Notes under the pieces: model-generated | Databases searched by the model: none | What the model saw: the letters and a program-made list of their open reading frames with translations, nothing else | Told to the model about the DNA's origin: nothing | Source of the DNA: Salinispira pacifica | GTDB taxonomy: Bacteria; Spirochaetota; Spirochaetia; DSM-27196; Salinispiraceae | Length of the DNA: 64,000 bases | Direction: 5' to 3' | NCBI RefSeq assembly: GCF_000507245.1 | Contig: NC_023035.1 | Location: forward strand, 3,701,570-3,765,569 | Shown: one piece after another, positions 1 through 64,000 of the stretch | Layout: each line of letters opens with the position of its first letter | Numbering within the stretch: the first letter of the stretch is position 1 | Position numbers and translations under genes: made by a program

Positions 1-571
1 CGGCCATCAAAAAAAAGATTGCGGGAACCAGCACTCCGCCCTTCCAACCTGTTTCGGCCTGGTTTTCTCTTCCCCTGCGGGACCTGCCGATCCGCAACAG
101 CAGAACGGTAAGCAGGATTCCCAGAAGGAACAGGACCGTCCCCACAACAGCCCATGAGAGCAAACTCAGCATATCGCCATCCATGGCCGGTTCACCCAGC
201 AGCATGGAAAACAGCCCCGGAATGAGAACTGCATCGTGGATTACAGAAAAATCCTCCCGGTAAAAAAGGGTGAAAAACCACTGCCCGCTGCTGTTCAGAA
301 TACTGAGACCGTAGCCCGCTGCAGCCGATATCGTCAGGATATAGCGAAGCAGCCGCCTTCCCGGAGTACCGGACCCGGTCCGGGATACGGCAATGGTACA
401 GGCAAAAGCCATAAGCAGGGGCCCCGAAGGGATCAGGATGCGCCATGAAGGGGAAGGTGATCCCACAGCAAGGTAGTGGGCGGAGAGAAGGAGATGGAGA
501 ACCAGCATTGCTGCAGTAACCCGCAGTATTCTGAAATTCGCCGGGGATCTCTCAGGATATTTTTCGTGCAT
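1..571 (-). CDS. Polytopic membrane protein, N-terminal part (runs off the window)
   Basis: An uninterrupted reading frame of about 190 codons starts with ATG at 571 and is still open at base 1. It overlaps the 3' end of the upstream CDP-alcohol transferase/FkbM gene by 20 bases, so the two are co-transcribed. The translation begins MHEKYPERSPANFRIL and then alternates hydrophobic stretches (about residues 15-38, 45-62, 75-92, 118-128 and 135-160) with short polar loops. This layout fits the N-terminal membrane half of an LTA-synthase/alkaline-phosphatase-like sulfatase-superfamily protein, but the catalytic half lies outside the window, so the family is a guess. Its position makes it a member of the GTP-derived metabolite cluster, perhaps acting on a phosphodiester-linked product at the membrane. 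Confidence 0.7.
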   Translation of the reverse strand, partial: MHEKYPERSPANFRILRVTAAMLVLHLLLSAHYLAVGSPSPSWRILIPSGPLLMAFACTIAVSRTGSGTPGRRLLRYILTISAAAGYGLSILNSSGQWFFTLFYREDFSVIHDAVLIPGLFSMLLGEPAMDGDMLSLLSWAVVGTVLFLLGILLTVLLLRIGRSRRGRENQAETGWKGGVLVPAIFFLMA

Positions 572-2093
572 ACACATCTCCGCTGCTGGATTTTCCGTAC
601 TCTTCAAGAAATGTTTTGATCTGCCGGTAATCAGCCCAGCGGGGGAATACCATCCGCATGGATTCGCCGGGGGAAAAATTGAACTCGTATCTCCCTGCAG
701 CCTCTATTTTATTGAGACATTCCAGGCCCAGGGCTTTTTCGCTCACCAGGAATTCAAAACTCAAAGCCCGTACCGCCGTATTCAGGCCCTGAAGAACCTG
801 AAGTTCATGTCCTTCAACATCAATTTTTATAAAATCCGGAGTACCGTAGAGCCTGATCATTTCCTCAAGGGTTGAAACCTGAATTACCCCGCATTTTTCC
901 CAGCCCACACCTTTGAAGAGGGAATCCTTCGTCCGATTTTCCACCCATGTACCGTCCAGGGAGGTAAGAGTCGGATGTGCCCTGGACACAAACAGGGGCG
1001 CACTGCCGGGGTTTTTCCCCACTGCAGAAAAATGCAGTTGAACTCCCCGATCCTCCCCATACCAGTGCTCAAGAAGCGCCCTGCAGGAGGGCTGGGGTTC
1101 AAAGGCATGCACCGATGCCCCCAGAGTCCGGAATACCGGGATCCGGTTGCCGATATGAGCTCCCACGTCAAAAACCATTCCTCCCTCAGGTACAAGACGG
1201 CGATACAGCCGCTTCATGCGCACAAATCTGAGCGGGGCAATTATCAGGGGAAACGTGTAATACACAAGAACCGATTTCAGCAGGCCTCTCCGATGTCCCG
1301 GGGGAATAAGCAGCAACGCTTCCCGGCCCCTGAAAAATGTCTCAATGCTGAAACTGAGGAGAATCAACAGAGTGGAAGCAGGCAGCAATGCCTGAGCAAA
1401 GGGGGCAAACCACCGGGCACTCAGCAGTTCGAAAATCCACAGGGATGCAATGGTGAACTGAAGTATGGCGGCGCTTATTTTGGATCCTATGCGATACCAC
1501 CCGGGGAAACGGGGTTCTACCGGCATAATCACAAACAATAATGAGAAGCTGTGCCGGGCCAGAACCGGAAGCAGCAACAGTGAATAATCACCTTTGATCA
1601 GTGTAAGCGAGAGCCCGCTGAGGGCAATGGCTATGGCATCCGACTCTGCATCCAGCCATGAACCGAACGTTCCTTCACCGTTTCCGTAATTTACCGCCTC
1701 CCGCCGGGCAAGAAGGCCGTCCAGAAAATCAGCAGCGAAGCCCAGGGCAATCAGGATGGATGCACCCCAGGCCCGGACACTGCCGCTGTTTCCGGGGAAA
1801 CCGGCTTGCAGTATCAGTGCACCCCACGCCGTCCCAATAAGGAGTATTCCCGGACGAAGCAAGGTCACCACATTTGCCGGCCTTTGCAGCAATCTCTTCC
1901 AGGATATTTTTTCAGCCGCGGCGAATATACCGGCGCCGGGAAGAAGCAGAAGATAAAAAAACAGGGGCATCCCCAATACGGATCCAATCCGTACACTCTG
2001 GCTCTCTGTCTGCATCAACACAAAGGCCGCCCCGAGAAGGAGCAGAGATACCAATGCAAGCCACCGAATACTGCCGGGATTTTTCATATACAT
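552..2093 (-). CDS. CDP-alcohol phosphatidyltransferase / FkbM methyltransferase fusion
   Basis: This 513-residue protein joins two families. Residues about 1-265 are a multi-spanning CDP-alcohol phosphatidyltransferase. The full signature is present: D122-x2-D125-G126-x2-A129-R130, then G144-x3-D148-x3-D152. The enzyme class transfers a phospho-head group from a CDP-alcohol to an acceptor alcohol within the membrane. Residues about 300-480 are a cytosolic FkbM-type SAM-dependent methyltransferase with the glycine motif VFDVGAHIGN (307-316), an acidic FEP at 331-333 and the conserved KIDVEGHE (423-430). Neither half looks broken. The fusion suggests that the transferred head group or its acceptor is O-methylated by the same protein. 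The gene is transcribed with the partial membrane gene downstream and diverges from the methyltransferase at 2208. The substrate is unknown. Confidence 0.85.
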   Translation of the reverse strand: MYMKNPGSIRWLALVSLLLLGAAFVLMQTESQSVRIGSVLGMPLFFYLLLLPGAGIFAAAEKISWKRLLQRPANVVTLLRPGILLIGTAWGALILQAGFPGNSGSVRAWGASILIALGFAADFLDGLLARREAVNYGNGEGTFGSWLDAESDAIAIALSGLSLTLIKGDYSLLLLPVLARHSFSLLFVIMPVEPRFPGWYRIGSKISAAILQFTIASLWIFELLSARWFAPFAQALLPASTLLILLSFSIETFFRGREALLLIPPGHRRGLLKSVLVYYTFPLIIAPLRFVRMKRLYRRLVPEGGMVFDVGAHIGNRIPVFRTLGASVHAFEPQPSCRALLEHWYGEDRGVQLHFSAVGKNPGSAPLFVSRAHPTLTSLDGTWVENRTKDSLFKGVGWEKCGVIQVSTLEEMIRLYGTPDFIKIDVEGHELQVLQGLNTAVRALSFEFLVSEKALGLECLNKIEAAGRYEFNFSPGESMRMVFPRWADYRQIKTFLEEYGKSSSGDVYARKIS

Positions 2094-2195
2094 GATCCGG
2101 TAAATATATGCAGGGGATATTCCCCCCGTCCACTGGAATTATCTGCCCAGTGCCGGGGTGATATTTTCCTGTTCCCCGCCCCGGCTTTTCATTAC

Positions 2196-2201
2196 TATAA
2201 G
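2196..2201 (+). promoter_or_regulatory. Candidate -10 (TATAAG) placed for a leaderless methyltransferase mRNA
   Basis: TATAAG ends exactly six bases before the ATG at 2208 and no Shine-Dalgarno sequence lies between them. This fits transcription starting at or next to the A of the start codon. The -35 region is weak. The same six-base spacing recurs at four other starts in the window. Confidence 0.35.
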
Positions 2202-2207
2202 CAGTAT

Positions 2208-3134
2208 ATGAATGCAGAAGAACGCCGGCAAATCAGTCTGCCCGATTCTCACAGTCCCGCATTTACCGATACGGTGGCGGAGTATTACAATTTCAACACC
2301 CCCCGGTTCCTGGCTGGGAAGAAGCGCAGGATCCAGGGCAGTATCCACAGAAAACTGTTCCCGCCGGGGATTCGAAGCACAACACTTGCTGAAAACTTCA
2401 GTAACCGGCTGATTCTAGATGATCTGGTTTCTGCGCAGCCCCGCAGAGTTCTGGATCTGGGCTGCGGAATCGGAGGAAGCATCCGCTATCTGCAGGTGCA
2501 TTATCCTGCAGAATATACGGGAATTACCCTCAGCCCGGTACAAAGCCGTATGGCCCGTGAGCTGGGAACCGACGTGCAGACTGCCGATTTCCTGGACGAA
2601 AGCTGGTACGATTCCCGCTCACCTTTTGATTATATGTATGCCATAGAAAGCATTCAGCATAATCCCGACCATGGGAAACTGGCGGAAAATCTTGCATCAT
2701 ACTCTGCACCGGGTTCCACTCTGGCAATAATCGATGACTTCCTGGTGGGATCCCGGACCAGCCATGGATCGGAGCATGAGCATGGTTCGAATGGTGACCA
2801 CGTGTCGGATAATGGGAATGATGAACTCATCCGGCAGTTCACAAAGCATTGGTATGCCGGCGGATTTACCTATCTTGAAGATTATATCAGTCTGATGAAA
2901 CATGCGGGGTTCATCTGTGTTGAGATACAAGATCTCAGTTCATATATGAAGGCTCACCGTGCACGAACCGCTGCGGCGGCAGCCCTGGTTGCCCTCCTCC
3001 GTCTCCGGAAGACTCAGACTCCCTGGACAGATAATCTCATCGGCGGTACGGCATTGAAGCGTCTTCAGAACAGGGGTGTTTCCGGATATTTCTTCCTCCG
3101 GTTCAGGAAACAGGAGCAGGAGCAGCATCAATGA
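2208..3134 (+). CDS. Class I SAM-dependent methyltransferase
   Basis: A 308-residue protein with a Rossmann methyltransferase core. Motif I is VLDLGCGIGG at residues 81-90, followed by an ESIQH-type segment where UbiE/cyclopropane-synthase-like enzymes hold the catalytic region. The reading frame is open upstream to 1806, but that extension is antisense to the CDP-alcohol transferase gene, so the ATG at 2208 is chosen. It has no Shine-Dalgarno and may be leaderless. The stop codon overlaps the next start by four bases (ATGA), so it is translationally coupled to the RibD/MDR fusion. A His/Glu-rich insert (about residues 183-210, His-Gly-Ser-Glu repeats) is unusual. By context it probably methylates the GTP-derived product of the cluster; the substrate cannot be read from sequence. 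Confidence 0.85.
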   Translation: MNAEERRQISLPDSHSPAFTDTVAEYYNFNTPRFLAGKKRRIQGSIHRKLFPPGIRSTTLAENFSNRLILDDLVSAQPRRVLDLGCGIGGSIRYLQVHYPAEYTGITLSPVQSRMARELGTDVQTADFLDESWYDSRSPFDYMYAIESIQHNPDHGKLAENLASYSAPGSTLAIIDDFLVGSRTSHGSEHEHGSNGDHVSDNGNDELIRQFTKHWYAGGFTYLEDYISLMKHAGFICVEIQDLSSYMKAHRARTAAAAALVALLRLRKTQTPWTDNLIGGTALKRLQNRGVSGYFFLRFRKQEQEQHQ

Positions 3135-4942
3135 AATCTCAATCGATATATCCGCAAATTACCATCAGTTTTGCCCAGACCCTGGATGGCCGCATTGCAA
3201 CCTGTAACGGCATCTCAAGATATATCAGTGATGAAGCCAGCCTTGAAATGAACCAGGCGATGCGCCGGGAACATGACGGCATTCTGGTGGGAATCGGCAC
3301 CGTTCTGAAAGATAACCCCCTGCTGACCTGCAGGCTGGACGGCTGCACAGACCCTACCCGGGTAATTGTGGATTCCCGGCTTCGATTACCCGCCGATTCA
3401 CAGCTGGTTCAAACCGCAGGCAGCGTAAACACCCTCGTGTACTGCAGTACGGAGCATCTGAAGGGTCAGCATCAACAGGCCGAATTTCTCCGAAATGCCG
3501 GCATTGAACTGATCCCCCTCTCCCCGGAAACCGCCGGCGAACATTTCAGACACGCCCCCGGGCTGGACCTGGATCAGCTTCTCCGGGACCTGAAGAACCG
3601 GGGAATCACCCGACTCATGGTGGAAGGGGGCTCAGGAATTATAACATCTCTCATCCGTCTCGGCCTCTGGCACCGGTTGACGGTGGTGTCGGTGGGAAAA
3701 ATCATGGGCTCGGGAATTGAGGCCGTGGGAGACCTGGGAATCCGGGATCTCAAAAAGCTGCTGCGTCCCGAAATTGAAGATATCCGGATTACCGGCCGGG
3801 AAGCCGTCTGGTACATGAAGAATCCTGCTCCTCCGGAGCAGAAAGGTTCGGTTCCAGCCGGTCCTTCGAATTCTGCCGCAGCTGATGAATCTGCCTCCGC
3901 TGATAATGCAAAACTCACTCCGGGTTCTCAACAGCAGGTAAAAAAACCGGCGCCTTTCCCCCGGGCAGGGAGCCCTGTGCGAATGGTGTACTTCACCGGC
4001 ATCGCCCGGGTGGAGCTTCGAAAGGAGAAATTACGCCGGCCGAAAAACGGAGAAGTGGTGGTGCAGTCCCTGGCCGGCGCCATTAGCCCGGGAACAGAGC
4101 GGAATTTCTATCTGGGACGATTTCAGCGTGGTGCGGCGGCGAACCCCGACATGGATTTTACCGACGAAGTTCTGGATTACCCGTTCAGCTACGGTTATAT
4201 CAATGTTGTGCAGGATGAAGATGGCCGACGTTACTTTGCCTTTGCCCCCCATGGAGATTTCATGGTTATCTCCCGGGATGCACTCATTCCGCTCCCCCAT
4301 ACACTGACAACGGATCAGGCCCTGTTTATTCCCCATCTGGAGACTGCACTCTCAATCATCCATGACAGCGGAGTGCAGCCCGGAGACCGGGTTCTGATTA
4401 CAGGGGCCGGGGTGGTGGGCACCCTCTGCGCCCGGATTCTCAGATCCATTCCCGGAGTGGAACTTCACATCATTGATCCGGACCTGCGAAAAGAACGGTG
4501 GTTCCTGCCGGGAGAGTTCCAGGGAGATTTTCAGGGGATTTCTCAATCTGATATTTCCATAGAGGTGAGCGGAAATCCTTTGGCACTCAGCCCACTCATG
4601 GAACACACCGCATTTGAAGGCCGCATCATCGTGGCAAGCTGGTATGGTGACCGGGAGATATCTGTAAATCTGGGAAGGGATTTTCATAAGCGCAGACTTA
4701 AACTGATCAGCAGTCAGGTGAGCAGTATGGGCCGTCACATGGGATCAAACTGGAACAAGGACCGGAGAATGGAGAAAGTGATCAGGCTGCTTGAAGAAAT
4801 TCCCGTGGATGATGTAATTACCCATCGATTTCCTCTGGATAAGGCAGCGGAGGCATTTGCCCTACTGAAATCTGACGAGCTGCTGGGTCTCCCTCTGCTG
4901 ATTCCCGATTATCCTGACCGTCCCACCGCACCCGGTCTGTGA
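3131..4942 (+). CDS. RibD-type reductase domain fused to MDR-family dehydrogenase
   Basis: This 603-residue protein is a two-enzyme fusion. Residues about 8-230 are a RibD C-terminal (dihydrofolate-reductase-like) reductase, the NADPH enzyme that turns the ribosyl group of a pyrimidine from GTP opening into a ribityl group. The SFAQTLDGRIA start and the VEGGSGI segment (164-170) are typical. The zinc deaminase half of bacterial RibD is absent. Residues 232-280 form a Pro/Ala/Ser linker. Residues about 283-595 are a medium-chain dehydrogenase with Rossmann motif GAGVVG at 425-430 and no clear structural-zinc cysteine cluster. The start overlaps the methyltransferase stop (ATGA). The PTPS-like gene follows after 80 bases. 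The arrangement implies two successive reductions or oxidations of one intermediate made by the GTP cyclohydrolase II nearby. Confidence 0.88.
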   Translation: MKSQSIYPQITISFAQTLDGRIATCNGISRYISDEASLEMNQAMRREHDGILVGIGTVLKDNPLLTCRLDGCTDPTRVIVDSRLRLPADSQLVQTAGSVNTLVYCSTEHLKGQHQQAEFLRNAGIELIPLSPETAGEHFRHAPGLDLDQLLRDLKNRGITRLMVEGGSGIITSLIRLGLWHRLTVVSVGKIMGSGIEAVGDLGIRDLKKLLRPEIEDIRITGREAVWYMKNPAPPEQKGSVPAGPSNSAAADESASADNAKLTPGSQQQVKKPAPFPRAGSPVRMVYFTGIARVELRKEKLRRPKNGEVVVQSLAGAISPGTERNFYLGRFQRGAAANPDMDFTDEVLDYPFSYGYINVVQDEDGRRYFAFAPHGDFMVISRDALIPLPHTLTTDQALFIPHLETALSIIHDSGVQPGDRVLITGAGVVGTLCARILRSIPGVELHIIDPDLRKERWFLPGEFQGDFQGISQSDISIEVSGNPLALSPLMEHTAFEGRIIVASWYGDREISVNLGRDFHKRRLKLISSQVSSMGRHMGSNWNKDRRMEKVIRLLEEIPVDDVITHRFPLDKAAEAFALLKSDELLGLPLLIPDYPDRPTAPGL

Positions 4943-5022
4943 AGAAAGCGATGACAGGGGTAAGAAGCGGGGTACCCGCTGAAGACCCCCTTGAATGATA
5001 CGAATATGCTCTGGAGGTACAG

Positions 5023-5466
5023 ATGAAAGATCATACACATGGAATGCACGAAGAAACCAGGAGGTACCGGGTTGGCGTAAGGGGCAATTTCACCGCCATC
5101 CATGCCTTGGTGGGAGATGTTCCCGAGCATGAAAAAACACCCCATGAACATGAGTATCTTCTGGAATGGACGTTCACCCTGCAATCCCTGGATGAACGTG
5201 GATTTTCACTGGATATTGCATTGCTTGAGAGACTTCGGGATGCACTGATACATGAAATTCGGGGCGTTAACCTGAATGGTCTGCCCTATTTTTCCGGAGT
5301 GAACAGCAGCCTGGAGAACCTTTGCGGATTCTTCTTTCAGCGGCTGTCGCAAATGCTCAGGGAAGAGCTGGGCGATCCGGACCTGAAACGTATCGGGGAG
5401 ATGGAAATCCGGATTTGGGAGAATGATCAGGCCTGGGCCGGCCTGGCAGGGTCCGTCACCCCGTAG
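5023..5466 (+). CDS. 6-pyruvoyl-tetrahydropterin synthase / QueD-like protein
   Basis: A 147-residue PTPS-fold protein, the usual size for the family. The zinc-binding histidines are visible as H27 (FTAIH) and H41-x-H43 (HEHEY), and the C-terminal RIWEN segment matches the family's conserved glutamate strand. The catalytic cysteine of classical PTPS and QueD, which lies just before the second histidine pair, is replaced: this stretch reads EHEKTPHEHEY. The chemistry therefore probably differs from that of 6-carboxy-tetrahydropterin synthase. A strong Shine-Dalgarno (GGAGG, about six bases upstream) fixes the start. It belongs to the same transcription unit as the methyltransferase and RibD/MDR fusion and is convergent with the glycosyltransferase, only seven bases away. 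Confidence 0.85.
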   Translation: MKDHTHGMHEETRRYRVGVRGNFTAIHALVGDVPEHEKTPHEHEYLLEWTFTLQSLDERGFSLDIALLERLRDALIHEIRGVNLNGLPYFSGVNSSLENLCGFFFQRLSQMLREELGDPDLKRIGEMEIRIWENDQAWAGLAGSVTP

Positions 5467-5473
5467 CAGCTGT

Positions 5474-6547
5474 TCATCCGTTTCCCGACTTTTCGGATGG
5501 TTCGGCACGGGAGGCAGCAAGCATTTCCATATCCTCCGCCACAGTACGAAAGGTTTCATTCCAGCCAGGATGGTTCCGCCAGGTTTCCCTGGCATTCAGC
5601 TGAAATTCTCCCAGAACCGCCGGATTGTTTTTCAGCGTTCCGATTATGCGGTGAAGTTCCCGGGGACGGGACGGATGAATGAGAAAACCGTTTTCTCCGT
5701 TGCGGATAATATCTCCTGCTCCACCCTTCCTCCCTGCCACGGGAACCACTCCATACCCCATGGCTTCAAGATACACAATGCCAAATCCCTCATGGGATGA
5801 TGGAACCACCAGCATGTGAGCCGATTGAAGAAGCTGCCGTTTCTGTTCATCTTCTACATATCCGTGAAAGTGTACCAGTTCTCCCAGCCCCCCTTTCAGC
5901 ACCCGGTGTTGCATCTTTTTTGAATATTCCGGGTCGGCATCCAGCCTTCCGCCCACATGAAGCTCCAGGTTTGCCGGTGAATATTTTTCCATATATCGTA
6001 AAATGTGATGAAGCCCCTTCCGGGGAATCACGTTCCCCAAAAAAAGCAGTCTGAACCTCTCTGACCCATGAGAAGTCTGCTCCCGGGCTCCCTCTGAAAG
6101 GCCTGATTCCGAATCCCTTCCGGGCATTGCCAGCCCCAGAGCCCCCCGGTACGGAGTAAGTCGGCGAACCGAATCGGCGGTGTTCCTGGAATTAACGATT
6201 ACATAATCCGGGAACCGGAAAAACTGCCGTTCATACAACAGATGTCTCAAGCGGTCCGGTACGGGCAAATCCTCTTCGGCTGCCAGATGATGCACCATGG
6301 CCACCTTCACCCCGGAGGCGGGAAGCCGATTCCACTGCTGCTCATGCCGAAAATCCGGATGACACAGCTCATCCACAATACAGAGCCCGGCCTCAGGAGC
6401 AGACTGCTCAGAAAGTTCCCCGGGCGTACAAACTCTGATGGTATGGCCCCGTTGCGTCAGATATTCGGCGAGCCTGCGATCATAAAGGTATCCGCCGGAA
6501 ACAATGTCGAGATTCCCGTACACCACAAAAAGTATTTCCACATTCAC
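5474..6547 (-). CDS. GT4-family glycosyltransferase
   Basis: A 357-residue GT-B fold glycosyltransferase of family 4. The N-terminal half shows the VSGGY acceptor-side glycine loop (16-20). The C-terminal half shows GNVIPRKGLH (171-180) and the nucleotide-sugar motif E253-x7-E261 (EGFGIVYLE). There is no signal peptide or membrane span. The annotated start is a GTG at 6547. A GTG two codons later (6541) sits exactly six bases after TATAGT, which would make a leaderless start; the true start is one of these. It diverges from the GTP cyclohydrolase II gene across 130 bases that hold three phased repeats, so the two are likely co-regulated. It presumably glycosylates an intermediate of the cluster. 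Confidence 0.85.
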   Translation of the reverse strand: MNVEILFVVYGNLDIVSGGYLYDRRLAEYLTQRGHTIRVCTPGELSEQSAPEAGLCIVDELCHPDFRHEQQWNRLPASGVKVAMVHHLAAEEDLPVPDRLRHLLYERQFFRFPDYVIVNSRNTADSVRRLTPYRGALGLAMPGRDSESGLSEGAREQTSHGSERFRLLFLGNVIPRKGLHHILRYMEKYSPANLELHVGGRLDADPEYSKKMQHRVLKGGLGELVHFHGYVEDEQKRQLLQSAHMLVVPSSHEGFGIVYLEAMGYGVVPVAGRKGGAGDIIRNGENGFLIHPSRPRELHRIIGTLKNNPAVLGEFQLNARETWRNHPGWNETFRTVAEDMEMLAASRAEPSEKSGNG

Positions 6548-6553
6548 ACTATA
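6548..6553 (-). promoter_or_regulatory. Candidate -10 (TATAGT) for the glycosyltransferase
   Basis: TATAGT on the minus strand lies six bases before the GTG at 6541, with no Shine-Dalgarno in between. The -35 is not clear. Confidence 0.35.
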
Positions 6554-6590
6554 TCAGCTGGGACGGTTCTACGTCCTGTTTTTCTTGCTT

Positions 6591-6635
6591 GTAGGTTTAT
6601 ATGTATGTAGCTTTATATGGTTGCAGCTTTATATG
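6591..6635 (+). repeat. Three phased 13-bp direct repeats upstream of GTP cyclohydrolase II
   Basis: The motif GYAGSTTTATATG occurs three times, starting at 6591, 6607 and 6623, a strict 16-base period. The copies differ only at the second and fifth bases. They sit in the intergenic region between the divergent glycosyltransferase and cyclohydrolase II genes, just upstream of the latter. Iterated, evenly spaced direct repeats of this kind usually bind a regulator cooperatively. The TTTATAT cores could also serve as overlapping -10 elements. No regulator gene is visible in the cluster. Confidence 0.6.
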
Positions 6636-6677
6636 AATGCCAGGCCCCGCCGGCATTGGTGTTTTAGAGGAGATATT

Positions 6678-7313
6678 ATGCAGCCCACAGCTAAGATTTC
6701 TTTAATTGATTCGGCACAGCTGCCCAGCCGTTTCGGAGATTTCCGGATATACGGATTTCTTGAACACGGCAACGGGAAGGAGCACACCGCCATTGTACGG
6801 GGCGATATAAAGGGATTCGGCGACATCCCTACCCGGGTGCATTCCGAATGCCATACGGGCGATGTGCTGGGTTCCCTGCGCTGCGACTGCCGTGACCAGC
6901 TTGAGGCCGCCCTGGCTTATATCGGGAAACAGGAGCGGGGGCTGGTTATCTACCTGAAACAGGAAGGCAGGGATATCGGCCTGTTAAACAAGATCAAAGC
7001 CTATCATCTTCAGGATCAGGGTCTGGATACGGTGGATGCCAACACTCATCTGGGACTTCCGGTGGATGGAAGAAGCTACGATATTGCGGCAGAAATTCTC
7101 CGCCTCCTGGAAGTGGAAAGCATCCAGCTCATGAGCAACAATCCCCTGAAATTCAAGGGGCTGGAAGAGGAAGGGGTCACCATTACCCGGAGAATCCCCA
7201 TTGTGATCAAGGCGGTTGAGCAAAACCGCGGATACCTCAGTACCAAGCAGATCCGTATGGGGCATATATTCTCGGAAAACGACTCTATTCAGCACATCCA
7301 GATACAGGCCTGA
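6678..7313 (+). CDS. ribA: GTP cyclohydrolase II (stand-alone RibA type)
   Basis: A 211-residue enzyme that opens GTP to 2,5-diamino-6-(5-phospho-ribosylamino)-pyrimidin-4-one, formate and pyrophosphate. The zinc site is C58-x10-C69-x-C71 in the HSECHTG...RCDC segment. The GTP-site motif reads YLKQEGRDIGL (92-102), with Asp where most family members have Gly. The C-terminal STKQIRMGH is conserved. No DHBP synthase domain is attached. The ATG at 6678 has an AGGAGA Shine-Dalgarno six to seven bases upstream, so the longer in-frame extension from 6504, which would be hydrophobic, is not used. No other riboflavin genes are adjacent; instead it stands with a RibD reductase, a PTPS-like protein, methyltransferases and a glycosyltransferase. 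It is therefore probably the entry enzyme of a special pathway rather than a housekeeping riboflavin gene. Confidence 0.92.
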   Translation: MQPTAKISLIDSAQLPSRFGDFRIYGFLEHGNGKEHTAIVRGDIKGFGDIPTRVHSECHTGDVLGSLRCDCRDQLEAALAYIGKQERGLVIYLKQEGRDIGLLNKIKAYHLQDQGLDTVDANTHLGLPVDGRSYDIAAEILRLLEVESIQLMSNNPLKFKGLEEEGVTITRRIPIVIKAVEQNRGYLSTKQIRMGHIFSENDSIQHIQIQA

Positions 7314-7334
7314 AGTTCCTTCCCCAACACCTGA

Positions 7335-10027
7335 CTATTCCGGAAGAAGCTGAATGAGCCGGGATCCCGCATCAGCCTCCACAGCGCCCCGGGAAAATCG
7401 TCCGGGATGATACTCAACATTCACCCAGACGGGAATATAATCATCATAATGACGGTGAAAAGGATGTCCGCTTTGCCCTCCCGGGTGAATAAACAGTGAA
7501 TTATCCGGGTTTCCCGCGTCCAGAATGGAGCGCTGGGAGGCTATGGAAGTAACGTCGAAGGGCCTGTTCAGTGACCAGTGGGTCACATTCACCGTACTGC
7601 CGTGGCCGGGAACCGGAAAGGGCCCCCTGTTAAAAAGCCGTTCAACCACCGGAATTCCCGACTCCCCAAGAGTGGCATTTCTGAACTCCACCCCATGGAC
7701 ATCGCCCCATTTCCATTTGTCCGGGTTCATACCATGCTCTTCCGCAGCTTTGCTCACTCCTTCAGCCAGTGAACGGGAGATGATATCCTTCATGTTCTCA
7801 GCCCCATCGCTGGGCCGGTAATCCCAGAACCGATGATCCGGATCGGAAAACAGAATATGAAAAAATGACTCATAGTCGCTGATGCTTCCCCGTACGCTGC
7901 CTGGCGGCGGAAACTCATCTTCCATGGTATTAAGAATAAGCTCCCGCCACACATAGGCATAGGCCAGAGCCTGGGGACTGTCCGCTTCCATGGTAAAGTC
8001 CCAATTCCGCCAGAGATCCAGCACATCCTCAACCAGACTCTCCAGACTGCGGAGTTTTTTCTCTGATGTATCCGCTGCATCCCGGGTTCCGTTTTGAGAT
8101 GAGATCCATTCTTCATATTTTGCATACCCGTCTGCGGCGGTTTCGGCATCCGCTTCCAGCATCTGTACAACAAATTCTTTCGCATGAAGGCTGTACACGT
8201 CGGCATGCACCGATTTCAGATCATCGATCTCTATTGTATTTCCAAGTTCGTTCAGGCGATTTTCAATCTGCAGCGCCCGGTATCCGTTTGCAAACTCCGA
8301 ACCGATGAGAAACTCGTACCCGGAGTCAGCCACAGGATTGTTTGCACTTACGATAAATCCTCTGTCCGGATTATACAGCCCGGGCATCATGTCGAAAGGG
8401 ACAGTGCCCTCCCATTTTTCACCTGCGGATGGAACCGCCGGGGAACGGCCTTCATGACTGCTGCGCAGCGGATGTTTTCCGGTAGTTTGATAGCCGATGT
8501 TTCCCTCTCCGTCTCCGTACACAAAGTTCTGTCCCGGTACATCCCAGTCTCTCAGGGCGTTCCGGAATTCCTCCATGCTTCCCGCCCGGTTCACATTCAT
8601 CACCGACCGGAACATGGCTGTGGGCCTGAGAGCAGTCCAGGAGAGGGAAACAACCCGGGGGCCACCCGCCGGGGAAACTGCTCATCGGGAGAAATATCAT
8701 AACTTCCCAAATCCGAGAGGAAGGGTAAATCCGACACCACGGGCCCGCGGTCGGTGGATCTCACGGTAAGAAAAACCGGCTCATCCCGATCCCTGACTCT
8801 GATCACCTCATCTCTCAGGGTCATGGTCTTCCAGTTACCCTCTTCATCCAGATATCGGTTGCGGTTTCCGGGATCGATTTTCTCCAGAGAATAATCCTGC
8901 ACGTCCCCGCCCACGTTGGTAATTCCCCAGGCGATATGACGGTTCTGACCGGAAATAATGCCAGGCACTCCCGCAAAGGAGTACCCCCGGACATCGTACT
9001 CTTCACCGGAAGGGGAAGAGGGATTAATATGCATGCCGATTTCATACCAGATCGACGGCATCTGCACCCCCAGGTGCATATCATTCGAAATTAACGCGGA
9101 ACCGCTCCGGGACAGTGATCCTGATACCGCCCAGTTATTGGACCCTATTCCCTGAAAGCCGCTGTACAGGCTGATCTCCTCCGCCGGTCCGGCGCTCCCA
9201 TCGTCATTCAGAAATTGCCGGGGATCCACCCCCCACTGCCGTCTGAAATTTTCAAGCTCTTCAGGAGAAACGATAACCGGCATATCCTCCCGGTATTCGC
9301 TGATAAAAGCATTCAGCAGCTGCTGCCCGCCGTCCCGGATAATCCGAAGGTTCCGTGCTTCCCGGCTCATGTTCTGGCTTAAATCCAGAGCCATCATCTT
9401 GGCCCAGGTCAGACTGTGTACTCCCGTCCAGGGTTCGATTTCCAGCTCCGTGCCGATGAGCCCCAGGACTGCGAACTCCAACCCCAGCTGCCCGGGCCGC
9501 CTTTCGGAAATGTAGCCGTTCACCCCCCTGGCGTAGGAATCCAGCCAGGATTTATAGGGTTCCTCCAGCCGCTCATATTCCCTGGCTGCAACCTCCGCAA
9601 AGCCCAGCGTTCTGAGGTACATATCGGTGGTGAGCAAATCCTCGCCGAACACTTCACTGAGCCGCCCCTGTCCGGTGCGTCTCCAGAATTCCATCTGCCA
9701 GAACCTGTCCTGGGCGTGGACAAAGCCTTGGGCAAACATTACATCTTCCATGCTGTCAGCGAAAATATGGGGTACGCCGTCGGAGTCCCGGAAAATTTCC
9801 ACTTCCGTACCCAGGCCTGACATCTGGAATTGCCCCCGGTACCGGGGAAAGGGACGCCGGATAACCCAGAATACAAGCGCAGAGGCCAGCACTGCAGTGA
9901 TCAGTACAATAAGGATGAACAGCTTCACCGGTTTTTTCCACTGCCGGGGTGAAACATTTCGCCGTATGCTTCTTGCATACTCGATACTTGATGAATTTCT
10001 GTGTTTTCCGATAGTTCCAACGGGCAT
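7335..10027 (-). CDS. Penicillin-acylase-family Ntn hydrolase, apparently frameshifted
   Basis: Two adjacent frames together give an acylase of about 897 residues, the family's usual size. The first (10027 to about 8660) has an N-terminal membrane anchor (residues 34-55), a VPHIFADS segment, the QGFVHAQDRFWQME region and the autocatalytic cleavage site GSNNW, whose Ser (about residue 296) becomes the N-terminal nucleophile of the beta chain. The second (about 8660 to 7335) continues with SLSWTALRP, the GQNFVYGDGEGNIGYQ region and the C-terminal beta chain. One base is missing within the run at 8654-8661 (CCC then GGGGG); restoring it joins the frames seamlessly. The start ATG at 10027 has a GGAGG site. 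The substrate (N-acyl amino acids, lactones or peptides) is unknown. The frameshift is either a sequencing error or a recent mutation. Confidence 0.85.
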
Positions 10028-10161
10028 GTCCACCTCCGGGAGATTTGTTCTTTACGCCGATTATCCTCTAAGCATAGTATTCTCAGATCCTGCGTCAAGT
10101 TTTCCCCTGCGGGGGATGAAGAAATGCCCCCGGCGGGGGTGATTTCGCCCCGGCCTTGGTC

Positions 10162-10167
10162 TATACT
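10162..10167 (+). promoter_or_regulatory. Candidate -10 (TATACT) for the MFS gene
   Basis: TATACT ends six bases before the ATG at 10174 and there is no Shine-Dalgarno. This fits a leaderless transcript. The -35 is poor. Confidence 0.4.
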
Positions 10168-10173
10168 CCCGCT

Positions 10174-11331
10174 ATGAGTCAACGGCATTCGTTAAGTTTC
10201 GGATTTATTTTCCTGGCATTTGCCCTCTATGCAGGCGTGGCGGGACATGAGAGTTTTACCCTCCTGCCCAAGCATTTTTCGCTTCTGGGATATTCTCCCG
10301 GTACCTCCGGGTTCATCATGAGCTTCACCGGTCTGGGGGGGATGCTGTTTATGCCTCTGCTGGCATTGTTTGTGGATAATTTCCGGCAGAAGTATATTCT
10401 CATGGCCGGCTATCTGATCTACGGTCTCAGTGCGCTCTGCTATTTTCTTGAACCCTCCGATCCCAGACTGTTCGCAATTCCCCGTCTGTTTCAGGGCGGA
10501 ATGATCACCGTTACCATGGTCAGCTTAACTGCTGCAGTCAGTCATGTGCTGCCCCCTGAGCAGCGATCCAGAGGTTATGCCCTGTTCGGAGTCCTGGGTC
10601 AGCTGGGAGCCATGACGGGGGTATCCACCTCTGAATGGCTGTTCGACAGTTTCGGGTTCCCGGCATTTATCATTTTCGCCTCCGGAGCACTTGGTGTTGC
10701 GGCGGTCTCTTCACTGATCTTTCCGGAAAAACGGCCGGACCTGGGTCATGAAAAACCCAAACCCCGGGATTTTCTTGATGCACTGAAAAACAGGTCAATC
10801 TACCCGTTTCTGTATCTTGCATTAATCCTGGGAACCGGTTTCGGCACCATGCTGGGATTCCTCCCGGATATGGTTCTTCTCAGAGATGTGGGCGTGATTA
10901 AACCCTACTATGTTGCATATCCTGCAACAGTGATCACCATCCGGCTGGTTGCAAGTCACTGGTTCAATAAATTTTCTGCCCGGCGTATTTTATTCGTCCC
11001 TCTGCTGATGATTCCCTCGGCTCTGCTTCTGGTTGCATCCTTGCAGACCACCATGGGGCTCATCGCCGCCGGTATTGCCTACGGGGTGGCCCACGGTGTA
11101 CTTTTTCCCGTACTTCAGGCTGAACTGATCAACAGATCAGCACCCAACTTCCGGGCACGAATGGCTCTTCTGTTTCAGTTCATGTTTAACGGGGGGATAT
11201 TTCTTGCGGCGAATTTCGGCGGCTTCCTGGCGGACCGCTCGCTGGTTCTCACCTTCGCGTCCATGGCGGCAATCGGTCTCAGCGCTCTTCCGGTGCTCAT
11301 TATCGGGACCAAATCCTCACCGGCCCGCTGA
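10174..11331 (+). CDS. MFS transporter
   Basis: A 385-residue, twelve-span major facilitator with the usual loop after helix 2 (LFVDNFRQK) and an arginine-bearing helix 4/5 region (IPRLFQGG). It resembles drug/metabolite efflux MFS proteins, but the substrate cannot be assigned. The ATG at 10174 is preferred over the in-frame ATG at 10156 because a TATACT hexamer lies between them, six bases before 10174. It is convergent with the MATE gene, with a 100-base spacer holding repeated AAGTCC/GGACTT elements. Confidence 0.85.
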   Translation: MSQRHSLSFGFIFLAFALYAGVAGHESFTLLPKHFSLLGYSPGTSGFIMSFTGLGGMLFMPLLALFVDNFRQKYILMAGYLIYGLSALCYFLEPSDPRLFAIPRLFQGGMITVTMVSLTAAVSHVLPPEQRSRGYALFGVLGQLGAMTGVSTSEWLFDSFGFPAFIIFASGALGVAAVSSLIFPEKRPDLGHEKPKPRDFLDALKNRSIYPFLYLALILGTGFGTMLGFLPDMVLLRDVGVIKPYYVAYPATVITIRLVASHWFNKFSARRILFVPLLMIPSALLLVASLQTTMGLIAAGIAYGVAHGVLFPVLQAELINRSAPNFRARMALLFQFMFNGGIFLAANFGGFLADRSLVLTFASMAAIGLSALPVLIIGTKSSPAR

Positions 11332-11353
11332 AACCGGTGGCCCGGCTTCAGTG

Positions 11354-11387
11354 AAGTCCTCAGCAAAGGACTTAGCAAAGTCCTGAG
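11354..11387. repeat. AAGTCC/GGACTT repeats between convergent genes
   Basis: AAGTCC (11354-11359), its complement GGACTT (11368-11373) and a second AAGTCC (11378-11383) are joined by AGCAAAG-type spacers. They can form two mutually exclusive hairpins. There is no T tract, so this is at best a weak bidirectional terminator between the MFS and MATE genes. Confidence 0.35.
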
Positions 11388-11432
11388 AGAATTCCCGATT
11401 GAGTCCCGAATGTAGCATCCGGAAACCGAGCC

Positions 11433-12788
11433 TCAACGGGTGAGGTCGTTAAGCCACTTCCCCTGTATGGTGCGCCAAAGACCGATTACCGATTTTACAA
11501 TCTCCTCGGAACTTCCCAGAAAGAACACAAGCATGGGAGGCCAGCCGAAGAGCAGCCCCGATGCATACGCAAGGGGAAGCCCGATAAGCCAGACACCCCC
11601 GACATCCAGATAGAGACTGAACCGGGTATCTCCTCCGCCTCTGAGAATTCCCACGATCTGCACCAGACTCAGGGATTTAAAAGGGAGAACCAGGCTTATC
11701 ACATAGACAAAATTCCTTGCGTGGATTTGAGTTTCCCGGGACACGTTGAAAAATCCGGGAATAATTCCCGCAAGCCCTGCAAGAACTATTCCGGTCACTC
11801 CACCAAGGACCGGTGCAAGATAGGTGTAGTTCGCCGCCAGGGTTCTGGCACGCCTGGGCCTTCCCGAACCGATGGCGTTGCCGATCATGATATAGCACGC
11901 ATTGCCCACCCCTATGCTGAATACCAGAAGCAGTCTGAATATGGTGTCTGCAATGTTTCTGGCTGCAAAGACATCGGTCCCGATCCGGGAAAACACCGCA
12001 TTGAACAGGGAAATTCCAACAGACCATCCGATTTCATTCAGAATTACGGGAAATGCGGTTTTCATCACTTTTCGGAACATCAGCCTGTCCCGGGCAGTAA
12101 ACTCTTTCCAGGAGCCCGCCATGGGAAGTTTGCGGGCATAGGCAAACCGGATAATCAGTAGCATTTGAAAAAACCTGGCAATAAGGGTTCCCAGAGCTGC
12201 ACCGCTCACTCCCAGGGCAGGAAAACCCAGCTGTCCGAATATCAGTATATAGTTGAGAATCACGTTTATCACCAGCCCGGCTGCGGTGGCAACAAGGGGA
12301 AGCCTGGCCTCTCCGCAGGAACGCATTCCCATGGCAAAATTTATGGAAATTGATGTAAGAGGATATGATATGGATGCTATTCTGAGATACGAAACCCCCA
12401 GCTCGATAACCCGCTGATCGTCGGTGAAAATTTTCAGAAGTTCCTCAGGGATCAGCTGGGCAAACAACGCTATCAGTCCGGATCCCGCAAGGGAAAGCTG
12501 AAGAGCAATCCCCATCACCTGGCGGATTCTTGGAACATCCTTTTTTCCCCAGTATTGGGATACAAAAATACCCACCCCGGAACTGATTCCGAAAAGCATG
12601 AGAAGTACAATAAAATAGATTTGATTTCCCAGGGCGACGGCAGCCAGACTCTCTTCACCCAATTGTCCGATCATAAAGGTGTCGAGAAAATTGACGGAAG
12701 ACTCCAGAAGACTTTGTGCCGCTATGGGCAGAGCCAGAGATAAGAGAATCTGAAAAAACGGAGGTGTGAACCGCGGTTTAAGTTTCAA
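11433..12788 (-). CDS. MATE-family multidrug/metabolite efflux protein
   Basis: A 451-residue, twelve-span MATE protein (NorM/DinF superfamily). The two homologous halves are visible: helix 1 of the first half carries LALPIAAQSLLESSVNFLD, the second begins near residue 235 with KTAFPVILNEIGWSVG. It would export a cation or drug-like compound against Na+ or H+. The start is TTG, overlapping the SDR stop by four bases (TTGA), which shows translational coupling. It is the last gene of an epimerase-SDR-MATE operon. Confidence 0.88.
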   Translation of the reverse strand: MKLKPRFTPPFFQILLSLALPIAAQSLLESSVNFLDTFMIGQLGEESLAAVALGNQIYFIVLLMLFGISSGVGIFVSQYWGKKDVPRIRQVMGIALQLSLAGSGLIALFAQLIPEELLKIFTDDQRVIELGVSYLRIASISYPLTSISINFAMGMRSCGEARLPLVATAAGLVINVILNYILIFGQLGFPALGVSGAALGTLIARFFQMLLIIRFAYARKLPMAGSWKEFTARDRLMFRKVMKTAFPVILNEIGWSVGISLFNAVFSRIGTDVFAARNIADTIFRLLLVFSIGVGNACYIMIGNAIGSGRPRRARTLAANYTYLAPVLGGVTGIVLAGLAGIIPGFFNVSRETQIHARNFVYVISLVLPFKSLSLVQIVGILRGGGDTRFSLYLDVGGVWLIGLPLAYASGLLFGWPPMLVFFLGSSEEIVKSVIGLWRTIQGKWLNDLTR

Positions 12789-13636
12789 TCCCGTGCATCC
12801 AGCCTGTCATAGGCATACAGCTTGCTGCCCCCTGCGAACCGGGTAATGAGGGCTTCCGCAAGGTTCGGGAACAGGGCATACACCAGTTTAATAAGCTTTC
12901 CCCCGGCGGTCATCACTGCGTACCTTCTGCGCTTGTGTACCAGCCGCAGAACCGAGCGGGCAACATCATTCTGACTGCTTGCAGTTTTATCCCGTTTCAG
13001 GGGAATCAGCTCACCATTCTCGTTATACATGGTTTTTTCCGGATCATTTTCGGTGAATGATACATACAATGTACCGAAATGAACTCTTCCTCCATACTCG
13101 GATCGCAGGGATTCACCCAGGGCTGTAAGGGCCATTTTAGAACTGCAGTAGGGAGATACCCCCGGCAGCCCCTTCAGTCCCGCCAGACTGGATATGAAAA
13201 TTACCGACCCGCCGCTTTTTTCCAGCTCATCCAGCGACAGTTTGGTCATGTTCACCGTACCCCGGAAATTCACATCCATGATCCCGTGAAAGAGTTCCAG
13301 AGAAATATCCCTGAACATTCCCCGCATGGTCATTCCCGCATTATTCACAAGGATATCCAGCTGACCATACCCGTCAACACACCTGGAAATGACACGCCTG
13401 CAGTCATCGACCCTGCTTACATCCCCGGAAACCGTAAGGATCTCAATCCCGTTTTTCCGGAACTCCTGAGCGGTACGATCCAGGGCATCCGGATCCCTTC
13501 CGGTAATGGCCACCCTGCATCCCGCTGCTCCGAAAAGCCGGGCAATTTCCCTGCCGATACCTTTTCCGCCGCCGGTCACCAGAGCAACCTTTCCCCGGAA
13601 ATAATCCTGCTGCGTTGACTTGATTTGATGGTTCAT
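12785..13636 (-). CDS. Short-chain dehydrogenase/reductase (3-ketodihydrosphingosine-reductase-like)
   Basis: A 283-residue classical SDR. The NAD(P) motif TGGGKGIG lies at residues 21-28, NNAG follows, and the active site reads S-I-x-S...Y-C-S-S-K. The C-terminal part with two hydrophobic segments resembles membrane-associated SDRs such as 3-ketodihydrosphingosine reductase, so a lipid ketone substrate is possible. The ATG at 13636 has an AGGAG site six bases upstream; the longer open frame to 13696 has no such site. It sits between the epimerase-like gene and the MATE transporter on the same strand, overlapping the latter. Confidence 0.82.
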   Translation of the reverse strand: MNHQIKSTQQDYFRGKVALVTGGGKGIGREIARLFGAAGCRVAITGRDPDALDRTAQEFRKNGIEILTVSGDVSRVDDCRRVISRCVDGYGQLDILVNNAGMTMRGMFRDISLELFHGIMDVNFRGTVNMTKLSLDELEKSGGSVIFISSLAGLKGLPGVSPYCSSKMALTALGESLRSEYGGRVHFGTLYVSFTENDPEKTMYNENGELIPLKRDKTASSQNDVARSVLRLVHKRRRYAVMTAGGKLIKLVYALFPNLAEALITRFAGGSKLYAYDRLDARD

Positions 13637-13720
13637 CTCATTCTCCTGGCTTTCGGCACCCTTCCGGGTCACGTTTTCCCCGCCATGAAAGTGCACCGCT
13701 TCAGCGGGGGCTTGGGTTTT

Positions 13721-14719
13721 TCATGTGGCCGTTTTTGTATAGCCGTGTTTCTGCAGCCATTCGAAGCAGGCCCTCATCCCGTCCTTTACCGGACCGGGGG
13801 AAAAATTCAGTTCCTCACGGGCCTTTCTGCTGGAATAGTAGCAGTCAGCATTTGAAATTCGTGCCATGGCCAGGGAAAGGTTCGGTTCTCTCCTGAGAAT
13901 CGCTGCGGAAACAGAACCCCAGAGTCCGTAGAGCCACACGGCAAAGGCGGGTATTTTCAATGAAGGTGTTGAAGAACCTGTTACTTCAGCCATCATTGCA
14001 AATGCTTCCCGGTAGGATAAGTTTTCCCCTCCCAGAATATAACATTCCCCTTCCTGACCTGCGGTCAACGCATCTGCCGCAGTACGGGAAACATCCGAGG
14101 CCGCAACATACATTTTCCCTCCGGGAGCATACCCCGGCGTACGCCCTTCGTGGATCGCCAGCAGCATTTCCCCTGCTCCGGGCTTGCTGTCCCATGCACC
14201 CAGCATAAAACCCGGGTTGAGAATCAGCACCGGCAACCCCTCCAGCTTATGTCTCTGGAGAAGATACTCCTGGGCGGCATGCTTTGAATCCTGATAATCC
14301 AGACGGTAGCGGTGATCGGTGTACCCGTTTTCTTCGGTACCCGGGGCATCCTTGGTACCGGGACCGAAAGAGTTGGCCGTACCCACATGAATATAGCGGC
14401 TGATGCCGTATTCCTGCACCGCATCAGCAATATAGGTCACTGCATCGAAGTTGATTTTCCATATCAGTTCGGACCGGCCCGGCCAGATCTGGGTGTTGGC
14501 GGCGGTATGGATAACATAATCCGCACCCTGGACGGCGTGGTACACGTCCTCCCGGGAAAGAAGATCTCCGGTAACCCGTTCCACATCCAGGTCCTCAATG
14601 GTACCGGTTTCCCTGCCGGACTGAATCATCGCCCGTACGGCATAACCTCGGTCTAGTAAATCACGGCAGATATGGCTGCCGAGCATTCCGTCTGCACCTG
14701 TAACTAAAACCTTTTTCAT
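13721..14719 (-). CDS. NAD-dependent epimerase/dehydratase (extended SDR, DFR-like)
   Basis: A 332-residue extended SDR. It starts MKKVLVTGADGMLGSH with the G-x2-G-x2-G dinucleotide motif and has the Y-x3-K active site (YQDSKHA). A SYREAF segment and the late AREELNFSP segment place it near the dihydroflavonol-4-reductase / 3-beta-hydroxysteroid-dehydrogenase group rather than sugar epimerases. The ATG at 14719 has GGAG seven bases upstream. It leads an operon with the SDR and the MATE gene, so a reduced hydrophobic metabolite that is then exported is a reasonable but untested reading. Confidence 0.8.
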   Translation of the reverse strand: MKKVLVTGADGMLGSHICRDLLDRGYAVRAMIQSGRETGTIEDLDVERVTGDLLSREDVYHAVQGADYVIHTAANTQIWPGRSELIWKINFDAVTYIADAVQEYGISRYIHVGTANSFGPGTKDAPGTEENGYTDHRYRLDYQDSKHAAQEYLLQRHKLEGLPVLILNPGFMLGAWDSKPGAGEMLLAIHEGRTPGYAPGGKMYVAASDVSRTAADALTAGQEGECYILGGENLSYREAFAMMAEVTGSSTPSLKIPAFAVWLYGLWGSVSAAILRREPNLSLAMARISNADCYYSSRKAREELNFSPGPVKDGMRACFEWLQKHGYTKTAT

Positions 14720-14791
14720 TCCCACTCTCCGCAGAGAGATAGTAAATTATTTCCATAAAATGATACAGTAGAATATCCGGTACATAATTCC

Positions 14792-16903
14792 ATGAAAAAA
14801 GCACGTTTACCCCGAATTGCCAGTTTTATTCTCCTTTCTCTTCTCCTTGCGGCCGTTCTCTGGTCGGGTGCGGTAATAACTGCGAACACCGTCATAATTC
14901 CTTCGATCTGGAATGCAATCAGCGCATCCATACCCCCGGGGCTGGATGTATCCATGCCGCGCCTGGGACTTTTCGGCGCCATAAACATCAGAACTATCAC
15001 CCTGGAATCAGCAGGGAGTACCGCCTCTTTCCCGGAAATCCGTCATCTGAAGATACGGCTTCCCATCACCCGCTGGGGATGGAGACTGCTGTTTTCCGGC
15101 GATTCCGGCATCCCGGCCCCTCCTTCCTACTCCCGGCTGATGTCCAACCCCTTGTCCCTCTGGCAATGGCTGGATGATCCCGATACCAGGTCTCTCCTGC
15201 CTCGACGTATCTTGACGGGGGGTGAAACGGTTTTTTCCCATAACAGGGGCGATGGCAGCATCAGCCTCGGGTGGCAGCACGGAGAGCCCAATTCTCTCAG
15301 CGCTTTGATACAGTATTCCAGGCAGCGGCTGGCCCTTGAATACTCGCTGGAGCTTCCCGTTTCGGTCATGCTGGATTTCCTCCCACAGGCTGCACAGGTG
15401 TATTCTGCAGCCGCCGGGCTCTTTCCCCAAGAAGAATCTGATGCTTCCAATGAGGGAGGTACGCTGCCTGGGGGAACCATACGGCTCTCCGGCACAGTAT
15501 CCACATTGAGCCCGGTAGATTTTTCCCTGGAAACGGAACTGGAATTCAGCAGCATTCTGGAAAAATACCATGGCAGCTATCGCTTCACCGGCCGGTTTTC
15601 ACCCTTCGAACGGATCACCATGCCCAAACCCTTTACCGCATCCTATCCGGTGGCAACTCCTCCCAGGGGAAGACTTCTCATCCGGGACGGCCGATTCAGC
15701 CTCAACGGCATACGTCTCTCTCCCATTATCGATATTAAAGGCTTTCTCCCACGGCCCGGTGGATCTCCCGGCAGGTTCACTGTTCTCCCTGCATCGGTGA
15801 ATATTTTCGCCCGATTGGATGAAGTCCCACTACAGTCAGCGTTCAACCTTATTCCTTCCTCTTTTTTGGGTACCCTGAATTCCATACAGCTGAAGGGACA
15901 GATGAAGGGAAATATCAATATATTCATTCCCACCTACAGCCTGGGGAATACCAGCTGGCATTTTTCAGTTTTTCCTGAAGATATGGAGCTGGATCAGCTG
16001 CCTTATAACATGGAGCTTCTGGCCCGGGGAGGTACGCTGGAGATTAGCGACCCCGATTCGGAATACCGGGCCGTGATGGAGCTGCCTGCGTACCGCCGTC
16101 CGGATATGGATTGGATGCTGAAACACAGCGAACGCAGCACAACCTGGGTAAACACTCACTGGGAACTCTTCGATAACGGTCCGTTGGGCGGAACGAACAC
16201 CGACAATGAAAGCAGGGACGAAGAAGAGAATGAATCCGCGGAGGCGCCGGAGGAGGCTCAGAACACAGTCGGGGAAGGGGAAAAGCTTGAATATCTTCAT
16301 GTGGATGAGATTTCGCCCTATCTTGTGGGTGCGGTCCTCAGCGCCGAAGACGGGAGCTTTTTCTTCCACAACGGAGTCTACTGGGACAGTGTGAGCAATG
16401 CCATCGCAAGAAACCTCAGGGAGGGGGAGATTATTTTCGGCGCATCAACATTGTCCATGCAGCTGATGAAAAACCTGTATCTCAGTTCCGACAGGGAGTA
16501 CAGCCGGAAACTTAGGGAGGTGCTGCTCGTCTACGCCATGGAAGAGTATTTCCACATTCCCAAGGAACGGATACTTGAACTGTACCTGAATATCGTTGAA
16601 TTCGGTCCGGGAATTTTCGGCGCTCAGGCAGCCGCCCGCTATTACTTCGACATCAATGCATCTGATCTGGATCCCGGTCAGGCGGTGTGGCTTGCCAGCA
16701 TTCTGCCGTCACCGAAACGATATCACAGGTATTACGAAGCGGGTGCGATAAGCCCCGGCTGGTTTATCCGGATGCAAAGCATTATGCGGATTATGCTGCT
16801 GAGAGAACGGATCAGTCCTGAAGAATACCGGGAATACGGAACAGCTCCGCCGCTGTTCAGCATCAGGGAAGTTCCAGCAGATCCTTCCGGGGATAATCGC
16901 TGA
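14792..16903 (+). CDS. AsmA-like N-terminal region with C-terminal GT51 peptidoglycan glycosyltransferase
   Basis: A 703-residue protein with an N-terminal membrane anchor (about 10-32), about 470 residues of beta-rich, AsmA/DUF-like periplasmic sequence, an acidic Glu-rich linker (about 470-500) and a GT51 domain at about 505-690. The GT51 signature is intact: AEDGSFF with the catalytic Glu near 517, GASTLSMQLMKNL, and ELYLNIVEFG. No transpeptidase domain follows, so it is a monofunctional glycan polymerase acting on lipid II in the periplasm. Typical MtgA enzymes are about 240 residues; the large extra region is unusual. Its 3' end overlaps the convergent GDPD gene by 41 bases. Confidence 0.85.
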   Translation: MKKARLPRIASFILLSLLLAAVLWSGAVITANTVIIPSIWNAISASIPPGLDVSMPRLGLFGAINIRTITLESAGSTASFPEIRHLKIRLPITRWGWRLLFSGDSGIPAPPSYSRLMSNPLSLWQWLDDPDTRSLLPRRILTGGETVFSHNRGDGSISLGWQHGEPNSLSALIQYSRQRLALEYSLELPVSVMLDFLPQAAQVYSAAAGLFPQEESDASNEGGTLPGGTIRLSGTVSTLSPVDFSLETELEFSSILEKYHGSYRFTGRFSPFERITMPKPFTASYPVATPPRGRLLIRDGRFSLNGIRLSPIIDIKGFLPRPGGSPGRFTVLPASVNIFARLDEVPLQSAFNLIPSSFLGTLNSIQLKGQMKGNINIFIPTYSLGNTSWHFSVFPEDMELDQLPYNMELLARGGTLEISDPDSEYRAVMELPAYRRPDMDWMLKHSERSTTWVNTHWELFDNGPLGGTNTDNESRDEEENESAEAPEEAQNTVGEGEKLEYLHVDEISPYLVGAVLSAEDGSFFFHNGVYWDSVSNAIARNLREGEIIFGASTLSMQLMKNLYLSSDREYSRKLREVLLVYAMEEYFHIPKERILELYLNIVEFGPGIFGAQAAARYYFDINASDLDPGQAVWLASILPSPKRYHRYYEAGAISPGWFIRMQSIMRIMLLRERISPEEYREYGTAPPLFSIREVPADPSGDNR

Positions 16904-17600
16904 TCACCGCCCAGCTGAGCCTGGCCAGCCGTTCAAATTCCCGCCTGCCGTTCACCGTCCAGAATACAATTTTCACCCTGTGGATCCGCAAATACATAAA
17001 CAGCAGAAAACGGGGTACCGGCCCCAGCTCGTGAAAAATCTGCCGGGGAAGATGAATGGAGAATGGTCTAATTCGCCTGATGGCTGACGCCAGGGCCGGG
17101 ATTCCCCCCTTGCGGTGCTCTTCCCCCACCAGCATTCCCACCCTGTAGCCCCCGGCTGCAAAATTCACCAGAAGCTGATGATTAAAGGCAGAAATGACAA
17201 AACGGTAGTGCCCCGTCCACGGCTGTAACATGGCATTCAGACGGGGAAAATCCTCTGCTGTTATGGTTTCGCTTTTCAGCTCAACATTGATGATGGTTCC
17301 CGGAGCTGCGTCACGACTGAGTTCCTCAAGCAACAGATCCAGACGGGGGACAGAGAGTTCGGGGTCTGAATGGGAAGAGAGCAGGCTGGACATCGTAACC
17401 TGATTTATCCGGTGCTGTTCCCCGAATAGGCGATACATATCCGGATCGTGGATTACCGCAAACTCGCCGTCGGATGTTTTTTGTACATCAAGTTCAATGC
17501 CGTCAGCACCCTGCTCCAGCGCCTCACGGAACGCTTTCAGCGTGTTCTCCGGGAATTGTGCCGAATAGCCCCTGTGCGCCAGTATCGGGGTTTTATTCAT
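16863..17600 (-). CDS. Glycerophosphodiester phosphodiesterase, cytosolic
   Basis: A 245-residue GDPD with the metal and catalytic motifs AHRGYSAQFPENT (residues 7-19), GIELDVQ (35-41) and VIHD (49-52). It hydrolyses glycerophosphodiesters to glycerol-3-phosphate and an alcohol. There is no signal peptide, so it acts inside the cell. Its start lies within the last bases of the upstream MFS gene (8-base overlap), so the two are coupled; the transporter may import its substrate. The 3' end overlaps the GT51 gene by 41 bases in convergent orientation. Confidence 0.9.
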   Translation of the reverse strand: MNKTPILAHRGYSAQFPENTLKAFREALEQGADGIELDVQKTSDGEFAVIHDPDMYRLFGEQHRINQVTMSSLLSSHSDPELSVPRLDLLLEELSRDAAPGTIINVELKSETITAEDFPRLNAMLQPWTGHYRFVISAFNHQLLVNFAAGGYRVGMLVGEEHRKGGIPALASAIRRIRPFSIHLPRQIFHELGPVPRFLLFMYLRIHRVKIVFWTVNGRREFERLARLSWAVISDYPRKDLLELP

Positions 17601-18891
17601 CTGAATTCACCGCCTCACCCCTGCGGACAAAGAGCATAATAATCATGGCTGCCGCAAAAAATACCGAGGCGAAAATCAACAGCGCAACATAGCCCCCGGG
17701 CCGTTCACCTCCCGCTGTGGCAAGATCCATTACCCCTCCGCCCAGGGGAGGGGCAACAATATTCGCCGCCTGGGAAAAGAAATAATACAGCCCTGTGTAC
17801 CCGCCCACTTTTTCGCTGACAGTCATATCCACAACCATGGGAAGGGAGTTCACATTCACCATGCTCCAGAACGCCCCTGCAAAGGCGAAAAGGATGGCCA
17901 CCGGAAGAAATGTGCGGAAAAAGACTGCGGTAATCAATAGCACTATCAGCATGAGAAGACCGAAGGTGATGGTACGTCGGCGACCGAACTTGCTTCCGAT
18001 AAAACCGGCGGGTATGGCCATGATTATGAACATTGCGGAATAAAAACCCAGAATCAGGGCTCCGGTGCTTTCACTCAACCCCATATAAAATTTGGCATAA
18101 CTGGTGAAAAAGGTTTCCACCGTGTTAAACCCCACAAACCAGAGAAAAATGGCACTTAATGTAAAAAGAAGACTCTTTTCCCCTTTGATCACATCTCTGA
18201 GATTGTCTTTCAATTCACCCAGGGATTTTCTGAAGGAGATATTTTTCTGCTGGGCTTCCCCCCGGTACGGCTTATCTTCCCGGATAAACAGCACCACCAG
18301 CATGCTTGCCGCAAACATCACTGAACCGCCCACCACAAAGGGCAGAGCCGGACTGCTGTCGTAGAGCGGCTTACCCCCGAAAAATACAAGGAGTGCCCCG
18401 ACGCCTCCCATGAAATTGATAATACCGTTAGCTTCACTGCGATGTTTTGACGGGGTGATATCCGGCATCAGGGCTATCACCGGACTTCTGAACAGAGCCA
18501 TTGAAATATTCATGAAGATGATGGTGGTCATCATCAGCCCCAGGCGTTGATACGAATTTGCAATGGGGATGAGAATGAAAAAGATTAACGCAAGAGGTGC
18601 TCCGATCAGAATATATGGCCGGCGTTTGCCAAGGGGACTGCGGGTTTTATCGCTGAGAGCACCCAGAAACGGCAATAGCAGAATGGCCAGAATATTATCG
18701 AAGGTCATGATCCCGCCGACCAGCGTGAACTTCAGGTTAAAGCTGTCCCGGAGAAATACCGGAACATATGCGTTGTACATGGACCAGATTATTGAAACAC
18801 CGAGAAAACCAAAGCCCAGCAGAAACATTTTCTTCTTTCTGAACCCCAGCTCTGAGTTTCCTGCACCTTCACCCATCATTGTTTCTGACAT
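17593..18891 (-). CDS. MFS transporter of the GPH/SLC45 sugar type
   Basis: A 433-residue major facilitator. Helix 2-3 is followed by GALSDKTRSPLGKRRPYILIG, split here only by the family's usual D-K-T-R...G-R-R-P pattern, which is typical of glycoside-pentoside-hexuronide and SLC45 sucrose carriers. The start at 18891 is supported by a GGAGG site eight bases upstream; the frame is open further to 18969 but that part is polar and lacks a site. The 8-base overlap with the GDPD gene suggests a shared uptake-and-hydrolysis job. The substrate could be a sugar or a glycerophospho compound. Confidence 0.82.
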   Translation of the reverse strand: MSETMMGEGAGNSELGFRKKKMFLLGFGFLGVSIIWSMYNAYVPVFLRDSFNLKFTLVGGIMTFDNILAILLLPFLGALSDKTRSPLGKRRPYILIGAPLALIFFILIPIANSYQRLGLMMTTIIFMNISMALFRSPVIALMPDITPSKHRSEANGIINFMGGVGALLVFFGGKPLYDSSPALPFVVGGSVMFAASMLVVLFIREDKPYRGEAQQKNISFRKSLGELKDNLRDVIKGEKSLLFTLSAIFLWFVGFNTVETFFTSYAKFYMGLSESTGALILGFYSAMFIIMAIPAGFIGSKFGRRRTITFGLLMLIVLLITAVFFRTFLPVAILFAFAGAFWSMVNVNSLPMVVDMTVSEKVGGYTGLYYFFSQAANIVAPPLGGGVMDLATAGGERPGGYVALLIFASVFFAAAMIIMLFVRRGEAVNSDE

Positions 18892-18993
18892 TTCACCCGC
18901 CTCCTGATCATTTCTTCTATCCCTCATGCCGGGTGTTCCCGCAGGCCGCGGACGGTTGCGAAAAAGCACCTCAGCATGTAGGCTGTCAATTCA

Positions 18994-19081
18994 GGAGAAG
19001 TGCCGGAGTGGTCGAACGGGTCTGACTCGAAATCAGGTGTGCTGCTCGTCAGTACCGGGGGTTCGAATCCCCCCTTCTCCG
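18994..19081 (+). tRNA. tRNA-Ser (CGA)
   Basis: The 88-base cloverleaf has acceptor stem GGAGAAG pairing with CTTCTCC and discriminator G. The anticodon loop CTCGAAA sits between TCTGA and TCAGG. The anticodon CGA reads UCG. A long variable arm (about 16-20 bases) is typical of class II serine tRNAs, and GGTTCGAATCC forms the T-loop region. CCA is not encoded. It lies in the 264-base gap between the MFS and GH13 genes, both on the other strand. Confidence 0.95.
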
Positions 19082-19155
19082 AAAATGAATGTGTACGGCT
19101 CTGCCTGCTAACATCCCGGCAGATCCGTCAGTATACATCTGCTTTCATGAATTTT

Positions 19156-20472
19156 TTATGAATTCCCAACCCATATTTCAAAACCCCAGGGCTCAAGGCT
19201 ACGCTCCTGACCAATCTCCAGCGGGGTTGGTTCTCCTCCCTGCCACCAACGGTAGGTTCCCTGAACAGGACCATCGAGTATTTTACAGCTCTTTTTCTCT
19301 GAAGAGAAATTGAATAGTGCAAAAATCCGGTTGCCGTCTTTTTCCCGTACGAAACTGAAGACTGACCCGGGCTCAGAATTCACAACCTGGACCATCCTGG
19401 CCCCCCAGGGAGCATTCCACAGTGCGGGATTCTTTTTTTTCAGCTGAATCAGCCGGGAATAGAAATCAAACATCCGGTCTTCTCTCCACTGAATGGGATC
19501 TTTCTCAAAAAACGACAGACGTCGCTCATTCCCCGCCTCCTGACCGTTATAAATCAGCGGCATCCCTTCACTCACAACAGATAACGCAATGGTTGCATCC
19601 AGAGCATCTCCGAACTGCTCATACTCTGTGCCCTCCCAGGCGTTTTTATCGTGGTTGCTGACGAACAGCATTCGCATTGCGCTGTGGGGAAAGGCTTTTT
19701 CATTCCAGGAATAGTAAATGAACAGGGACTGAACATCAGTTTTTCCCATGGCAATATGATGCATGGTTTCGTTCCAATGCCAGCCGTAGGTCATATCGAA
19801 TGAACGGTAGTGCAGATCCCTGGCCTCCCATTCCGCAAGGAGAAAAACCGGTTTTATCCGGTCCAGCTCCCCGCGCACCCGATCCCAGAAATCCGTCGGG
19901 ACAAAGCCCGCCACATCGCAGCGGTATCCGTCTACATCGAACTCTTTCACCCAGTATTTCATGGCCCGGGTCATATACTCTCTCAGCTCCGGCTGCTGAT
20001 AATCAAGCTCGATTATGTCATCCCAGTCCCACCAGGGCGTGGGCATGAACTCACCCTTCCAGTTTCGCATGTACCATTCGGGATGCTCATCCACAAGATC
20101 TGAATCCCAGGCGGTATGGTTCGCGACCCAGTCCAGAATGACCCGGAAACCTGAGTCATGGGCTGTGTGGATGAAGCTTCTGAGATCATCAGCTGTACCG
20201 AACTCGGGATTCACTCCGAAATAGTCTTTCACCGCATAGGGAGAGCCCAGAGTTCCCTTGCGGTTTTCCTCACCGATGGGGTGAATAGGCATGAGCCAGA
20301 GAATTTCCACCCCCAGACGTTTCAGCCTGGGAAGATGCTCAAGAGCGGCATTGAAGGTACCCTCCGGGGTGAACTGACGAATATTGATCTGATATATGCT
20401 GGAACTCCTGCTCCACTCCGGATGCCGGATCACGGCCAATGGGTTGGGTTCGTACCGCTGTGTTTTTGACAT
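19156..20472 (-). CDS. GH13 alpha-amylase-family glycosidase
   Basis: A 438-residue (beta/alpha)8 GH13 enzyme. The conserved regions are DWVANH (114-119), DGYRCDVAG with nucleophile D186, LLAEWE with acid/base E214, and VSNHD with D275. A short C-terminal beta domain follows. There is no signal peptide, so it probably works in the cytosol on imported maltodextrin, trehalose or glucans. The start ATG has an AAGGAG site seven bases upstream. The exact specificity cannot be assigned; short length and a compact domain B argue against a liquefying extracellular amylase. Confidence 0.9.
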   Translation of the reverse strand: MSKTQRYEPNPLAVIRHPEWSRSSSIYQINIRQFTPEGTFNAALEHLPRLKRLGVEILWLMPIHPIGEENRKGTLGSPYAVKDYFGVNPEFGTADDLRSFIHTAHDSGFRVILDWVANHTAWDSDLVDEHPEWYMRNWKGEFMPTPWWDWDDIIELDYQQPELREYMTRAMKYWVKEFDVDGYRCDVAGFVPTDFWDRVRGELDRIKPVFLLAEWEARDLHYRSFDMTYGWHWNETMHHIAMGKTDVQSLFIYYSWNEKAFPHSAMRMLFVSNHDKNAWEGTEYEQFGDALDATIALSVVSEGMPLIYNGQEAGNERRLSFFEKDPIQWREDRMFDFYSRLIQLKKKNPALWNAPWGARMVQVVNSEPGSVFSFVREKDGNRIFALFNFSSEKKSCKILDGPVQGTYRWWQGGEPTPLEIGQERSLEPWGFEIWVGNS

Positions 20473-20505
20473 GCTGTTACTCCTTGAACTGTATTTTCGG
20501 TCGCC

Positions 20506-21471
20506 TCAGCGTCCGTCTGGATGTGGTGCATTATTTCTGCGGGGGTTCACCCCGGGAGACTTCAGCAGCTGAGCAAGCTGAACTGCCAGCATGGCCCCCA
20601 GCATCAACCCTGCACCCAGCATTTGCCGCGGCGAAAGGGTTTCTCCAAGTATAAGCCATCCTCCCAGAGCTGCAAAAGCACCCTCCAGAGAAAGAATGAT
20701 TGCCGCATGGGCGGGATGCGCTCCTTTCTGCCCGACTATCTGAAGTGTATATGCCACGCCAACAGACATCACCCCGCCATACACAATTGCCGGACCTGCA
20801 TTCAGAATTGCTTCAAAATTTACCGGCTCCAGCAACAGTCCTCCTGCCAGACTCAACAATGCGGTAACCCCGTACTGAATAATCGATAACATGAGAACAT
20901 CAAATCTGGACGCCGCAAAGCCGATAATATGTACATGAAGGGCCCAGAAAAATGCGCTGAAAAATACCAGGAGGTCACCAAGAGCAAGCAGGTACCCGCC
21001 CTTTACAGAGATCAGATACAACCCGATTAATGCCGTACCTGCGGCGGCCCACGTAAGCGGTCCGGTCCTGGATCCCATGCCGATTCCCATAATGGGGACA
21101 AGAATTATATACAATCCGGTAATAAACCCTGCATTCCCCGCAGTGGTATACACAATACCGATCTGCTGGAAGGTGGAACCGGCAAAAAGCGCCAGCCCGG
21201 CTGTAATTCCCCAAAACCAGACTGACCGGGGTGAATTTGTCGCCCCGGCTGCTGCCGCCGGCTGCCTGCTCCGGCGCATCCGACCAACCCAATAAAGGGG
21301 CAGAAGAGTGAGAAGTCCAAGGCTGAATCGCAGCCCGTTGAAAAGCATGGGACCGATAAATTCCATGCCCACTCTCTGGGCTACAAACGCCAGGCCCCAA
21401 ATCAGGGCGGTGAGTGTGAGAATAAAGTTTGAAACTGTGTGCTGTGCATTCATCATCGCCAATGCTATCAT
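20506..21471 (-). CDS. EamA/DMT-family transporter
   Basis: About 322 residues with ten predicted helices in two EamA repeats. The first repeat holds ALIWGLAFVAQRVG, the second starts after about residue 160 and ends in the GxxLxLGA-like helix. It probably exports an amino acid or other metabolite. The start is uncertain: ATG at 21471 or 21453 begins directly before the first helix; the frame is open to 21648 but the extra residues are polar and antisense to the divergent DUF432 gene. Confidence 0.8.
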   Translation of the reverse strand: MIALAMMNAQHTVSNFILTLTALIWGLAFVAQRVGMEFIGPMLFNGLRFSLGLLTLLPLYWVGRMRRSRQPAAAAGATNSPRSVWFWGITAGLALFAGSTFQQIGIVYTTAGNAGFITGLYIILVPIMGIGMGSRTGPLTWAAAGTALIGLYLISVKGGYLLALGDLLVFFSAFFWALHVHIIGFAASRFDVLMLSIIQYGVTALLSLAGGLLLEPVNFEAILNAGPAIVYGGVMSVGVAYTLQIVGQKGAHPAHAAIILSLEGAFAALGGWLILGETLSPRQMLGAGLMLGAMLAVQLAQLLKSPGVNPRRNNAPHPDGR

Positions 21472-21515
21472 AAAACGCACACTATGAAATAATTGAAATA
21501 AAATATGGAGTACAT

Positions 21516-22280
21516 ATGGAACGTTTCTGGCAGGAACTGCACATTGACGATCAGCGGGAATATGAATGGCTCTTTTTTCAGACCCGCATTCGGGCATTGA
21601 AGGATGCCGATGAATGGCATATTTCCATTCAAAACCGGAAGGATTCATCCGCCCCCCCCCCCGGGGAGGATAACGTGGAATGGCACCGGTTCATCAGTGA
21701 CGGCAAAAATTCCAAACTCATGTTCACCCCCCTTCCATCGGATAAACCCGTACTGGTCAATCCCGAACAGGCGGTGAACATCCTCCCCGGCCAGAAAGCC
21801 CGGTTTTTCATCCGCATGCCGGTGTGGCTGGAAATATCTCTCTTCACTTCCAAACGCATTCCTATTCTTGAGGCTGCGCTTGAAGAGCTCACAAACACCT
21901 GGTTCGGAAGCTCTCTGGAGGGGTTCCTTTGCTATAAACTGAACACCCTTGCGAAAAGAGACTTCAACGACCATGACAACAGTCAGGTTCCCAGCATCAT
22001 AACTCCGGTACTCATTCGGAATGAATCCCATGAACTTCTTCCGGTTCAGGATGTATGCATACATGGGGAAAACCTCCGGGTTTACCGCGGAATCAAAAAC
22101 CTCTGGACCAATGAAATAGGTATTACTTTTTACGGCAATTCCCAGCCAAGCAAAGTGAGTTACGGGGACAAAAAACCCCGATTCGAAGAATTGCGGGAAG
22201 AAAGCAGCAGCCCCCGCATACGGGCAAAACAGGATATTTTAAGCAAGAGTTTCAGCTTCCTGAAAAATATCAGCAGCTAA
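21516..22280 (+). CDS. DUF432-family protein
   Basis: A 254-residue soluble protein resembling DUF432, a family commonly found beside mechanosensitive channels. The features seen are an N-terminal WQEL/EYEWLFFQ segment, a conserved centre (LEISLFTSKRIPI, TNTWFGS) and a C-terminal half with the GENLRVYRG segment. No catalytic motif is recognised. GGAG seven bases before the ATG fixes the start. MscS follows 66 bases downstream on the same strand, so it may regulate or respond to the channel. The family call is from memory of the pattern and is moderate. Confidence 0.65.
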   Translation: MERFWQELHIDDQREYEWLFFQTRIRALKDADEWHISIQNRKDSSAPPPGEDNVEWHRFISDGKNSKLMFTPLPSDKPVLVNPEQAVNILPGQKARFFIRMPVWLEISLFTSKRIPILEAALEELTNTWFGSSLEGFLCYKLNTLAKRDFNDHDNSQVPSIITPVLIRNESHELLPVQDVCIHGENLRVYRGIKNLWTNEIGITFYGNSQPSKVSYGDKKPRFEELREESSSPRIRAKQDILSKSFSFLKNISS

Positions 22281-22346
22281 TTGCCAAATAATTCGTACCG
22301 GCGGCTGAAGAAATCAGATTGATCAAATCAGATTGGAGAAGGCAAA

Positions 22347-23183
22347 ATGGAATCCATAGTAAAAGATCTGCAGAACTTTTTTACCCAGGGTGAAAAGCTG
22401 GAAACCCTGATTCGGGTGGGGCTGATTCTGTTCATCGGCTTCGTGATATTGAATATTATTAAATCACTCATTGTGAAAAGCATACGGCAGAAAGCATCTA
22501 GCCAGACGGTGATGATCACCCGGAAGCTGATATTCTACAGCGGCGCATTCATTATTCTGTTTATGGCACTCCGGGAAGCAGGACTGGATCTGAATATCCT
22601 TCTAGGAACCGCCGGTGTTGCGGGTATCGCCATTGGTTTTGCATCACAGACCAGCGTGTCCAACATCATCAGCGGGGTGTTCCTTATGTCTGAAAAGACC
22701 CTTGAAGTTGATGATATCATTCAGGTGGGAGACAAGACCGGCATTGTTATGTCCATTGACCTGCTGTCAGTAAAAATCAGAACCTTCTCAAACACTCTTA
22801 TCCGCATCCCCAATGAAAAACTGATAAACAGCGAAGTGACGAATATCACCCGGTTTCCCATCCGCCGTCTGGATATCAATCTCCTCATTCATTTCGATGA
22901 AAACATCACCAGAATAAAAGATCTTCTGTTGGATCTTGCAGAAAAAAACTCTTTCTGTCTCAGCAATCCGGAACCCCTGTTTGTGAATAACGGCTATGGA
23001 GAACATGGCATCAACATCTTCTTCGGCGTCTGGTTCGAAAAACAGGATTTTCTTAAGCTGAAAAACAGCATTCTTCAGGAGATTCAGGAGCGGTTCCAAG
23101 AGCATGGAGTTCATATTCCCAGGCAGAGCCTGGAGCTGTACACCAGGGAGACAGGAAATGATCCGATACGTTCAGGCACATGA
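22347..23183 (+). CDS. mscS: Small-conductance mechanosensitive channel, MscS type
   Basis: A 278-residue channel with three N-terminal helices, the glycine/alanine-rich pore helix (LLGTAGVAGIAIGFASQ, about 88-104), the beta domain after it (VDDIIQVGDKTGIVMSID) and the alpha/beta C-terminal vestibule. It opens on membrane tension to relieve hypo-osmotic shock. A GGAGAAGG site precedes the ATG. The last 26 bases overlap the YciO-like gene, so translation of the two is coupled. Confidence 0.93.
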   Translation: MESIVKDLQNFFTQGEKLETLIRVGLILFIGFVILNIIKSLIVKSIRQKASSQTVMITRKLIFYSGAFIILFMALREAGLDLNILLGTAGVAGIAIGFASQTSVSNIISGVFLMSEKTLEVDDIIQVGDKTGIVMSIDLLSVKIRTFSNTLIRIPNEKLINSEVTNITRFPIRRLDINLLIHFDENITRIKDLLLDLAEKNSFCLSNPEPLFVNNGYGEHGINIFFGVWFEKQDFLKLKNSILQEIQERFQEHGVHIPRQSLELYTRETGNDPIRSGT

Positions 23184-23799
23184 CCCGGATGACCGGGTAA
23201 TCACCCACGGCGCAAAAATACTGGCAGAAGGCGGACTGGTGGCATATCCCACCGACTCCAGCTGGGGCATCGGATGTTCAAGCGAGTCAAAGGCAGGTCT
23301 TGAGGCTCTCAGCAGGCTGAGGGAGGACAAACGCTCGCAGTTCTCCCTGATTTGCAGCGATGTTTCACAGATCAGCAGTGTTTCCAATCTGGATACCACA
23401 GTGTTCAAGATCATCAAGCGGCACATTCCCGGCCCCTATGTTTTTGTGCTGGATGCCATTAAGAAGATTGAAAAGAAGATCGCTGTCAAACGCCGGGAAG
23501 TGGGGATCAGGGTACCTGACCATCAGGTTCCCATCAGACTGGTCCGGGAGCTGGGAGTCCCCGTGTTTTCTCTCACTGCCAGCAGGGATATGGTGGACGT
23601 ATACAGTGAAGAACCGGGTTTTGCCGAAGAAAAGCTCTTCGAAGAAGGGTGGGAACTTGAGGATATCCCCGGCATAGATCTGATCATCGACTCGGGTGAA
23701 AGTCTGGAACGCAAACTCTCAACCGTTGTCCGCCTGAGTTACGGTTTGACCCGGCTTCTCAGACAGGGAAAAGGGACATGGGATGAAGAGGATACCTGA
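23158..23799 (+). CDS. YciO/YrdC/Sua5-family protein
   Basis: A 213-residue YrdC-fold protein. It has PTDSSWGIGCSS (the family KxR...SxN nucleotide/bicarbonate pocket in YciO form), REDKRSQFSLICSD and a PGPYVFVL segment. YrdC proper makes threonylcarbamoyl-AMP for t6A on tRNA; the YciO branch is a weaker or different enzyme, and the motif set here looks YciO-like. The ATG at 23158 has GGAG upstream and lies inside the end of mscS. The hairpin at 23800-23826 directly follows the stop. Confidence 0.85.
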   Translation: MIRYVQAHDPDDRVITHGAKILAEGGLVAYPTDSSWGIGCSSESKAGLEALSRLREDKRSQFSLICSDVSQISSVSNLDTTVFKIIKRHIPGPYVFVLDAIKKIEKKIAVKRREVGIRVPDHQVPIRLVRELGVPVFSLTASRDMVDVYSEEPGFAEEKLFEEGWELEDIPGIDLIIDSGESLERKLSTVVRLSYGLTRLLRQGKGTWDEEDT

Positions 23800-23826
23800 A
23801 AGGCCCTGACCGGCGGTCAGAGCCTT
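23800..23826. terminator. Stem-loop between convergent genes
   Basis: AAGGC-C-CTGACCG and CGGTCAG-A-GCCTT form a near-perfect stem with a two-base loop at the junction of the convergent yciO-like and lipoprotein genes. There is no long T tract, so it may act as a weak two-way terminator. Confidence 0.5.
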
Positions 23827-23837
23827 CTGCACGGTAA

Positions 23838-24305
23838 TCAGTACACGGTTCCTTCTGCACCCCCCACGGTGAAGCTGAGAATCTCATACAGATTCTTGTT
23901 TAACGTATTCGGTATCAGAACATATACTTCCTGTTTTTCATCAGATACCGGATATGTTACCGATACGGGAATAACCGTTGCGTTGAAACCCTCACGTTCT
24001 TCCTGGGTAATGTTTTCAGTATCAATACTGTAGCTGATACCTCCGCTGTCGCCCTCAAAAGCGGTGCTCAGTATATCCCCCGCTTTCAGCTCGTCCCGGT
24101 TACCGTTGGCAACCGAAAGATATGTGTACATATTGTCCCAGTTCCCCGCCTTGGCATCGTCCAGAAAGGCTTCCACCGTTTCCGTTGCCGTGCGGCTTTC
24201 AGAAAGGTTTCCGAAAAGATCGCATGAGCCGAGCAGCAGCACTGCTGCCGAAGCAAGAATAACAGCTGCCCGAAGGGCAATGCCCGTTTTTTTTAATGCA
24301 TTCAT
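23838..24305 (-). CDS. Putative lipoprotein, unknown function
   Basis: A 155-residue protein with a lipoprotein signal: a hydrophobic stretch ending in the lipobox LLGSC (Cys at about residue 28). The mature part is acidic and resembles small periplasmic NTF2-like/DUF4878 proteins (AFLDDAKAGNWDNMYTYLS), a fold built from one helix pair and a curved sheet. No catalytic residues are recognised. A GGAGG site lies seven bases before the ATG. It is separated by 52 bases from the FecR gene upstream on the same strand and may be co-transcribed with it. Confidence 0.7.
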   Translation of the reverse strand: MNALKKTGIALRAAVILASAAVLLLGSCDLFGNLSESRTATETVEAFLDDAKAGNWDNMYTYLSVANGNRDELKAGDILSTAFEGDSGGISYSIDTENITQEEREGFNATVIPVSVTYPVSDEKQEVYVLIPNTLNKNLYEILSFTVGGAEGTVY

Positions 24306-24357
24306 ATGAAGACCTCCAATTGATTCCTGTTGCGATTATACAGCGCCATGCTGCACA

Positions 24358-25386
24358 TTAAATGTCCGCGTCTGTAAGATAGCGAATCAGCCGCTCCTCA
24401 TAGAGGCGGGTGAATTCACGATAGGCACTTCGAAATTCTCCGGGCAGGGGTTCACCCCAGGCGCTGGTGCGCTGATGCACATAGAGACTGCTGACAACAT
24501 GACGGCGCAGGTTCACAGCAGAAAGGGCATAATAGCGGTAGTTCAGCCCGTGATGGAGGGCCCTGGTTTTTAAAGGCTGATATTCCTGCTGAACAATCTC
24601 ATCGGCCTCATCTGTCGCCCCTTCTTCTCGAAGCTCAATCACCATATCCCCCAAACGCTGAAGTTCCGCATCCGCTTCCCGGTAGGAATTCCAGAAATGT
24701 TCCGCATTATCCAGATACTCCATCAGAAGGCCGGTCATATCCGACAGCGTTTTCCCGGGATTCTCAAAGGCCGCCGCGTCCGCCTGGGTTCGCCAGTCGG
24801 TAAAGTTTATTTCATCCTCCAGCACTGCGAACCGTTCACCCAGACCCCGGTCCAGGCTGACTTCAACGGCTTCCATTCTGGAGAGGTTCACTCCGGCGGA
24901 GCCGGCACGTACTTCCACCAGTCCGTCGCTGATGACGAACAGTGACCGTCCGTCTGTGCCCGAAACCACAGTGAATTCTGTTCCCCTGATTCCGGCAACC
25001 GCATTTCCGCTGCGTATACGGGGCTCCTTTCCTGAAAGACGGTCAAAACGGAACCCCACCTGCCCTTTCACAATGGAGAACACGGTTTCCGGTTCCGAGT
25101 CCCCCAGCATGGCATTCTGAATACTGAAGGCGGTATCTGGCTGTACGGTTACCACCGATCCGTCACCTACTTCAAGCTCACAGAAACCGTCCAGTCCGGT
25201 GATTATCACATCACCGGGCTTCAGCCGCATACCGAAATCAGCAGGTATGAGTTCACCGGCGGCGGTTTTCACATCCACGCTTCCGTCAAAGAAAATAATA
25301 TCGGCATCGGTGGCCCAAATAACCTGCCAAAGGGATTGGGTGATAAGTAATATGGTAATGAGCAAAAACAGCTTTCGTCTGTTCAT
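24358..25386 (-). CDS. FecR-domain periplasmic protein
   Basis: A 342-residue protein with a signal peptide (LITILLITQSLWQVIWA) and a FecR domain at about residues 28-190 (DGSVDVKTAAGELIPADFG, LKPGDVIITGLDGF, NAVAGIRGTEFTV). The remaining C-terminal part is helical and charged. FecR domains without an anti-sigma membrane anchor occur in many secreted proteins and bind or sense envelope ligands. The start overlaps the stop of the preceding lipoprotein by four bases (ATGA), so the pair is coupled. Confidence 0.82.
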   Translation of the reverse strand: MNRRKLFLLITILLITQSLWQVIWATDADIIFFDGSVDVKTAAGELIPADFGMRLKPGDVIITGLDGFCELEVGDGSVVTVQPDTAFSIQNAMLGDSEPETVFSIVKGQVGFRFDRLSGKEPRIRSGNAVAGIRGTEFTVVSGTDGRSLFVISDGLVEVRAGSAGVNLSRMEAVEVSLDRGLGERFAVLEDEINFTDWRTQADAAAFENPGKTLSDMTGLLMEYLDNAEHFWNSYREADAELQRLGDMVIELREEGATDEADEIVQQEYQPLKTRALHHGLNYRYYALSAVNLRRHVVSSLYVHQRTSAWGEPLPGEFRSAYREFTRLYEERLIRYLTDADI

Positions 25387-25844
25387 TCCCGTACCTCCCC
25401 GAAGCCGAGAATACGGGCTTCCGCCTTCCGTGAACGATCCATCACAATTACCAGTTCACGGTTTTTCCAGGAATAAAAGACCAGTGCATCCCTGTCGGTC
25501 ACATAATTTCTGAACCACTGTTCTGCCTCCCAGCTGCTGCTGAAATAGCGGTGGGAATCCTCATCCACGATGGTAATTCTGTTCAACTCCGCACCCTCGA
25601 ATTCCAGAGAGGAGAGATTCATCCACAGTTCTTCCACAAGCCCCGGGGAAACCAGTATTTCCGTTTCGAACAAGAACGGTCTGACCGTCTGCATGGAAAG
25701 GTATTCGGTATCGCCGCGATCCAGGGCCAGAAAAAACGAATCGGTTTCCTGTTGAACCCTCTTCTCGCTGATGGTGGCACAGGATGCCAGCATAAGAATT
25801 CCCAGCATGAGCAGAACCATGCCTGCATTTCGGTAAATTTTCAT
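25383..25844 (-). CDS. Putative lipoprotein, unknown function
   Basis: A 153-residue protein with the lipobox LASC (Cys at about 22). The mature part is predicted alpha/beta, with VQQETDSFFLALDRGDTEYLS resembling the start of an NTF2-like domain, as in the lipoprotein at 23838. No Shine-Dalgarno precedes the ATG. Instead TATTAT lies six bases upstream with a TTGAAA -35, so the transcript is probably leaderless. It is the first gene of a lipoprotein-FecR operon. Confidence 0.7.
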   Translation of the reverse strand: MKIYRNAGMVLLMLGILMLASCATISEKRVQQETDSFFLALDRGDTEYLSMQTVRPFLFETEILVSPGLVEELWMNLSSLEFEGAELNRITIVDEDSHRYFSSSWEAEQWFRNYVTDRDALVFYSWKNRELVIVMDRSRKAEARILGFGEVRE

Positions 25845-25850
25845 ATTCTA

Positions 25851-25878
25851 ATAATAGTCCCTGTTTACGGGATTTCAA
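25851..25878 (-). promoter_or_regulatory. Promoter TTGAAA-16-TATTAT for the lipoprotein-FecR operon
   Basis: A sigma-70-type pair, TTGAAA (25878-25873) and TATTAT (25856-25851), has a 16-base spacer. The -10 ends six bases before the ATG at 25844. The spacer contains the short inverted repeat TCCC-GTAAACA-GGGA, which may be an operator. Confidence 0.6.
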
Positions 25879-25946
25879 GATGCCTGGGACAAACTCTCCG
25901 GAAAGAAGCTCTTTTCCGGCCGCTCAGTGCCGCACAGGGCGGCACA

Positions 25947-27023
25947 TCAGTCCCGAGCAGCTGTTCCGAGTATTTCAGAAAGAATATCCGGTCTGTCGGT
26001 AATAATCCCGTCAACTCCCAGATCAATCAGATACTTCATGGTTTCCGGATCGTTTACCGTCCAGTAAAACACAGCCAGATTTTTTCTGTGGGCGTCCTGT
26101 ACCATTCTCCTGTTGGCAAGGTTGGTATAGTACATATCTTCATCAGGATCATAGCTTGCAAGAGCTCGGCGAAGGGGGGCGGGCAGATTCTCAATAATCT
26201 CCCGTTCGGCCGGATAAATACGGTCTTTCACCGGCAGCATTACCGCCGAGTATTCGGGAACAAGAAAGAAATCCAATGCCAGTGCACTCAGTACACTGAG
26301 AGTGAGCGTTTCACCGGTGGCTGCTCCGGTGGGGATCTCCCCGCCGCTGCGTTCCCGGAACTCCCGGATTACCTGATCATCAAAACTGGCGACGATCGCC
26401 CGGTCCTGCATTGAATACTTTTCGATCAGTGTTAAAAGTTCAGCGGACGCCTCTTCAGCCCGTGAGGAGCCGCTTGCATCAACGGTATCCTTCAACTCAA
26501 GTATGTAGTAGCTGTCGGGAAATTCCTGAAACAGATCTTCCAGCCGGGCGGGAATCATCTGATCTGAAATTTCATCCGGCAGGGAAGAGAGATCCGCGAA
26601 GGGCCTTTCACCCCGGGGGTTCACAAAGTTCGCTGCGAAGTTATAGTTCTGCAGTTCACTGTATTGCAGATCTGCCAGCTGAACCCCCTCCACCCCGGTG
26701 GTTGCTTCAATATCCAGGTCATGATGGGTTACCAGCACCCCGTCTGAGGTGAGCACCAGATCAATTTCGAATGTATCCCAGCCCCGGGCATAAATCTGCC
26801 GGTAGCTGTACACGGTGTTTTCCGGGAACAGTTCCTTGGCACCACCGTGGGGCACAATATGAGCACTCCCCGATTCCACCACCCTCATCGGATTGGTCCC
26901 GCCCCCGCCGGGGGCGACGGGGAGAATATTCAGCAGCAGGACCGCAAGTATCAGCCCTGCTGCCGATGCCGTAATTATAAGAATCACTTTCATGATGATT
27001 TTTATGGTCTGTAGAGTAGACAT
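25947..27023 (-). CDS. Glycerophosphodiester phosphodiesterase, membrane-anchored
   Basis: A 358-residue protein with an N-terminal membrane segment (about 10-35), then a GDPD domain. It has HGGAKELFPENTVYS, DTFEIDLVLTSDG and VTHHDLD for the metal site and acid-base pair, and a C-terminal YWTVNDPETMK...GVDGIITDRP segment. It would cleave glycerophosphodiesters outside the cytoplasmic membrane. The ATG at 27023 has AAGGAAGG seven bases upstream. The group II intron ends only about 20-50 bases before this site, so the gene now either reads from the intron's promoter context or from a promoter within or near it. Confidence 0.88.
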   Translation of the reverse strand: MSTLQTIKIIMKVILIITASAAGLILAVLLLNILPVAPGGGGTNPMRVVESGSAHIVPHGGAKELFPENTVYSYRQIYARGWDTFEIDLVLTSDGVLVTHHDLDIEATTGVEGVQLADLQYSELQNYNFAANFVNPRGERPFADLSSLPDEISDQMIPARLEDLFQEFPDSYYILELKDTVDASGSSRAEEASAELLTLIEKYSMQDRAIVASFDDQVIREFRERSGGEIPTGAATGETLTLSVLSALALDFFLVPEYSAVMLPVKDRIYPAEREIIENLPAPLRRALASYDPDEDMYYTNLANRRMVQDAHRKNLAVFYWTVNDPETMKYLIDLGVDGIITDRPDILSEILGTAARD

Positions 27024-27071
27024 GCTATCGCCTTCCTTCATCAAGAGAGTTACGAGAGCATGCCCCTCCCA

Positions 27072-27104
27072 GAACCGTACGTGCGCAACTAACGCATACG
27101 GCTC
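27072..27104 (-). ncRNA. Group II intron domain V hairpin
   Basis: The 33-base hairpin pairs GAGCCGTATGCG with the complementary CGTACGGTTC end and a small TTAG-containing loop. It carries the sequence typical of bacterial domain V, the catalytic core of intron splicing. Confidence 0.8.
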
Positions 27105-27110
27105 CCAGCA

Positions 27111-28418
27111 CTAAACATTCGACCATTGCCAGATGTCTTTGCAAATTTTCGGTCTTGGTATTAATTTCCATATCTTTTCAAATGTCTCCCAAATTATCTT
27201 GTGCTTCTGGCCTCTACGCCTTAGAACCTTATACAGTGTGTATCTGATGTAAGTGTAGAACTTGTACAGTCCTTTCAGATTTCCGTTGACCCCGTAGTAA
27301 TTGTAGTGCCCAACCAGTTTCCGGCTTAGTGCTCTGACAATTTTCATGACAGGTCGATGCATGTTCCATCTGATCCACTGTTTTGCGCTCTGGCGTTTAG
27401 CCTTCAGCTTCTTCTTGCTTGTCAGGTGCAGGACTGTGTACTTACCAGTCCTTGTACTGGCGTTCACGTGGGTGAATCCAAGAAAATCAAATGTCTCCTT
27501 GGTTCCTTTGTACCTTCCAAACGGAATGATCCTTGTCTTCTCTTCGGCCACCGTTAGCTTGAACTTTGCAAGCCTTTTCAGCATCACCTCGTAGAATCTT
27601 TTCGCATCATCCTCGTACTGGAATAATACCACATAATCATCGGCATATCGGTACAAGTATGTCTCACCCCTCAGATGCCTTTTTGCCACCTTCTCAAACC
27701 ACAAGTCGAGTACATAATGAAGATACACGTTAGCCAGCACCGGCGAAATAAGTCCTCCTTGCGGAGTCCCCTTGTCACTGTCGCTGACGTTCCCATTCTC
27801 CATGATCCCCGCCTTGAGAAATCTTACTACATAACGAATGAAATTCTTGTCCTGTATATCATTCTCCAGAAACTTCACCAGCCATTCATGGTCAACATTG
27901 TCAAAGAACCCTTTGATGTCGGCATCAAGAATATAATTTATCTTCTTCGTCATGATCGTCTGGTTTATTTCCCGTATCACATCATGACAATTCCGGTTCG
28001 GCCTGAACCCATAGGAACAGTCCAGAAACCTCGGTTCATATATCTCTGTCAGCACCTTCGCCATTATTCCTTGTACCAGTTTATCCTCATACGCCGGAAT
28101 TCCAAGCGGTCGTACCGTGCCATCCGTCTTGGGTATGTATGTTCTTCTCACCGCCTGCGGTCTGTAACTGAAGGATTTCATCCGTCCAAGCAATGCATCC
28201 ACATGCTCTTCCAGTCCGGACTCATAGCTCTCCTTCGTCGCTCCGTCTATGCCTGCGGCTTTTCCTCTGACCTGCGCCCGATGCTCTGCTTTCAGGTTCT
28301 CCCTGTTGACATAGTGCATGAGCGTCTGCATCTTCGCGTGACTCTCCGACAACCTCCTCAACTCCCCATAGCTGTTTTCCACTCTTTCAGAACCTCCAGT
28401 GTTCCTGGTGTTGGCCAC
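27111..28418 (-). CDS. ltrA: Group II intron reverse transcriptase/maturase
   Basis: A 435-residue intron-encoded protein. The reverse-transcriptase domain has GIDG near the N-terminus, RPLGIP (RT2), FDNVDHEWL (RT3), GTPQGGLISP (RT4) and the catalytic YADD (RT5). A maturase domain X follows (GHYNYYGVNGN). No HNH endonuclease domain or zinc-finger cysteines follow, so retrohoming would rely on target-primed or replication-fork priming. The frame is intact, so the intron may still be mobile. Confidence 0.95.
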   Translation of the reverse strand: MANTRNTGGSERVENSYGELRRLSESHAKMQTLMHYVNRENLKAEHRAQVRGKAAGIDGATKESYESGLEEHVDALLGRMKSFSYRPQAVRRTYIPKTDGTVRPLGIPAYEDKLVQGIMAKVLTEIYEPRFLDCSYGFRPNRNCHDVIREINQTIMTKKINYILDADIKGFFDNVDHEWLVKFLENDIQDKNFIRYVVRFLKAGIMENGNVSDSDKGTPQGGLISPVLANVYLHYVLDLWFEKVAKRHLRGETYLYRYADDYVVLFQYEDDAKRFYEVMLKRLAKFKLTVAEEKTRIIPFGRYKGTKETFDFLGFTHVNASTRTGKYTVLHLTSKKKLKAKRQSAKQWIRWNMHRPVMKIVRALSRKLVGHYNYYGVNGNLKGLYKFYTYIRYTLYKVLRRRGQKHKIIWETFEKIWKLIPRPKICKDIWQWSNV

Positions 28419-28943
28419 AAGAAATACGTTTAATGCCCAAACCCCTTCGCTCCACCGACTTTCACCGGTTTCATCACTACTATGAGTCTGTCCGACTGCT
28501 GATGCCCCATACAGGTTTCTTGACTCTTCGCCTTTACGTCCCCTCTTAGTCCAACGGACAGGACCTCAGCCCTCCCAGGTACGCTTGATCTACCTTGTGT
28601 GCTCGCCATGCTCTCAGACCCCGTTGGGTTCTCCGCACTCTCGCCTTTTCCGAGTGCTTCTTGCTGGTTGCTGTCACATGAAAAACATCACCACCCAATC
28701 CTTATACTAACGAGGCTCAATCACGTTCAACCTTTCGGCTTATGGCTCTCACACTCCTATGCCTACGCTTAAACCTCACCTCACGGCTTCGGCTCCAAGG
28801 CTAAGTACCGGCTGTTGGCTAAACTTTACCGGACAGGGTGTCTCACCCTGCTATATATCAAACGCCGAACTGGCGCACTCATGCACCCATTGTATTCCCA
28901 TTATTGTGAGAATTGTATGAGAATGTGCGCTGAAAATACATCA

Positions 28944-29090
28944 TTACTGCGTCGTGCAAAAACCAAATCCGTTGGCATCTCTGTGCCGGGGAGTAAGCAG
29001 ACCGATTTGATCGTAATACCTGAGCGTACGGACGCTCACCCCCGACAGCCGTGCCAACCGGGATACCCCTAAGAACTGATCAGTCTTCAT
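28944..29090 (-). pseudogene. MerR-family regulator remnant (HTH only)
   Basis: An ATG at 29090 opens a 48-codon frame whose translation, MKTDQFLGVSRLARLSGV then SVRTLRYYDQIGLLTP, is the winged helix-turn-helix start of a MerR regulator. It stops at TAA (28944) right after the wing, where a complete protein would continue for 70 or more residues with a coiled coil and effector domain. The intron's 5' end is 66 bases further on, and no rest of the gene lies on the far side of the intron. The remnant was probably cut by the intron's arrival or by a related deletion. The flanking 28879-29239 gap holds only this fragment and promoter-like sequence. Confidence 0.75.
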
Positions 29091-29239
29091 GGTTACTATG
29101 CTAATGGATTACGTTGCGTAAGGGTCAAGAAGAATCGGTATTTTTTATGGTGATAATATGCTATTCCTGCCCGGCGGGAATCGGTTGAGCCCAATATTAG
29201 AGACACACAGGATCATTCAAACGGTGTATCAGACGCAGC

Positions 29240-30133
29240 TCAGGCTTCCAGCTTGATTTCACCGGTTTCCCGGCGGCTTGCATACATCAATCCTCCCACC
29301 GCCAGGGCTCCGCCGCCGATCTGCACCCAGTTCACACCTTCTCCCAGCACAATCCAGCCCACAATTACGGTGACCACCGGTATGCCATTAATAAATATGG
29401 AAGCCTTGGGAGCAGAAATCCGGCTCAGGGCGTAATTGTAGGATAGAAAGGCCGCAAAGGTTGCGCCCAGAACCAGAAAGCCGAAGGCAAAGAGGATTTC
29501 CCATTGAACCGCCGTATGCATGAGAGCATCGCCCTGGACAATAAATCCCGGCAGAAAAAAGAAGGTTGCAAAAAACATCTGATACCCTGTGGTCTGCAGG
29601 GGAGTAAGATCTCTGGATATTCTTCTTGAAAGCAGCATATATGCGGCTCCGGACAGCACCGCCAATAGAATAAAGAGGTTTCCTTCCAGGGAGGCATCCT
29701 GGGTTCCTGCATTCCGGTCAAAGAGAGTTATGATTCCAATCCCGCTTATGGATAACAACGTACCGATCCACCCCCGCCGGCTCAGCCGTTCATTCAGGAA
29801 AAACGCCGATGCAAGGGCCACCACCGCAGGGATCGCCGCAATTATTATGGCGGAGCTGGCGGCACTGGTACGTTCCAGCCCCAACGATTCAAACAGGAAA
29901 TAGAGCCCCGGCTGGAAAACCGAGAGAAGCATCAGCCTGGGGATGACCCGCCGGGGAATGGCAAGCCGCCGCTTCCAAAGCAGAGCTGCCAGAAATACCA
30001 GAGAGGCGCCGGCAAAGCGGAGAAACATATAGGCCCAGGTGGGCCAGACTTCCAGTACAAGTTTGGTTGCTACAAATGAAGATCCCCAGAACAGAGTGGT
30101 GACCATAAGCGCAGTTAATGTGAGAAGATTCAC
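29240..30133 (-). CDS. EamA/DMT-family transporter
   Basis: A 297-residue, ten-helix protein with two EamA repeats. It has TTLFWGSSFVATK in helix 1, ERTSAASSAIIIAAIPAVVAL in helices 3-4 and a matching second half. The start is GTG with GGAG upstream. It is the second DMT transporter in the window; the substrate is unknown. It follows the ArsC-like gene with a 45-base gap on the same strand. Confidence 0.85.
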   Translation of the reverse strand: MNLLTLTALMVTTLFWGSSFVATKLVLEVWPTWAYMFLRFAGASLVFLAALLWKRRLAIPRRVIPRLMLLSVFQPGLYFLFESLGLERTSAASSAIIIAAIPAVVALASAFFLNERLSRRGWIGTLLSISGIGIITLFDRNAGTQDASLEGNLFILLAVLSGAAYMLLSRRISRDLTPLQTTGYQMFFATFFFLPGFIVQGDALMHTAVQWEILFAFGFLVLGATFAAFLSYNYALSRISAPKASIFINGIPVVTVIVGWIVLGEGVNWVQIGGGALAVGGLMYASRRETGEIKLEA

Positions 30134-30178
30134 TGTGTTTCTCCGTATTCGATGATATGTACCGCAGAGAATCTGCAG

Positions 30179-30520
30179 TTACGTATTTTCCACCCAGTTT
30201 TTCCATACATCATCCGCCACCCCCACCGTCACGTTTGAACCGTTTCGTACGATGGGCATTTTAAGCAGCAGAGGTTCTTCCAGAATTTCTTCCCTGGCAT
30301 CGAATTCCATGTATGCCAGACCTTTCCGGGTGTAGGATTTGCTCTGGGTATCCAGAATGTCTTCCGCCGGATATTTCGCCAGTACGGCATCCAGCTCCCG
30401 GGGACTGATTCCCTTCTCATTCAACAGCCGGATCTGGTACGGGATTCCCCGTTCCTTGAACCAACGTTCAGCTTTTTGCGTATTTCGATTTTTTCTGGTT
30501 CCCATTATCTGTATATTCAT
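30179..30520 (-). CDS. ArsC/Spx-like thioredoxin-fold protein lacking the catalytic Cys
   Basis: A 113-residue protein of the arsenate-reductase-like (YffB/Spx) family. It has the N-terminal beta strand, the KAERWFKERGIPYQIRLL helix-strand, a SPRELDAVLAKY helix and the C-terminal VTVGVADDVWKNW. Where ArsC/YffB proteins have a cysteine near position 10-12 (KNCDT-type), this one reads GTRKNRNTQKA, with no cysteine anywhere in the protein. It is therefore unlikely to be an arsenate reductase; a regulatory or glutathione-independent role is possible. AAGGA precedes the ATG. Confidence 0.75.
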   Translation of the reverse strand: MNIQIMGTRKNRNTQKAERWFKERGIPYQIRLLNEKGISPRELDAVLAKYPAEDILDTQSKSYTRKGLAYMEFDAREEILEEPLLLKMPIVRNGSNVTVGVADDVWKNWVENT

Positions 30521-30551
30521 GACATCCTTAACGTATCAAGGAGAAGAGAAA

Positions 30552-31748
30552 ATGTTAATAACCGGACAATTCAATGACAGTCTTCCCCCGATTATGGATG
30601 GTGTGGCCATTACCGCAGCGAATTATGCATATTGGTTAAACAAAAAACACGGCCCCAGTTTTGCAGTAGGACCAAAGGTTCCCGATTACACGGATGACCA
30701 GGAGAACATTCTCCGTTTTATGTCTCTTCCTCTGCAGCGTTCCGGTCCCTACCGTCTGGGCATACCGAGAATCGACAGAAGCTTCAATAAAATCATCGAT
30801 GAAATTCCGTTTGACCTCGTCCACGCCCACTGCCCGTTCGTAAGCGGCAACTACGCATATAACCTGGCCAGCACCAGAAAAATTCCCATGGTTGCCACCT
30901 TCCACTCAAAATACCGGGACGATTTTGCCAGCATTATGAAGCTGGATGTAACAGTTGATCAGGCGGTCGAGATGGTGGTGCGATTCTATGAAAAAGCCGA
31001 TGCTGTGTGGGTTCCCAACGAAGGAATTATCGAGACTTTCAGGGAGTACGGTTTTAAGGGTGATATTGATGTAATTCCCAACGGCAGCGACATCGGGGTC
31101 ACCGGTGAAGAGGAGCGAAGAAATCTGGCTTCAGCGGGACGGGAACGGCTCAACATCGGGAATAATGACCCGGTGCTTCTCTATGTCGGGCAGCACCGTT
31201 GGGTGAAAAACCTGAAAATGCTGCTCCAATCCCTGAATATGCTGAAAGAGTCGGGCACAGCATTCAATATGCGTTTCGTGGGTTCGGGCAGTGAAGCCGG
31301 GGAAATGAAACATATGGTGAAAAAGTCGGGACTGTCGCAGCATGTCGAATTTATGGGACCGATATATGAACGGGATGCCCTCCGTGAAGCGTATGCCGCT
31401 GCAGATCTTTTTGTGTTTCCATCCATGTACGACAATGCATCCCTTGCGACCAGGGAGGCAGCAGGTCTGAAAGTTCCTACCCTGTTCTGCACAGGTGCTA
31501 CCACCGCCAAAGGTATAGAAGACGGAAAATCAGGTTTTCTGGCGGACAATGAGACACAGAAATTCGGTGAGAAGCTGAAGTCTATTCTTGATCAGCCGGA
31601 TCTTCTCAGAACAACCGGGGAGGGGGCTCACAGCTTTCTTTATATGCCCTGGGAAAAAGTAGCCGATATTGTGAACGAAAAATACGAGGAGATTGTGGGC
31701 CGGTTCAAAACCGAAAAGCTGAAACACATTGTTGCCCGAAACCGGTAA
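30552..31748 (+). CDS. GT4-family glycosyltransferase, lipid-type
   Basis: A 398-residue GT-B glycosyltransferase. The N-terminal half has FNDSLPPIMDGVAITAAN, the family's membrane-acceptor region, and HAHCPFVSG. The C-terminal half has VGQHRWVKNL and VGSGSE. The usual E-x7-E nucleotide-sugar motif appears as D-x7-E (DNASLATRE). The layout resembles diacylglycerol or sulfoquinovosyl glycosyltransferases. The ATG at 30552 has AAGGAGAAG upstream; the longer open frame to 30339 is antisense to the ArsC-like gene. Confidence 0.85.
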   Translation: MLITGQFNDSLPPIMDGVAITAANYAYWLNKKHGPSFAVGPKVPDYTDDQENILRFMSLPLQRSGPYRLGIPRIDRSFNKIIDEIPFDLVHAHCPFVSGNYAYNLASTRKIPMVATFHSKYRDDFASIMKLDVTVDQAVEMVVRFYEKADAVWVPNEGIIETFREYGFKGDIDVIPNGSDIGVTGEEERRNLASAGRERLNIGNNDPVLLYVGQHRWVKNLKMLLQSLNMLKESGTAFNMRFVGSGSEAGEMKHMVKKSGLSQHVEFMGPIYERDALREAYAAADLFVFPSMYDNASLATREAAGLKVPTLFCTGATTAKGIEDGKSGFLADNETQKFGEKLKSILDQPDLLRTTGEGAHSFLYMPWEKVADIVNEKYEEIVGRFKTEKLKHIVARNR

Positions 31749-31822
31749 CCCGTCCTCCCGGAAGGGGTCGGAATCATACTGCCCCGAAGGATGTGAATGT
31801 GCTTGAAGAATGGTAGGGATGT

Positions 31823-32509
31823 TCAGCCTGAGGGGATTTTCCGTATCACCTCAGGATATCTTTCCAGGGCCGAATTTCCCGCAGCTGAGAGACGGTACAC
31901 CCCTCTTTCAACTCTCTCAAACCAGCCGTACACGTTCTGGGAAAGCACCCTGCCGGTTTTTGCCGGTAACCCGGCTTTCTGCAGCTGCGCCGGAGATGCG
32001 CTTTCCCGGTTTTTCAATTCCACGGCAATCCGGATGCTCAGTTGTTTGAATGCGGTTATTTTCTCAACCTTTGCAGCCTCGCCGGCCTTGTTGAATTCGG
32101 CATATCTTCCGTTGATTTCCCGTATAATATTCCGTTTTCGTGAGGGTATGTTGAACAGCCGGGGATCCTGTGGATGGAGAGCTACTTCCACCCTGGTTTT
32201 GGTTTTCATCAACCGGACAAATATCAGGCCAATCCCCAGGCGGCGCAGAAGTTTTTTGATTCCGGTAAAATTGGCTGGGTATGAGCGTCCGCTGGTCAGG
32301 GGGACCGCCACATATACGCTGTCATTCAGTTCCTGACGGTTTACGGCCTGAAGAACAAGCTGAAGACTCATTCTGACCTTGATCTCTACGATGAGCATCT
32401 CCTCACCCCGGGTGGCTACCAGGTCACAGTTTTTCACTTCGCTGTACACCTGGTACCCCTGTCCGCTGAGATATTTTTTCAAAGGATTGAACAGATCACT
32501 TTCCTTCAT
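31823..32509 (-). CDS. DUF2161-like PD-(D/E)XK nuclease-fold protein
   Basis: A 228-residue protein. The N-terminal part has the PD-(D/E)XK pattern: CDLVATRG, then EMLIVEIKVRMS with the E-x-K pair. It is followed by LQAVNRQ and a winged-helix-like C-terminal half that ends VERGVYRLSAAGNSALERYP. This matches DUF2161, a family of uncharacterised nuclease-like proteins. The ATG at 32509 is preceded by GGAGG ten bases upstream. The open frame extends to 32857, but that part is antisense to the AKR gene and is discarded. Function is unknown. Confidence 0.72.
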   Translation of the reverse strand: MKESDLFNPLKKYLSGQGYQVYSEVKNCDLVATRGEEMLIVEIKVRMSLQLVLQAVNRQELNDSVYVAVPLTSGRSYPANFTGIKKLLRRLGIGLIFVRLMKTKTRVEVALHPQDPRLFNIPSRKRNIIREINGRYAEFNKAGEAAKVEKITAFKQLSIRIAVELKNRESASPAQLQKAGLPAKTGRVLSQNVYGWFERVERGVYRLSAAGNSALERYPEVIRKIPSG

Positions 32510-32563
32510 AAAAACTTGTCCTCCGGCCCTGCACATTGTAGCATACAGAAAAGAGGAGCGAAC

Positions 32564-33517
32564 ATGGAATACAGAAGAGTCGGCAACAGCGGACTGAAGG
32601 TCAGTGAAATTGCCTACGGATCCTGGCTCACATTCGCAAACCAGGTTGAACTGGAACATGCCCAGGAAATTATTCGGAAGGCGTTTGAGCTGGGGGTGAA
32701 CTATATCGACACAGCGGATGTGTACGCCCGGGGTGAAGCGGAGAAACTTCTGGGTCAGATTCTGCCCAAATACAACCGCCGCCACTATGTGATTGCCACC
32801 AAAGCGTTCTGGCCCATGAGCGATCACCCCACCGACCGGGGGTTGAGCAGAAAACACATTACAGATTCAATTCAGGGCAGCCTCGACCGCTTGAAGCTCA
32901 AGTATGTGGATATTTTTTACTGCCACCGTTTTGATGAAGAGACTCCGCTCATGGAAACCCTGGAAGCTATTGAAGATTCAATCCGTCAGGGTAAAATTTT
33001 GTACTGGGGCACCAGCGAATGGAAGGCGGAACAAATCAGGGCGGCGGTCAATATCTGCCGGGAGCGGGGCTGGCACCTTCCTGTGATCAATCAGCCCATC
33101 TACAACCTTCTGAATCGCAATCTTGAAATTGATATTCTCCCCACAACCGTGGAGCTGGGAATGGGCACTGCGAATTTTTCCCCTCTGGCACAGGGACTGC
33201 TCACCGGAAAATATTCCAAAGGAAAGGTTCCTCCGGGAAGCAGAGGCTCCAATGAGAACTTGAATATGTTCATGAAAGACCAATTGGAGGATGAAAACCT
33301 CCTGAAAAAAATTGACGGTCTGGGAGAAGTGGCAGACAGATATGATATGAACATCGCTCAGCTTTCACTGGCGTGGATACTTCAGCAGCCGGGGATCAGC
33401 TCGGTGATCACCGGAGCCTCAAGCGTTCAGCAGCTGGAAGATAACGTGAAAGCCAGCGGGGTTAACATTTCAGAAACGGATATGAAAGCAATAGATGCGC
33501 TCTTTCCCCGTTCATGA
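32564..33517 (+). CDS. Aldo/keto reductase
   Basis: A 317-residue TIM-barrel aldo/keto reductase of the Kv-beta/YghZ type. It starts MEYRRVGNSGLKVSEIAYG. The catalytic Asp-Tyr pair is in NYIDTADVYARGEAE, and the catalytic Lys and His follow in IATKAFWP and FYCHRFD. The NADPH-binding C-terminus is VITGASSVQQLEDNV. AAGAGGAG precedes the ATG at 32564. The stop overlaps the next gene's start (ATGA), so it is coupled to the VTT-domain protein. Confidence 0.92.
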   Translation: MEYRRVGNSGLKVSEIAYGSWLTFANQVELEHAQEIIRKAFELGVNYIDTADVYARGEAEKLLGQILPKYNRRHYVIATKAFWPMSDHPTDRGLSRKHITDSIQGSLDRLKLKYVDIFYCHRFDEETPLMETLEAIEDSIRQGKILYWGTSEWKAEQIRAAVNICRERGWHLPVINQPIYNLLNRNLEIDILPTTVELGMGTANFSPLAQGLLTGKYSKGKVPPGSRGSNENLNMFMKDQLEDENLLKKIDGLGEVADRYDMNIAQLSLAWILQQPGISSVITGASSVQQLEDNVKASGVNISETDMKAIDALFPRS

Positions 33518-34131
33518 ACCATTATGAGGTAACGGGGCCAGACGAAATGAAATCAGATAATAAATCCCTGAATAAGAACAAAAGCCTGCGGCGGGTTCTG
33601 TTGGAAACCGCTGCATTTTTCACCCTGGTGTTTATGGTGTATATTCTGCTCTGGATTTTTTTTCAGGAAGAGCTTCAAAAATTAAGCCTGTGGAGCATAG
33701 AACACCTTGGGCTGGCCGGGGTGGCGGTGTTTGTATATGCAGTTGATACGTTCATCGTTCCGGCAACTGCAGATCTTGTTTTTCCCCTGACCACAACCTG
33801 GCCGCCGGTTCCCCTGCTTCTCACAATGAGCGCAGCATCCATTCTGGGCGGCATGAGCGGCTTCTTCCTGGCCAGGGCGCTTTCCCACATATCCTGGATC
33901 CAGGATGCCGTCTCCTATTACCGGGAACATGGTGAACGGCTCATTCGCCGGTACGGGCTTTGGGCCATTGTACTGGCAGGTCTTACCCCCCTTCCGTATT
34001 CCACAATCAGCTGGATCGGGGGCATGTTGAAATTACCTGCGGCGGGCTACCTGCTGGCATCCCTGAGCCGCATTCCCCGCTTTTTTCTCTACTATGCAAT
34101 TATTGAGAGCGGCAGGCTTCTCATCTCCTGA
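33514..34131 (+). CDS. VTT (DedA/TVP38-type) membrane protein
   Basis: A 205-residue protein with four or five helices. It has a charged N-terminus, a long hydrophobic helix (33-53), the FIVPATADLVFPL re-entrant segment, GGMSGFFLARALSH and the GLTPLPYSTISWIGGMLK region typical of VTT-domain proteins. The family is linked to lipid scrambling and undecaprenyl-phosphate recycling. Its four-base overlap with the AKR gene suggests translational coupling. It is nearly adjacent, in convergent orientation, to the secreted protein gene at 34134. Confidence 0.82.
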   Translation: MNHYEVTGPDEMKSDNKSLNKNKSLRRVLLETAAFFTLVFMVYILLWIFFQEELQKLSLWSIEHLGLAGVAVFVYAVDTFIVPATADLVFPLTTTWPPVPLLLTMSAASILGGMSGFFLARALSHISWIQDAVSYYREHGERLIRRYGLWAIVLAGLTPLPYSTISWIGGMLKLPAAGYLLASLSRIPRFFLYYAIIESGRLLIS

Positions 34132-34133
34132 TC

Positions 34134-34838
34134 TCAGAAGTGCTGGTACTCCTGCACTTCCTTGGTATCTATGATCACCCGAAGGGAGGTAAATATCCGT
34201 CCGCCGTCGGCAAAACTTCTGGGCACGTTCCTCAGGGCTATGCGCCCCCGGATCTCCCGGGGTTTATTGGGAATTACCTGCCGGTAATAATTCCGGATCG
34301 CCTGCTTCACCGCCTCATCAAATGATTCCATACGGCTCTGCATATCGGTTCTGTCGGGTAATTCCGCCTGACCGACCATATCCGGCAGCCTGCTTGAGCG
34401 CCAGGCCTTCAGCCGTGACCGCTCGTAGTCTTTGGGAAAGTACCGGAAAGAGAGTTCTATTTTTTGATCCTCCTCGTAATACCCCAGATATTCCAGGTCG
34501 TCATCTCCCCACGGAATCTGATGTACCGGTTCAATGGTGAAAATCTCCGATACCTCACGGACCTGGTCCGAGGGGCGGTAGATGAACTGATATCCGTATA
34601 TGATTCCGGAAAACCATTGCCGGCTCAGCTCAAGAAGATCTCTGATATATTCCCGGTCATCGGTGGGTGCGAGAATCTGTTCTGTGATAGGTACGTCATA
34701 GGAGTTTGCATGACTTCTGTTGATCCAGAAGACGGCCTGAAGCTGGGAAAAATCAGGATATACGGCTTCCTGGGAGAAGGAAACTCCCGGCAGGAGAGTC
34801 ATCCAGATCATACTCAGGGCGAGGAATTTTTTTACCAT
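34134..34838 (-). CDS. Secreted protein of unknown function
   Basis: A 234-residue protein with a signal peptide (MVKKFLALSMIWMTLLPGVS then FSQEA, cleaved after about residue 22). The mature part is rich in Tyr, Trp, Asp and Arg with no known motif; strands such as YGYQFIYRPSD and EDQKIELSFRYFP suggest a beta-rich fold. The open frame continues to 34889, but the signal peptide begins at the ATG at 34838. It lies 94 bases downstream of the rhomboid gene's opposite end on the same strand and may be a secreted partner, though no evidence shows this. Not recognised as a known family. Confidence 0.65.
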   Translation of the reverse strand: MVKKFLALSMIWMTLLPGVSFSQEAVYPDFSQLQAVFWINRSHANSYDVPITEQILAPTDDREYIRDLLELSRQWFSGIIYGYQFIYRPSDQVREVSEIFTIEPVHQIPWGDDDLEYLGYYEEDQKIELSFRYFPKDYERSRLKAWRSSRLPDMVGQAELPDRTDMQSRMESFDEAVKQAIRNYYRQVIPNKPREIRGRIALRNVPRSFADGGRIFTSLRVIIDTKEVQEYQHF

Positions 34839-34932
34839 GGCAGTTTCTGCTCCTCTTAACCATATCGGCATTGCCGTCGGGGATCTCAAGGAGCATGAAA
34901 TACAATTCAGATTGCGGCGGCACAGCTGAAGA

Positions 34933-35568
34933 TCAGCCCTTCAACCCCCAGGCCTCCAGGGGATTTCTGCCGATGCGGATCAAAAAATAGAGAAAGGCGA
35001 ATACAAAACCGCCCAAATGTGTCATGTGGGCTACAGAGCTGTTCATTCCTCCGAACTGATTGATGAGGGCAATCCCCGCATACACCAGAACCAGAGTAAC
35101 CGAGCGCATGGGAATAATCCCCATAATGAAAATCCGCGCATTGGGGTAATAGGTTGCAAAAGCCAGCATCACCGCATACAGGGCTCCGCTGGCACCCATC
35201 AGGGCGACAACCTGTATCCCGGAGAGAATATAAATACCATAGGAGAGCAGCCCGGCCAGAAAACCGGTTACCAGATAAAACATGATAAATTCCCAGCTTC
35301 CCATTTCATGTTCAACCTGGGTTCCGAAAATAAAGAGGCCGATCATGTTAAACAGGATGTGGTTGAAATTCGCGTGAACGAACATGTAAGTAAGAAAGCT
35401 CCACAGGTAGCCCCGGTTCACCAGCGCTGGAACCATGGAAAGAGTGATCTGAACATCTCTGCTGAAACTGGTGATCAGGAAAAAAACCAGATTCAGCACT
35501 ATAATGTACAGTGTGGCGTTAAAATGTGTGTACGGCAGAGGTCTGCGCAGTATATTTTTACGTGTCAT
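34933..35568 (-). CDS. Rhomboid-family intramembrane serine protease
   Basis: A 211-residue, six-helix rhomboid. The catalytic dyad is S127 in GASGA (helix 4) and H184 in THLGGF (helix 6). The HANFNHILFNM segment in helix 2 carries the oxyanion-supporting Asn. It cleaves single-span membrane proteins within the bilayer. GGAG six bases upstream of the ATG supports the start. It lies 94 bases upstream of the secreted-protein gene on the same strand. Confidence 0.92.
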   Translation of the reverse strand: MTRKNILRRPLPYTHFNATLYIIVLNLVFFLITSFSRDVQITLSMVPALVNRGYLWSFLTYMFVHANFNHILFNMIGLFIFGTQVEHEMGSWEFIMFYLVTGFLAGLLSYGIYILSGIQVVALMGASGALYAVMLAFATYYPNARIFIMGIIPMRSVTLVLVYAGIALINQFGGMNSSVAHMTHLGGFVFAFLYFLIRIGRNPLEAWGLKG

Positions 35569-35643
35569 GTGTACTCCGTTTCTGTTGCTGCTAAGGTACC
35601 CAGCAGAAGGTCATTGGTCAACGATTTCAGAAAAGGTAAGTGA

Positions 35644-36501
35644 ATGAAGATTCGTTCAATCCATATAGATAAAAGAGCCCATAAAGATAAAAGAACCAGC
35701 ATACATATAAGACAGTTTAAAGGGGTCAAAGTCGCCGTATTTTTCCTTATACTGGTGATGCTTCAGTCTTGTGCCAGCCTGGATTTCGGTCACAGCGTCT
35801 ATCCAGACGCAAGGATGAAATCCCGGGGTAACATCAGCTCTCTTCCTGACAGCCGTGGATCCGCAGAAAACGGTGACAAGGTGATCGAAAGCAGTCACCC
35901 CCAGCTGGGAGACCGCTATGTGCGGGACGGCTACATCCTGCCCAACAATATCCAGCAGCAGATCGTTGAATCAGGTATCAGCCTCACCAAGAAAAACCGT
36001 CTTACAGTTCAGGGGAAAGATTTCGCCCAGGATTGTACAGGCACAGTGTTGGCAGCCTACTGGGGAGCGGGTCTGAATCCCGTTAAGTATTTCCACCTGT
36101 ACAGCGGAAACGGGGTAAAACGTCTCCACGATATGGGTGAGGCCTATGATCTGAATTATTTTTCCAGCCTTCCCAATCCGGGGGATGTAATTATCTGGGA
36201 TGATACCTACGACAGGGACGGCAACGGAAAGTGGGGAGATCCCTACACCCATGCCGGCGTTGTTGTGTCGGTGACTGAGGACGGCCAGATTACCTATCTG
36301 CATTATAATTACGCCCGGGGTGTGGTTCTGGAAAAAATGAATCTGAACCGGCCCGATACCTACACAGACAGCAATGGAAATCAGGTAAATTCCGCCATGC
36401 GGATGAAATCTCACCGCTACATCAAACCCGACTCATGGCTTTCCAGCCATCTGGTACGGGGATTTATCCCGCTGTACCGCTATCCCGAGATAGAGCGATA
36501 G
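35644..36501 (+). CDS. Lipoprotein with CHAP-like cysteine amidase domain
   Basis: A 285-residue lipoprotein. After a long basic leader (about 28 residues, Lys/Arg/His-rich) comes a hydrophobic stretch and lipobox LQSC (Cys near 43). The catalytic region reads KDFAQDCTGTVLAAYWGAG (Cys near 137) and DPYTHAGVVVSV (His near 205), consistent with a CHAP or NlpC/P60-like peptidoglycan hydrolase anchored in the envelope. The unusually long N-region contains repeats such as HIDKRAHKDKR. An AAGG site precedes the ATG. Confidence 0.75.
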   Translation: MKIRSIHIDKRAHKDKRTSIHIRQFKGVKVAVFFLILVMLQSCASLDFGHSVYPDARMKSRGNISSLPDSRGSAENGDKVIESSHPQLGDRYVRDGYILPNNIQQQIVESGISLTKKNRLTVQGKDFAQDCTGTVLAAYWGAGLNPVKYFHLYSGNGVKRLHDMGEAYDLNYFSSLPNPGDVIIWDDTYDRDGNGKWGDPYTHAGVVVSVTEDGQITYLHYNYARGVVLEKMNLNRPDTYTDSNGNQVNSAMRMKSHRYIKPDSWLSSHLVRGFIPLYRYPEIER

Positions 36502-36535
36502 GCGTTTTCAGAAATATGCCGGAGAAGATCGGGGA

Positions 36536-37690
36536 TCAGCTCCGGCGTGTCAGCAATGAATCGGTCAGATTTTTCAATTCCGAGAGGTCAAGTCCGCTCA
36601 GCTGTTCAGCCCGGTGAAGAGCCCTGTCCGCCCGATTGGCGTAGAGCTCTGCCTCGGCCATACTGGATCTGCAGGCGTGTTCCATTTTCGGATCCCGCAG
36701 AATCCCTTCCACCTGAACGTCGCCGTTCCATACAGCCCTGATCTGCTTCTCATCCAGACTGTTTTCCTTCAGGAGCCGTATTATCGGCAGCGTCAGAATT
36801 CCGTCCCGGAGATCCTGGCCCTTGGTTTTTCCGTTATCCGCATGAATATCCAGATCAAGAATATCATCAATAATCTGGAAAGCCATACCGTTGGCGTAGC
36901 CGTACCTCCGGATGTATCTGCACTCAGGGGGATCGTTCCGGGGATCGTCGTCGTACTCCCCTTGCTGCCTCAGCTGAAGCGCTTCCCGGGTACCGATATA
37001 CATGGCCAGAGAGAACATTACCGCAGTTTTTCCGGCAATTCTCTGCTTGTACAGTCTTTGGCTCGCACCGGCATCCAGATCGAAGGCGAGACTGTTCTGA
37101 AGCATCTCTCCCCTGCAGATACCGCCCACCACACGACTGATAATCCGCGCGGAATTGACGCTGGCAGATTCGCTCACCAGCTGAAAAGCCATGGTCAGAA
37201 GATGGTCGCCCAACAGTATTGAGAGGCGGTTACCCAAGAGCTTGCTGGCAGTGGGCCTTCCTCTTCGAAGCTCCGCATTGTCGAGTACATCATCGTGCAG
37301 CAAAGTCGCGGTGTGCAATACTTCTATTGCAGCCGCCAGAAGATAAAACCTGAAGGGCAGCCCCCCCGGATAGGGGATCTTTTCCAGATTAACCGACTCG
37401 AAGTTATAAAAATCAGGTATATTTTTTTGAATTTCTCCCCGGAACTGTTCTGCATCCATATTTCGGACAGAGGCGGTAATTTTTTCCGGCTTCCGTCCAT
37501 AAAAGATGCCTGCACATAACAGCAGCAGTCCGGGTCTGATCATCTTCCCCGGCGGATCGAAAAGAGACCGAGCGGCCTCCCGAATCCGGTCGTTTGGAAG
37601 CTGATAATGATCTATGCTCTCAAGAATGATCCCCCGAACCAATTCAAGTTCGGGGGTCATCCATGTGAGATTCTTCCAGAATTTTTTCAT
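36536..37690 (-). CDS. Polyprenyl diphosphate synthase
   Basis: A 384-residue trans-isoprenyl diphosphate synthase. The first Asp-rich motif is HDDVLDNAELRRGRP and the second is IIDDILDLD. It condenses IPP with allylic diphosphates to make a C30-C50 chain for quinones or lipids. It is about 60 residues longer than most relatives because of an N-terminal extension and a small loop. It lies 15 bases after the NDH-2/DoxX gene on the same strand, which suggests the prenyl chain serves the respiratory quinone pool. Confidence 0.88.
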   Translation of the reverse strand: MKKFWKNLTWMTPELELVRGIILESIDHYQLPNDRIREAARSLFDPPGKMIRPGLLLLCAGIFYGRKPEKITASVRNMDAEQFRGEIQKNIPDFYNFESVNLEKIPYPGGLPFRFYLLAAAIEVLHTATLLHDDVLDNAELRRGRPTASKLLGNRLSILLGDHLLTMAFQLVSESASVNSARIISRVVGGICRGEMLQNSLAFDLDAGASQRLYKQRIAGKTAVMFSLAMYIGTREALQLRQQGEYDDDPRNDPPECRYIRRYGYANGMAFQIIDDILDLDIHADNGKTKGQDLRDGILTLPIIRLLKENSLDEKQIRAVWNGDVQVEGILRDPKMEHACRSSMAEAELYANRADRALHRAEQLSGLDLSELKNLTDSLLTRRS

Positions 37691-37705
37691 CCCAATACCG
37701 CGGCG

Positions 37706-39817
37706 TTATTTCTTGCGGCGGCGGATTACCGGTTCATCTGTGTAAAGATGTGTCCGCTGAGCCAGCTGAGTGCTGTTCCACCGGCGTTTCAGCCAGGGCA
37801 TTACCCAGTGGTCCAGACCGGCAACATGGCCGGCTCCGCCCATCATAACTATAGCCAGGAAGAGGAACCACAGCTGTGCCCAGGAGAACATTCCGGAAAG
37901 GATGAAAACGAATACCAGACCGATGGAAGCAACTGCCGCAGGCCAGGTAAAGAGCCCCGCAATCAGAGCAAGTCCGATGGCTACTTCGGCACCCACAATC
38001 ATCACCTGGAAGAGCTGATACGGCAGCAGTGCAAACAGCCCGTCCATGAACGTTTCCCGGAACCAGACAACAATGGGGGAATCCCATTGGAAAATGGTCT
38101 GATCAAGATTTATGGTCCAGCCGTTCACAGCTTCCGCTGCGGCTTCGGTGGCTTCTCCGGCCCATTCTGTTGCGGCTGCAGTTGCATCCGCAGCCGCTTC
38201 ACCTGCTTCGGCTGCTGCGTCGCCCGCTGCGGCTGCAGCTTCTCCGGCTGTTTCTCCGGCAGCTTCTGCGCCTTCCTCCCATTCGGGACTTGCAGCAGCA
38301 ACAGCTTCGGCAGCTCCGGCCTGTGTTACGCCCTGACTGAACATCCAGCCGGATTTGGTTCCCTCGGAAAAATTCAGCCAGCCTTCACCGACCTTCTTCA
38401 GTCCTTCAACAACCCAGACAAAACCGAGCCAGAGCCGGGCGGGAAGTGCCCAGTAGGCAGGAATCTTGGCAGATGCATGTCCGCCGATAATAGAGCGCTT
38501 GTTCCTGATAGTCAGAAACTCTTCTTTCAGATACCCCCAGACGGCATTCACCCCTGCAAGTTCAAACAGGTAGTGGACGTTGATCAGATGTTTGGCTGCC
38601 ATGGCCATGAATCCGTACAGGCTGATTCCCATTACATGGGCCACCCCGTACTTGCCGCCGATGGAAACCATAAATCCGTGGTAATTGGGCTTGAATGATT
38701 TTTTCTCGCCGCCCTTTATGTCCGCAATGATGTTATGGGCTACAACATCACCGGTCTGTATGGCAGTTTCCACAATCTGGGGAACAACCTTTTCCTCATT
38801 CACATACCAGATCATGTCTCCGCAGAGGTACACGTTGGTGAAATCCACGGAACGCATGTTTTCAGTAACCAGAATTCGTCCCCGTTCACCCACAACATAG
38901 CGGTCTTCATCATCGAAGTGACAGCCTGCCATGCCGTGAATACCCTCGGGGCTGGCAATTGAACAGTTATCGTTGGATGTCTTTCCTTTGGTGAGAGGAA
39001 TTCGGGCGGTAAATTCGGATCCGTGAATACCGCAGGTCCAGACGAATGTTTCGGTTTCATACACCGTGCCGTCGGAGAGAGTGAATTTGCCCGCTTCGCC
39101 TTCTTTTACCGCTGCATTCAGATGCACTTCCGCACCCATTTTTTTCAGATACTTCATTGCTGCTTTCTGGGGTTTTTCAGGCAGTATGGGCAGAATAGTG
39201 TCCTGAGCTTCAACGATGATGATCCGGACTTCTTTTTTGTCTATGTGATATTTGTCACAGAGCACATCTCTGAGCTCCAGCAACTCGCCCGCCAGTTCCA
39301 TACCGGTGAAACCGGCTCCGGCAATTACAAAGTTCAGCAGTTTTGCCCGCTTTTCCTTGCTAGGTTCCTTCGCTGCCTCCCGGAACATCAGTTCTACGTG
39401 TTCCCGGATACGGATCGCATCTTCCAGACTCCACAGAGTGAAAGAGTTTTCCTGAATGCCGGGGACACCGAAAAATTCCGGCTGCCCGCCGGTGGCAAGA
39501 ACCAGGTAATCATACTCATATTCGAAGCTTTCCGATTTAACAACTTTTTCTTCAAAATCGATGGATGAAACTTCGTCACTGATGACGTTTACCCGCTTTC
39601 CCCCGAAAATTCTTTTGAAACTGATTTGAACAGCTTCGGGCTCGGTTCGATGCCCCGCAATTTCATGAAGTTCGGTCATAAGGGTGTGGTACGGGTTCCT
39701 ATCTATAAGGGTGATCTCTACGGATCTGTCCTTTTTGAATTCCTTGTACAGTTTCTTTACGGCATGAACACCGCCGTAACCTCCGCCAAGGACGACAATT
39801 TTGGTACTGTCGCTCAC
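37706..39817 (-). CDS. NDH-2-type NADH dehydrogenase fused to a DoxX-like membrane domain
   Basis: A 703-residue fusion. Residues about 5-440 are an FAD flavoprotein of the type II NADH:quinone oxidoreductase family: FAD motif GGGYGG (11-16), ATGG (108-111), NAD motif GAGFTG (167-172) and the second FAD motif CGD (332-334). The C-terminal part (about 445-680) is a DoxX-like four-helix membrane domain (LWLGFVWVVEGLKKV, GAEVAIGLALIAGLF, LFLAIVMMGGAGH), split by an Ala/Glu/Gly-rich linker (about 497-565). The fusion anchors the dehydrogenase directly in the membrane and may couple it to quinone or thiol chemistry. The start is GTG with AGGAGG six bases upstream. It diverges from apbE, and the intergenic region carries an inverted repeat. 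Confidence 0.87.
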   Translation of the reverse strand: MSDSTKIVVLGGGYGGVHAVKKLYKEFKKDRSVEITLIDRNPYHTLMTELHEIAGHRTEPEAVQISFKRIFGGKRVNVISDEVSSIDFEEKVVKSESFEYEYDYLVLATGGQPEFFGVPGIQENSFTLWSLEDAIRIREHVELMFREAAKEPSKEKRAKLLNFVIAGAGFTGMELAGELLELRDVLCDKYHIDKKEVRIIIVEAQDTILPILPEKPQKAAMKYLKKMGAEVHLNAAVKEGEAGKFTLSDGTVYETETFVWTCGIHGSEFTARIPLTKGKTSNDNCSIASPEGIHGMAGCHFDDEDRYVVGERGRILVTENMRSVDFTNVYLCGDMIWYVNEEKVVPQIVETAIQTGDVVAHNIIADIKGGEKKSFKPNYHGFMVSIGGKYGVAHVMGISLYGFMAMAAKHLINVHYLFELAGVNAVWGYLKEEFLTIRNKRSIIGGHASAKIPAYWALPARLWLGFVWVVEGLKKVGEGWLNFSEGTKSGWMFSQGVTQAGAAEAVAAASPEWEEGAEAAGETAGEAAAAAGDAAAEAGEAAADATAAATEWAGEATEAAAEAVNGWTINLDQTIFQWDSPIVVWFRETFMDGLFALLPYQLFQVMIVGAEVAIGLALIAGLFTWPAAVASIGLVFVFILSGMFSWAQLWFLFLAIVMMGGAGHVAGLDHWVMPWLKRRWNSTQLAQRTHLYTDEPVIRRRKK

Positions 39818-39845
39818 AGAAGCCTCCTGATTAGCTTGTGTTGCT

Positions 39846-39861
39846 TATCAAATGATTGATA
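39846..39861. promoter_or_regulatory. Inverted repeat between ndh/doxX and apbE
   Basis: TATCAA-ATGA-TTGATA is a 16-base inverted repeat with 6-base arms in the divergent promoter region. It would suit a dimeric regulator controlling both respiratory genes. The repeat overlaps a possible -35/-10 region of apbE (TATAAG at 39860-39865). Confidence 0.45.
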
Positions 39862-39874
39862 TAAGTGTTTACAT

Positions 39875-40978
39875 ATGAGAAATGATAACATGCAGAAACA
39901 AATTACGCCACGGATTAAGAGCCTTGGAAGGCTGCTAATTCGAACTATTTTTATCTATATAGTATTTTCACTATCTTCCTGCGCTGGTGATTCAGGCCCC
40001 GGGGAGCCGGTGCGGCGAACCATCCAAAGTCTCGGTACCATAATCACCGTTACAATATATGATGATCCCAAGGATGAGTATTTTTCCGAATCGTTCAGAA
40101 TCGTACGCAAAATTCACGACCTTATGAGCCTGGAGGTGGAGGAAAGCGATTTGAACCGCCTGAACCGGGCCGCAGGCAGCGGCCGGCCGATTGCAATTGA
40201 TCCCTGGACCTATGAGGTTCTGGAAGAGGCCATCCACATGGCTGAAGTAAGCGATTCTGCATTTACACCGGCAATAGAACCGCTGGTATCTCTCTGGGAC
40301 ATCGGCGGCCCCGATCAGCAGGTACCGGATGAGAATCAGGTTGCCCCACTTCTGCCTCTTTTGGACTATGAACAGATTCGGCTCTATGAACCCGAGGACC
40401 CTTCCTCAAACTCCCCCAGGGCCGAATTGCTCACCCCCGGCATGGGCGTGGATCTGGGAGGTATTGCCAAGGGCTATGCTGCGGATCTTGTTTCCAATTA
40501 TCTGAAAAAAGAAGGTGTGAAGCACGCAATTCTTGATTTCGGCGGCAACATTATGACCATCGGCCGGAAAACTGCGGATCGGCCCTGGATCATCGGCCTG
40601 CAACGGCCGGACATGCAGCGGGGGGTGTATCTGGGCACACTGCCTGCTGATGATCTTTCCATTGTAACATCCGGGGTGTATGAGCGCTTTTTTATAGAAG
40701 ATGATGTTCGCTACCATCATCTTCTGGATTCCCGTGACGGTTTCCCGGCAGATAACCGGCTGGAAGGGGTGGTTATCGTATCGGATGTGAGCATGACTGC
40801 CGACGGATACTCCACCGCAGTGTTTGTGAAGGGCCTGGAACAGGGGAAAGAACTTGTGGAATCCCGGAATGAAATCGAGGCGATTTTTATTACCGGGGAT
40901 CTTCAGGTAATTGTCAGCCCGGGTCTGGTTGACCAGTTCACACTCATTGATGACAGTTTCAGCCTGGGAGAATGGTAA
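39875..40978 (+). CDS. apbE: FAD:protein FMN transferase, lipoprotein form
   Basis: A 367-residue ApbE. It has a lipoprotein signal with lipobox LSSC (Cys near 36). The flavin- and Mg-binding motifs are LGTIITVTIYD, DLGGIAKGYAAD, VDFGGNIMTIG-type LDFGGNIMTIG and SIVTSGVYERFF. It attaches FMN to Thr residues of Rnf/Nqr-type or other flavoproteins in the periplasm. It is convergent with the NusG-II gene, a common neighbour of ApbE. The in-frame ATG at 39890 is an alternative start; neither has a Shine-Dalgarno. Confidence 0.92.
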   Translation: MRNDNMQKQITPRIKSLGRLLIRTIFIYIVFSLSSCAGDSGPGEPVRRTIQSLGTIITVTIYDDPKDEYFSESFRIVRKIHDLMSLEVEESDLNRLNRAAGSGRPIAIDPWTYEVLEEAIHMAEVSDSAFTPAIEPLVSLWDIGGPDQQVPDENQVAPLLPLLDYEQIRLYEPEDPSSNSPRAELLTPGMGVDLGGIAKGYAADLVSNYLKKEGVKHAILDFGGNIMTIGRKTADRPWIIGLQRPDMQRGVYLGTLPADDLSIVTSGVYERFFIEDDVRYHHLLDSRDGFPADNRLEGVVIVSDVSMTADGYSTAVFVKGLEQGKELVESRNEIEAIFITGDLQVIVSPGLVDQFTLIDDSFSLGEW

Positions 40979-41054
40979 GACGGAATTCCGATGAGGAATG
41001 CACTGTATCAGAAACAGACCGGATCATAGACAAACCGGATCAGGAATGGGCCGA

Positions 41055-41528
41055 TCAGAATGCGGTTGCATCAATCTCGGCACCGCTTTCATCTCTGGGA
41101 GGCGCGCTGTCCAGGCGGATAATTACCCGGTTGGGCAGGCAGGCCGCCCAGTCCCCTCCGTTTTCCAGCCATCCGGCATGTACGCAAATCTGATCTCTGC
41201 AGTCCGAACTTTGAAACCGGGCCCTTCCGTTTCCATCCAGCTCAACGACAGTTGAGCCGATGGGGCCCCGGTATTCCAGGATTCTGGGAGTTTCCAGATC
41301 GTAGCGGTATTCATCCCCTGCGCTCTGAATGAGCAGCGACCCGGCCTCTCCGAAACTCTGCAGGGATATCACCAGAAACAGACCGAACAGTCCCGCATAC
41401 ACAAGAGCAATGAGAAAGTCCCCGGGACGAAGAAAGCCCCGGATGTTTCGTATCAGGCTGCGTACGGCAGATGCCGGATTTCCGTTCCCGCTCTTTTTAC
41501 CTTCGGGTTTTTTTGAATTCTTCTTCAT
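41055..41528 (-). CDS. NusG domain II (DUF1312) membrane protein
   Basis: A 157-residue protein with a basic N-terminus, one membrane helix (about 37-58) and a C-terminal NusG-domain-II fold. It has DCRDQICVHAGW, then AACLPNRVIIRL, the pattern of DUF1312 proteins (P-C-P-H/D-x2-C-V...C-L-P-N-K/R). These are often found beside ApbE and Rnf/Nqr flavoprotein genes and are thought to help in their assembly. GGAG precedes the ATG. It ends 76 bases from the convergent apbE. Confidence 0.85.
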   Translation of the reverse strand: MKKNSKKPEGKKSGNGNPASAVRSLIRNIRGFLRPGDFLIALVYAGLFGLFLVISLQSFGEAGSLLIQSAGDEYRYDLETPRILEYRGPIGSTVVELDGNGRARFQSSDCRDQICVHAGWLENGGDWAACLPNRVIIRLDSAPPRDESGAEIDATAF

Positions 41529-41630
41529 ACTTGTCTCCGGTTTTCACCGAATATCACCCCTTCTCCGGAAAGTCGAAGGCATGGAGTCCCACCCACTCCA
41601 TATTGTATTCCGCGTATGCTGACGCATATG

Positions 41631-42374
41631 CTACTTATGTTTCCGCCGATCCCTGATATACAACGAACGACCCGAGCTGCCGGGATTTTTTCTGGGATCA
41701 ATCTCGAACAGATCAATCTTCTGTACCAGCTCACCCAGCTTGGAATATCCGTAATTCCGCGGATCAAACTGGGGCCAGGCGTTCATAATAATCATCCCCA
41801 CAGTTCCAAGATTGGCCCATCCTTCATCATCCTCACTGTCTTCAATGGCCTTCCTGATTGAGTTTATCAGACGGGAATCCTGCTTCAGCATGTTGCTGTT
41901 GTAGCGCTTGATCTCAGGCGCTTCCTCTTCCTTGGTGCTTCTCAGATTCTCGGTGTAAATGAACCTGTCACAGGCCACAACAAATGATTCGGGAGTCTTC
42001 TTCTCTCCAAAGCCGTACACGGTCATCCCCGACTCACGAAGCCTGGAAGACAGGCGGGTAAAATCGCTGTCGGAACTGACGATGCAGAAACCGTCAAGAT
42101 TTCCTGAATACAGCAGATCCATGGCATCAATGATCAGGGCCGAGTCGGTTGCGTTCTTCCCGCTGGTGTAGGCGAACTGCTGATGGGGCTGAATAGAGTA
42201 CTGAAGAACCAACTCCTTCCATGATTTTAAGTTCGGGCTGGTCCAGTCGCCGTATATCCGTTTCACGCTGGCTATACCGTAATTGGCAACCTCTTCCAGC
42301 ACCGCTTCAATGATTTTCGGCTGGGCGTTATCTGCATCGATAAGTACTGCCAGTCTTTTCTGTAATCCTTCCAT
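41631..42374 (-). CDS. NYN-domain (LabA/DUF88) RNase-like protein with LOTUS-like C-terminus
   Basis: A 247-residue protein. The N-terminal NYN (PIN-like) nuclease domain shows LIDADNAQP, ATDSALIIDAMDLLY and VSSDSDF, the Asp residues of the metal site. The C-terminal third (from about 170) has a winged-helix OST-HTH/LOTUS-like region (IRKAIEDSEDDEGWANLGTVG and YGYSKLGELVQKI). The pair is known in bacteria and probably acts on RNA. GGAGG sits before the ATG. Confidence 0.87.
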   Translation of the reverse strand: MEGLQKRLAVLIDADNAQPKIIEAVLEEVANYGIASVKRIYGDWTSPNLKSWKELVLQYSIQPHQQFAYTSGKNATDSALIIDAMDLLYSGNLDGFCIVSSDSDFTRLSSRLRESGMTVYGFGEKKTPESFVVACDRFIYTENLRSTKEEEAPEIKRYNSNMLKQDSRLINSIRKAIEDSEDDEGWANLGTVGMIIMNAWPQFDPRNYGYSKLGELVQKIDLFEIDPRKNPGSSGRSLYIRDRRKHK

Positions 42375-42443
42375 TATGCCTCCATGGGCCGTTTCCCGGC
42401 TGATCTGTGTGTCAGCGGGCAGGATGTGTTCTCCGTGATGCCG

Positions 42444-43352
42444 TCAGGTCTGACGGCCCTGCAGAATTTTCACCGCCAGCCGCTCTTTTTCACGACCGGA
42501 CATATCTTCCGCTTCAATAATATTCCGGATGTGCTCCGGAAGGCGTTCCAGCCATGTTTCTCCGGCCGCCGCAGATCCGGTATCCGGTATGCCCAGGACT
42601 TTGCGCAGTACGTTCTGCTCTGCAGAGGTGAAGTTCACCCCGCCCAAGCGGTGATTCCTGAAACTTTCCACGGCCATGGGCGCAACAGCTTCTGCAGCTT
42701 CCAGCATTCTTTCAGCATACATTCTAATCTCATACTGTGCGTGGGCATCCAGCCTGAGTCGGAGAAAGTGGAACAGGTTGTGAAGATCGATCTGCCAGTA
42801 CCATTCGGTGTACATGCTCAGGGGCAAGTTGATTCTGGCAAGCTCCCGTGCCAGCCCGCGGTCAATGAGCCGGGTATACGCCTTATACGCCGCACTCTGT
42901 TGATCCTCCAATTCCCGCCGGATCTCCTCCTGGAGCTCCGGGTCGACGGCGTCTTCCATTCTGCCCTGCTTATTATCGCTGCTCTGAAGTGCAATATTCT
43001 GACCCTCGGGAATATAAAACTCATCCTTCATCACCGAATAGCGCCCGGAAATTTCATTCAACCGTGCAGTCCGGTGTCTGACCCATTGGCGGGCCACGAA
43101 AACCGGCATCTTCGTGTGGAACGTAAGAATCACCTGCTCGAAAGGTGATGTATGGTCGTTTCTCAAGAGATAGTCGATCAGCCCCTTATCCTGCCGGAAC
43201 GACTTTGTTCCTGGTCCGTAACTCACCCGCGCGGCTTGAACAATCCTGTCGTCCGATCCCAGATAATCAACAAGACGTACAAATCCCTTATCCAATACCG
43301 GAAGTTCTTTATCAAGCAGCTGCTCGGCAGCTTCTACAACACTGTGCGCCAT
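42444..43352 (-). CDS. thyX: Flavin-dependent thymidylate synthase ThyX
   Basis: A 302-residue enzyme that makes dTMP from dUMP with FAD and methylene-THF. The ThyX motif RHR-x7-S is present as RHRTARLNEIS, though the common third small residue (Ser) is Arg. The segments FEQVILTFHTKMP, LPLSMYTEWYWQIDLHNLFHFLRLRLD and AQYEIRMYAE are typical. It is longer than most relatives (about 220-250) because of an N-terminal extension and a C-terminal tail of about 50 residues. The ATG at 43352 has AGGA seven bases upstream and is preferred over the longer frame to 43400. Confidence 0.93.
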   Translation of the reverse strand: MAHSVVEAAEQLLDKELPVLDKGFVRLVDYLGSDDRIVQAARVSYGPGTKSFRQDKGLIDYLLRNDHTSPFEQVILTFHTKMPVFVARQWVRHRTARLNEISGRYSVMKDEFYIPEGQNIALQSSDNKQGRMEDAVDPELQEEIRRELEDQQSAAYKAYTRLIDRGLARELARINLPLSMYTEWYWQIDLHNLFHFLRLRLDAHAQYEIRMYAERMLEAAEAVAPMAVESFRNHRLGGVNFTSAEQNVLRKVLGIPDTGSAAAGETWLERLPEHIRNIIEAEDMSGREKERLAVKILQGRQT

Positions 43353-43515
43353 ATCCAAGTCCTGTCTTTCGCCGTTTCCCGGGCGTGAGCAAGGCTTCAC
43401 CCAATACGAAACGGCCTATTTTTCTTCAGTGTATCAGAGAGATCCGGTTTCAGGAATCCGCAGGAGGGATTTCTCCATCAATCCTTTATCGGGCCATTAT
43501 CGAGCCTTTCTCGGG

Positions 43516-44793
43516 CTAAAAATCCCAGACAATATTCCAGTCGCCGGGCATCTCCCGGAAAAACTCCTCCATGGCCGTTCTCCGGTTTAAATAGAAATTT
43601 TCCCATTCCTCAGCGGCTACCTGTGGGGATTGTGCGGTGGGGTGTACCTCAAAACCGTCCCTGGGTTTTCCTCCGGCAGATTTCTCGCGGAAATGCTGAA
43701 GATGGGTGATGGGCAGGATCTCATGCTGATGAAATTCCGGTCCGCCCTGAGACATCCGCACACTCAATCCCAGAATGGCCGAATCACCGGTATATGAGCG
43801 CTGACGATTCCATTCATCGGACTTCAGGTACCAGGGTTGGGAGCTGATGAAGTTTCCCATGGAATGCATTATCAACCCGGATTTGGTTTCGTCATCGGGA
43901 TACCATTCCAGGGGCTGGAGCACATGAGGGTGATGGGCCCAGAGAATATCAACCCCCGCCTCCATGAATGAGTGGAACAGTTCATACTTCCACTGGTCCG
44001 GATACAGGAGGTACTCGCTGCCGCCATGATATCCGAGAATAAACAAATCATAATTGCTGCTTCTGCTGCGGATAAACTCTCTCAGCCGCTCATTTTCATC
44101 TTGCGAACTATAGGGCACAAAGTAGCTTTCCTCCACACCGGACCAGTGCTGATTCAATATTCCGGTAACCGACAGGAATCCGATACTCCAGCCCTTATAC
44201 CGGATGGGAGTAATTTTGAATTCCCCGCTGAGAGACACATCAATCCCCGAAACATGAATTCCCCGCCTTCGGGATTTCAGAGCATAGTAATTCAGCAAAT
44301 GCAGCTCGTTCCGGGTGCGGTAAATTCCCCGGCTGCCGTAATCATTTATATGATTATTCGCAAGGGAGAATACATCGAACCCTGCATCCACCGCCGCCTC
44401 CATGTATTCCCGATGCACGTTAAAACGGGGATAGCCTGCCATGGCTCTGCCCTGATCCATCACAAATTCCATATTTGCGAAACTCAGGTCATCATTCTGA
44501 ATTACGTGAGAAATTCCCGAATATATACGTGAATAATCGTTCATCCGGAAATTCGGGGGATGTGCCATAATATCCCCCACAAAACTGAGCTTCAGATCGG
44601 GCACAGAATCTGTCCGATCCGCTGCAGCTTCTCCCCTTGTGTGCTCCGGGCCGCTCAGTTCCGGCAACGAGGGCGGGTCTCCGGAACGGCATGCCCCGGA
44701 AAGCATGCTCAGAGAGATTGCCAGGACGATGAACAGAATGCGAAGTTCCGCATTTTTTTCAGCGGCTTTTGTGAATTTATCTTCAATCCTCAT
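43516..44793 (-). CDS. CapA-family metallophosphatase-like lipoprotein
   Basis: A 425-residue protein with a signal and lipobox-like LSGAC at about residue 35. Its core is a CapA/PgsA poly-gamma-glutamate-synthesis fold: SFVGDIMAHPP, FANMEFVMDQ, FDVFSLANNHINDYG and a later VDILWAHHPHVLQPLEWY and SMGNF segment. The His/Asp/Asn residues of these stretches form a calcineurin-like metal site. It could act on capsule or cell-wall polymers. The start at 44793 is chosen because AGGA lies six bases before it, while the ATG at 44823 has no site. Confidence 0.83.
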   Translation of the reverse strand: MRIEDKFTKAAEKNAELRILFIVLAISLSMLSGACRSGDPPSLPELSGPEHTRGEAAADRTDSVPDLKLSFVGDIMAHPPNFRMNDYSRIYSGISHVIQNDDLSFANMEFVMDQGRAMAGYPRFNVHREYMEAAVDAGFDVFSLANNHINDYGSRGIYRTRNELHLLNYYALKSRRRGIHVSGIDVSLSGEFKITPIRYKGWSIGFLSVTGILNQHWSGVEESYFVPYSSQDENERLREFIRSRSSNYDLFILGYHGGSEYLLYPDQWKYELFHSFMEAGVDILWAHHPHVLQPLEWYPDDETKSGLIMHSMGNFISSQPWYLKSDEWNRQRSYTGDSAILGLSVRMSQGGPEFHQHEILPITHLQHFREKSAGGKPRDGFEVHPTAQSPQVAAEEWENFYLNRRTAMEEFFREMPGDWNIVWDF

Positions 44794-44833
44794 TATATTT
44801 CCTGATACCGACAGATAATGCACAGGGGTAATT

Positions 44834-46039
44834 ATGAATATAATAGGCGATAAACTGCGAACTGTCTCCGGAATCTTTATTCTGATACTTATACTGGGGG
44901 GAATTCTGCTTCCCCAGCCGCTGCAGGCTCAGCCTGATCAGAATGACCTGGTGAGGGTCTATGGCGAGCAGCAGGATGATTACAGCATCCGCTTTTATGC
45001 CGACAACAATCTGATCATTCCCGCCTATGTTGTTGTGACATTTGAAAACCTTGTGAACCTCTCTCCGGATACCGAGATGCCCTTCTCGGTTCAACTGGAA
45101 TCCGGCGCCGAGAAACAATACCTCTTCTCATTGAACCCGGGTGACGGCGACAGGCTATCTTACCGTTTTTCATACACCTTTTCCCGGGGCAATCCCCAAA
45201 GCGTTTCGCCCGACGGGAGCTTTCTGTACACGTTCCCGTACACCCACGGCAGCAAGCACCGGATCACCCAGGGCTTTAACGGCCGGTTCACCCACATGGA
45301 CGATAACCGCTACGCCGTTGATTTTGATCTGGAGGTCGGCACACCGGTGGTAGCAGCACGATCCGGCCTGGTGGTGGAAGTAAAGGAAGATTCCAATATC
45401 GGCGGCAGATCCGTGAACTACGGCCGCCACGGCAATTACATCCTGATCATGCACGAAGACGGAACGTTCGGTAATTATGTACACCTGAAACAGAATGGAG
45501 CGCTCGTGGAAGTGGGACAGGAGGTTGAACAGGGCGAACAGATCGGTCTCAGCGGCAACACCGGACGCTCCTCGGGCCCCCATCTTCATTTTGATGTGCG
45601 CATCCCTCTGGAAAACGGCCGGATGCAGTCCATTCCAATCCGGTTCCGTGGTCGGGACGGTGAACCGATCCAGCCCGAGGAAGGTGAGATCTATTATGCA
45701 TATCAGCCCGAAGGCGGGGATTTCACAGAGATATTCGGCGCCGATTACACAAACAGCGACTTTGCCGAGTACAGCGGCACAGCCAGGGTGCAGGATAATC
45801 TGGACTTCAGGGTGGAACAGACTGATCTGACCTACGTCATTTTCATCGGCAACGGATTTGACTACCCGGTGAATGCCGAGGTCGAGCTGCGGCTGGAAAA
45901 TATGAACAGTACACGGCAGAGTCCGGTGAATATCCGTCTCGGGGCGGGTGAGGAACGATTCCTTACCATTGTGCGCCCACGGGATGGCGTTTCCAGCTGG
46001 CGATACGGGTATGCGGTGAATTACCGCAGAATTGAATAG
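44834..46039 (+). CDS. M23-family (LytM) metallopeptidase
   Basis: A 401-residue secreted protein with a signal peptide (about 1-31). The M23 zinc site appears as H-x-x-x-D in HMDDNRYAVDFDLEVGTPV and the second half as GPHLHFDVR. A C-terminal beta domain (about 295-401) repeats the fold of the first 110 residues. It likely cleaves cross-links in peptidoglycan or acts as a LytM scaffold. AGGGG five bases upstream supports the ATG. It diverges from the CapA gene. Confidence 0.9.
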   Translation: MNIIGDKLRTVSGIFILILILGGILLPQPLQAQPDQNDLVRVYGEQQDDYSIRFYADNNLIIPAYVVVTFENLVNLSPDTEMPFSVQLESGAEKQYLFSLNPGDGDRLSYRFSYTFSRGNPQSVSPDGSFLYTFPYTHGSKHRITQGFNGRFTHMDDNRYAVDFDLEVGTPVVAARSGLVVEVKEDSNIGGRSVNYGRHGNYILIMHEDGTFGNYVHLKQNGALVEVGQEVEQGEQIGLSGNTGRSSGPHLHFDVRIPLENGRMQSIPIRFRGRDGEPIQPEEGEIYYAYQPEGGDFTEIFGADYTNSDFAEYSGTARVQDNLDFRVEQTDLTYVIFIGNGFDYPVNAEVELRLENMNSTRQSPVNIRLGAGEERFLTIVRPRDGVSSWRYGYAVNYRRIE

Positions 46040-46140
46040 CCCTTTTCCCCGGCCGCCCAATCGCGCATCTCTCCCTCTCCCCCCGCCGCAGCCTCACCGG
46101 CTGACTTTCAAAGAACCCCGCTGATTCTAATCCGGAATCC

Positions 46141-47019
46141 TCATGCGTTGTTCAGACTCCGGCCATAGCTGCGCAGATACTCACCGTACATCCGGGCATA
46201 TTCATCTGTCCTGCCGTCCACGGGAAGTTCCAGCGTATTGCCATCGAGATCGATGAACCGTTTTACCGGTTGAACCGCAATGGAGGTCGAGGTCATAAGC
46301 AGAGGTCGGGGTCTGGCCAGAAAATCATCGTAGCTGAGCAGCCCCTCTTTCATCCCGATGCCGTGTTTCTCCAGGCTTTTCCTGAAATTCATACGGGTAA
46401 CCCCTGAAAGAATTGAATCCTCAGGCGGGCTGTATAGGCCGTCCTCTTCCAGCCAGTACAGATTGGCCCGGCTTCCCTCCAGCATAAGATCCCGGCGGTC
46501 AATCAGCACACTGTCCCAGCAGCCCCATTCCCGTGCGTGTTCCAGGGCCCTGGTGGACAGAAGCATGCTCAGAGACTTGGCCCGGGGGAAATGCCGTTCG
46601 CCCCTGTATGCGGCAAGGTCCACTCCTATTGGTTCGGGGAAATCCGGATCCTGATTTCCTTTCAGGGGGGGTATCTCAACAGGATACATGTACAGATCGC
46701 ACCCGCGGCTGTTTTTCAACAACAGAACCTTAATATTGCTGCTCACAAGGCGGTTTTCCCGAATCAGCAGCTGAAGATGCCTGCGTATTTCGCTTTCTTC
46801 CGGAAGTCCGGTAATTCCGATGATTTCAGCGGATTGATGAAGTCGATGGATGTGCTCGGAAAGGAAATAGAGTCTGGCGTGTCGGAACCGAAGAGTTTCA
46901 TAGACTCCAATACCGTTTGCATAATAGCTGTCATTCAGAAAAATCTGGGGTTCATCCAGCGGCCTGACGGTGCCGTTCACCACTGCATATTTTATTTCCT
47001 GTCCGCCGGAAGAACTCAT
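46141..47019 (-). CDS. Class IV PLP-dependent aminotransferase
   Basis: A 292-residue class IV aminotransferase (branched-chain/D-amino acid/4-amino-4-deoxychorismate lyase fold). The PLP lysine is in RAKSLSMLLSTRA (residue 148 from this start). LEGSRANLYW provides the phosphate site and GIGVYETLRF the N-terminal signature. Residues for a specific substrate are not decisive. The ATG at 47019 lies eight bases after GAGAGG; a GTG at 47028 is a less likely start. Confidence 0.85.
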   Translation of the reverse strand: MSSSGGQEIKYAVVNGTVRPLDEPQIFLNDSYYANGIGVYETLRFRHARLYFLSEHIHRLHQSAEIIGITGLPEESEIRRHLQLLIRENRLVSSNIKVLLLKNSRGCDLYMYPVEIPPLKGNQDPDFPEPIGVDLAAYRGERHFPRAKSLSMLLSTRALEHAREWGCWDSVLIDRRDLMLEGSRANLYWLEEDGLYSPPEDSILSGVTRMNFRKSLEKHGIGMKEGLLSYDDFLARPRPLLMTSTSIAVQPVKRFIDLDGNTLELPVDGRTDEYARMYGEYLRSYGRSLNNA

Positions 47020-47117
47020 GGTTGCCACCTCTCAAATAGGGTATGTTTTATATTGATACTGATTGATGTATTGTCTATGGGAAAACATATGCATGCTTCA
47101 GGGAGGAATCAACCGCT

Positions 47118-50100
47118 ATGTCCGCTACCGTGAAGTTTCTACGCCGCAGATCCGTTTCAAAACTGATAATCATACCCATGCTGGTCTTTCTGGCCCACAG
47201 CCATCCATTTCTCCATTCTCAGGATCAACCTGAAAAATCCATCGTAATTCACATGCAGAAACCCGTGCTGTTTCCCCAGTCTGAAAACCAGCAAAGAATG
47301 CTTGAAGAACTGCTGTCCGATCTGCCCCGGGCTCTTGCCGCCGAATATGAATTGGATTCCGGCTTTTCTTCCGGCGGTGCAGGCGGGTCCGGCGGGTCCG
47401 CCCTGTACATTGAAACTCCCGGGGACGATACCAATATCACCGGCCGTGAATACCGTATGACCATCCGGAGAATTATCTCCGACGGCACATCAATCATTAC
47501 CATGGAGCTTCTGGGCGTCGACGAATCCGCCGGCTCCGGCAATGCCCCCGCCCCCTTCACCCTGTTCCGGAATATTGAGGACCTGGATCTGAGGATGCTC
47601 TCCCAGATGCTCATGTACCAGCTGTTTCAATACGAGTCCCCCCATGCCGTGCTGTATCAGACAAATGAAAACCCACCGCCTCTGGTGCTTGATTACTGGA
47701 GCACCGAGTATATTTCATTCCGGGACATTGAAAGCAGTCTTACCCTGCTTCCGTTCTCGGTTGAAACCCGATCCTCAGGGGCAAGCATTATCGCCGCAGG
47801 CAGCCTCGCCCTTGAATTCGATCAGGAATTCCGGCTGAAACGTGTTATCGGGAAGGATTTCGTAAGACAGGGAAGATATTCTGATTTTTATGATATCGAG
47901 TTGAGTGCCTCGGAAATACTCTATTCCCGTCCCGCCGCCGGCTCCTACATCAACCGTTTTCATCCGATGACCGGAACTGCCGGACGGATATACACCCCCG
48001 TGCAGATCCCCTTGAGTTTTGAGGTTCTCAACGAAGGAGAACTGGTCGTTTCAGACAGTGCAAACCCGGATGTATTCAGGGTCAGTGAGGGCGAGAGCCG
48101 GCGTACAGCGTTTCATACCAACAGTTATACCGCCCCTTCAGTGCTCACGGTATCCATGGACGGCAGCCTCTGGGCATACGATATAATCAGCGGCATAATC
48201 AGCATCTTCAGTCCTTCCGGTAATTTTATTTCAAGCCGCATCCCTCTGCTGCCTCCTGACCAGAGGGGCCGGGTGAAATCCCTTGAAAGCCTGAACGACG
48301 GATCATATCTGATTCTGACCGACAGTCATCTCTATCGCTTCGGAAGCAACGGAATCCCTGTCTGGAGCATGGAAGGAATTCCCGGTGTGGAAAACTCGAA
48401 TTTTATGTATGCCCTCGACATGGCATATAATCATCCAAGAGGAGAAATCATCATTCCTCTGAGCAGCACTTCAATGGTTCTCCGTCTTCTGGATCAGGCG
48501 GATAATCCCCGCCTTGACTCAGAACCCACAGTCAGTACCGAACCCGACCGCCGCCGTGAACTTGCAGACCTTCAGGCCGAGCGTTTTGCCCGCCCCGGCG
48601 ACGTTCGTCTCCTCCGGGCAATTGCAGAGATCCATCTGGAAAATTCCGCACGAATGCCGGCGGAGTTTTATCTCCGAAGAGCATTGGAACTATCACCGGA
48701 CAACATCGATCTCCAGACCCGCCTTGCCCGCCTCAAGGGGGAAATCCTCACTGAACAGACCCTTCTTCTTGCAGAAGAAACCCGTCAGCTTCTCATTAAC
48801 CGGGGACCGGAGACTGCCCGTCCCAACTATCAGCGAACCATTGCCGCCTTCGAAGAACTTTTGTATATGAATCCCCGGGACGGGGAAATTGCCGAAGAAA
48901 AGCGCTCCCTTGAGCAGGAATTCCGCAGCTACACAGATTCAGCCGAAATCCCCCCTGGGCCTATAGAGTTCCGCAATCCGGTGTTTCCCGCCATATTTCC
49001 GTCACTCACCGGGTATTATGCAGTCCGGGGCTGGGGAAGCATGGAGTTGTACAATCCTTCACCGGCTGAGCTCAGCGGCATAGTGATATCTCTGCATATG
49101 CCCGAATACCTCAGCTTTCCATTGGAACTCCGTCTTGTTGAGCCGTTGCAGCCCGGGGAATCCCGGGAAATCCGGTTTCTTCCGGTGTTTACATCCACCC
49201 TTATGGAGTTGCGGGAGGCCGTGGCAATCCAGTTGAGTGTTCAGGCAGAATACAATCTTGGGGGTGAGCGGCGAAGACGGACTGCAGGATATGCCGCAGA
49301 TATTCTGGGGAGCAGATCCCTGGTTTGGGATGACAGCGCAAAACTGGCCTCCTTTATCCAGCCATCGGAGCCCAATGTTGAGGAGTTCGCTTTCACACTC
49401 CTTAAGGAAAGCAGCCATGGGCCCGGACTCAGCAGCCTGGAGAGCTCGTTCAACTCCATAACTCTCCGGGCCTGGCGGATTCTGGAAGGACTGGGGCGAT
49501 ATGGTATTGAATATGTGGAAGACCCTGTAAACCCCATCTCAGGAATTCTGGGTGATTCCGATATTGTTGATACTGTGCGGTATCCGGGAACCACACTTCT
49601 GTATAAATCCGGTGACTGTGACGACAGCAGCGCATTATGTGCATCGCTGCTGGAAAGCGCAGGAGTGGAAACAGCAATAATGACCGTTCCCGGCCATGTT
49701 TTTATTGCCTTCAATAGCGGAGAGCCGGGGGTAAACCGATGGCTTTTTGAGATGGCCGGTCTGAAAGCCATTGAACACAATAACAGCCTGTGGATTCCCG
49801 TGGAAACAACCATGCTCAACCGGGGCTTCCTCCCGGCATGGAAGGCCGGGGGTGACCATCTTACCCGTTACGGCTATCCCGACGGCAACAGGGCCTCTCA
49901 CAGCGCAGAACCAATTACGGAATTCATTCCGCTATCCCGAGCCCGTGCATTGTATCCTCCTGCAGCAGTCTCCGGACAAAGCTACGGGATTCTCGGCCCG
50001 GGAAGCGATTCCCTTATTCAGGCGCTGAACAACTCCCGGTCATTTTTCGCCCGTACGCATATTGACTCTGTGATTGAATCGGGATTATCCCGGCTTTCCT

Positions 50101-50501
50101 CCTTCACCGGCCGCAGATTGCTTCGGGAAAAAACCGTCCTGGGAGGATTTATTGCCCGTTTCGGAGAGCTGGAAGAAGCGGAACGCATGCTTGAACCCTT
50201 GGTTTCCCAGGGGGGAGGCAGTCGGACTGCCGCGAGCTATCTGATAAACGCCTATATCAGCCATGGAGAGTTCAACAGGGCGGAAACCCTGCTGAATGAA
50301 CTCGCATCCCGGGCAGATCAAACGGAAGATCAGTTTTTCACCCGGGTGATGGAAATTCTCAATTCATCAGATCCTGAATCCGGACAACCCGGGGCCGGAC
50401 GGAGGGCGGCGGAAGGGTTGGGAAGCAGCCGGGGAAGCAGAACGTCCCGAAAGGAAAGTGTTACCCTTGTGTGGCCTTCGGAGGACGGCGGCGGACGTTA
50501 A
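47118..50501 (+). CDS. Very large secreted protein with transglutaminase-like domain and TPRs
   Basis: A 1127-residue protein with a signal/anchor (about 12-33). Residues about 240-470 have repeats such as GSLWAYDIISGIISIF and GSYLILTDSHLYRF that suggest a beta-propeller. TPR-like helices follow at about 490-600 (RARPGD-type, ALELSPDNIDLQ). A transglutaminase-like domain (about 720-900) carries SGDCDDSSALCASLL with the Cys near 833 and GHVFIAF with the His near 858; the third residue is probably in VETTML. TPRs resume from about 1030. It could be a secreted protease/amidase-like enzyme or assembly scaffold; no close family is recognised. Its end overlaps ppk by 41 bases in convergent orientation. 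Confidence 0.72.
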   Translation: MSATVKFLRRRSVSKLIIIPMLVFLAHSHPFLHSQDQPEKSIVIHMQKPVLFPQSENQQRMLEELLSDLPRALAAEYELDSGFSSGGAGGSGGSALYIETPGDDTNITGREYRMTIRRIISDGTSIITMELLGVDESAGSGNAPAPFTLFRNIEDLDLRMLSQMLMYQLFQYESPHAVLYQTNENPPPLVLDYWSTEYISFRDIESSLTLLPFSVETRSSGASIIAAGSLALEFDQEFRLKRVIGKDFVRQGRYSDFYDIELSASEILYSRPAAGSYINRFHPMTGTAGRIYTPVQIPLSFEVLNEGELVVSDSANPDVFRVSEGESRRTAFHTNSYTAPSVLTVSMDGSLWAYDIISGIISIFSPSGNFISSRIPLLPPDQRGRVKSLESLNDGSYLILTDSHLYRFGSNGIPVWSMEGIPGVENSNFMYALDMAYNHPRGEIIIPLSSTSMVLRLLDQADNPRLDSEPTVSTEPDRRRELADLQAERFARPGDVRLLRAIAEIHLENSARMPAEFYLRRALELSPDNIDLQTRLARLKGEILTEQTLLLAEETRQLLINRGPETARPNYQRTIAAFEELLYMNPRDGEIAEEKRSLEQEFRSYTDSAEIPPGPIEFRNPVFPAIFPSLTGYYAVRGWGSMELYNPSPAELSGIVISLHMPEYLSFPLELRLVEPLQPGESREIRFLPVFTSTLMELREAVAIQLSVQAEYNLGGERRRRTAGYAADILGSRSLVWDDSAKLASFIQPSEPNVEEFAFTLLKESSHGPGLSSLESSFNSITLRAWRILEGLGRYGIEYVEDPVNPISGILGDSDIVDTVRYPGTTLLYKSGDCDDSSALCASLLESAGVETAIMTVPGHVFIAFNSGEPGVNRWLFEMAGLKAIEHNNSLWIPVETTMLNRGFLPAWKAGGDHLTRYGYPDGNRASHSAEPITEFIPLSRARALYPPAAVSGQSYGILGPGSDSLIQALNNSRSFFARTHIDSVIESGLSRLSSFTGRRLLREKTVLGGFIARFGELEEAERMLEPLVSQGGGSRTAASYLINAYISHGEFNRAETLLNELASRADQTEDQFFTRVMEILNSSDPESGQPGAGRRAAEGLGSSRGSRTSRKESVTLVWPSEDGGGR

Positions 50502-52584
50502 AAACCCGGGTGTTCTGGGTGCCGTCGCCATGATCCCCGTCCCTGGCTTTCTGGTACATCCGCCACTGGGCGTGAACTCGTTTTTTCGGATCCTCGGCTG
50601 AAACCCGCCGATACGATCCATCCTTTTGCAATTCATATGCCTGGGAATTATCGTTCATGTATACCTCAAGCATCTCCTGGATGGATTTTGCGCAGCGGGG
50701 ATCCTCCACGGGGGTGAGCAGTTCAACCCGCCGATCCAGATTTCTTCCCATCCAGTCTGCGCTGGAGATGTACACCTCGGGGCTTCCTCCATTCAGGAAA
50801 TATATCGCCCGGGGATGTTCAAGGTACCGGTCGATAACGGAGACAACCCGGATATTTTCACTCAAGCCCTTCACTCCCGGTTTCAGCATGCAGATTCCCC
50901 GAATATTCATATCGATCCTGACACCCGCTTGGGAAGCCTGATACAGGGCCTCAATAATCACCGGGTCCGAGAGGGAGTTGATTTTCACCATAATATGACC
51001 GGGATTTTCCCGGCTGTGTTTATCCTGCTCCCGTTCTATGAGCTGAAGGATCTTGTTCTTCAGATTATGGGGAGCCATGGAGAGTTTGCTCAAAGCGGGA
51101 ACCGCAGAGTAGCCGGTTATTGCATTGAAAAAAAGCCCCGCCTCATAGCACAGATCTTCCCTGGCGGTTATCAGGCCGATGTCCGTGTAGAGCCTGGCGG
51201 TTTTATCGTTGTAATTTCCGGTACCCAGATGCAGATAGCGTGAAATACCCCGCTCCTCTCTCCGTATGATCAGCATGGCTTTGGCATGTACCTTCAGCTC
51301 GGCTATTCCGTAAACAACAATTACCCCGGATCGCTCCAGCCGCTCGGCCCATTCGATGTTGCGTTTCTCGTCAAACCTGGCCTTCAGCTCCACCAGCACG
51401 GTTACCTGTTTTCCGTTTTGTGCCGCAGCTTCCAGAGCCCGGACAATGGGGCTGTTTTTGCTTGTCCGGTAAAGGGTCATTTTGATAGCCAGTACGCCTT
51501 CATCCTGTGATGCAGCCTCCAGCATCCGCATCACCGGGCCGAAACTTTCGAAGGGGTGCAGAAGCAGCCGGTCACGGGTCTTAATCCAGTCCCAGATGCT
51601 CAAATCCTCCGCATCCGGCAGAATGTCCACGGGCTTCCAGGGTTCATCCCTGAGAGAGTCGAAGCCGTGCACGAATACCAGGTCCATAAAATCACCCAGC
51701 TCCAGGGGATTGGGGGTTATAAATACCTCATCTTCAGTAAGATTCAGACTTTCCCGCAGCAGATTTTTAATCTTTGCGCTCGTATTGCTGCAGTTTAACC
51801 GTACTGCTTCGGAACTCAGGCGCTCACTAAGCACCTGCTCCATGGCTTCTACAAAATCCTCATCTCTGCTTTCATCCACCGCAAAATCCGCATCCCGGGT
51901 AATGCGGAACATAGCGTGTTCTTTCACCTCATATCCGGGGAAAATACTGGAGGCAAACATCACCACAAGGTTTTCAAGCAATGTGAAGTAAAAGCTGCCT
52001 TCTTTTGAGGGCAATCTGATAATCCGCTCCGCTGAGCTGGGAAGCTGTACGACTGCCAGATGCTCTTCACTTTCTCCTTCCCTGCACAGCACAAAACCGG
52101 CATGGAGCCGCATATTTCCCGACTTAACCATCGGCTCCCGGCCATTTACTCGTACCGGAGTGAGAAGGGGGAAATAGTCATTGAGAAACTTCTTTTTTAA
52201 AGATGACTTCTGTTCAGCATTCAGATCCGGAATATCAAGATACTGAAAACCCTTGGATTTCAACTCCGGGAGTATTTCCTCAAGGAGCACACGGTACTGC
52301 TGCTGAAGCATTTCCCGGTATTCCCGGTAAATCGCCTTCAGCTGTTCTTCAGGACTCATTCTGCTTGGACAATTGGTGTAATTTCCCTGCAGATATTGAG
52401 TCTTCAATGAGGCCACCCTGACCATAAAAAACTCATCGAAGTTGCTGCTCACAATAGAAAGAAATTTCAAACGCTCCAGAAGCGGCTTGTCGCTGCGCAC
52501 TCCCTCATATAAAACCCGACGGTTGAATTCTATCCAGCTGAGCTCCCGGTTGAAATATCGTATATCGTTACTTTTTTGCTTCAT
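50461..52584 (-). CDS. ppk1: Polyphosphate kinase 1
   Basis: A 707-residue PPK1. The N-domain begins RYFNRELSWIEFNRRVL, the family's signature. The catalytic histidine is in LHLGTGNYNDKTARLYTD and its partner in the C2 domain (VKINSLSDPVIIEALYQAS). It polymerises ATP gamma-phosphate into polyphosphate and back. The ATG at 52584 is chosen because AAGGA lies about seven bases upstream; the frame is open to 52605. It lies 43 bases after the ppx gene and ends inside the convergent transglutaminase-like gene. Confidence 0.96.
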   Translation of the reverse strand: MKQKSNDIRYFNRELSWIEFNRRVLYEGVRSDKPLLERLKFLSIVSSNFDEFFMVRVASLKTQYLQGNYTNCPSRMSPEEQLKAIYREYREMLQQQYRVLLEEILPELKSKGFQYLDIPDLNAEQKSSLKKKFLNDYFPLLTPVRVNGREPMVKSGNMRLHAGFVLCREGESEEHLAVVQLPSSAERIIRLPSKEGSFYFTLLENLVVMFASSIFPGYEVKEHAMFRITRDADFAVDESRDEDFVEAMEQVLSERLSSEAVRLNCSNTSAKIKNLLRESLNLTEDEVFITPNPLELGDFMDLVFVHGFDSLRDEPWKPVDILPDAEDLSIWDWIKTRDRLLLHPFESFGPVMRMLEAASQDEGVLAIKMTLYRTSKNSPIVRALEAAAQNGKQVTVLVELKARFDEKRNIEWAERLERSGVIVVYGIAELKVHAKAMLIIRREERGISRYLHLGTGNYNDKTARLYTDIGLITAREDLCYEAGLFFNAITGYSAVPALSKLSMAPHNLKNKILQLIEREQDKHSRENPGHIMVKINSLSDPVIIEALYQASQAGVRIDMNIRGICMLKPGVKGLSENIRVVSVIDRYLEHPRAIYFLNGGSPEVYISSADWMGRNLDRRVELLTPVEDPRCAKSIQEMLEVYMNDNSQAYELQKDGSYRRVSAEDPKKRVHAQWRMYQKARDGDHGDGTQNTRVFNVRRRPPKATQG

Positions 52585-52627
52585 ATTGCATTCCTTGGCA
52601 ATCATCTTTTCGGAAAAATCAGGTTAA

Positions 52628-54226
52628 TCAGCGGAGAATCACCTTATATCCGTACACTTCTTCAAAAAGCCCCGCCTTGAGATTAAGGCCGTATCTTTCA
52701 ATGGATAAATCCCCGCTGTGCTCCCCAGAGATAAACATATTGGTGTTATCTATTTCAACTTTCACATTCCGAAAATGCTGACCATGCCCCCGGTCCAGGG
52801 CATCCGCCACCCGGAGAATTGCCGCCAGTTTCATAACTGCCAGCCGATGCTGCCGGGGCAGCGTTCCGAATTCCAGATGGGATTTTACCGGCTTGGCTCC
52901 ACGGTGATACCGGACCACATTTGAAATTATCCGGATCTCCTCGGGGGAAAGACCGAAAATTTCAGAGTGAGCCACAATATACTGTCCATGTTTATGATGG
53001 CCGGACTGATTTATGAAATATCCAACATCGTGGAGCTGACTGGCAACCTCGAGATACAGCCGTTCTCTCAACCCCAATCCGTGCTCTTCACTGAGCTGAT
53101 CATACAGCTGGAGACTTAACTCCTTGACCCGCTGGGCATGACGCTCATCAATATGGTACCGCCTGCCCAGGCTCAATGCCGAAGCAACCACCTGGCTGGC
53201 GAAATTTTTATCCAGAGCGGCGGTCTGCCCCATAACGTTTCTCAGGAGGATCCCCTCACGGATGCTCACATCCGGAACGATTATCTCCTGGGCGGAGGTT
53301 TCCTCCAGAAATATCTTGAAAATGAGAAGAGCAGGGAGCAGCCCTTCAGCTTCATTATAGGTAACCCCCAGGTCCCGGACGGTTTCCTCAACGCTTTTTT
53401 TCTGAACTGCATTCACAAAATCAAAAAACCGGTCCCTCTTGATAATGGAATAATGCTCTCCCACGCTTTCTCCGCTGTTATAGCTGGCTATTCGGGCATC
53501 ACCCCCAACCATAATGAAATACCTGATCCGTTTTAGATCACTATCTGTATGCAGGTTCGCAACATGAAGGCGGAATTGTTCACGGAGGAATTCTTCCATA
53601 TTTTCCCCCGAATCCCAGCGGCTTTTCAGCTGCTGCTCAAGACGAAGGGTACCCACCTTGAGACTTTGGGCGGCCTGCATCTTGCCCCGATACATGATCA
53701 TCAGTTCTGTTGATCCCCCGCCGACTTCCATAATGATTGAATTGGATCGGGAAAATGACGCCCGGAAATTTTCCACCGCATGAAGAACGGCAATATACGT
53801 GAGATGATTTTCCTCTACACCGTCAATAATCTGTACCTGAAAACCGGTTTTCGTCTGAATTCGGTCAACAAAGGTATCTCTGTTTCTGGCCTCTCTTACG
53901 GCGCTGGTTGCAACTACATAGGCGTCTTCCGGCTCAATGTTCCAGCTTTTCAGGAGTTCGGCGAACCCGGTCATAATCTGCACGGCCTGCATCATACTGG
54001 CGGCTTTAATGGTCTTGGTAATAAAAACATCCCGGCCGAGACCTACAGGCCTGCTGGCCCGGTCCAGACGCTGGTAGCCGCCGCTTGCATCCAGCTCCAG
54101 AATGACCAGTCTGATGGCGGTTGAACCCACATCAATTACTGCAACTACCGTGTCCCCGGATCCGTTATCCGGTGTATGTGCGGAATTATTTCCTTTGTTT
54201 GATCCTGCCCCGTTTTCCTTTCTCAT
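52628..54226 (-). CDS. ppx: Exopolyphosphatase / Ppx-GppA with HD domain
   Basis: A 532-residue protein. The N-terminal ASKHA Ppx/GppA domain has IDVGSTAIRLVILE (phosphate 1), EVGGGSTELMIMY (phosphate 2) and MVGGDARIA. The C-terminal half carries an HD domain (ASQLHDVGYFINQSG and HHKHGQYIV). It removes terminal phosphates from polyphosphate or pppGpp. An N-terminal low-complexity tail (about 1-25: Asn/Gly/Ser-rich) is unusual. Its start overlaps the ROK gene stop by four bases (ATGA); ppk follows 43 bases later. Together they form a polyphosphate operon. Confidence 0.95.
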   Translation of the reverse strand: MRKENGAGSNKGNNSAHTPDNGSGDTVVAVIDVGSTAIRLVILELDASGGYQRLDRASRPVGLGRDVFITKTIKAASMMQAVQIMTGFAELLKSWNIEPEDAYVVATSAVREARNRDTFVDRIQTKTGFQVQIIDGVEENHLTYIAVLHAVENFRASFSRSNSIIMEVGGGSTELMIMYRGKMQAAQSLKVGTLRLEQQLKSRWDSGENMEEFLREQFRLHVANLHTDSDLKRIRYFIMVGGDARIASYNSGESVGEHYSIIKRDRFFDFVNAVQKKSVEETVRDLGVTYNEAEGLLPALLIFKIFLEETSAQEIIVPDVSIREGILLRNVMGQTAALDKNFASQVVASALSLGRRYHIDERHAQRVKELSLQLYDQLSEEHGLGLRERLYLEVASQLHDVGYFINQSGHHKHGQYIVAHSEIFGLSPEEIRIISNVVRYHRGAKPVKSHLEFGTLPRQHRLAVMKLAAILRVADALDRGHGQHFRNVKVEIDNTNMFISGEHSGDLSIERYGLNLKAGLFEEVYGYKVILR

Positions 54227-55185
54227 GAAACTCCAAATTCATCGTGAAGAAGCAGCGCCGCACCGGTAATCACCGTATCATCACCCAGTTCGGCTATTTT
54301 CACTTCCACATCTTTCAAGAGTACGGGCATGGCATTGTCCCGCATCCCTTTTTCCGCTCTCTTCACAAAATCTTCGCCCAGTTTTTCTATCAGACCACCG
54401 CCCAGGATGATCATTTCAGGATTGAAAATATTCACATAATTGGCCATTCCTATGCCCAGAAAATCCGCCGCCCGATGTACAAGATCAATGGCGGCTTCTT
54501 CCCCGGCGTCCATGGCTTTTTTGATATGGCTGCTCTTGATTTTGGTAAAATCCGTACCCACCTTCTCCAGTATGCTGGGCGCTTTGCCGGTGGAAGCCAG
54601 CTGCACCAGATCCTTGGCCAGGGCCGTCTTGGAAGCCAGAGTCTCAAGGCATCCGTAGCGCCCGCATCCGCAGAGGCGGCCGTTGGACTGCACGATCATA
54701 TGTCCCAGCTCGCCGGCTCCGCCGTTTGCTCCCCGATAGAGATGCCCGTTGAGAACCAGGCCGCCGCCGATCCCGGTGCCGGGATATATTCCGATAATGT
54801 GCCGCTTTCCCTTGCCGGCCCCCCGCTTGAATTCACCGTATATGCCCGCATTCACATCATTGTCAACCAGGGCGGGGACGCCCAGCGCATCATTCAGTTT
54901 ATCCCGGAGAGGATAGTGCTCGAATCCGATATTGGTGGCTGAAAGCACAACACCGTTTTTAAAATCCACCGCAGACGGAACCGCAACGGCAATTCCGTGA
55001 ATGTCGTGATCATTGAGTGAATTTTTCTTTTTCAGTTCCTTTACGCTTTCCAGCATCAGCTTCAGAATCTCATCGCCCTCTGTGGTCTGGGGGGTTTTGG
55101 TCTTAACGCTGTCCAGGATATCCTGATCGTTGGAATACAAGGCTGTCAGCATCTTTGTGCCGCCAAGATCTATTGAAACAATCAT
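54223..55185 (-). CDS. ROK-family sugar kinase (glucokinase-like)
   Basis: A 320-residue ROK kinase with the ATP motif DLGGTKMLTA near the N-terminus, the sugar-binding Asp in DNDVNAG, GTGIGGGL for the second phosphate and the zinc-like cluster CGCGRYGCLE typical of ROK glucokinases. It would make glucose-6-phosphate. The ATG at 55185 has AGGAG six bases upstream; the frame opens at 55206. It leads the operon with ppx and ppk, overlapping ppx by four bases. That context raises the idea that polyphosphate can serve as donor, but the zinc motif fits an ATP-dependent enzyme. Confidence 0.88.
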   Translation of the reverse strand: MIVSIDLGGTKMLTALYSNDQDILDSVKTKTPQTTEGDEILKLMLESVKELKKKNSLNDHDIHGIAVAVPSAVDFKNGVVLSATNIGFEHYPLRDKLNDALGVPALVDNDVNAGIYGEFKRGAGKGKRHIIGIYPGTGIGGGLVLNGHLYRGANGGAGELGHMIVQSNGRLCGCGRYGCLETLASKTALAKDLVQLASTGKAPSILEKVGTDFTKIKSSHIKKAMDAGEEAAIDLVHRAADFLGIGMANYVNIFNPEMIILGGGLIEKLGEDFVKRAEKGMRDNAMPVLLKDVEVKIAELGDDTVITGAALLLHDEFGVS

Positions 55186-55222
55186 TTTCCTCTCCTCTCC
55201 GGTCATTATACAAAATCTTGTA

Positions 55223-55252
55223 TTGATTGTGACAGAAACACAAGGGTATTCT
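55223..55252 (+). promoter_or_regulatory. Promoter TTGATT-18-TATTCT for the NMN adenylyltransferase gene
   Basis: TTGATT (55223-55228) and TATTCT (55247-55252) are separated by 18 bases. The -10 ends six bases before the ATG at 55259, and no ribosome-binding site fits in between. A leaderless transcript is likely. Confidence 0.55.
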
Positions 55253-55258
55253 TAGGGT

Positions 55259-56212
55259 ATGAAAAAAATTCAGCGGGGCGTAATTATCGGACGCTTCAAC
55301 CCACCTCACAACGGTCATAAATATCTCATAGATTTTGCATCATCATTTGTAGATGAGCTGTATATCTTTGTGTGCACACTCTCCCGGGATGAAATCCCCG
55401 GGGATCTCAGGTTTCAATGGATGAAAGAGCTCTATCCTGATGCCCACAATATTCATATCACCGAAGAAAACCCCGATGCAAACCGGAAACAACCCAATGC
55501 CCATAAAATCTGGGCTGATGCAGTACAACGCCATATGGAACATGCAGGAGCCGGAGAAGGTGCGGACTATCTATTCGCATCAGAAGAGTACGGCTGGAAC
55601 CTGGCCGGGGAACTTGGAGCCGAATTTATTCCTGTGGATCCGAACAGAGACCAGCTTCCGGTATCAGGCTCGGACATCCGGAATCATCCCCTGAATTACT
55701 GGGATTTCCTGCCCGAGACCGTACGCCCCTATTTCATAAAGCGTATCGGAATTCTTGCAGGAAAGGAGAGTGAGGCTCTTGCCCGCCAGGTGGCCGGAAG
55801 GACCGGCAGCTTGTACGCTCCTTCTTACCGGCGGTACTATAATGAAATTCTTCGAAGTCATAACAAGCACACCACCATTCACGAAACCCCGGAAGAAACC
55901 ATTCATCACGCCCAGCGGGCAATGGAACAGGCTTTGAGCAGACAGGCCCGGCGCTTTCTTTTCCTCAGCTGCTCGGGAAATCCGGAGGATCTCAGGTCGG
56001 AAATTGCTGCACGACGGTTCGACCGGCTGGTGGTTGTGGAGTCCCTCATGGACTCACGGGAACGGGAAGATGTACTGGAGGTTATTCAGTCGGACAGTGA
56101 GATATCTTCCCGAACTTCATTTTTTCATTTCTCAGCCAAATTAAGTGATACAATACATTCAGATTTACTGGATGCGTTCCATATAAGCGGTCCGGCGGCA
56201 CCCGCTGACTGA
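55259..56212 (+). CDS. NMN adenylyltransferase (NadR/NadM-type) with a degenerate kinase-like C-terminus
   Basis: A 317-residue protein. Residues about 1-160 are a nucleotidyltransferase with GRFNPPHNGH (11-20, the HxGH-type site) and SGSDIRNHPLNYW (ISGTxIR-type). It joins NMN and ATP to NAD+. Residues about 160-310 align in position with the ribosylnicotinamide kinase half of NadR (after FIKRIGILAGKES), but the Walker A GxxxxGK[ST] is broken to G-x4-GKES-like, and no clear Walker B is seen. The kinase may be inactive or changed. There is no NadR HTH. No Shine-Dalgarno precedes the ATG; a -10 hexamer lies six bases upstream. Confidence 0.83.
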   Translation: MKKIQRGVIIGRFNPPHNGHKYLIDFASSFVDELYIFVCTLSRDEIPGDLRFQWMKELYPDAHNIHITEENPDANRKQPNAHKIWADAVQRHMEHAGAGEGADYLFASEEYGWNLAGELGAEFIPVDPNRDQLPVSGSDIRNHPLNYWDFLPETVRPYFIKRIGILAGKESEALARQVAGRTGSLYAPSYRRYYNEILRSHNKHTTIHETPEETIHHAQRAMEQALSRQARRFLFLSCSGNPEDLRSEIAARRFDRLVVVESLMDSREREDVLEVIQSDSEISSRTSFFHFSAKLSDTIHSDLLDAFHISGPAAPAD

Positions 56213-56256
56213 CTGCAAAAAGAATTGAACTGTTACATCTATTCTGGAGGATACAC

Positions 56257-56733
56257 ATGGATTTCATGGCAATTATTTGGGCTATCATCGGATTTTTCAT
56301 GATTATTGCAGAGTTCTTTGTTCCCGGACTGGTGATCATATTTTTTGGTACAGGCGCCCTTCTCACGGCTCTCCTGACGGCTCTTATTCCCGGAATTACC
56401 GGATCTTTGCTTCCCCAGGTCCTGATTTGGCTGGGATTCTCTACTCTTTCTCTTATAAGCCTACGAAAATATTTCAAGAAGATTTTTCGGGGCAAACAGA
56501 TTACCTCAAGGGATCATGAATACGATGACGGCGGAAGAACCGTTGAAGTACTGGAAACCATCGGTCCGGAAACCGCAGGAAGAATTCGGTACAAGGGTAC
56601 CAGCTGGGCAGCTCTCAGCTTCGATAAAACCTATCAGCCCGGTGACAAGGTTTGGATACTGAAGCAGGAAGGCATGACCTACTATGTGGGCGATCCGCTT
56701 CTGCCTGAGGATGATGATGCGGGAGATATCTGA
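56257..56733 (+). CDS. NfeD-like membrane protein
   Basis: A 158-residue protein with three N-terminal helices (IWAIIGFFMIIAEFFVPGLVIIFFG and those after it) and a C-terminal OB-fold (GRTVEVLETIGPETAGRIRYKG, WAALSFD). This is the short form of NfeD, which partners with stomatin/SPFH proteins in membrane microdomains. GGAGG seven bases upstream fixes the start. Two SPFH genes follow on the same strand. Confidence 0.88.
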   Translation: MDFMAIIWAIIGFFMIIAEFFVPGLVIIFFGTGALLTALLTALIPGITGSLLPQVLIWLGFSTLSLISLRKYFKKIFRGKQITSRDHEYDDGGRTVEVLETIGPETAGRIRYKGTSWAALSFDKTYQPGDKVWILKQEGMTYYVGDPLLPEDDDAGDI

Positions 56734-56804
56734 GATATTTTTGAATATTTACAGAATCCGCCGTGTATATACAGATGTCTGACGTGTATTCTATAAGTGA
56801 TAAT

Positions 56805-56831
56805 CCGTATCATCCCCCAAAGATGATACGG
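56805..56831 (+). promoter_or_regulatory. Perfect 10-bp stem-loop upstream of the first SPFH gene
   Basis: CCGTATCATC and GATGATACGG form a 10-pair stem with a seven-base loop (CCCCAAA). It ends 23 bases before the ATG at 56855, just before the AGGAGG site. No T tract follows, so it is more likely an mRNA stabiliser, processing site or attenuator than a terminator. Confidence 0.5.
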
Positions 56832-56854
56832 GTTTAAAAGGGTTAGGAGGTAAT

Positions 56855-57793
56855 ATGGATTTTTTCAGCGGACTGCTGATCAGCGGCGGTCTTGCAGCCC
56901 TGGTGGTCATTGTATTTTTCAAGCTCCTGCGGATCGTTCCTGAGCAGCAGGCATGGGTCATAGAGTTTTTCGGTAAGTTTCAGAAAACTCTTGGACCCGG
57001 TTTTCACATGGTTCTCCCGGGAATTCAGCGGGTGGTGGATAAACACGAACTGAAAGAGGAGGTAATCGACGTACCTCCTCAAATATGTATTACCCGGGAT
57101 AACGTACAGGTTACCGTGGACGGGATTCTGTATCTTAAGGTGATGGATCCGGAAAAAGCCAGCTACGGTATTGATAATTACCGCTATGCGGCAGCCCAGC
57201 TCGCCCAGTCCAATATGCGCAGCGAAATCGGGAAGCTGGAACTTGACCGCACGTTTTCCGAACGGGAGATTATGAATAATGCAATTGTGAAAGCTGTTGA
57301 TGAGGCTTCGGATCCATGGGGCATAAAAGTAACCAGGTATGAAATCAAGGATATCACCCCTGAAAACCCCATAATTGATGCAATGGAAGCCCAGGTGAGA
57401 GCTGAACGGGAAAAACGGGCGGAGATCCTGGAATCCGAAGGGGTAAAACAGAGCCGGATCAATGTCTCCCAGGGTGACAAGAGTGAATCCATCAATAAAT
57501 CCCAAGGTGACAGGCAGAAGAAGATCAATGAAGCCCAGGGAAGGGCAGAGGCAATTACCATTGTTGCCGATGCAACTGCACAGGGTCTTCAGGAGATCGC
57601 CAAAGCCATAAAAGAACCTAACGGCGAGAAAGCGGTTAATTTGCGGCTCACCAACCAGTTTGTCCAGCAGCTCGAGGAGATCCTCAGCGATGCCCATGTA
57701 TCGGTAATGCCCCATGACCTGGCCCAGATACAGTCGGTTATTTCCAGCGTTCTGCCCGGTAAGTCCGGAGGATCCCAGGGAGGTGCAGCATGA
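56855..57793 (+). CDS. SPFH/stomatin-family membrane protein 1
   Basis: A 312-residue stomatin-like protein. One N-terminal helix (about 5-25) is followed by an SPFH/PHB domain (VIEFFGKFQKTLGPGFHMVLPG; DNVQVTVDGILYLKVMDPEKA) and a long charged coiled coil (AEREKRAEILESEG, INEAQGRAEAI). It assembles ring-like scaffolds in membrane microdomains and partners with NfeD. AGGAGG precedes the ATG. The start of its paralogue overlaps its stop by four bases. Confidence 0.92.
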   Translation: MDFFSGLLISGGLAALVVIVFFKLLRIVPEQQAWVIEFFGKFQKTLGPGFHMVLPGIQRVVDKHELKEEVIDVPPQICITRDNVQVTVDGILYLKVMDPEKASYGIDNYRYAAAQLAQSNMRSEIGKLELDRTFSEREIMNNAIVKAVDEASDPWGIKVTRYEIKDITPENPIIDAMEAQVRAEREKRAEILESEGVKQSRINVSQGDKSESINKSQGDRQKKINEAQGRAEAITIVADATAQGLQEIAKAIKEPNGEKAVNLRLTNQFVQQLEEILSDAHVSVMPHDLAQIQSVISSVLPGKSGGSQGGAA

Positions 57794-58725
57794 GCGGTAT
57801 GTTTCTCATAAATATTTTATTGGCCGGTTTCGGTCTTACTATTGTTATTTCGGTTATCCGAAGCATCCAGATCATTCCCTCCAAAACAGTACGGGTCGTT
57901 GAGAGACTGGGAAAATACAGCACAACCATGGAGGCAGGGCTTCATCTGCTTATCCCCTTCATAGACAAGGTTCGCTACCAGCACTCTCTGAAGGAACAGG
58001 CGCTTGATGTACCCAGTCAAAGCTGTTTTACGCTGGATAATGTGAAGATCCAGGTAGACGGTGTGCTCTACTTTCAGGTGATGGATCCCAAGAAGGCAAG
58101 TTACGGAATCACCAACTACCGCCTGGCGACCATCTATCTGGCCCAGACCACCATGCGTTCGGTTATCGGAAAACTGGATCTTGATAAAACTTTTGAAGAG
58201 CGGGAGCAGATCAATGCCGCCATTCTGAAAGAGGTTGATGAGGCTACCGATCCCTGGGGAGTAAAAGTCACCCGGTATGAAATTAAGGACATTACCGTTC
58301 CGCCGGACATTCTCCAGGCCATGGAAGTTCAGATGCGGGCTGACCGGGACCGACGGGCGGTAATTGCCCGGTCCGAAGGCGAACGGGATTCCAAGGTGAA
58401 CCACAGTCTGGGTGAAATGGAAGAAAATATTAACCGTTCCGAGGGGATCAAAGAGCAGCTGATCAATGAAGCACAGGGACGGGCGTCGGAAATCCTTGCT
58501 ATCGCAAAAGCCAGCGCCAACAGTATCCGTACATTGGCCAAGGCGATCTCCGTGGAGGGTGGTGATGATGCACTCAATCTGCAGATAATGGAAGGCTACC
58601 TTCAATCAATGAAATCTCTGGCAAAAAAAGACACTCAGGTGGTATTGCCGGTGGATTTAACCCAAATTGATGAAACCCTGGAAAAACTGAAGAAAATCAG
58701 TATCACATCAGGAAAGGAATCCTGA
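57790..58725 (+). CDS. SPFH/stomatin-family membrane protein 2
   Basis: A 311-residue paralogue of the preceding gene, about half identical by eye. It has the N-terminal helix (LLAGFGLTIVISVIRSIQI), the SPFH domain (VERLGKYSTTMEAGLHLLIPF; DNVKIQVDGVLYFQVMDPKKA) and the coiled-coil tail. The ATGA overlap with gene 1 suggests equal amounts of both proteins, perhaps as a hetero-oligomeric HflK/HflC-like ring. A strong terminator follows at 58755. Confidence 0.92.
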   Translation: MSGMFLINILLAGFGLTIVISVIRSIQIIPSKTVRVVERLGKYSTTMEAGLHLLIPFIDKVRYQHSLKEQALDVPSQSCFTLDNVKIQVDGVLYFQVMDPKKASYGITNYRLATIYLAQTTMRSVIGKLDLDKTFEEREQINAAILKEVDEATDPWGVKVTRYEIKDITVPPDILQAMEVQMRADRDRRAVIARSEGERDSKVNHSLGEMEENINRSEGIKEQLINEAQGRASEILAIAKASANSIRTLAKAISVEGGDDALNLQIMEGYLQSMKSLAKKDTQVVLPVDLTQIDETLEKLKKISITSGKES

Positions 58726-58754
58726 ACCCGTTTTTAACGACGCGTTAATACAAA

Positions 58755-58790
58755 CGGCCGACCGGGAATTTCCGGTCGGCCGTTTTTTTT
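58755..58790 (+). terminator. Strong rho-independent terminator of the nfeD-SPFH operon
   Basis: An 11-pair GC-rich stem (CGGCCGACCGG / CCGGTCGGCCG) with loop GAATTT is followed at once by eight Ts. It ends the operon; on the other strand the flanking AAA is too short to make it efficient for aspS. Confidence 0.93.
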
Positions 58791-58887
58791 CAGCCTGGAC
58801 TGTATAACCTTTTGATGGTTGGACTATTTGATTGCCGGCCCGGCATGTTCCCGGGTTATCAAGACCGGCAGTAGGATCCGGCGAAGA

Positions 58888-60165
58888 TCAGGGTACGATG
58901 CGCTTCCTGTCCCTGGGAAACAGACTGGCTTCCTTTACATTGGACAGACCGAGTATCTTCTGAGTAATCCGTTCCAGTCCGATGGCGAATCCGCCATGGG
59001 GGGGACAGCCGTACTTGAAAATATCAATATAGCCGCCCAGTCCCTCCTCGGTCATACCGAATTTGGGCAGGGTTTCTTTCATCATTTCGTACTCATTGAT
59101 CCGGCGGCCGCCGGTGGTAATTTCAAGTCCCCGGAAAATCAGGTCAAAACTTCTGGTCTTCAACCCGTCGGGGTATGTGTAGAACGGTCTCTTTTTTCTG
59201 GGGAACACAGTGATAAATACCGCAGGTACTGAATGCTCCTCCTGGGCCCATTCACAGATCAGCCGTTCACCCTCGGGGTTTATTTCGAAGACCTTCTTCC
59301 CTCCCCTCATGGAGATAATCTTTTTGGCCTCGTCATGGGTGATCCGGGGAATATTATTTACCGCCTCATCATCAGGAACCGTTGCTCCGTATTTTTCGAG
59401 AATGGCAGCTTCGTTTTCCCGTATCCCCCGGAAAATCGCTTTGAGAATTTCCGATTCAATATCCATGAGATCATGCTCATCCTCAATAAAGGCAAGCTCC
59501 ACATCAAGGGAAACATATTCGTTCAAGTGCCTGGGGGTATCATGCTTTTCAGCCCGGTAGGCCGCCCCCACCTCAAAAACCCGTTCAAGACCGCTGGCAA
59601 CCATTGCCTGTTTGTAGAACTGGGGACTTTGTGCCAGATACACCGAGGTATCGAAATATGCCACCTCAAAGAGTCCCGTGCCCCCTTCGGTGCCGGAACC
59701 GATCAGCTTGCTGGTTTTTATCTCGGTAAAATCCTGACTCCGCATGTATTCCTGAAAGTACCTGATCACGGAACTCTGCAGACGGAAAATATCCAGAATC
59801 TTGGGGTTGCGGATGCTGATCATTCTGTTATCCAGAACAGATTCGATACCGGTATTGTCCGCATCCTGGTTAATCTGAAAAGGCAGATCCGGGGCTGCGG
59901 GCGCCAGAACACTGCTCTCACCGGCCTGAACCTCGAATCCACCCGGAGCCTTGGGGTTTGCCCCGACTGTTCCGGTAACCTGAATAACCGATTCCAGGCT
60001 GTACTCGACTTTTCCTTCGTATACCAGCTGGAGAATTCCGCTTCGATCCCTGAGGAGTACAAAACTGATTGCTCCCAATTCCCGGATTCTGTGTACCCAT
60101 CCGGATACTGTCACTTCCCTGCCTTCAAATTCCGGAAGTTCCCGTGCAAGTGTACGTTTCATCAT
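58888..60165 (-). CDS. aspS: Aspartyl-tRNA synthetase, archaeal-type and probably non-discriminating
   Basis: A 425-residue class IIb synthetase. It lacks the GAD insertion of the bacterial form (about 590 residues) and resembles the archaeal/AspRS2 type. The OB-fold anticodon domain is followed by motif 1 (DFTEIKTSKLIGSGTEGGTGLF), motif 2 (YRAEKHDTPRHLNEY) and motif 3 (GGFAIGLERITQ), with C-terminal LFPRDRKR. In the anticodon domain, position 25 is His (WVH, Trp in discriminating archaeal enzymes) and position 74 is Pro (PKAPGG, Lys in those enzymes). This pair marks non-discriminating enzymes that also charge tRNA(Asn). Its start overlaps gatB by four bases (ATGA), so Asp-tRNA(Asn) would be passed straight to the transamidase. 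Confidence 0.92.
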   Translation of the reverse strand: MMKRTLARELPEFEGREVTVSGWVHRIRELGAISFVLLRDRSGILQLVYEGKVEYSLESVIQVTGTVGANPKAPGGFEVQAGESSVLAPAAPDLPFQINQDADNTGIESVLDNRMISIRNPKILDIFRLQSSVIRYFQEYMRSQDFTEIKTSKLIGSGTEGGTGLFEVAYFDTSVYLAQSPQFYKQAMVASGLERVFEVGAAYRAEKHDTPRHLNEYVSLDVELAFIEDEHDLMDIESEILKAIFRGIRENEAAILEKYGATVPDDEAVNNIPRITHDEAKKIISMRGGKKVFEINPEGERLICEWAQEEHSVPAVFITVFPRKKRPFYTYPDGLKTRSFDLIFRGLEITTGGRRINEYEMMKETLPKFGMTEEGLGGYIDIFKYGCPPHGGFAIGLERITQKILGLSNVKEASLFPRDRKRIVP

Positions 60166-62588
60166 AGTTTATCGTCCTTTTCAAGCTGAGCTGCGAATTC
60201 CTCTGCGATTACTCTGGCAAATGCGGATTCGGAACTGTCGGGTCCCATGGCCCTGGCTCCTTCCTTCCACAACTGGTGACTTGTCACATAATCCGCAAAA
60301 TCCACAAGTCCCTCCTGCTGGGATGTACAGTAAAAACGCACACCCTTCGCTTTTCCGTATTCAAGGGCTTCCCTGATGGAAAATGGGGACTGACTGAGGT
60401 TCGCCGTACCTGAATCATACAGTTCCAGAACCAGGCAGTTAACCCCCTGATCAATCAGTGCTTTAATCAGCGAACTTTGCATTCCCGGATATATTTTCAC
60501 CAGCGCCACTCGTTTGAGAATCTGCTCAAAGATAGACGTCACATAATCAAGCTCAGGAAGCTCATCCAGCCGGTCGATATCCAGGTCCGCATTGCTTTCC
60601 GTTTTCTTAAGAATATTCTGATTCCAGGTGCTGAACAGCTGTTCGCCGTCTTCAAAATTCCTGAATTTCAGATTATATGCCGGATACACTCTTCCGGAAA
60701 CGGATACACGGACAGATGAAGGACCGGAAACATCAAGATCGGGCCAGCCTTTTCTTCCCGCCGCTTCCAGCTCCATAATTCCGTTCTTCAGATGGTCAAC
60801 TCCTGAAGAATCTTCTTCCAGGGGATTCACTGCCGCTGTGAGAAGGATGGGCGTGTTGGAGGAGCCGAAAAACCAGTGGAGAAGTGCCGCGGTGTATGCC
60901 AACGTGTCGGTTCCGTGTGCAATGAGAATACCGTTGCTTCCCCGTTTCAGGAGCTTGAAGATTCTGTGAACCAGAGCTGCCCAGTCTTCAGGTGAGAGTT
61001 CTTCACTCAGGAATTTACCCATCTGAATTTCTTCGAACCTGAGATCCGCGGCTATTTCACCGTCGCGGGCAAGATATTTCCGGATATCCAGCATATCCCC
61101 CGGCTCGATAAACCCGTCACCCCTTCGGGTTCCGGATATTGCTCCGCCGAAACTGAGGATGTCCAGAGTTCTTACCTGCAGCGAGCTTGACAGCAGCTGC
61201 TGAACTTTTTTCGGTTCGGCCCGACCGGAGCTGGCCTGCATCACCTTGCCGATGAGAAACTTCACCGGCTTGGAATCTCCCGCCTGGATTTCCTGTACGG
61301 CCTTGGGAAAATCATTGAGAACCCCATCGATAATCTCCTGAATGGCACTGGAATCGGTTATCTGTTCCCAGTTCCGTTCTCTGATAATTGTTTCGGGATC
61401 CTTGTCTTCCTCAAAAATCACCTGCAGCACCTGCTTGGCGATCTTTCCGTGAATCCGACCCTGAGTCAGCAATTGAAGCATCTCCACCAGGCGACGTGAA
61501 CTCAGAGGACTGTGTTCCAGCACCATTCCGTGGCGGTTCAGCTCTTTCTGGACATCGCTGCTCAGCCAGGATACCAGCTGCAGCGGGTCGGCACCGCCCT
61601 GTATACATTCTTCAAAGAAATCGGCGGTGAACTTTTCATCGCAGATGAAATCCGCCTGAAGCTCGTTCAAGCCGTAATCGTTTCGGTAGCGATCCCTTCT
61701 GCTCAGGGGCAGTTCAACCTGAAGATCTTCCACCTGGGAGAGAAATTCCTTGTCCGTCCTGAACGGAGGAAGGTCGGGTTCGGGAAAATACCGGTAATCG
61801 TTGGCGTTTTCCTTGGTACGCATAATCTCAGTCTGATCCCGGTTTTCATTCCAGAGCCGGGTCTCCTGAACTATGGTTCCGCCCTTTTCCATGATTTCGC
61901 TTTGCCGTGAAATTTCGAAACTGAGAGACTTGCGGACAAAGCGGGAGGAGTTCAGGTTTTTCACCTCTACTTTATTTCCCAGCCCCTGGCCCGCAGGGTT
62001 GATGGATACATTGGCATCTGCCCTCATGGACCCTTCTTCCATGTTGCCGTCGGAAACTCCAAGATAGCGTACTATTCGCCGAAGCTCCTGAATGAGAACC
62101 TCCGCCTCTTCTGCCAGTTCAAGATCCGGTTCAGTCACAATTTCAAGGAGGGGTGTTCCGGTGCGGTTGAAATCCAGAAGGCTCATGTCTCCCGCATGAA
62201 CCATCTTTCCCGCATCCTCTTCCAGGTGACATTCGTGAATCCGAACCCGTTTCTTTTTCCCGTTGAATTCAATATCGATATAGCCGTCAGTCCCCAGGGG
62301 CTTCTCAAATTGGGATATCTGATAGTTTTTCGGCAAATCGGGATAAAAGTAGTTCTTCCGCTCAAAAACACACTCTTCGCTGAGCCGGCAGTTCAGTGCT
62401 CTGGCCACCGCATAGGATTTCTTTATGGCTTCTTCATTCAATGCGGGCAGAGATCCCGGCAGGCCCATACAGACCGGGCAAACATTGGTGTTGGGCTCAT
62501 CCCCGAAATGGTTTTTACAGCTGCAGAATACCTTGGACTCGGTTGTAAGCTGTACGTGTATTTCCAAACCGATAAACGATTGGTACAT
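60162..62588 (-). CDS. gatB: Asp/Glu-tRNA amidotransferase subunit B fused to an asparaginase-like domain
   Basis: An 808-residue fusion. Residues 1-470 are a complete GatB: GLEIHVQL, the zinc cysteines C22/C24 and C37/C40, the KNYFYPDLPKNYQISQ and HLEEDAGK segments, the middle helical domain and the YqeY-like C-end (VMQASSGRAEPKKVQQLL). Residues about 473-808 are a type I/II asparaginase fold, as in archaeal GatD. The first catalytic Thr (TGGTI in active enzymes) is Ala: LSFGGAIS, A483. The second pair is kept: AHGTDT, T560 and D561; the catalytic Lys is not certain. The ATG at 62588 has AAGGAG six bases upstream and is preferred over the GTG at 62618. gatA lies 26 bases upstream, aspS overlaps downstream by four bases. 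Confidence 0.92.
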   Translation of the reverse strand: MYQSFIGLEIHVQLTTESKVFCSCKNHFGDEPNTNVCPVCMGLPGSLPALNEEAIKKSYAVARALNCRLSEECVFERKNYFYPDLPKNYQISQFEKPLGTDGYIDIEFNGKKKRVRIHECHLEEDAGKMVHAGDMSLLDFNRTGTPLLEIVTEPDLELAEEAEVLIQELRRIVRYLGVSDGNMEEGSMRADANVSINPAGQGLGNKVEVKNLNSSRFVRKSLSFEISRQSEIMEKGGTIVQETRLWNENRDQTEIMRTKENANDYRYFPEPDLPPFRTDKEFLSQVEDLQVELPLSRRDRYRNDYGLNELQADFICDEKFTADFFEECIQGGADPLQLVSWLSSDVQKELNRHGMVLEHSPLSSRRLVEMLQLLTQGRIHGKIAKQVLQVIFEEDKDPETIIRERNWEQITDSSAIQEIIDGVLNDFPKAVQEIQAGDSKPVKFLIGKVMQASSGRAEPKKVQQLLSSSLQVRTLDILSFGGAISGTRRGDGFIEPGDMLDIRKYLARDGEIAADLRFEEIQMGKFLSEELSPEDWAALVHRIFKLLKRGSNGILIAHGTDTLAYTAALLHWFFGSSNTPILLTAAVNPLEEDSSGVDHLKNGIMELEAAGRKGWPDLDVSGPSSVRVSVSGRVYPAYNLKFRNFEDGEQLFSTWNQNILKKTESNADLDIDRLDELPELDYVTSIFEQILKRVALVKIYPGMQSSLIKALIDQGVNCLVLELYDSGTANLSQSPFSIREALEYGKAKGVRFYCTSQQEGLVDFADYVTSHQLWKEGARAMGPDSSESAFARVIAEEFAAQLEKDDKL

Positions 62589-62614
62589 TCGCTTCTCCTT
62601 GATTTGACCCATGT

Positions 62615-64000
62615 TCACCCCCTCTCCAGACGGTATTCCGCCGGATAATCCCCGGGGCTTTGTATCGGAAAGCTCTCTTTCAATATTTCAGCGCATTCAA
62701 ACAGCAGATGCTCATGAAAGGCAGGCGCCATGAACTGAACTGCGGTGGGCAGAGTATTCAGAACCGGTCCGGGAACTGACAGTCCGGGAAGACCGGTGAG
62801 ATTCGCGGCGGTGGTGAATCGGTCTGCAATTTTCTGCTGGAATGCATCCAGGCCCTGCTCTCCGTGGGGGAATGCCTGGGTGGGAAAAACCGGCAGCATC
62901 AGCGTATCAACACTTTCAAAAAGCTCCCTGAATTCCCGGCGGATTTCGGTGCGTATCTGCTGTGCTTTATGATAAAATCTGTCCTGGAAACCCGAGCGAA
63001 GCACATAGGTACCCAGAAGAATTCGCAGCTTCACCTCATCGCCGAATCCCGCATCCCGGGACTTTCTTACAAGTTCATCAGGATTTTCCGCAAATATCGG
63101 CCGCTCTCCATAACGCACACCGTTGAACCGCGCCAGATTCGCACTGGCCTCGGCGGTTGCAATGGTGTAGTAGGAAGGCACCGTATATTCAAGACTGGGC
63201 ATCTCCACTTCTTTCAGCTCATACCCGGCTTTCTGCAGCTGTTCCACAGCCTGACCGTATGCTTCACCCATTTCCTCGCTCAGCCCCAGCTCTCCGGTGA
63301 GAATTCCGATGGTTTTCACCTCTTTCTTGGCAAGCGGGAAATCCCGGTAATCCACTGAACTCTGATCCATTTCGTCCCTGCCCCGGATGGCGTGAAAAAC
63401 ATCCCGTGTGAGATCGATATCTCCGGCCATAACCCCTACCACATCCAGCGATGACGCATAGGCCACAAGTCCGTATCGGCTTACCGAACCATAAGTTGGT
63501 TTCAATCCGTAAATTCCGCAGAATGCTGCCGGCTGACGCACAGACCCTCCGGTATCTGAACCCAGGGCAAACGGTACCAGACCTGCAGCCACCGCCGCCG
63601 CCGAACCTCCCGACGACCCCCGCAAACCCTGCTCAGATCCCAGGGGTTGTGACTCTGCTGGAGCGCGGAGTTATCGTTTGAAGATCCCATGCCGAACTCA
63701 TCCATATTTGTTTTTCCGGCGGGAACAGCTCCGTGGGCGCTCAGCCGCTGAATCACTGTGGCATCGTAGGGTGAAACGAAATGCTCAAGAAATTTCGACC
63801 CGCAGCTCAGGGGCATGTTCTTCACGGCGATATTGTCTTTTACTGCATAAGGAAGGTTTTCAAGGGAGTTATTGCTGGAATTATTGTCCGGATTGGATTG
63901 AGAATTATTGCCGGCAGCATCACCGGCCGCTGGCTGAACATTCTGTTCCTTCGGGGAAAAGTGAAGAAACGCCGACACGGCCGCATCGCGGTCCGTCACA
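62615..64000 (-). CDS. gatA: Asp/Glu-tRNA amidotransferase subunit A (5' end outside the window, apparent frameshift)
   Basis: This is GatA, the amidase that releases ammonia from glutamine. The catalytic Lys is in [10 protein letters not shown]. The frame then breaks where [12 protein letters not shown] is expected: the first frame runs past NPWDLSRV into VCGGRREV, and the second begins [33 protein letters not shown] with the cis-Ser and nucleophile Ser. The break coincides with the C5 run at 63617-63621; one extra base restores the frame. The rest is normal to the C-terminus. About the first 50 residues lie beyond 64000. It is followed by gatB and aspS. Confidence 0.88.

Follow-up and report, generated by a model that had tools for sequence, protein, structure and literature searches.

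The closest described counterpart of the protein analysed here is Ndh2 of the flavin-based electron transfer (FLEET) locus of Listeria monocytogenes, which, by its position, we take to be the product of L167:6992-8878 (WP_003726299.1, annotated as an FAD-dependent oxidoreductase). It joins an NDH-2 to a C-terminal DoxX-like domain, holds an SGAS core in the loop between DoxX helices 1 and 2, single and with no Asp upstream at motif position 1, and is encoded beside genes for ApbE (FmnB), eetA, eetB and a polyprenyl synthetase. The solved NDH-2 enzymes of Caldalkalibacillus thermarum (4nwz) and Staphylococcus aureus (5na1) share the FAD/NADH domain and its fold, but their chains, of 405 and 408 residues, have neither the DoxX part nor the loop. 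The ApbE substrates NqrC/RnfG, NqrB/RnfD, PplA and the multi-flavinylated proteins are described as carrying D-x-x-[ST]-[GA]-A-[ST] in extracytosolic position; NqrB/RnfD is transmembrane and the multi-flavinylated proteins have several sites, like the insert proposed below. According to a review of ApbE, seven residues are enough for flavinylation, a G-to-A change retains about 50% of it and the effect of D-to-A is minor (PMC12052999). Flavodoxin_4 and FMN_red proteins are reported as known flavoproteins which have gained a flavinylation motif and are co-localised with apbE; in the main text of that paper the terms NDH, NADH dehydrogenase and DoxX have 0 occurrences (PMC11334425).

The window, a 64,000-nucleotide stretch of the Salinispira pacifica genome, contains the following features around the gene of interest.

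36536..37690, minus strand: polyprenyl synthetase in a DmkB-like position, 15 bases downstream of the fusion gene (Pfam)
37706..39817, minus strand: NDH-2/DoxX fusion gene, 703 aa, GTG start (open reading frame, Pfam, alignment, AlphaFold2 model)
37844..38020, minus strand: DoxX-like membrane helices 2-4, residues 600-658 (Pfam and AlphaFold2 model)
38108..38320, minus strand: Ala/Glu/Gly-rich insert, residues about 500-570 (alignment, model, positive-inside topology)
38387..38458, minus strand: DoxX-like membrane helix 1, residues 454-477 (AlphaFold2 model and alignment)
38513..39817, minus strand: NDH-2 (Pyr_redox_2) part, residues 1-435, predicted cytosolic (Pfam, PDB sequence, Foldseek)
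39875..40978, plus strand: ApbE, FAD:protein FMN transferase, divergent from the fusion gene (Pfam, E 8e-80)
41055..41528, minus strand: NusG domain II protein, EetA-like, with an N-terminal hydrophobic helix seen by eye (Pfam, comparison with Listeria eetA)

By its gene content this is a FLEET-like locus, with ApbE (FmnB), NusG_II (EetA) and polyprenyl synthetase (DmkB) as neighbours of the fusion gene; the first-pass annotation had missed both the locus and the ApbE-like motif described below. Among 97 related loci, 88 have a polyprenyl synthetase homologue in the retrieved flank and 17 have EetB there, counts which keep both members of the probable same-contig pairs L033/L099, L044/L062 and L047/L117, unlike the motif statistics, which rest on identity-filtered representatives. 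In contrast to Listeria, the window locus is without PplA, the fusion protein has a longer insert in which a degenerate site recurs, and the EetB-like gene lies elsewhere: the FAD export subunit (PF07456) is present as a single copy at 1.40 Mb, away from the window at 3.70-3.77 Mb. No PplA-like FMN_bind lipoprotein was found at the locus, the three FMN_bind matches of the genome all falling outside the window. The genome has one UbiA prenyltransferase and no match to cytochrome bd subunit I, so that O2 respiration via bd is not an obvious electron sink. We propose, with a probability of roughly two in three, that the protein is a FLEET Ndh2 whose insert is an extracytosolic site of (possibly multiple) flavinylation, which would make it an outward electron carrier with putative FMN.

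The first point to consider is the identity of the protein, whose GTG start is immediately preceded by AGGAGG (read by eye). By sequence and modelled fold it is an NDH-2, anchored through a split DoxX-like domain. Pyr_redox_2 matches residues 6-268 (Pfam, E 5e-38), the NDH-2 part matches 4nwz among PDB sequences (E 6e-63), and the AlphaFold2 model (mean pLDDT 85.5, pTM 0.79) aligns in Foldseek to the best bacterial NDH-2 chains with TMt of 0.91-0.94; the best 50 Foldseek matches are NDH-2-like flavoproteins, informative on the NDH-2 part and silent on DoxX. The DoxX match covers residues 595-640 only and is marginal, at 25.3 bits against a cut-off of 23.6. Just one of seven relatives scanned, Listeria Ndh2, passes this cut-off (23.9), the others scoring below it; the DoxD model also matches some relatives, exceeding its own cut-off in L119. 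The model places four helices at 454-477, 600-620, 624-640 and 646-658, interrupted by the insert. The Pfam matches to both Pyr_redox_2 and DoxX, together with these helices, bear out the earlier proposal of an NDH-2 fused to a four-helix DoxX-like domain. The Ala/Glu/Gly-rich stretch, which the first-pass annotation had cast both as the linker joining the two parts and as an insert splitting DoxX, is found only in the second role, between helices 1 and 2.

Two glutamines, Q347 and Q354, are kept in 108 and 118 of 130 aligned homologues and may be the conserved glutamines of the NDH-2 quinone site. Being closest in sequence and fold to solved NDH-2 enzymes, the fusion protein is probably active as an NADH:quinone enzyme, which is half of what had been suggested. 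The other half was that DoxX adds thiol chemistry, giving a combined NADH:quinone/thiol enzyme. Thiosulfate:quinone and cysteine-based thiol reactions are associated with the DoxX and DoxD families, and the DoxD matches among relatives would fit this idea. However, residues 436-703 contain no Cys, and across this region only one column has Cys in at least 30% of homologues (61/130), with none in the window protein; the genes close by encode ApbE, NusG_II and polyprenyl synthetase. With a cysteine-free DoxX part and a widely conserved Cys absent, thiol chemistry by DoxX was rejected, and we consider the combined enzyme very improbable.

The first-pass annotation named misassembly, or homologues without DoxX, as what would speak against the fusion. 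The matching rival, that the fusion arose in assembly or is unique to this genome, found no support. The genome is a single 3.78-Mb contig, and besides S. pacifica, 17 of 295 genomes sampled from the phylum carry the fusion as one open frame (18/296 with S. pacifica included), which rules out misassembly. DoxX helix 2 is reached by 128 of 130 aligned homologues and by 77 of 79 aligned named loci, and the fusion is also found in Listeria, Enterococcus and Acetoanaerobium. Thus, as judged from the alignments, the fusion is conserved across Spirochaetes and Firmicutes, and the chance that it is an artefact is negligible. The spirochaete fusions were searched for with phmmer; blastp missed L038 and L039, for which tblastn recovered the DoxX part only, the open frame of L038 being seen by translation. 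L088 was too short and was left out of the 97-sequence alignment.

The predicted topology puts the insert, which separates DoxX helix 1 from helix 2, on the extracytosolic face. This prediction rests on positive-inside counts: K+R per 100 residues amount to 20.5 before helix 1, 3.8 in the loop and 21.6 in the C-tail. Within the insert of the window protein we noted two candidate sites related to the family motif.

38288..38308, minus strand: candidate flavinylation site 1, EAVAAAS, residues 504-510, acceptor S510; degenerate
38168..38188, minus strand: candidate flavinylation site 2, DATAAAT, residues 544-550, acceptor T550; degenerate

The first departs from the consensus by E at position 1 and A at positions 4 and 5, the second by A at positions 4 and 5, and the window protein's own insert holds no strict D-x-x-[ST]-[GSA]-A-[ST]. 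L032, the nearest relative, contains two copies of DATAAAS and one of DATTAAS. A Pfam scan gave no FMN_bind match in the fusion protein; unlike those of known ApbE substrates, the candidate sites recur linearly along a loop that is modelled with low confidence and belongs to an NADH dehydrogenase.

Across the family the motif is clearer. Among the 97 inserts, which yield 65 representatives sharing less than 80% identity, D..[ST][GSA]A[ST] occurs at 68 sites in the representatives, compared with 0.9±1.0 in composition-preserving shuffles, and is carried by 39/65 representatives and 54/97 sequences; reversed, shifted and K/R-first controls remain at background level. A motif-free scan of all residue triples ranks D.V...S, D..S..S, D.V..A and D.VS at the top; it was restricted to the variable part, past an aligned WMFS stretch that otherwise dominates, and used the 51 of 60 representatives with at least 12 residues there, so that with nine dropped it does not cover the shortest loops. 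The family motif, D-x-V-[ST]-[GSA]-A-[ST], is often repeated (DAVTAAT seven times in L244) and is near the ApbE flavinylation consensus. Canonical sites include DAVSGAS in L125 and L129, DTVSGAT in L120 and DAVTGAT in L170 and in L102, which has four sites. Sites that match the consensus exactly, with Gly at position 5, are rare (seven, in 4/65 representatives and 5/97 sequences); this position is mostly A, and position 1 is sometimes E, L043-L046 having E-first sites only. The relaxed motif is absent from 13/97 inserts, and four of 130 loops lack all three motif forms, holding DTVGAAT, NAVASAT or DAVGAAS instead. Position 5 also varies among the FMN_bind proteins encoded in the 18 spirochaete genomes, where it is G at 17 and A at 8 of 25 sites, counts that are conditional on a search pattern which allowed D alone at position 1 and only G, S or A at position 5; of the 33 FMN_bind loci, 25 have the motif by pattern, three have near-matches only and five have none. 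The RnfG of S. pacifica reads DSITAAT.

The main rival to flavinylation is that the insert is a mere flexible or helical low-complexity spacer in an anchored NADH:menaquinone reductase, the motif being compositional or structural, for example in helix capping. The window loop is 28% Ala with pLDDT below 50 at its core (residues 512-567), loop length in the first 18 proteins varies from 62 to 182 aa, and the window protein's sites are degenerate, all as a spacer would have it. Against this, the shuffles preserve composition and yet lose the strict sites, the shifted and reversed controls do likewise, and some relatives hold the exact ApbE consensus. In addition, the motif core survives in Firmicutes loops of 45 aa or less, which have a mean of only 8% Ala: [SAT]G[AS][ST] is present in 9/9 representatives, versus 0.2 in shuffles (an example is LVSGATTSP). 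The strict motif is found in 0/9 of these representatives; the Asp either stands a residue further upstream than in the motif (D-x-x-x-S-G-A-T) or is missing, and several read SGSS. Of DoxX proteins without an NDH-2 fusion, 0/22 have [SA]GA[ST] within the initial 60 aa of the match, and in the same comparison set four of eight NDH-2-fused DoxX proteins have it, the other four reading SGSS. On this evidence a mere spacer seems to us unlikely, if still worth keeping in view.

As for ApbE itself, the gene divergent from the fusion is the sole match in the genome. The N-terminus of its product resembles a lipoprotein signal (LSSC; by eye). ApbE is present in 18/18 spirochaete fusion genomes and in 223/296 of those sampled overall. 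In the Caldanaerobacter phylum (Firmicutes) it is present in 45/45 fusion genomes, compared with 222/353 others (p 8e-9) and with 14/28 genomes having plain NDH-2 (p 1e-7), p values that count genomes as independent and ignore kinship; in at least 23 of the 45 it lies within 10 kb of the fusion. All 45 are DoxX fusions: 30 are in the alignment and reach helix 2, and the other 15 were checked, of which 15/15 carry at least one of the three motif forms and 7/15 the strict one. Among 50 named fusion genomes, drawn from 80 named loci, 45 have ApbE and five, of unstated completeness, have no match. This co-occurrence is non-specific because ApbE also serves Rnf/Nqr. Another agent could modify or bind the Ser/Thr motifs, by O-glycosylation or as a partner protein for instance, and Ser/Thr/Ala-rich extracytosolic stretches are commonly glycosylated. 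The constant distance to an upstream Asp/Glu, the nearness to the ApbE consensus, and the co-occurrence and adjacency of ApbE all argue against this, and we regard it as improbable.

We therefore return to flavinylation of the insert, and to how such a protein, as the Ndh2 of a FLEET-type extracellular electron transfer system, might work. NADH would reduce the FAD held in the cytosolic NDH-2 domain, as its family suggests, and electrons would pass to quinone, at the membrane interface or within the DoxX four-helix bundle. The insert, predicted to lie outside the cytoplasmic membrane, would present tethered recognition sites for ApbE in an array, and to their terminal Ser/Thr the ApbE encoded alongside may join FMN, as motif, topology, co-occurrence and gene context suggest. 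The tethered FMNs could then oxidise membrane quinone or the domain itself and pass electrons to ferric iron, free flavin or other flavoproteins outside. The putative site would be multiplied in many spirochaetes and some Firmicutes, with one short site in other Firmicutes. That an entire branch within NDH-2, from spirochaetes and Firmicutes and with Listeria Ndh2 among them, is flavinylated by ApbE on the outside, as an NADH-to-outside conduit and the carrier in PplA-independent extracellular electron transfer, is to our mind an evenly balanced proposition.

The proposal of an outward flavin fits the PplA-independent iron reduction reported in Enterococcus faecalis and Lactiplantibacillus plantarum. 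Ferric reduction by E. faecalis is described as requiring Ndh3 and EetB, with PplA dispensable, and the authors state that it is not known which component gives electrons directly to ferric iron in E. faecalis, Listeria or L. plantarum (PMC9864754). In L. plantarum, flavin-dependent iron reduction is reported to require ndh2 and eetA/B but not pplA, and an 'uncharacterized extracellular flavinated reductase' is invoked; the double eetA/B deletion cannot tell EetA from EetB (PMC9888254). We count the anode currents of L. plantarum against the proposal: eetA/B was dispensable for the DHNA-dependent and pplA required for the flavin-dependent current (PMC9888254).

The new element is the motif content of the insert, since the fusion itself matches the FLEET Ndh2 architecture. 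Among the open-licence papers listed as matches, as judged from titles, the start of abstracts and term counts, none joins NDH-2 or DoxX with a flavinylation of its own; a Haloferax paper on DoxX and electron transfer, in the part available, has DoxX proteins only in its proteome table. The Listeria Ndh2 loop falls in a 60-residue tryptic peptide, which could be a reason for trypsin-based proteomics to miss it. If the proposal is correct, Ndh2 itself would hold flavin, and one gene would account for the need for Ndh2 and the FAD exporter without PplA, which bears on how FLEET bacteria move electrons off the membrane. One polypeptide would be a complete conduit from NADH to the outside, with several tethered FMNs in many members, and the known range of ApbE substrates would come to include arrays of linear repeats, in this case in the disordered loop of a membrane NADH dehydrogenase. 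It would also suggest that many spirochaetes have a FLEET-like pathway.

The ORF at 37706-39817 (minus strand) is intact and real. Pfam matched both domains sought in its protein, Pyr_redox_2 and, with a score barely exceeding the cut-off, DoxX. Type II NADH dehydrogenases (NDH-2) are the nearest solved proteins by sequence search (E 6e-63), and a structure search with the AlphaFold2 model (pLDDT 85.5, pTM 0.79) placed the top-scoring bacterial chains of this type at TMt 0.91-0.94. The parts of the window protein are as follows.

Residues 6-268: Pyr_redox_2 (Pfam), in the NDH-2 part
Residues 454-477: membrane-domain helix following the NDH-2 part (AlphaFold2 model)
Residues 512-567: poorly predicted stretch after that helix (AlphaFold2 model)
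Residues 595-640: DoxX (Pfam, narrowly)
Residues 600-620, 624-640 and 646-658: helices C-terminal to the poorly predicted stretch (AlphaFold2 model)

Given this helix order, the Ala/Glu/Gly-rich segment interrupts DoxX as an insert and does not join the two domains. The fusion and the splitting of DoxX described in the first-pass annotation therefore stand, whereas its placing of the same segment as an inter-domain linker does not. A second poorly predicted insert lies in the NDH-2 part (window 38890-38970, residues 283-310, CSIASPEGIHGMAGC); it holds two cysteines, C285 and C299, and is mostly absent from 8 of 18 aligned relatives.

Matches at E <=1e-20 were found in 68 of 296 genomes sampled from the phylum of the window genome, and in 18 of these, the window's included, the alignment runs into the DoxX part in one frame of at least 640 aa. 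A second scan, from which the best 80 of at least 522 related loci were retained, gave mainly spirochaetes, together with Caloramator, Thermoanaerobacter/Caldanaerobacter, Vallitalea and other Clostridia. The worry that homologues might lack the DoxX part was not borne out, as 77 of 79 aligned relatives from these best 80 reach the second DoxX helix. Records of Listeria monocytogenes, Enterococcus raffinosus and Acetoanaerobium noterae hold the same architecture. Listeria Ndh2 matched 73 of 398 genomes from the phylum of a Caldanaerobacter genome at 1e-60; 45 were counted as fusions by frame length, and the DoxX part was then confirmed in all 45.

The loop is 62 to 182 aa long in the first 18 proteins, where the heptads DAVSAAS, DTVTAAS, DSVTAAT, DAVSAAT, EAVSAAS and EEVSGAT recur. 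These resemble the motif of the flavin transferase ApbE, given in two papers as D-[GAIQ]-[IALVF]-[ST]-G-A-[ST] (PMC10722498) and D-x-x-[ST]-G-A-[ST] (PMC12052999). Among 65 representatives of 97 insert sequences, a strict form, D..[ST][GSA]A[ST], occurs at 68 sites (0.9+-1.0 in shuffles) in 39 sequences (0.8), and a relaxed form, [DE]..[STA][GSA]A[ST], at 131 sites (3.4) in 56 sequences. Sites that fit the consensus fully, Gly at position 5 included, number only 7 and fall in 4 of the 65 representatives (shuffles 0.1). Control motifs (K/R first, reversed, or Asp displaced by one) stayed at background level, and an N/Q-first control gave 5 sites against 0.8. When every residue triple in the loop's variable stretch was scanned without an assumed motif, using 51 representatives, the top-ranked were D.V...S, D..S..S, D.V..A and D.VS, which map to ApbE motif positions 1, 3, 4, 6 and 7. 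The window protein's own candidates, EAVAAAS and DATAAAT, are at the weak end, with Ala at position 4 too. In five spirochaete loci, L083, L086, L098, L100 and L101 (several from Treponema/Spirochaetaceae MAGs), DLFG units are repeated between the motifs, for example EDLFGGAADAGADLFG.

Position 5 is not always Gly in FMN_bind proteins of the 18 fusion genomes, being G in 17 and A in 8 of 25 sites (e.g. DAITAAT). The window genome has DSITAAT in RnfG and DAASSAT in the adjoining RnfD-like protein, names we assume from operon position. Two Nqr/Rnf-type operons lie apart in this genome, and the FMN_bind subunit has DAITGAT in one and DSITAAT in the other; elsewhere (2282586-2282852) an FMN_bind protein with DAYTGAT adjoins a protein with, by eye, two rhodanese-like repeats. 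Listeria PplA carries EVVSGAT and DTVSGAT. According to PMC9973259, PplA is flavinylated at two sites, which we infer to be these; if so, E at position 1 would be acceptable. PMC12052999 reports that G-to-A leaves ~50% flavinylation and that D-to-A has only minor effects.

Many Firmicutes relatives have short, non-Ala-rich loops centred on LVSGATTSP, LVAGASTSP, SAGASSAP or LVSGSS; others have long repeat arrays, most regular in one Firmicutes locus (L244, contig C10, 6500-11500) with DAVTAAT seven times at ~14-residue spacing. A core, [SAT]G[AS][ST], occurs in 9 of 9 representatives with loops <=45 aa (shuffles 0.2), and the strict form in none of the nine; at least one of the three forms is present in 23 of 24 Firmicutes-type representatives (shuffles 1.9). 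In the same region [SA]GA[ST] was found in 0 of 22 DoxX proteins not fused to NDH-2, and in 4 of 8 fused proteins of that set, the other 4 having SGSS. The short loops and the SGSS group do depart from the ApbE consensus: in the former Asp is absent or lies one residue farther upstream, and in the latter Ser occupies position 6.

K+R counts per 100 residues, taken across 130 homologues, are 20.5 ahead of helix 1, 21.6 in the C-tail and 3.8 in the loop. This distribution predicts that the loop is outside, the side on which ApbE acts, with the NDH-2 domain and tail inside.

Around the fusion gene lie a polyprenyl synthetase gene (downstream), a divergent ApbE gene, the only one in the genome, and a NusG_II (Pfam) gene. 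The annotated Listeria flavin-based electron transfer (FLEET) locus comprises fmnA, ApbE, pplA, the NADH dehydrogenase, whose annotation reads FAD-dependent oxidoreductase, and genes for eetA, eetB and polyprenyl synthetase; it shares NDH-2, ApbE and polyprenyl synthetase with the window locus, which has no PplA. Flanking sequence was fetched for 97 related loci, many shortened by contig ends; it holds homologues of the window-genome genes for polyprenyl synthetase in 88 loci, NusG_II in 21, ApbE in 19 and PF07456/EetB in 17. Away from the locus, the window genome has three FMN_bind matches and one PF07456 gene; cytochrome bd subunit I had no match in it. The EetB-like PF07456 protein (L001:1318-2805; genome match 1403977-1404405) is 495 aa long, with the match at 62-204 and a long C-terminal extension lacking a Pfam match, possibly a fused transporter subunit of an FAD exporter. 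Adjoining the NusG_II gene is an NYN nuclease plus OST-HTH/LOTUS gene (41631-42374, minus strand); five of the 97 loci have a homologue of it close to the fusion. At 60162-62618 (minus strand) a single 818-aa ORF joins GatB (GatB_N, GatB_Yqey) to an asparaginase domain.

ApbE is present in every one of the 18 spirochaete genomes with the fusion (in 223 of 296 across the phylum) and in 45 of 50 fusion genomes, of unstated completeness, from the best-80 scan. All 45 fusion genomes of the Firmicutes sample have it, compared with 222 of the 353 remaining genomes (Fisher p 8e-9) and 14 of the 28 that carry plain NDH-2 only (p 1e-7), both p values ignoring genome kinship; it lies <=10 kb from the fusion in at least 23 of the 45. 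ApbE also acts on other substrates, which makes its co-occurrence with the fusion non-specific.

In our reading, the family consists of NADH dehydrogenases of the FLEET type that bear their own outside flavinylation sites: ApbE would modify the loop, whose flavins would carry electrons, and the path would include a quinone step. The fusion, the motif with its statistical excess, the gene neighbourhood and the co-occurrence with ApbE are observed results, and the topology is a prediction. A membrane-bound Ndh2 as such is already known; Meheust et al. identified extracellular electron transfer by 'a NADH dehydrogenase ... with a transmembrane helix' (PMC8238504). Among the matches listed in open-licence literature, we found no proposal that Ndh2 itself is flavinylated. 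In L. plantarum (PMC9888254), iron reduction that depends on flavin needs ndh2 and eetA/B and not pplA, which fits the proposal; against it, DHNA-dependent anode current there needs pplA and ndh2 and not eetA/B, and flavin-dependent anode current needs pplA. In E. faecalis, according to PMC9864754, ferric reduction requires EetB and Ndh3 and not PplA, the direct donor being described there as unknown; a flavin borne by Ndh2 itself would answer that stated gap.

Follow-up and report, generated by a model that had tools for sequence, protein, structure and literature searches.

Bacterial GatCAB amidotransferases working with a non-discriminating aspartyl-tRNA synthetase (AspRS) are described from Deinococcus, Thermus and Bdellovibrio, while in archaeal GatDE an asparaginase-fold protein is paired with a GatB/GatE-type transamidase. 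To our knowledge, no ligand-sensing domain is known in any GatCAB amidotransferase. The window analysed here, a stretch of 64,000 nucleotides from Salinispira pacifica, comes from a genome that shares with the Deinococcus, Thermus and Bdellovibrio type the gatC-gatA-gatB genes, such an AspRS beside AsnRS and GlnRS, tRNA(Asn) with U1-A72 and the expectation of tRNA-dependent Asn synthesis, but differs in that its GatB bears an extra domain of 336 residues that reads as a pseudo-asparaginase. In archaeal GatDE the asparaginase-fold domain is a separate, active subunit that has its Thr, whereas in S. pacifica it is fused to GatB, is dead by sequence and is encoded along with GatA. The fold and most substrate-binding residues are those of class-1 (type I) L-asparaginases (E. 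coli AnsA, Pyrococcus, Thermococcus), from which the fused domain differs in lacking equivalents of Thr12 and Tyr25, in having Glu for Gln59 and in being joined to GatB. The same Thr-to-Ala substitution is found in BlAsnase T13A and guinea-pig T19A, which bind Asn in crystals but, unlike the natural fusion, are stand-alone laboratory mutants.

We tentatively favor a reading in which GatB, as part of an amidotransferase acting on Asp-tRNA(Asn), gained a C-terminal pseudo-asparaginase that would bind Asn or Asp rather than hydrolyse, and would signal its occupancy to the amidotransferase, with the treponeme form of the protein acting as a stand-alone regulator. A conserved pseudo-asparaginase joined to GatB would open feedback control of Asn synthesis on tRNA to direct testing.

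The fusion gene and its two domains

The open reading frame starts with ATG at 62588 (an alternative GTG start lies at 62618) and is divided as follows.

60162..62588, minus strand: gatB::asparaginase-like fusion gene, 808 amino acids (open reading frame and translation; matches to GatB and asparaginase domains)
61179..62588, minus strand: GatB part, residues 1-470, with cradle, helical and YqeY tail domains (profile matches)
60162..61172, minus strand: class-1 asparaginase-fold domain, residues 473-808 (PF00710, E 1.5e-20; predicted fold)

In profile searches the GatB equivalog model NF004012 scored 620.4 bits (cut-off 338) over residues 10-481 and PF00710 scored 73.9 bits (cut-off 22.5), with Asparaginase_C slightly below its cut-off. 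All of the GatB metal- and ATP-binding residues, whose roles are taken from published work (PMC4027206), are present in the S. pacifica protein (E9, H11, E123, E149, T152, N193 and S195). An earlier note, made from the letters of this DNA alone, had described the gene as a GatB with a C-terminal asparaginase-like domain, and the profiles bear this out, showing that an entire GatB of bacterial type precedes an entire class-1 asparaginase fold. Its further description of the fold as GatD-like needs modifying, since the resemblance is not specific to GatD: a search of solved structures with the single sequence gives GatD as the best match, but archaeal type I asparaginases rank about level with GatD when the family profile is used, and the protein falls far below the cut-offs of both the gatD equivalog TIGR02153 (89.9 of 324 bits) and the gatE model (141 of 319.55 bits), the fused partner being GatB.

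Catalytic and pocket residues

The positions that correspond to the active site of characterized asparaginases are listed below, EcAII numbers being those of E. coli AnsB, with conservation counted over 56 aligned fusions, near-identical copies included.

61140..61142, minus strand: Ala483, codon GCA, at the position of the catalytic Thr (EcAII Thr12), by codon reading and alignment
61110..61112, minus strand: Phe493, at the position of the catalytic Tyr (EcAI GYIP; EcAII Tyr25), by alignment; Tyr in no relative
61002..61007, minus strand: Ser528-Glu529 (EcAII Ser58-Gln59), substrate-binding; invariant, 56/56
60906..60911, minus strand: Thr560-Asp561 (EcAII Thr89-Asp90); Thr in 53/56, Asp in 56/56
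60666..60668, minus strand: Lys641 (equivalent of EcAII Lys162); Lys in 44/56, Arg in 12/56; register from the HMM alignment

When the protein is aligned without gaps to E. coli AnsA (GGTIGMQRSEQGYIP vs GGAISGTRRGDGFIEPG), Ala483 falls at the nucleophile Thr, and T560-D561 is present, so that the earlier claims of a first catalytic Thr replaced by Ala and of an intact second Thr-Asp pair are both correct. The replacement is conserved, the position-12 equivalent being Ala in 53 of the 56 aligned fusions: all 41 members of the operon group and 12 of the 15 treponemes have Ala, and the other three treponemes have Thr (2) or Val (1). The Tyr25 equivalent is never Tyr, even in the two Thr-bearing treponeme members; as aligned, Tyr25 is kept by no more than 48% of AII enzymes (PMC9500103). 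The equivalents of Ser58, Glu59, Gly88 and Asp90 are invariant, and three of these (Ser58, Glu59 and Asp90) are the residues that hold the carboxylate and amino group of the amino acid. Across the 56 fusions, conservation at seven pocket positions exceeds that at random positions of the domain (p ~1.5e-4). For Lys162, MAFFT placed a Phe in the column, whereas the HMM alignment and the ungapped K...F...N spacing give Lys641; all of the Arg replacements at this position fall among the 41 operon members. The domain is under purifying selection, with dN/dS of 0.01-0.14 in 14 pairs (12 from the operon group and 2 from the treponemes, the latter saturated at silent sites).

Because the Thr12 and Tyr25 equivalents are lost family-wide while the ligand pocket is kept under purifying selection, the sequences support the earlier suggestion that the domain is a dead enzyme. 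The accompanying statement that two ammonia-producing folds occur in one complex holds as far as the folds go, although ammonia production by the second is very improbable. It is improbable, in our estimation, that Thr89-Asp90-Lys162 still slowly hydrolyse the amide or act on tRNA-attached Asn. This second triad is largely preserved, catalytically deficient asparaginases without Thr89 or Tyr25 can retain residual activity (PMC8948990), and Thr is back at position 12 in two treponeme members; however, the family has lost both Thr12 and the Tyr, the two Thr members are likewise without the Tyr, Lys162 is Arg in 12 of the 41 operon members, and the T12V mutant of EcAII is inactive (PMC7567106).

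Predicted fold and binding without catalysis

A structure prediction built from three fused sequences gave a model of the domain with pLDDT 67.9 and pTM 0.74, the nucleophile loop falling below pLDDT 50. Compared with solved asparaginases this model reaches a Foldseek E of 1.1e-12 and VIA-align Z scores of 22-23; its best structural matches are BlAsnase-T13A with L-Asn, and guinea-pig T19A with Asn is also among the matches. In EcAII, the L-Asn complex of the inactive T12V mutant is nearly indistinguishable from that of the wild type with L-Asp (PMC7567106). By analogy with these engineered mutants, it is plausible that the fused domain binds Asn without catalysis. A model of the full-length fusion (pTM 0.54) leaves the relative orientation of the domains unfixed.

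With the cutting residue lost in nearly every relative and the amino-acid pocket kept, the domain more likely senses Asn than destroys it, and an Asn- or Asp-binding regulatory role is our best inference. Under this proposal the fused domain would be unable to hydrolyse Asn but would bind it (or Asp) stably, in the manner of the engineered Thr-to-Ala asparaginases; the occupancy of the pocket would then be relayed to the amidotransferase. A possible use would be feedback at times of abundant free Asn, with AsnRS able to charge tRNA(Asn) directly. The treponeme version of the protein would have lost its partners and the catalytic residues of GatB, and would serve alone as a regulator.

The operon and the asparagine pathway

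Genes in the operon group are arranged in the order gatC-gatA-gatB::domain-aspS2, and the window contains the two neighbors of the fusion gene.

58888..60165, minus strand: aspS2, of the archaeal-type non-discriminating AspRS family, overlapping the fusion stop codon by 4 bases
62615..63999, continuing past the window, minus strand: gatA, in two frames, with a one-base deletion at 63617-63621

Beyond gatA, outside the window, lie gatC and then a divergent glycosidase-like gene. The aspS2 product scores 511.7 bits with NF003483 (cut-off 353) and 392.1 with TIGR00458 (cut-off 368.4); it is of the non-discriminating type, that is, predicted to charge tRNA(Asn) with Asp. Wherever a non-treponeme locus has enough flanking sequence, aspS2 adjoins the fusion. 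A second, diverged AspRS/AsnRS-like protein of 433 amino acids, 36% identical to the fusion-adjacent aspS2, was seen at L160:3881-5182 (genome 3599889). Two tandem SPFH/stomatin-like genes with similar products were recognized by eye in the window at 56855-58725.

Class-1 asparaginases are tight dimers, and the domain could therefore be a scaffold with no ligand role, dimerising GatCAB or docking the neighboring non-discriminating AspRS into a stable Asn-transamidosome. This is possible but less probable than a sensor: operon-group loci consistently pair the fusion with aspS2, and the C-terminal half of the domain, far in sequence from the catalytic threonines, contains many conserved positions (CTSQQE, LELYDTGTA, PMG.LTTE), yet the invariant substrate-contact residues Ser58, Glu59 and Asp90 exceed what scaffolding needs, and the treponeme domain persists after aspS2, gatA and gatC have vanished from the locus.

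A GatA amidase gene next to the fusion had been reported in the earlier note, and gatA does adjoin it; the note had missed, however, that the frame appears split in the assembly, one base being absent from a G run at the GGSSGGS catalytic motif. This split copy is the only gatA in the S. pacifica assembly, with no intact second copy, which counts against the favored reading; gatA is a single open frame in relatives. The assembly used PacBio, Illumina and 454 data (PMC4511686). The strain requires yeast extract or peptone (PMC4511686), which would be no more than compatible with an Asn requirement. The apparent frameshift in gatA, together with the rank of GatD as top solved-structure match of the single sequence, might suggest that the domain is active and supplies GatB with ammonia as GatD would, in place of GatA or in addition to it. 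We regard this as highly unlikely, given the loss of the nucleophile across the family, the single open frame of GatA in relatives and the score of the protein far short of the gatD cut-off.

Besides aspS2, the genome has genes for AsnRS, for GlnRS and for an AspRS of the bacterial kind. AsnA was not found in it, nor was a convincing AsnB (a PF00733 match of 30 bits only), and both its tRNA(Asn) and its tRNA(Gln) carry U1-A72, the GatCAB identity pair (PMC4206432). Organisms with a gene set of this kind are thought to make Asn on tRNA (PMC4206432). The presence of AsnRS and GlnRS and the absence of AsnA and a convincing AsnB suggest that the operon is probably the tRNA-dependent asparagine pathway of S. 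pacifica. Across 53 genomes, a tie between the fusion and loss of asparagine synthetases was considered and showed no clear association. Several fused genomes possess AsnA, and asparagine feedback is therefore not bound to a sole Asn route.

Distribution and descent of the fusion

Matches to the domain occur in 67 of 395 genomes of the class Spirochaetia, as stand-alone asparaginases in 6 and in the fused type in 61. The latter span 14 families and are nearly all open frames of GatB length, a few being cut by contig ends and one broken by stops. No fusion was found outside the class among 393 genomes of the phylum, nor on viral contigs, and long GatB matches from other phyla stop at the YqeY tail, lacking the asparaginase-like domain. 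The fusion is not described in the open-access literature searched. A short asparaginase-like open reading frame of ~170 amino acids at L001 (about 1486-2004) holds the N-terminal half only, with GGT intact; its length is like that of a short-chain asparaginase from Rhodospirillum rubrum (PMC10949315).

In the domain tree the fused domain is monophyletic with respect to ten stand-alone asparaginases and GatD (100/100), on its own long branch, and the treponemes are nested within the fused clade (100/100). The Thr members lie inside the treponemes, and Ala is therefore most simply ancestral; the three non-Ala exceptions look derived. Specific descent from GatD is unsupported, in view of the tie in the family profile search and the position of the fused domain outside all ten stand-alone sequences.

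The GatB tree places the S. pacifica protein as sister to an unfused GatB of its own family (100/99). The other genomes of this family are without the domain, and the one examined retains the operon, which argues that the domain is dispensable. Several unfused operons are scattered among fused ones, a pattern most simply explained if the domain was lost more than once; transfer may be an alternative.

The earlier note had named a chimeric assembly as grounds for rejecting the fusion; this is ruled out by its presence in about 60 spirochaete genomes of 14 families. That the domain is such a chimera or a functionless, decaying remnant is accordingly, taken together, given little credence here. 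It is missing from close relatives and one treponeme copy is disrupted, but the low dN/dS and frames that remain open nearly throughout these genomes speak against decay. The disrupted copy (G101:C21:43105-44089) contains one TAG and one TGA.

The treponeme group

At 15 treponeme loci the fusion stands alone, with gatC, gatA and aspS gone, and a second, unfused GatB is encoded elsewhere in the treponeme genomes. All 15 fusions adjoin a divergent glycosidase-like gene, the one also seen beside the operon in S. pacifica, L034 and L117, and the treponeme fusion is therefore most simply at the ancestral locus, from which gatC, gatA and aspS have been lost. The GatB metal/ATP site is altered: H11 is Arg in 15/15 and E149 in 14/15, N193 is Tyr or His in 15/15, and S195 is Ala in 13/15. 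Mean column entropy in treponemes is lower for the domain (1.22) than for GatB (1.57), the reverse of the operon group (domain 1.38, GatB 0.93).

These patterns suggest that the treponeme fusion probably acts on its own as a regulator that binds a ligand or tRNA. A more speculative, rather doubtful history is that the pseudo-asparaginase arose once in spirochaetes as an Asn sensor of the tRNA-dependent pathway and that in treponemes this sensor survived the enzyme; deletion would have removed gatC, gatA and aspS, the GatB site would have been remodelled around conserved arginines, and the protein, inactive in both parts, would now be a lone amino-acid or tRNA sensor. The treponeme form offers a traceable case of a fused pseudoenzyme domain still constrained after the attached enzyme lost its catalytic residues and partners. 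The glycosidase-like gene at L151:11192-12613 is trehalase/GH63-like by eye.
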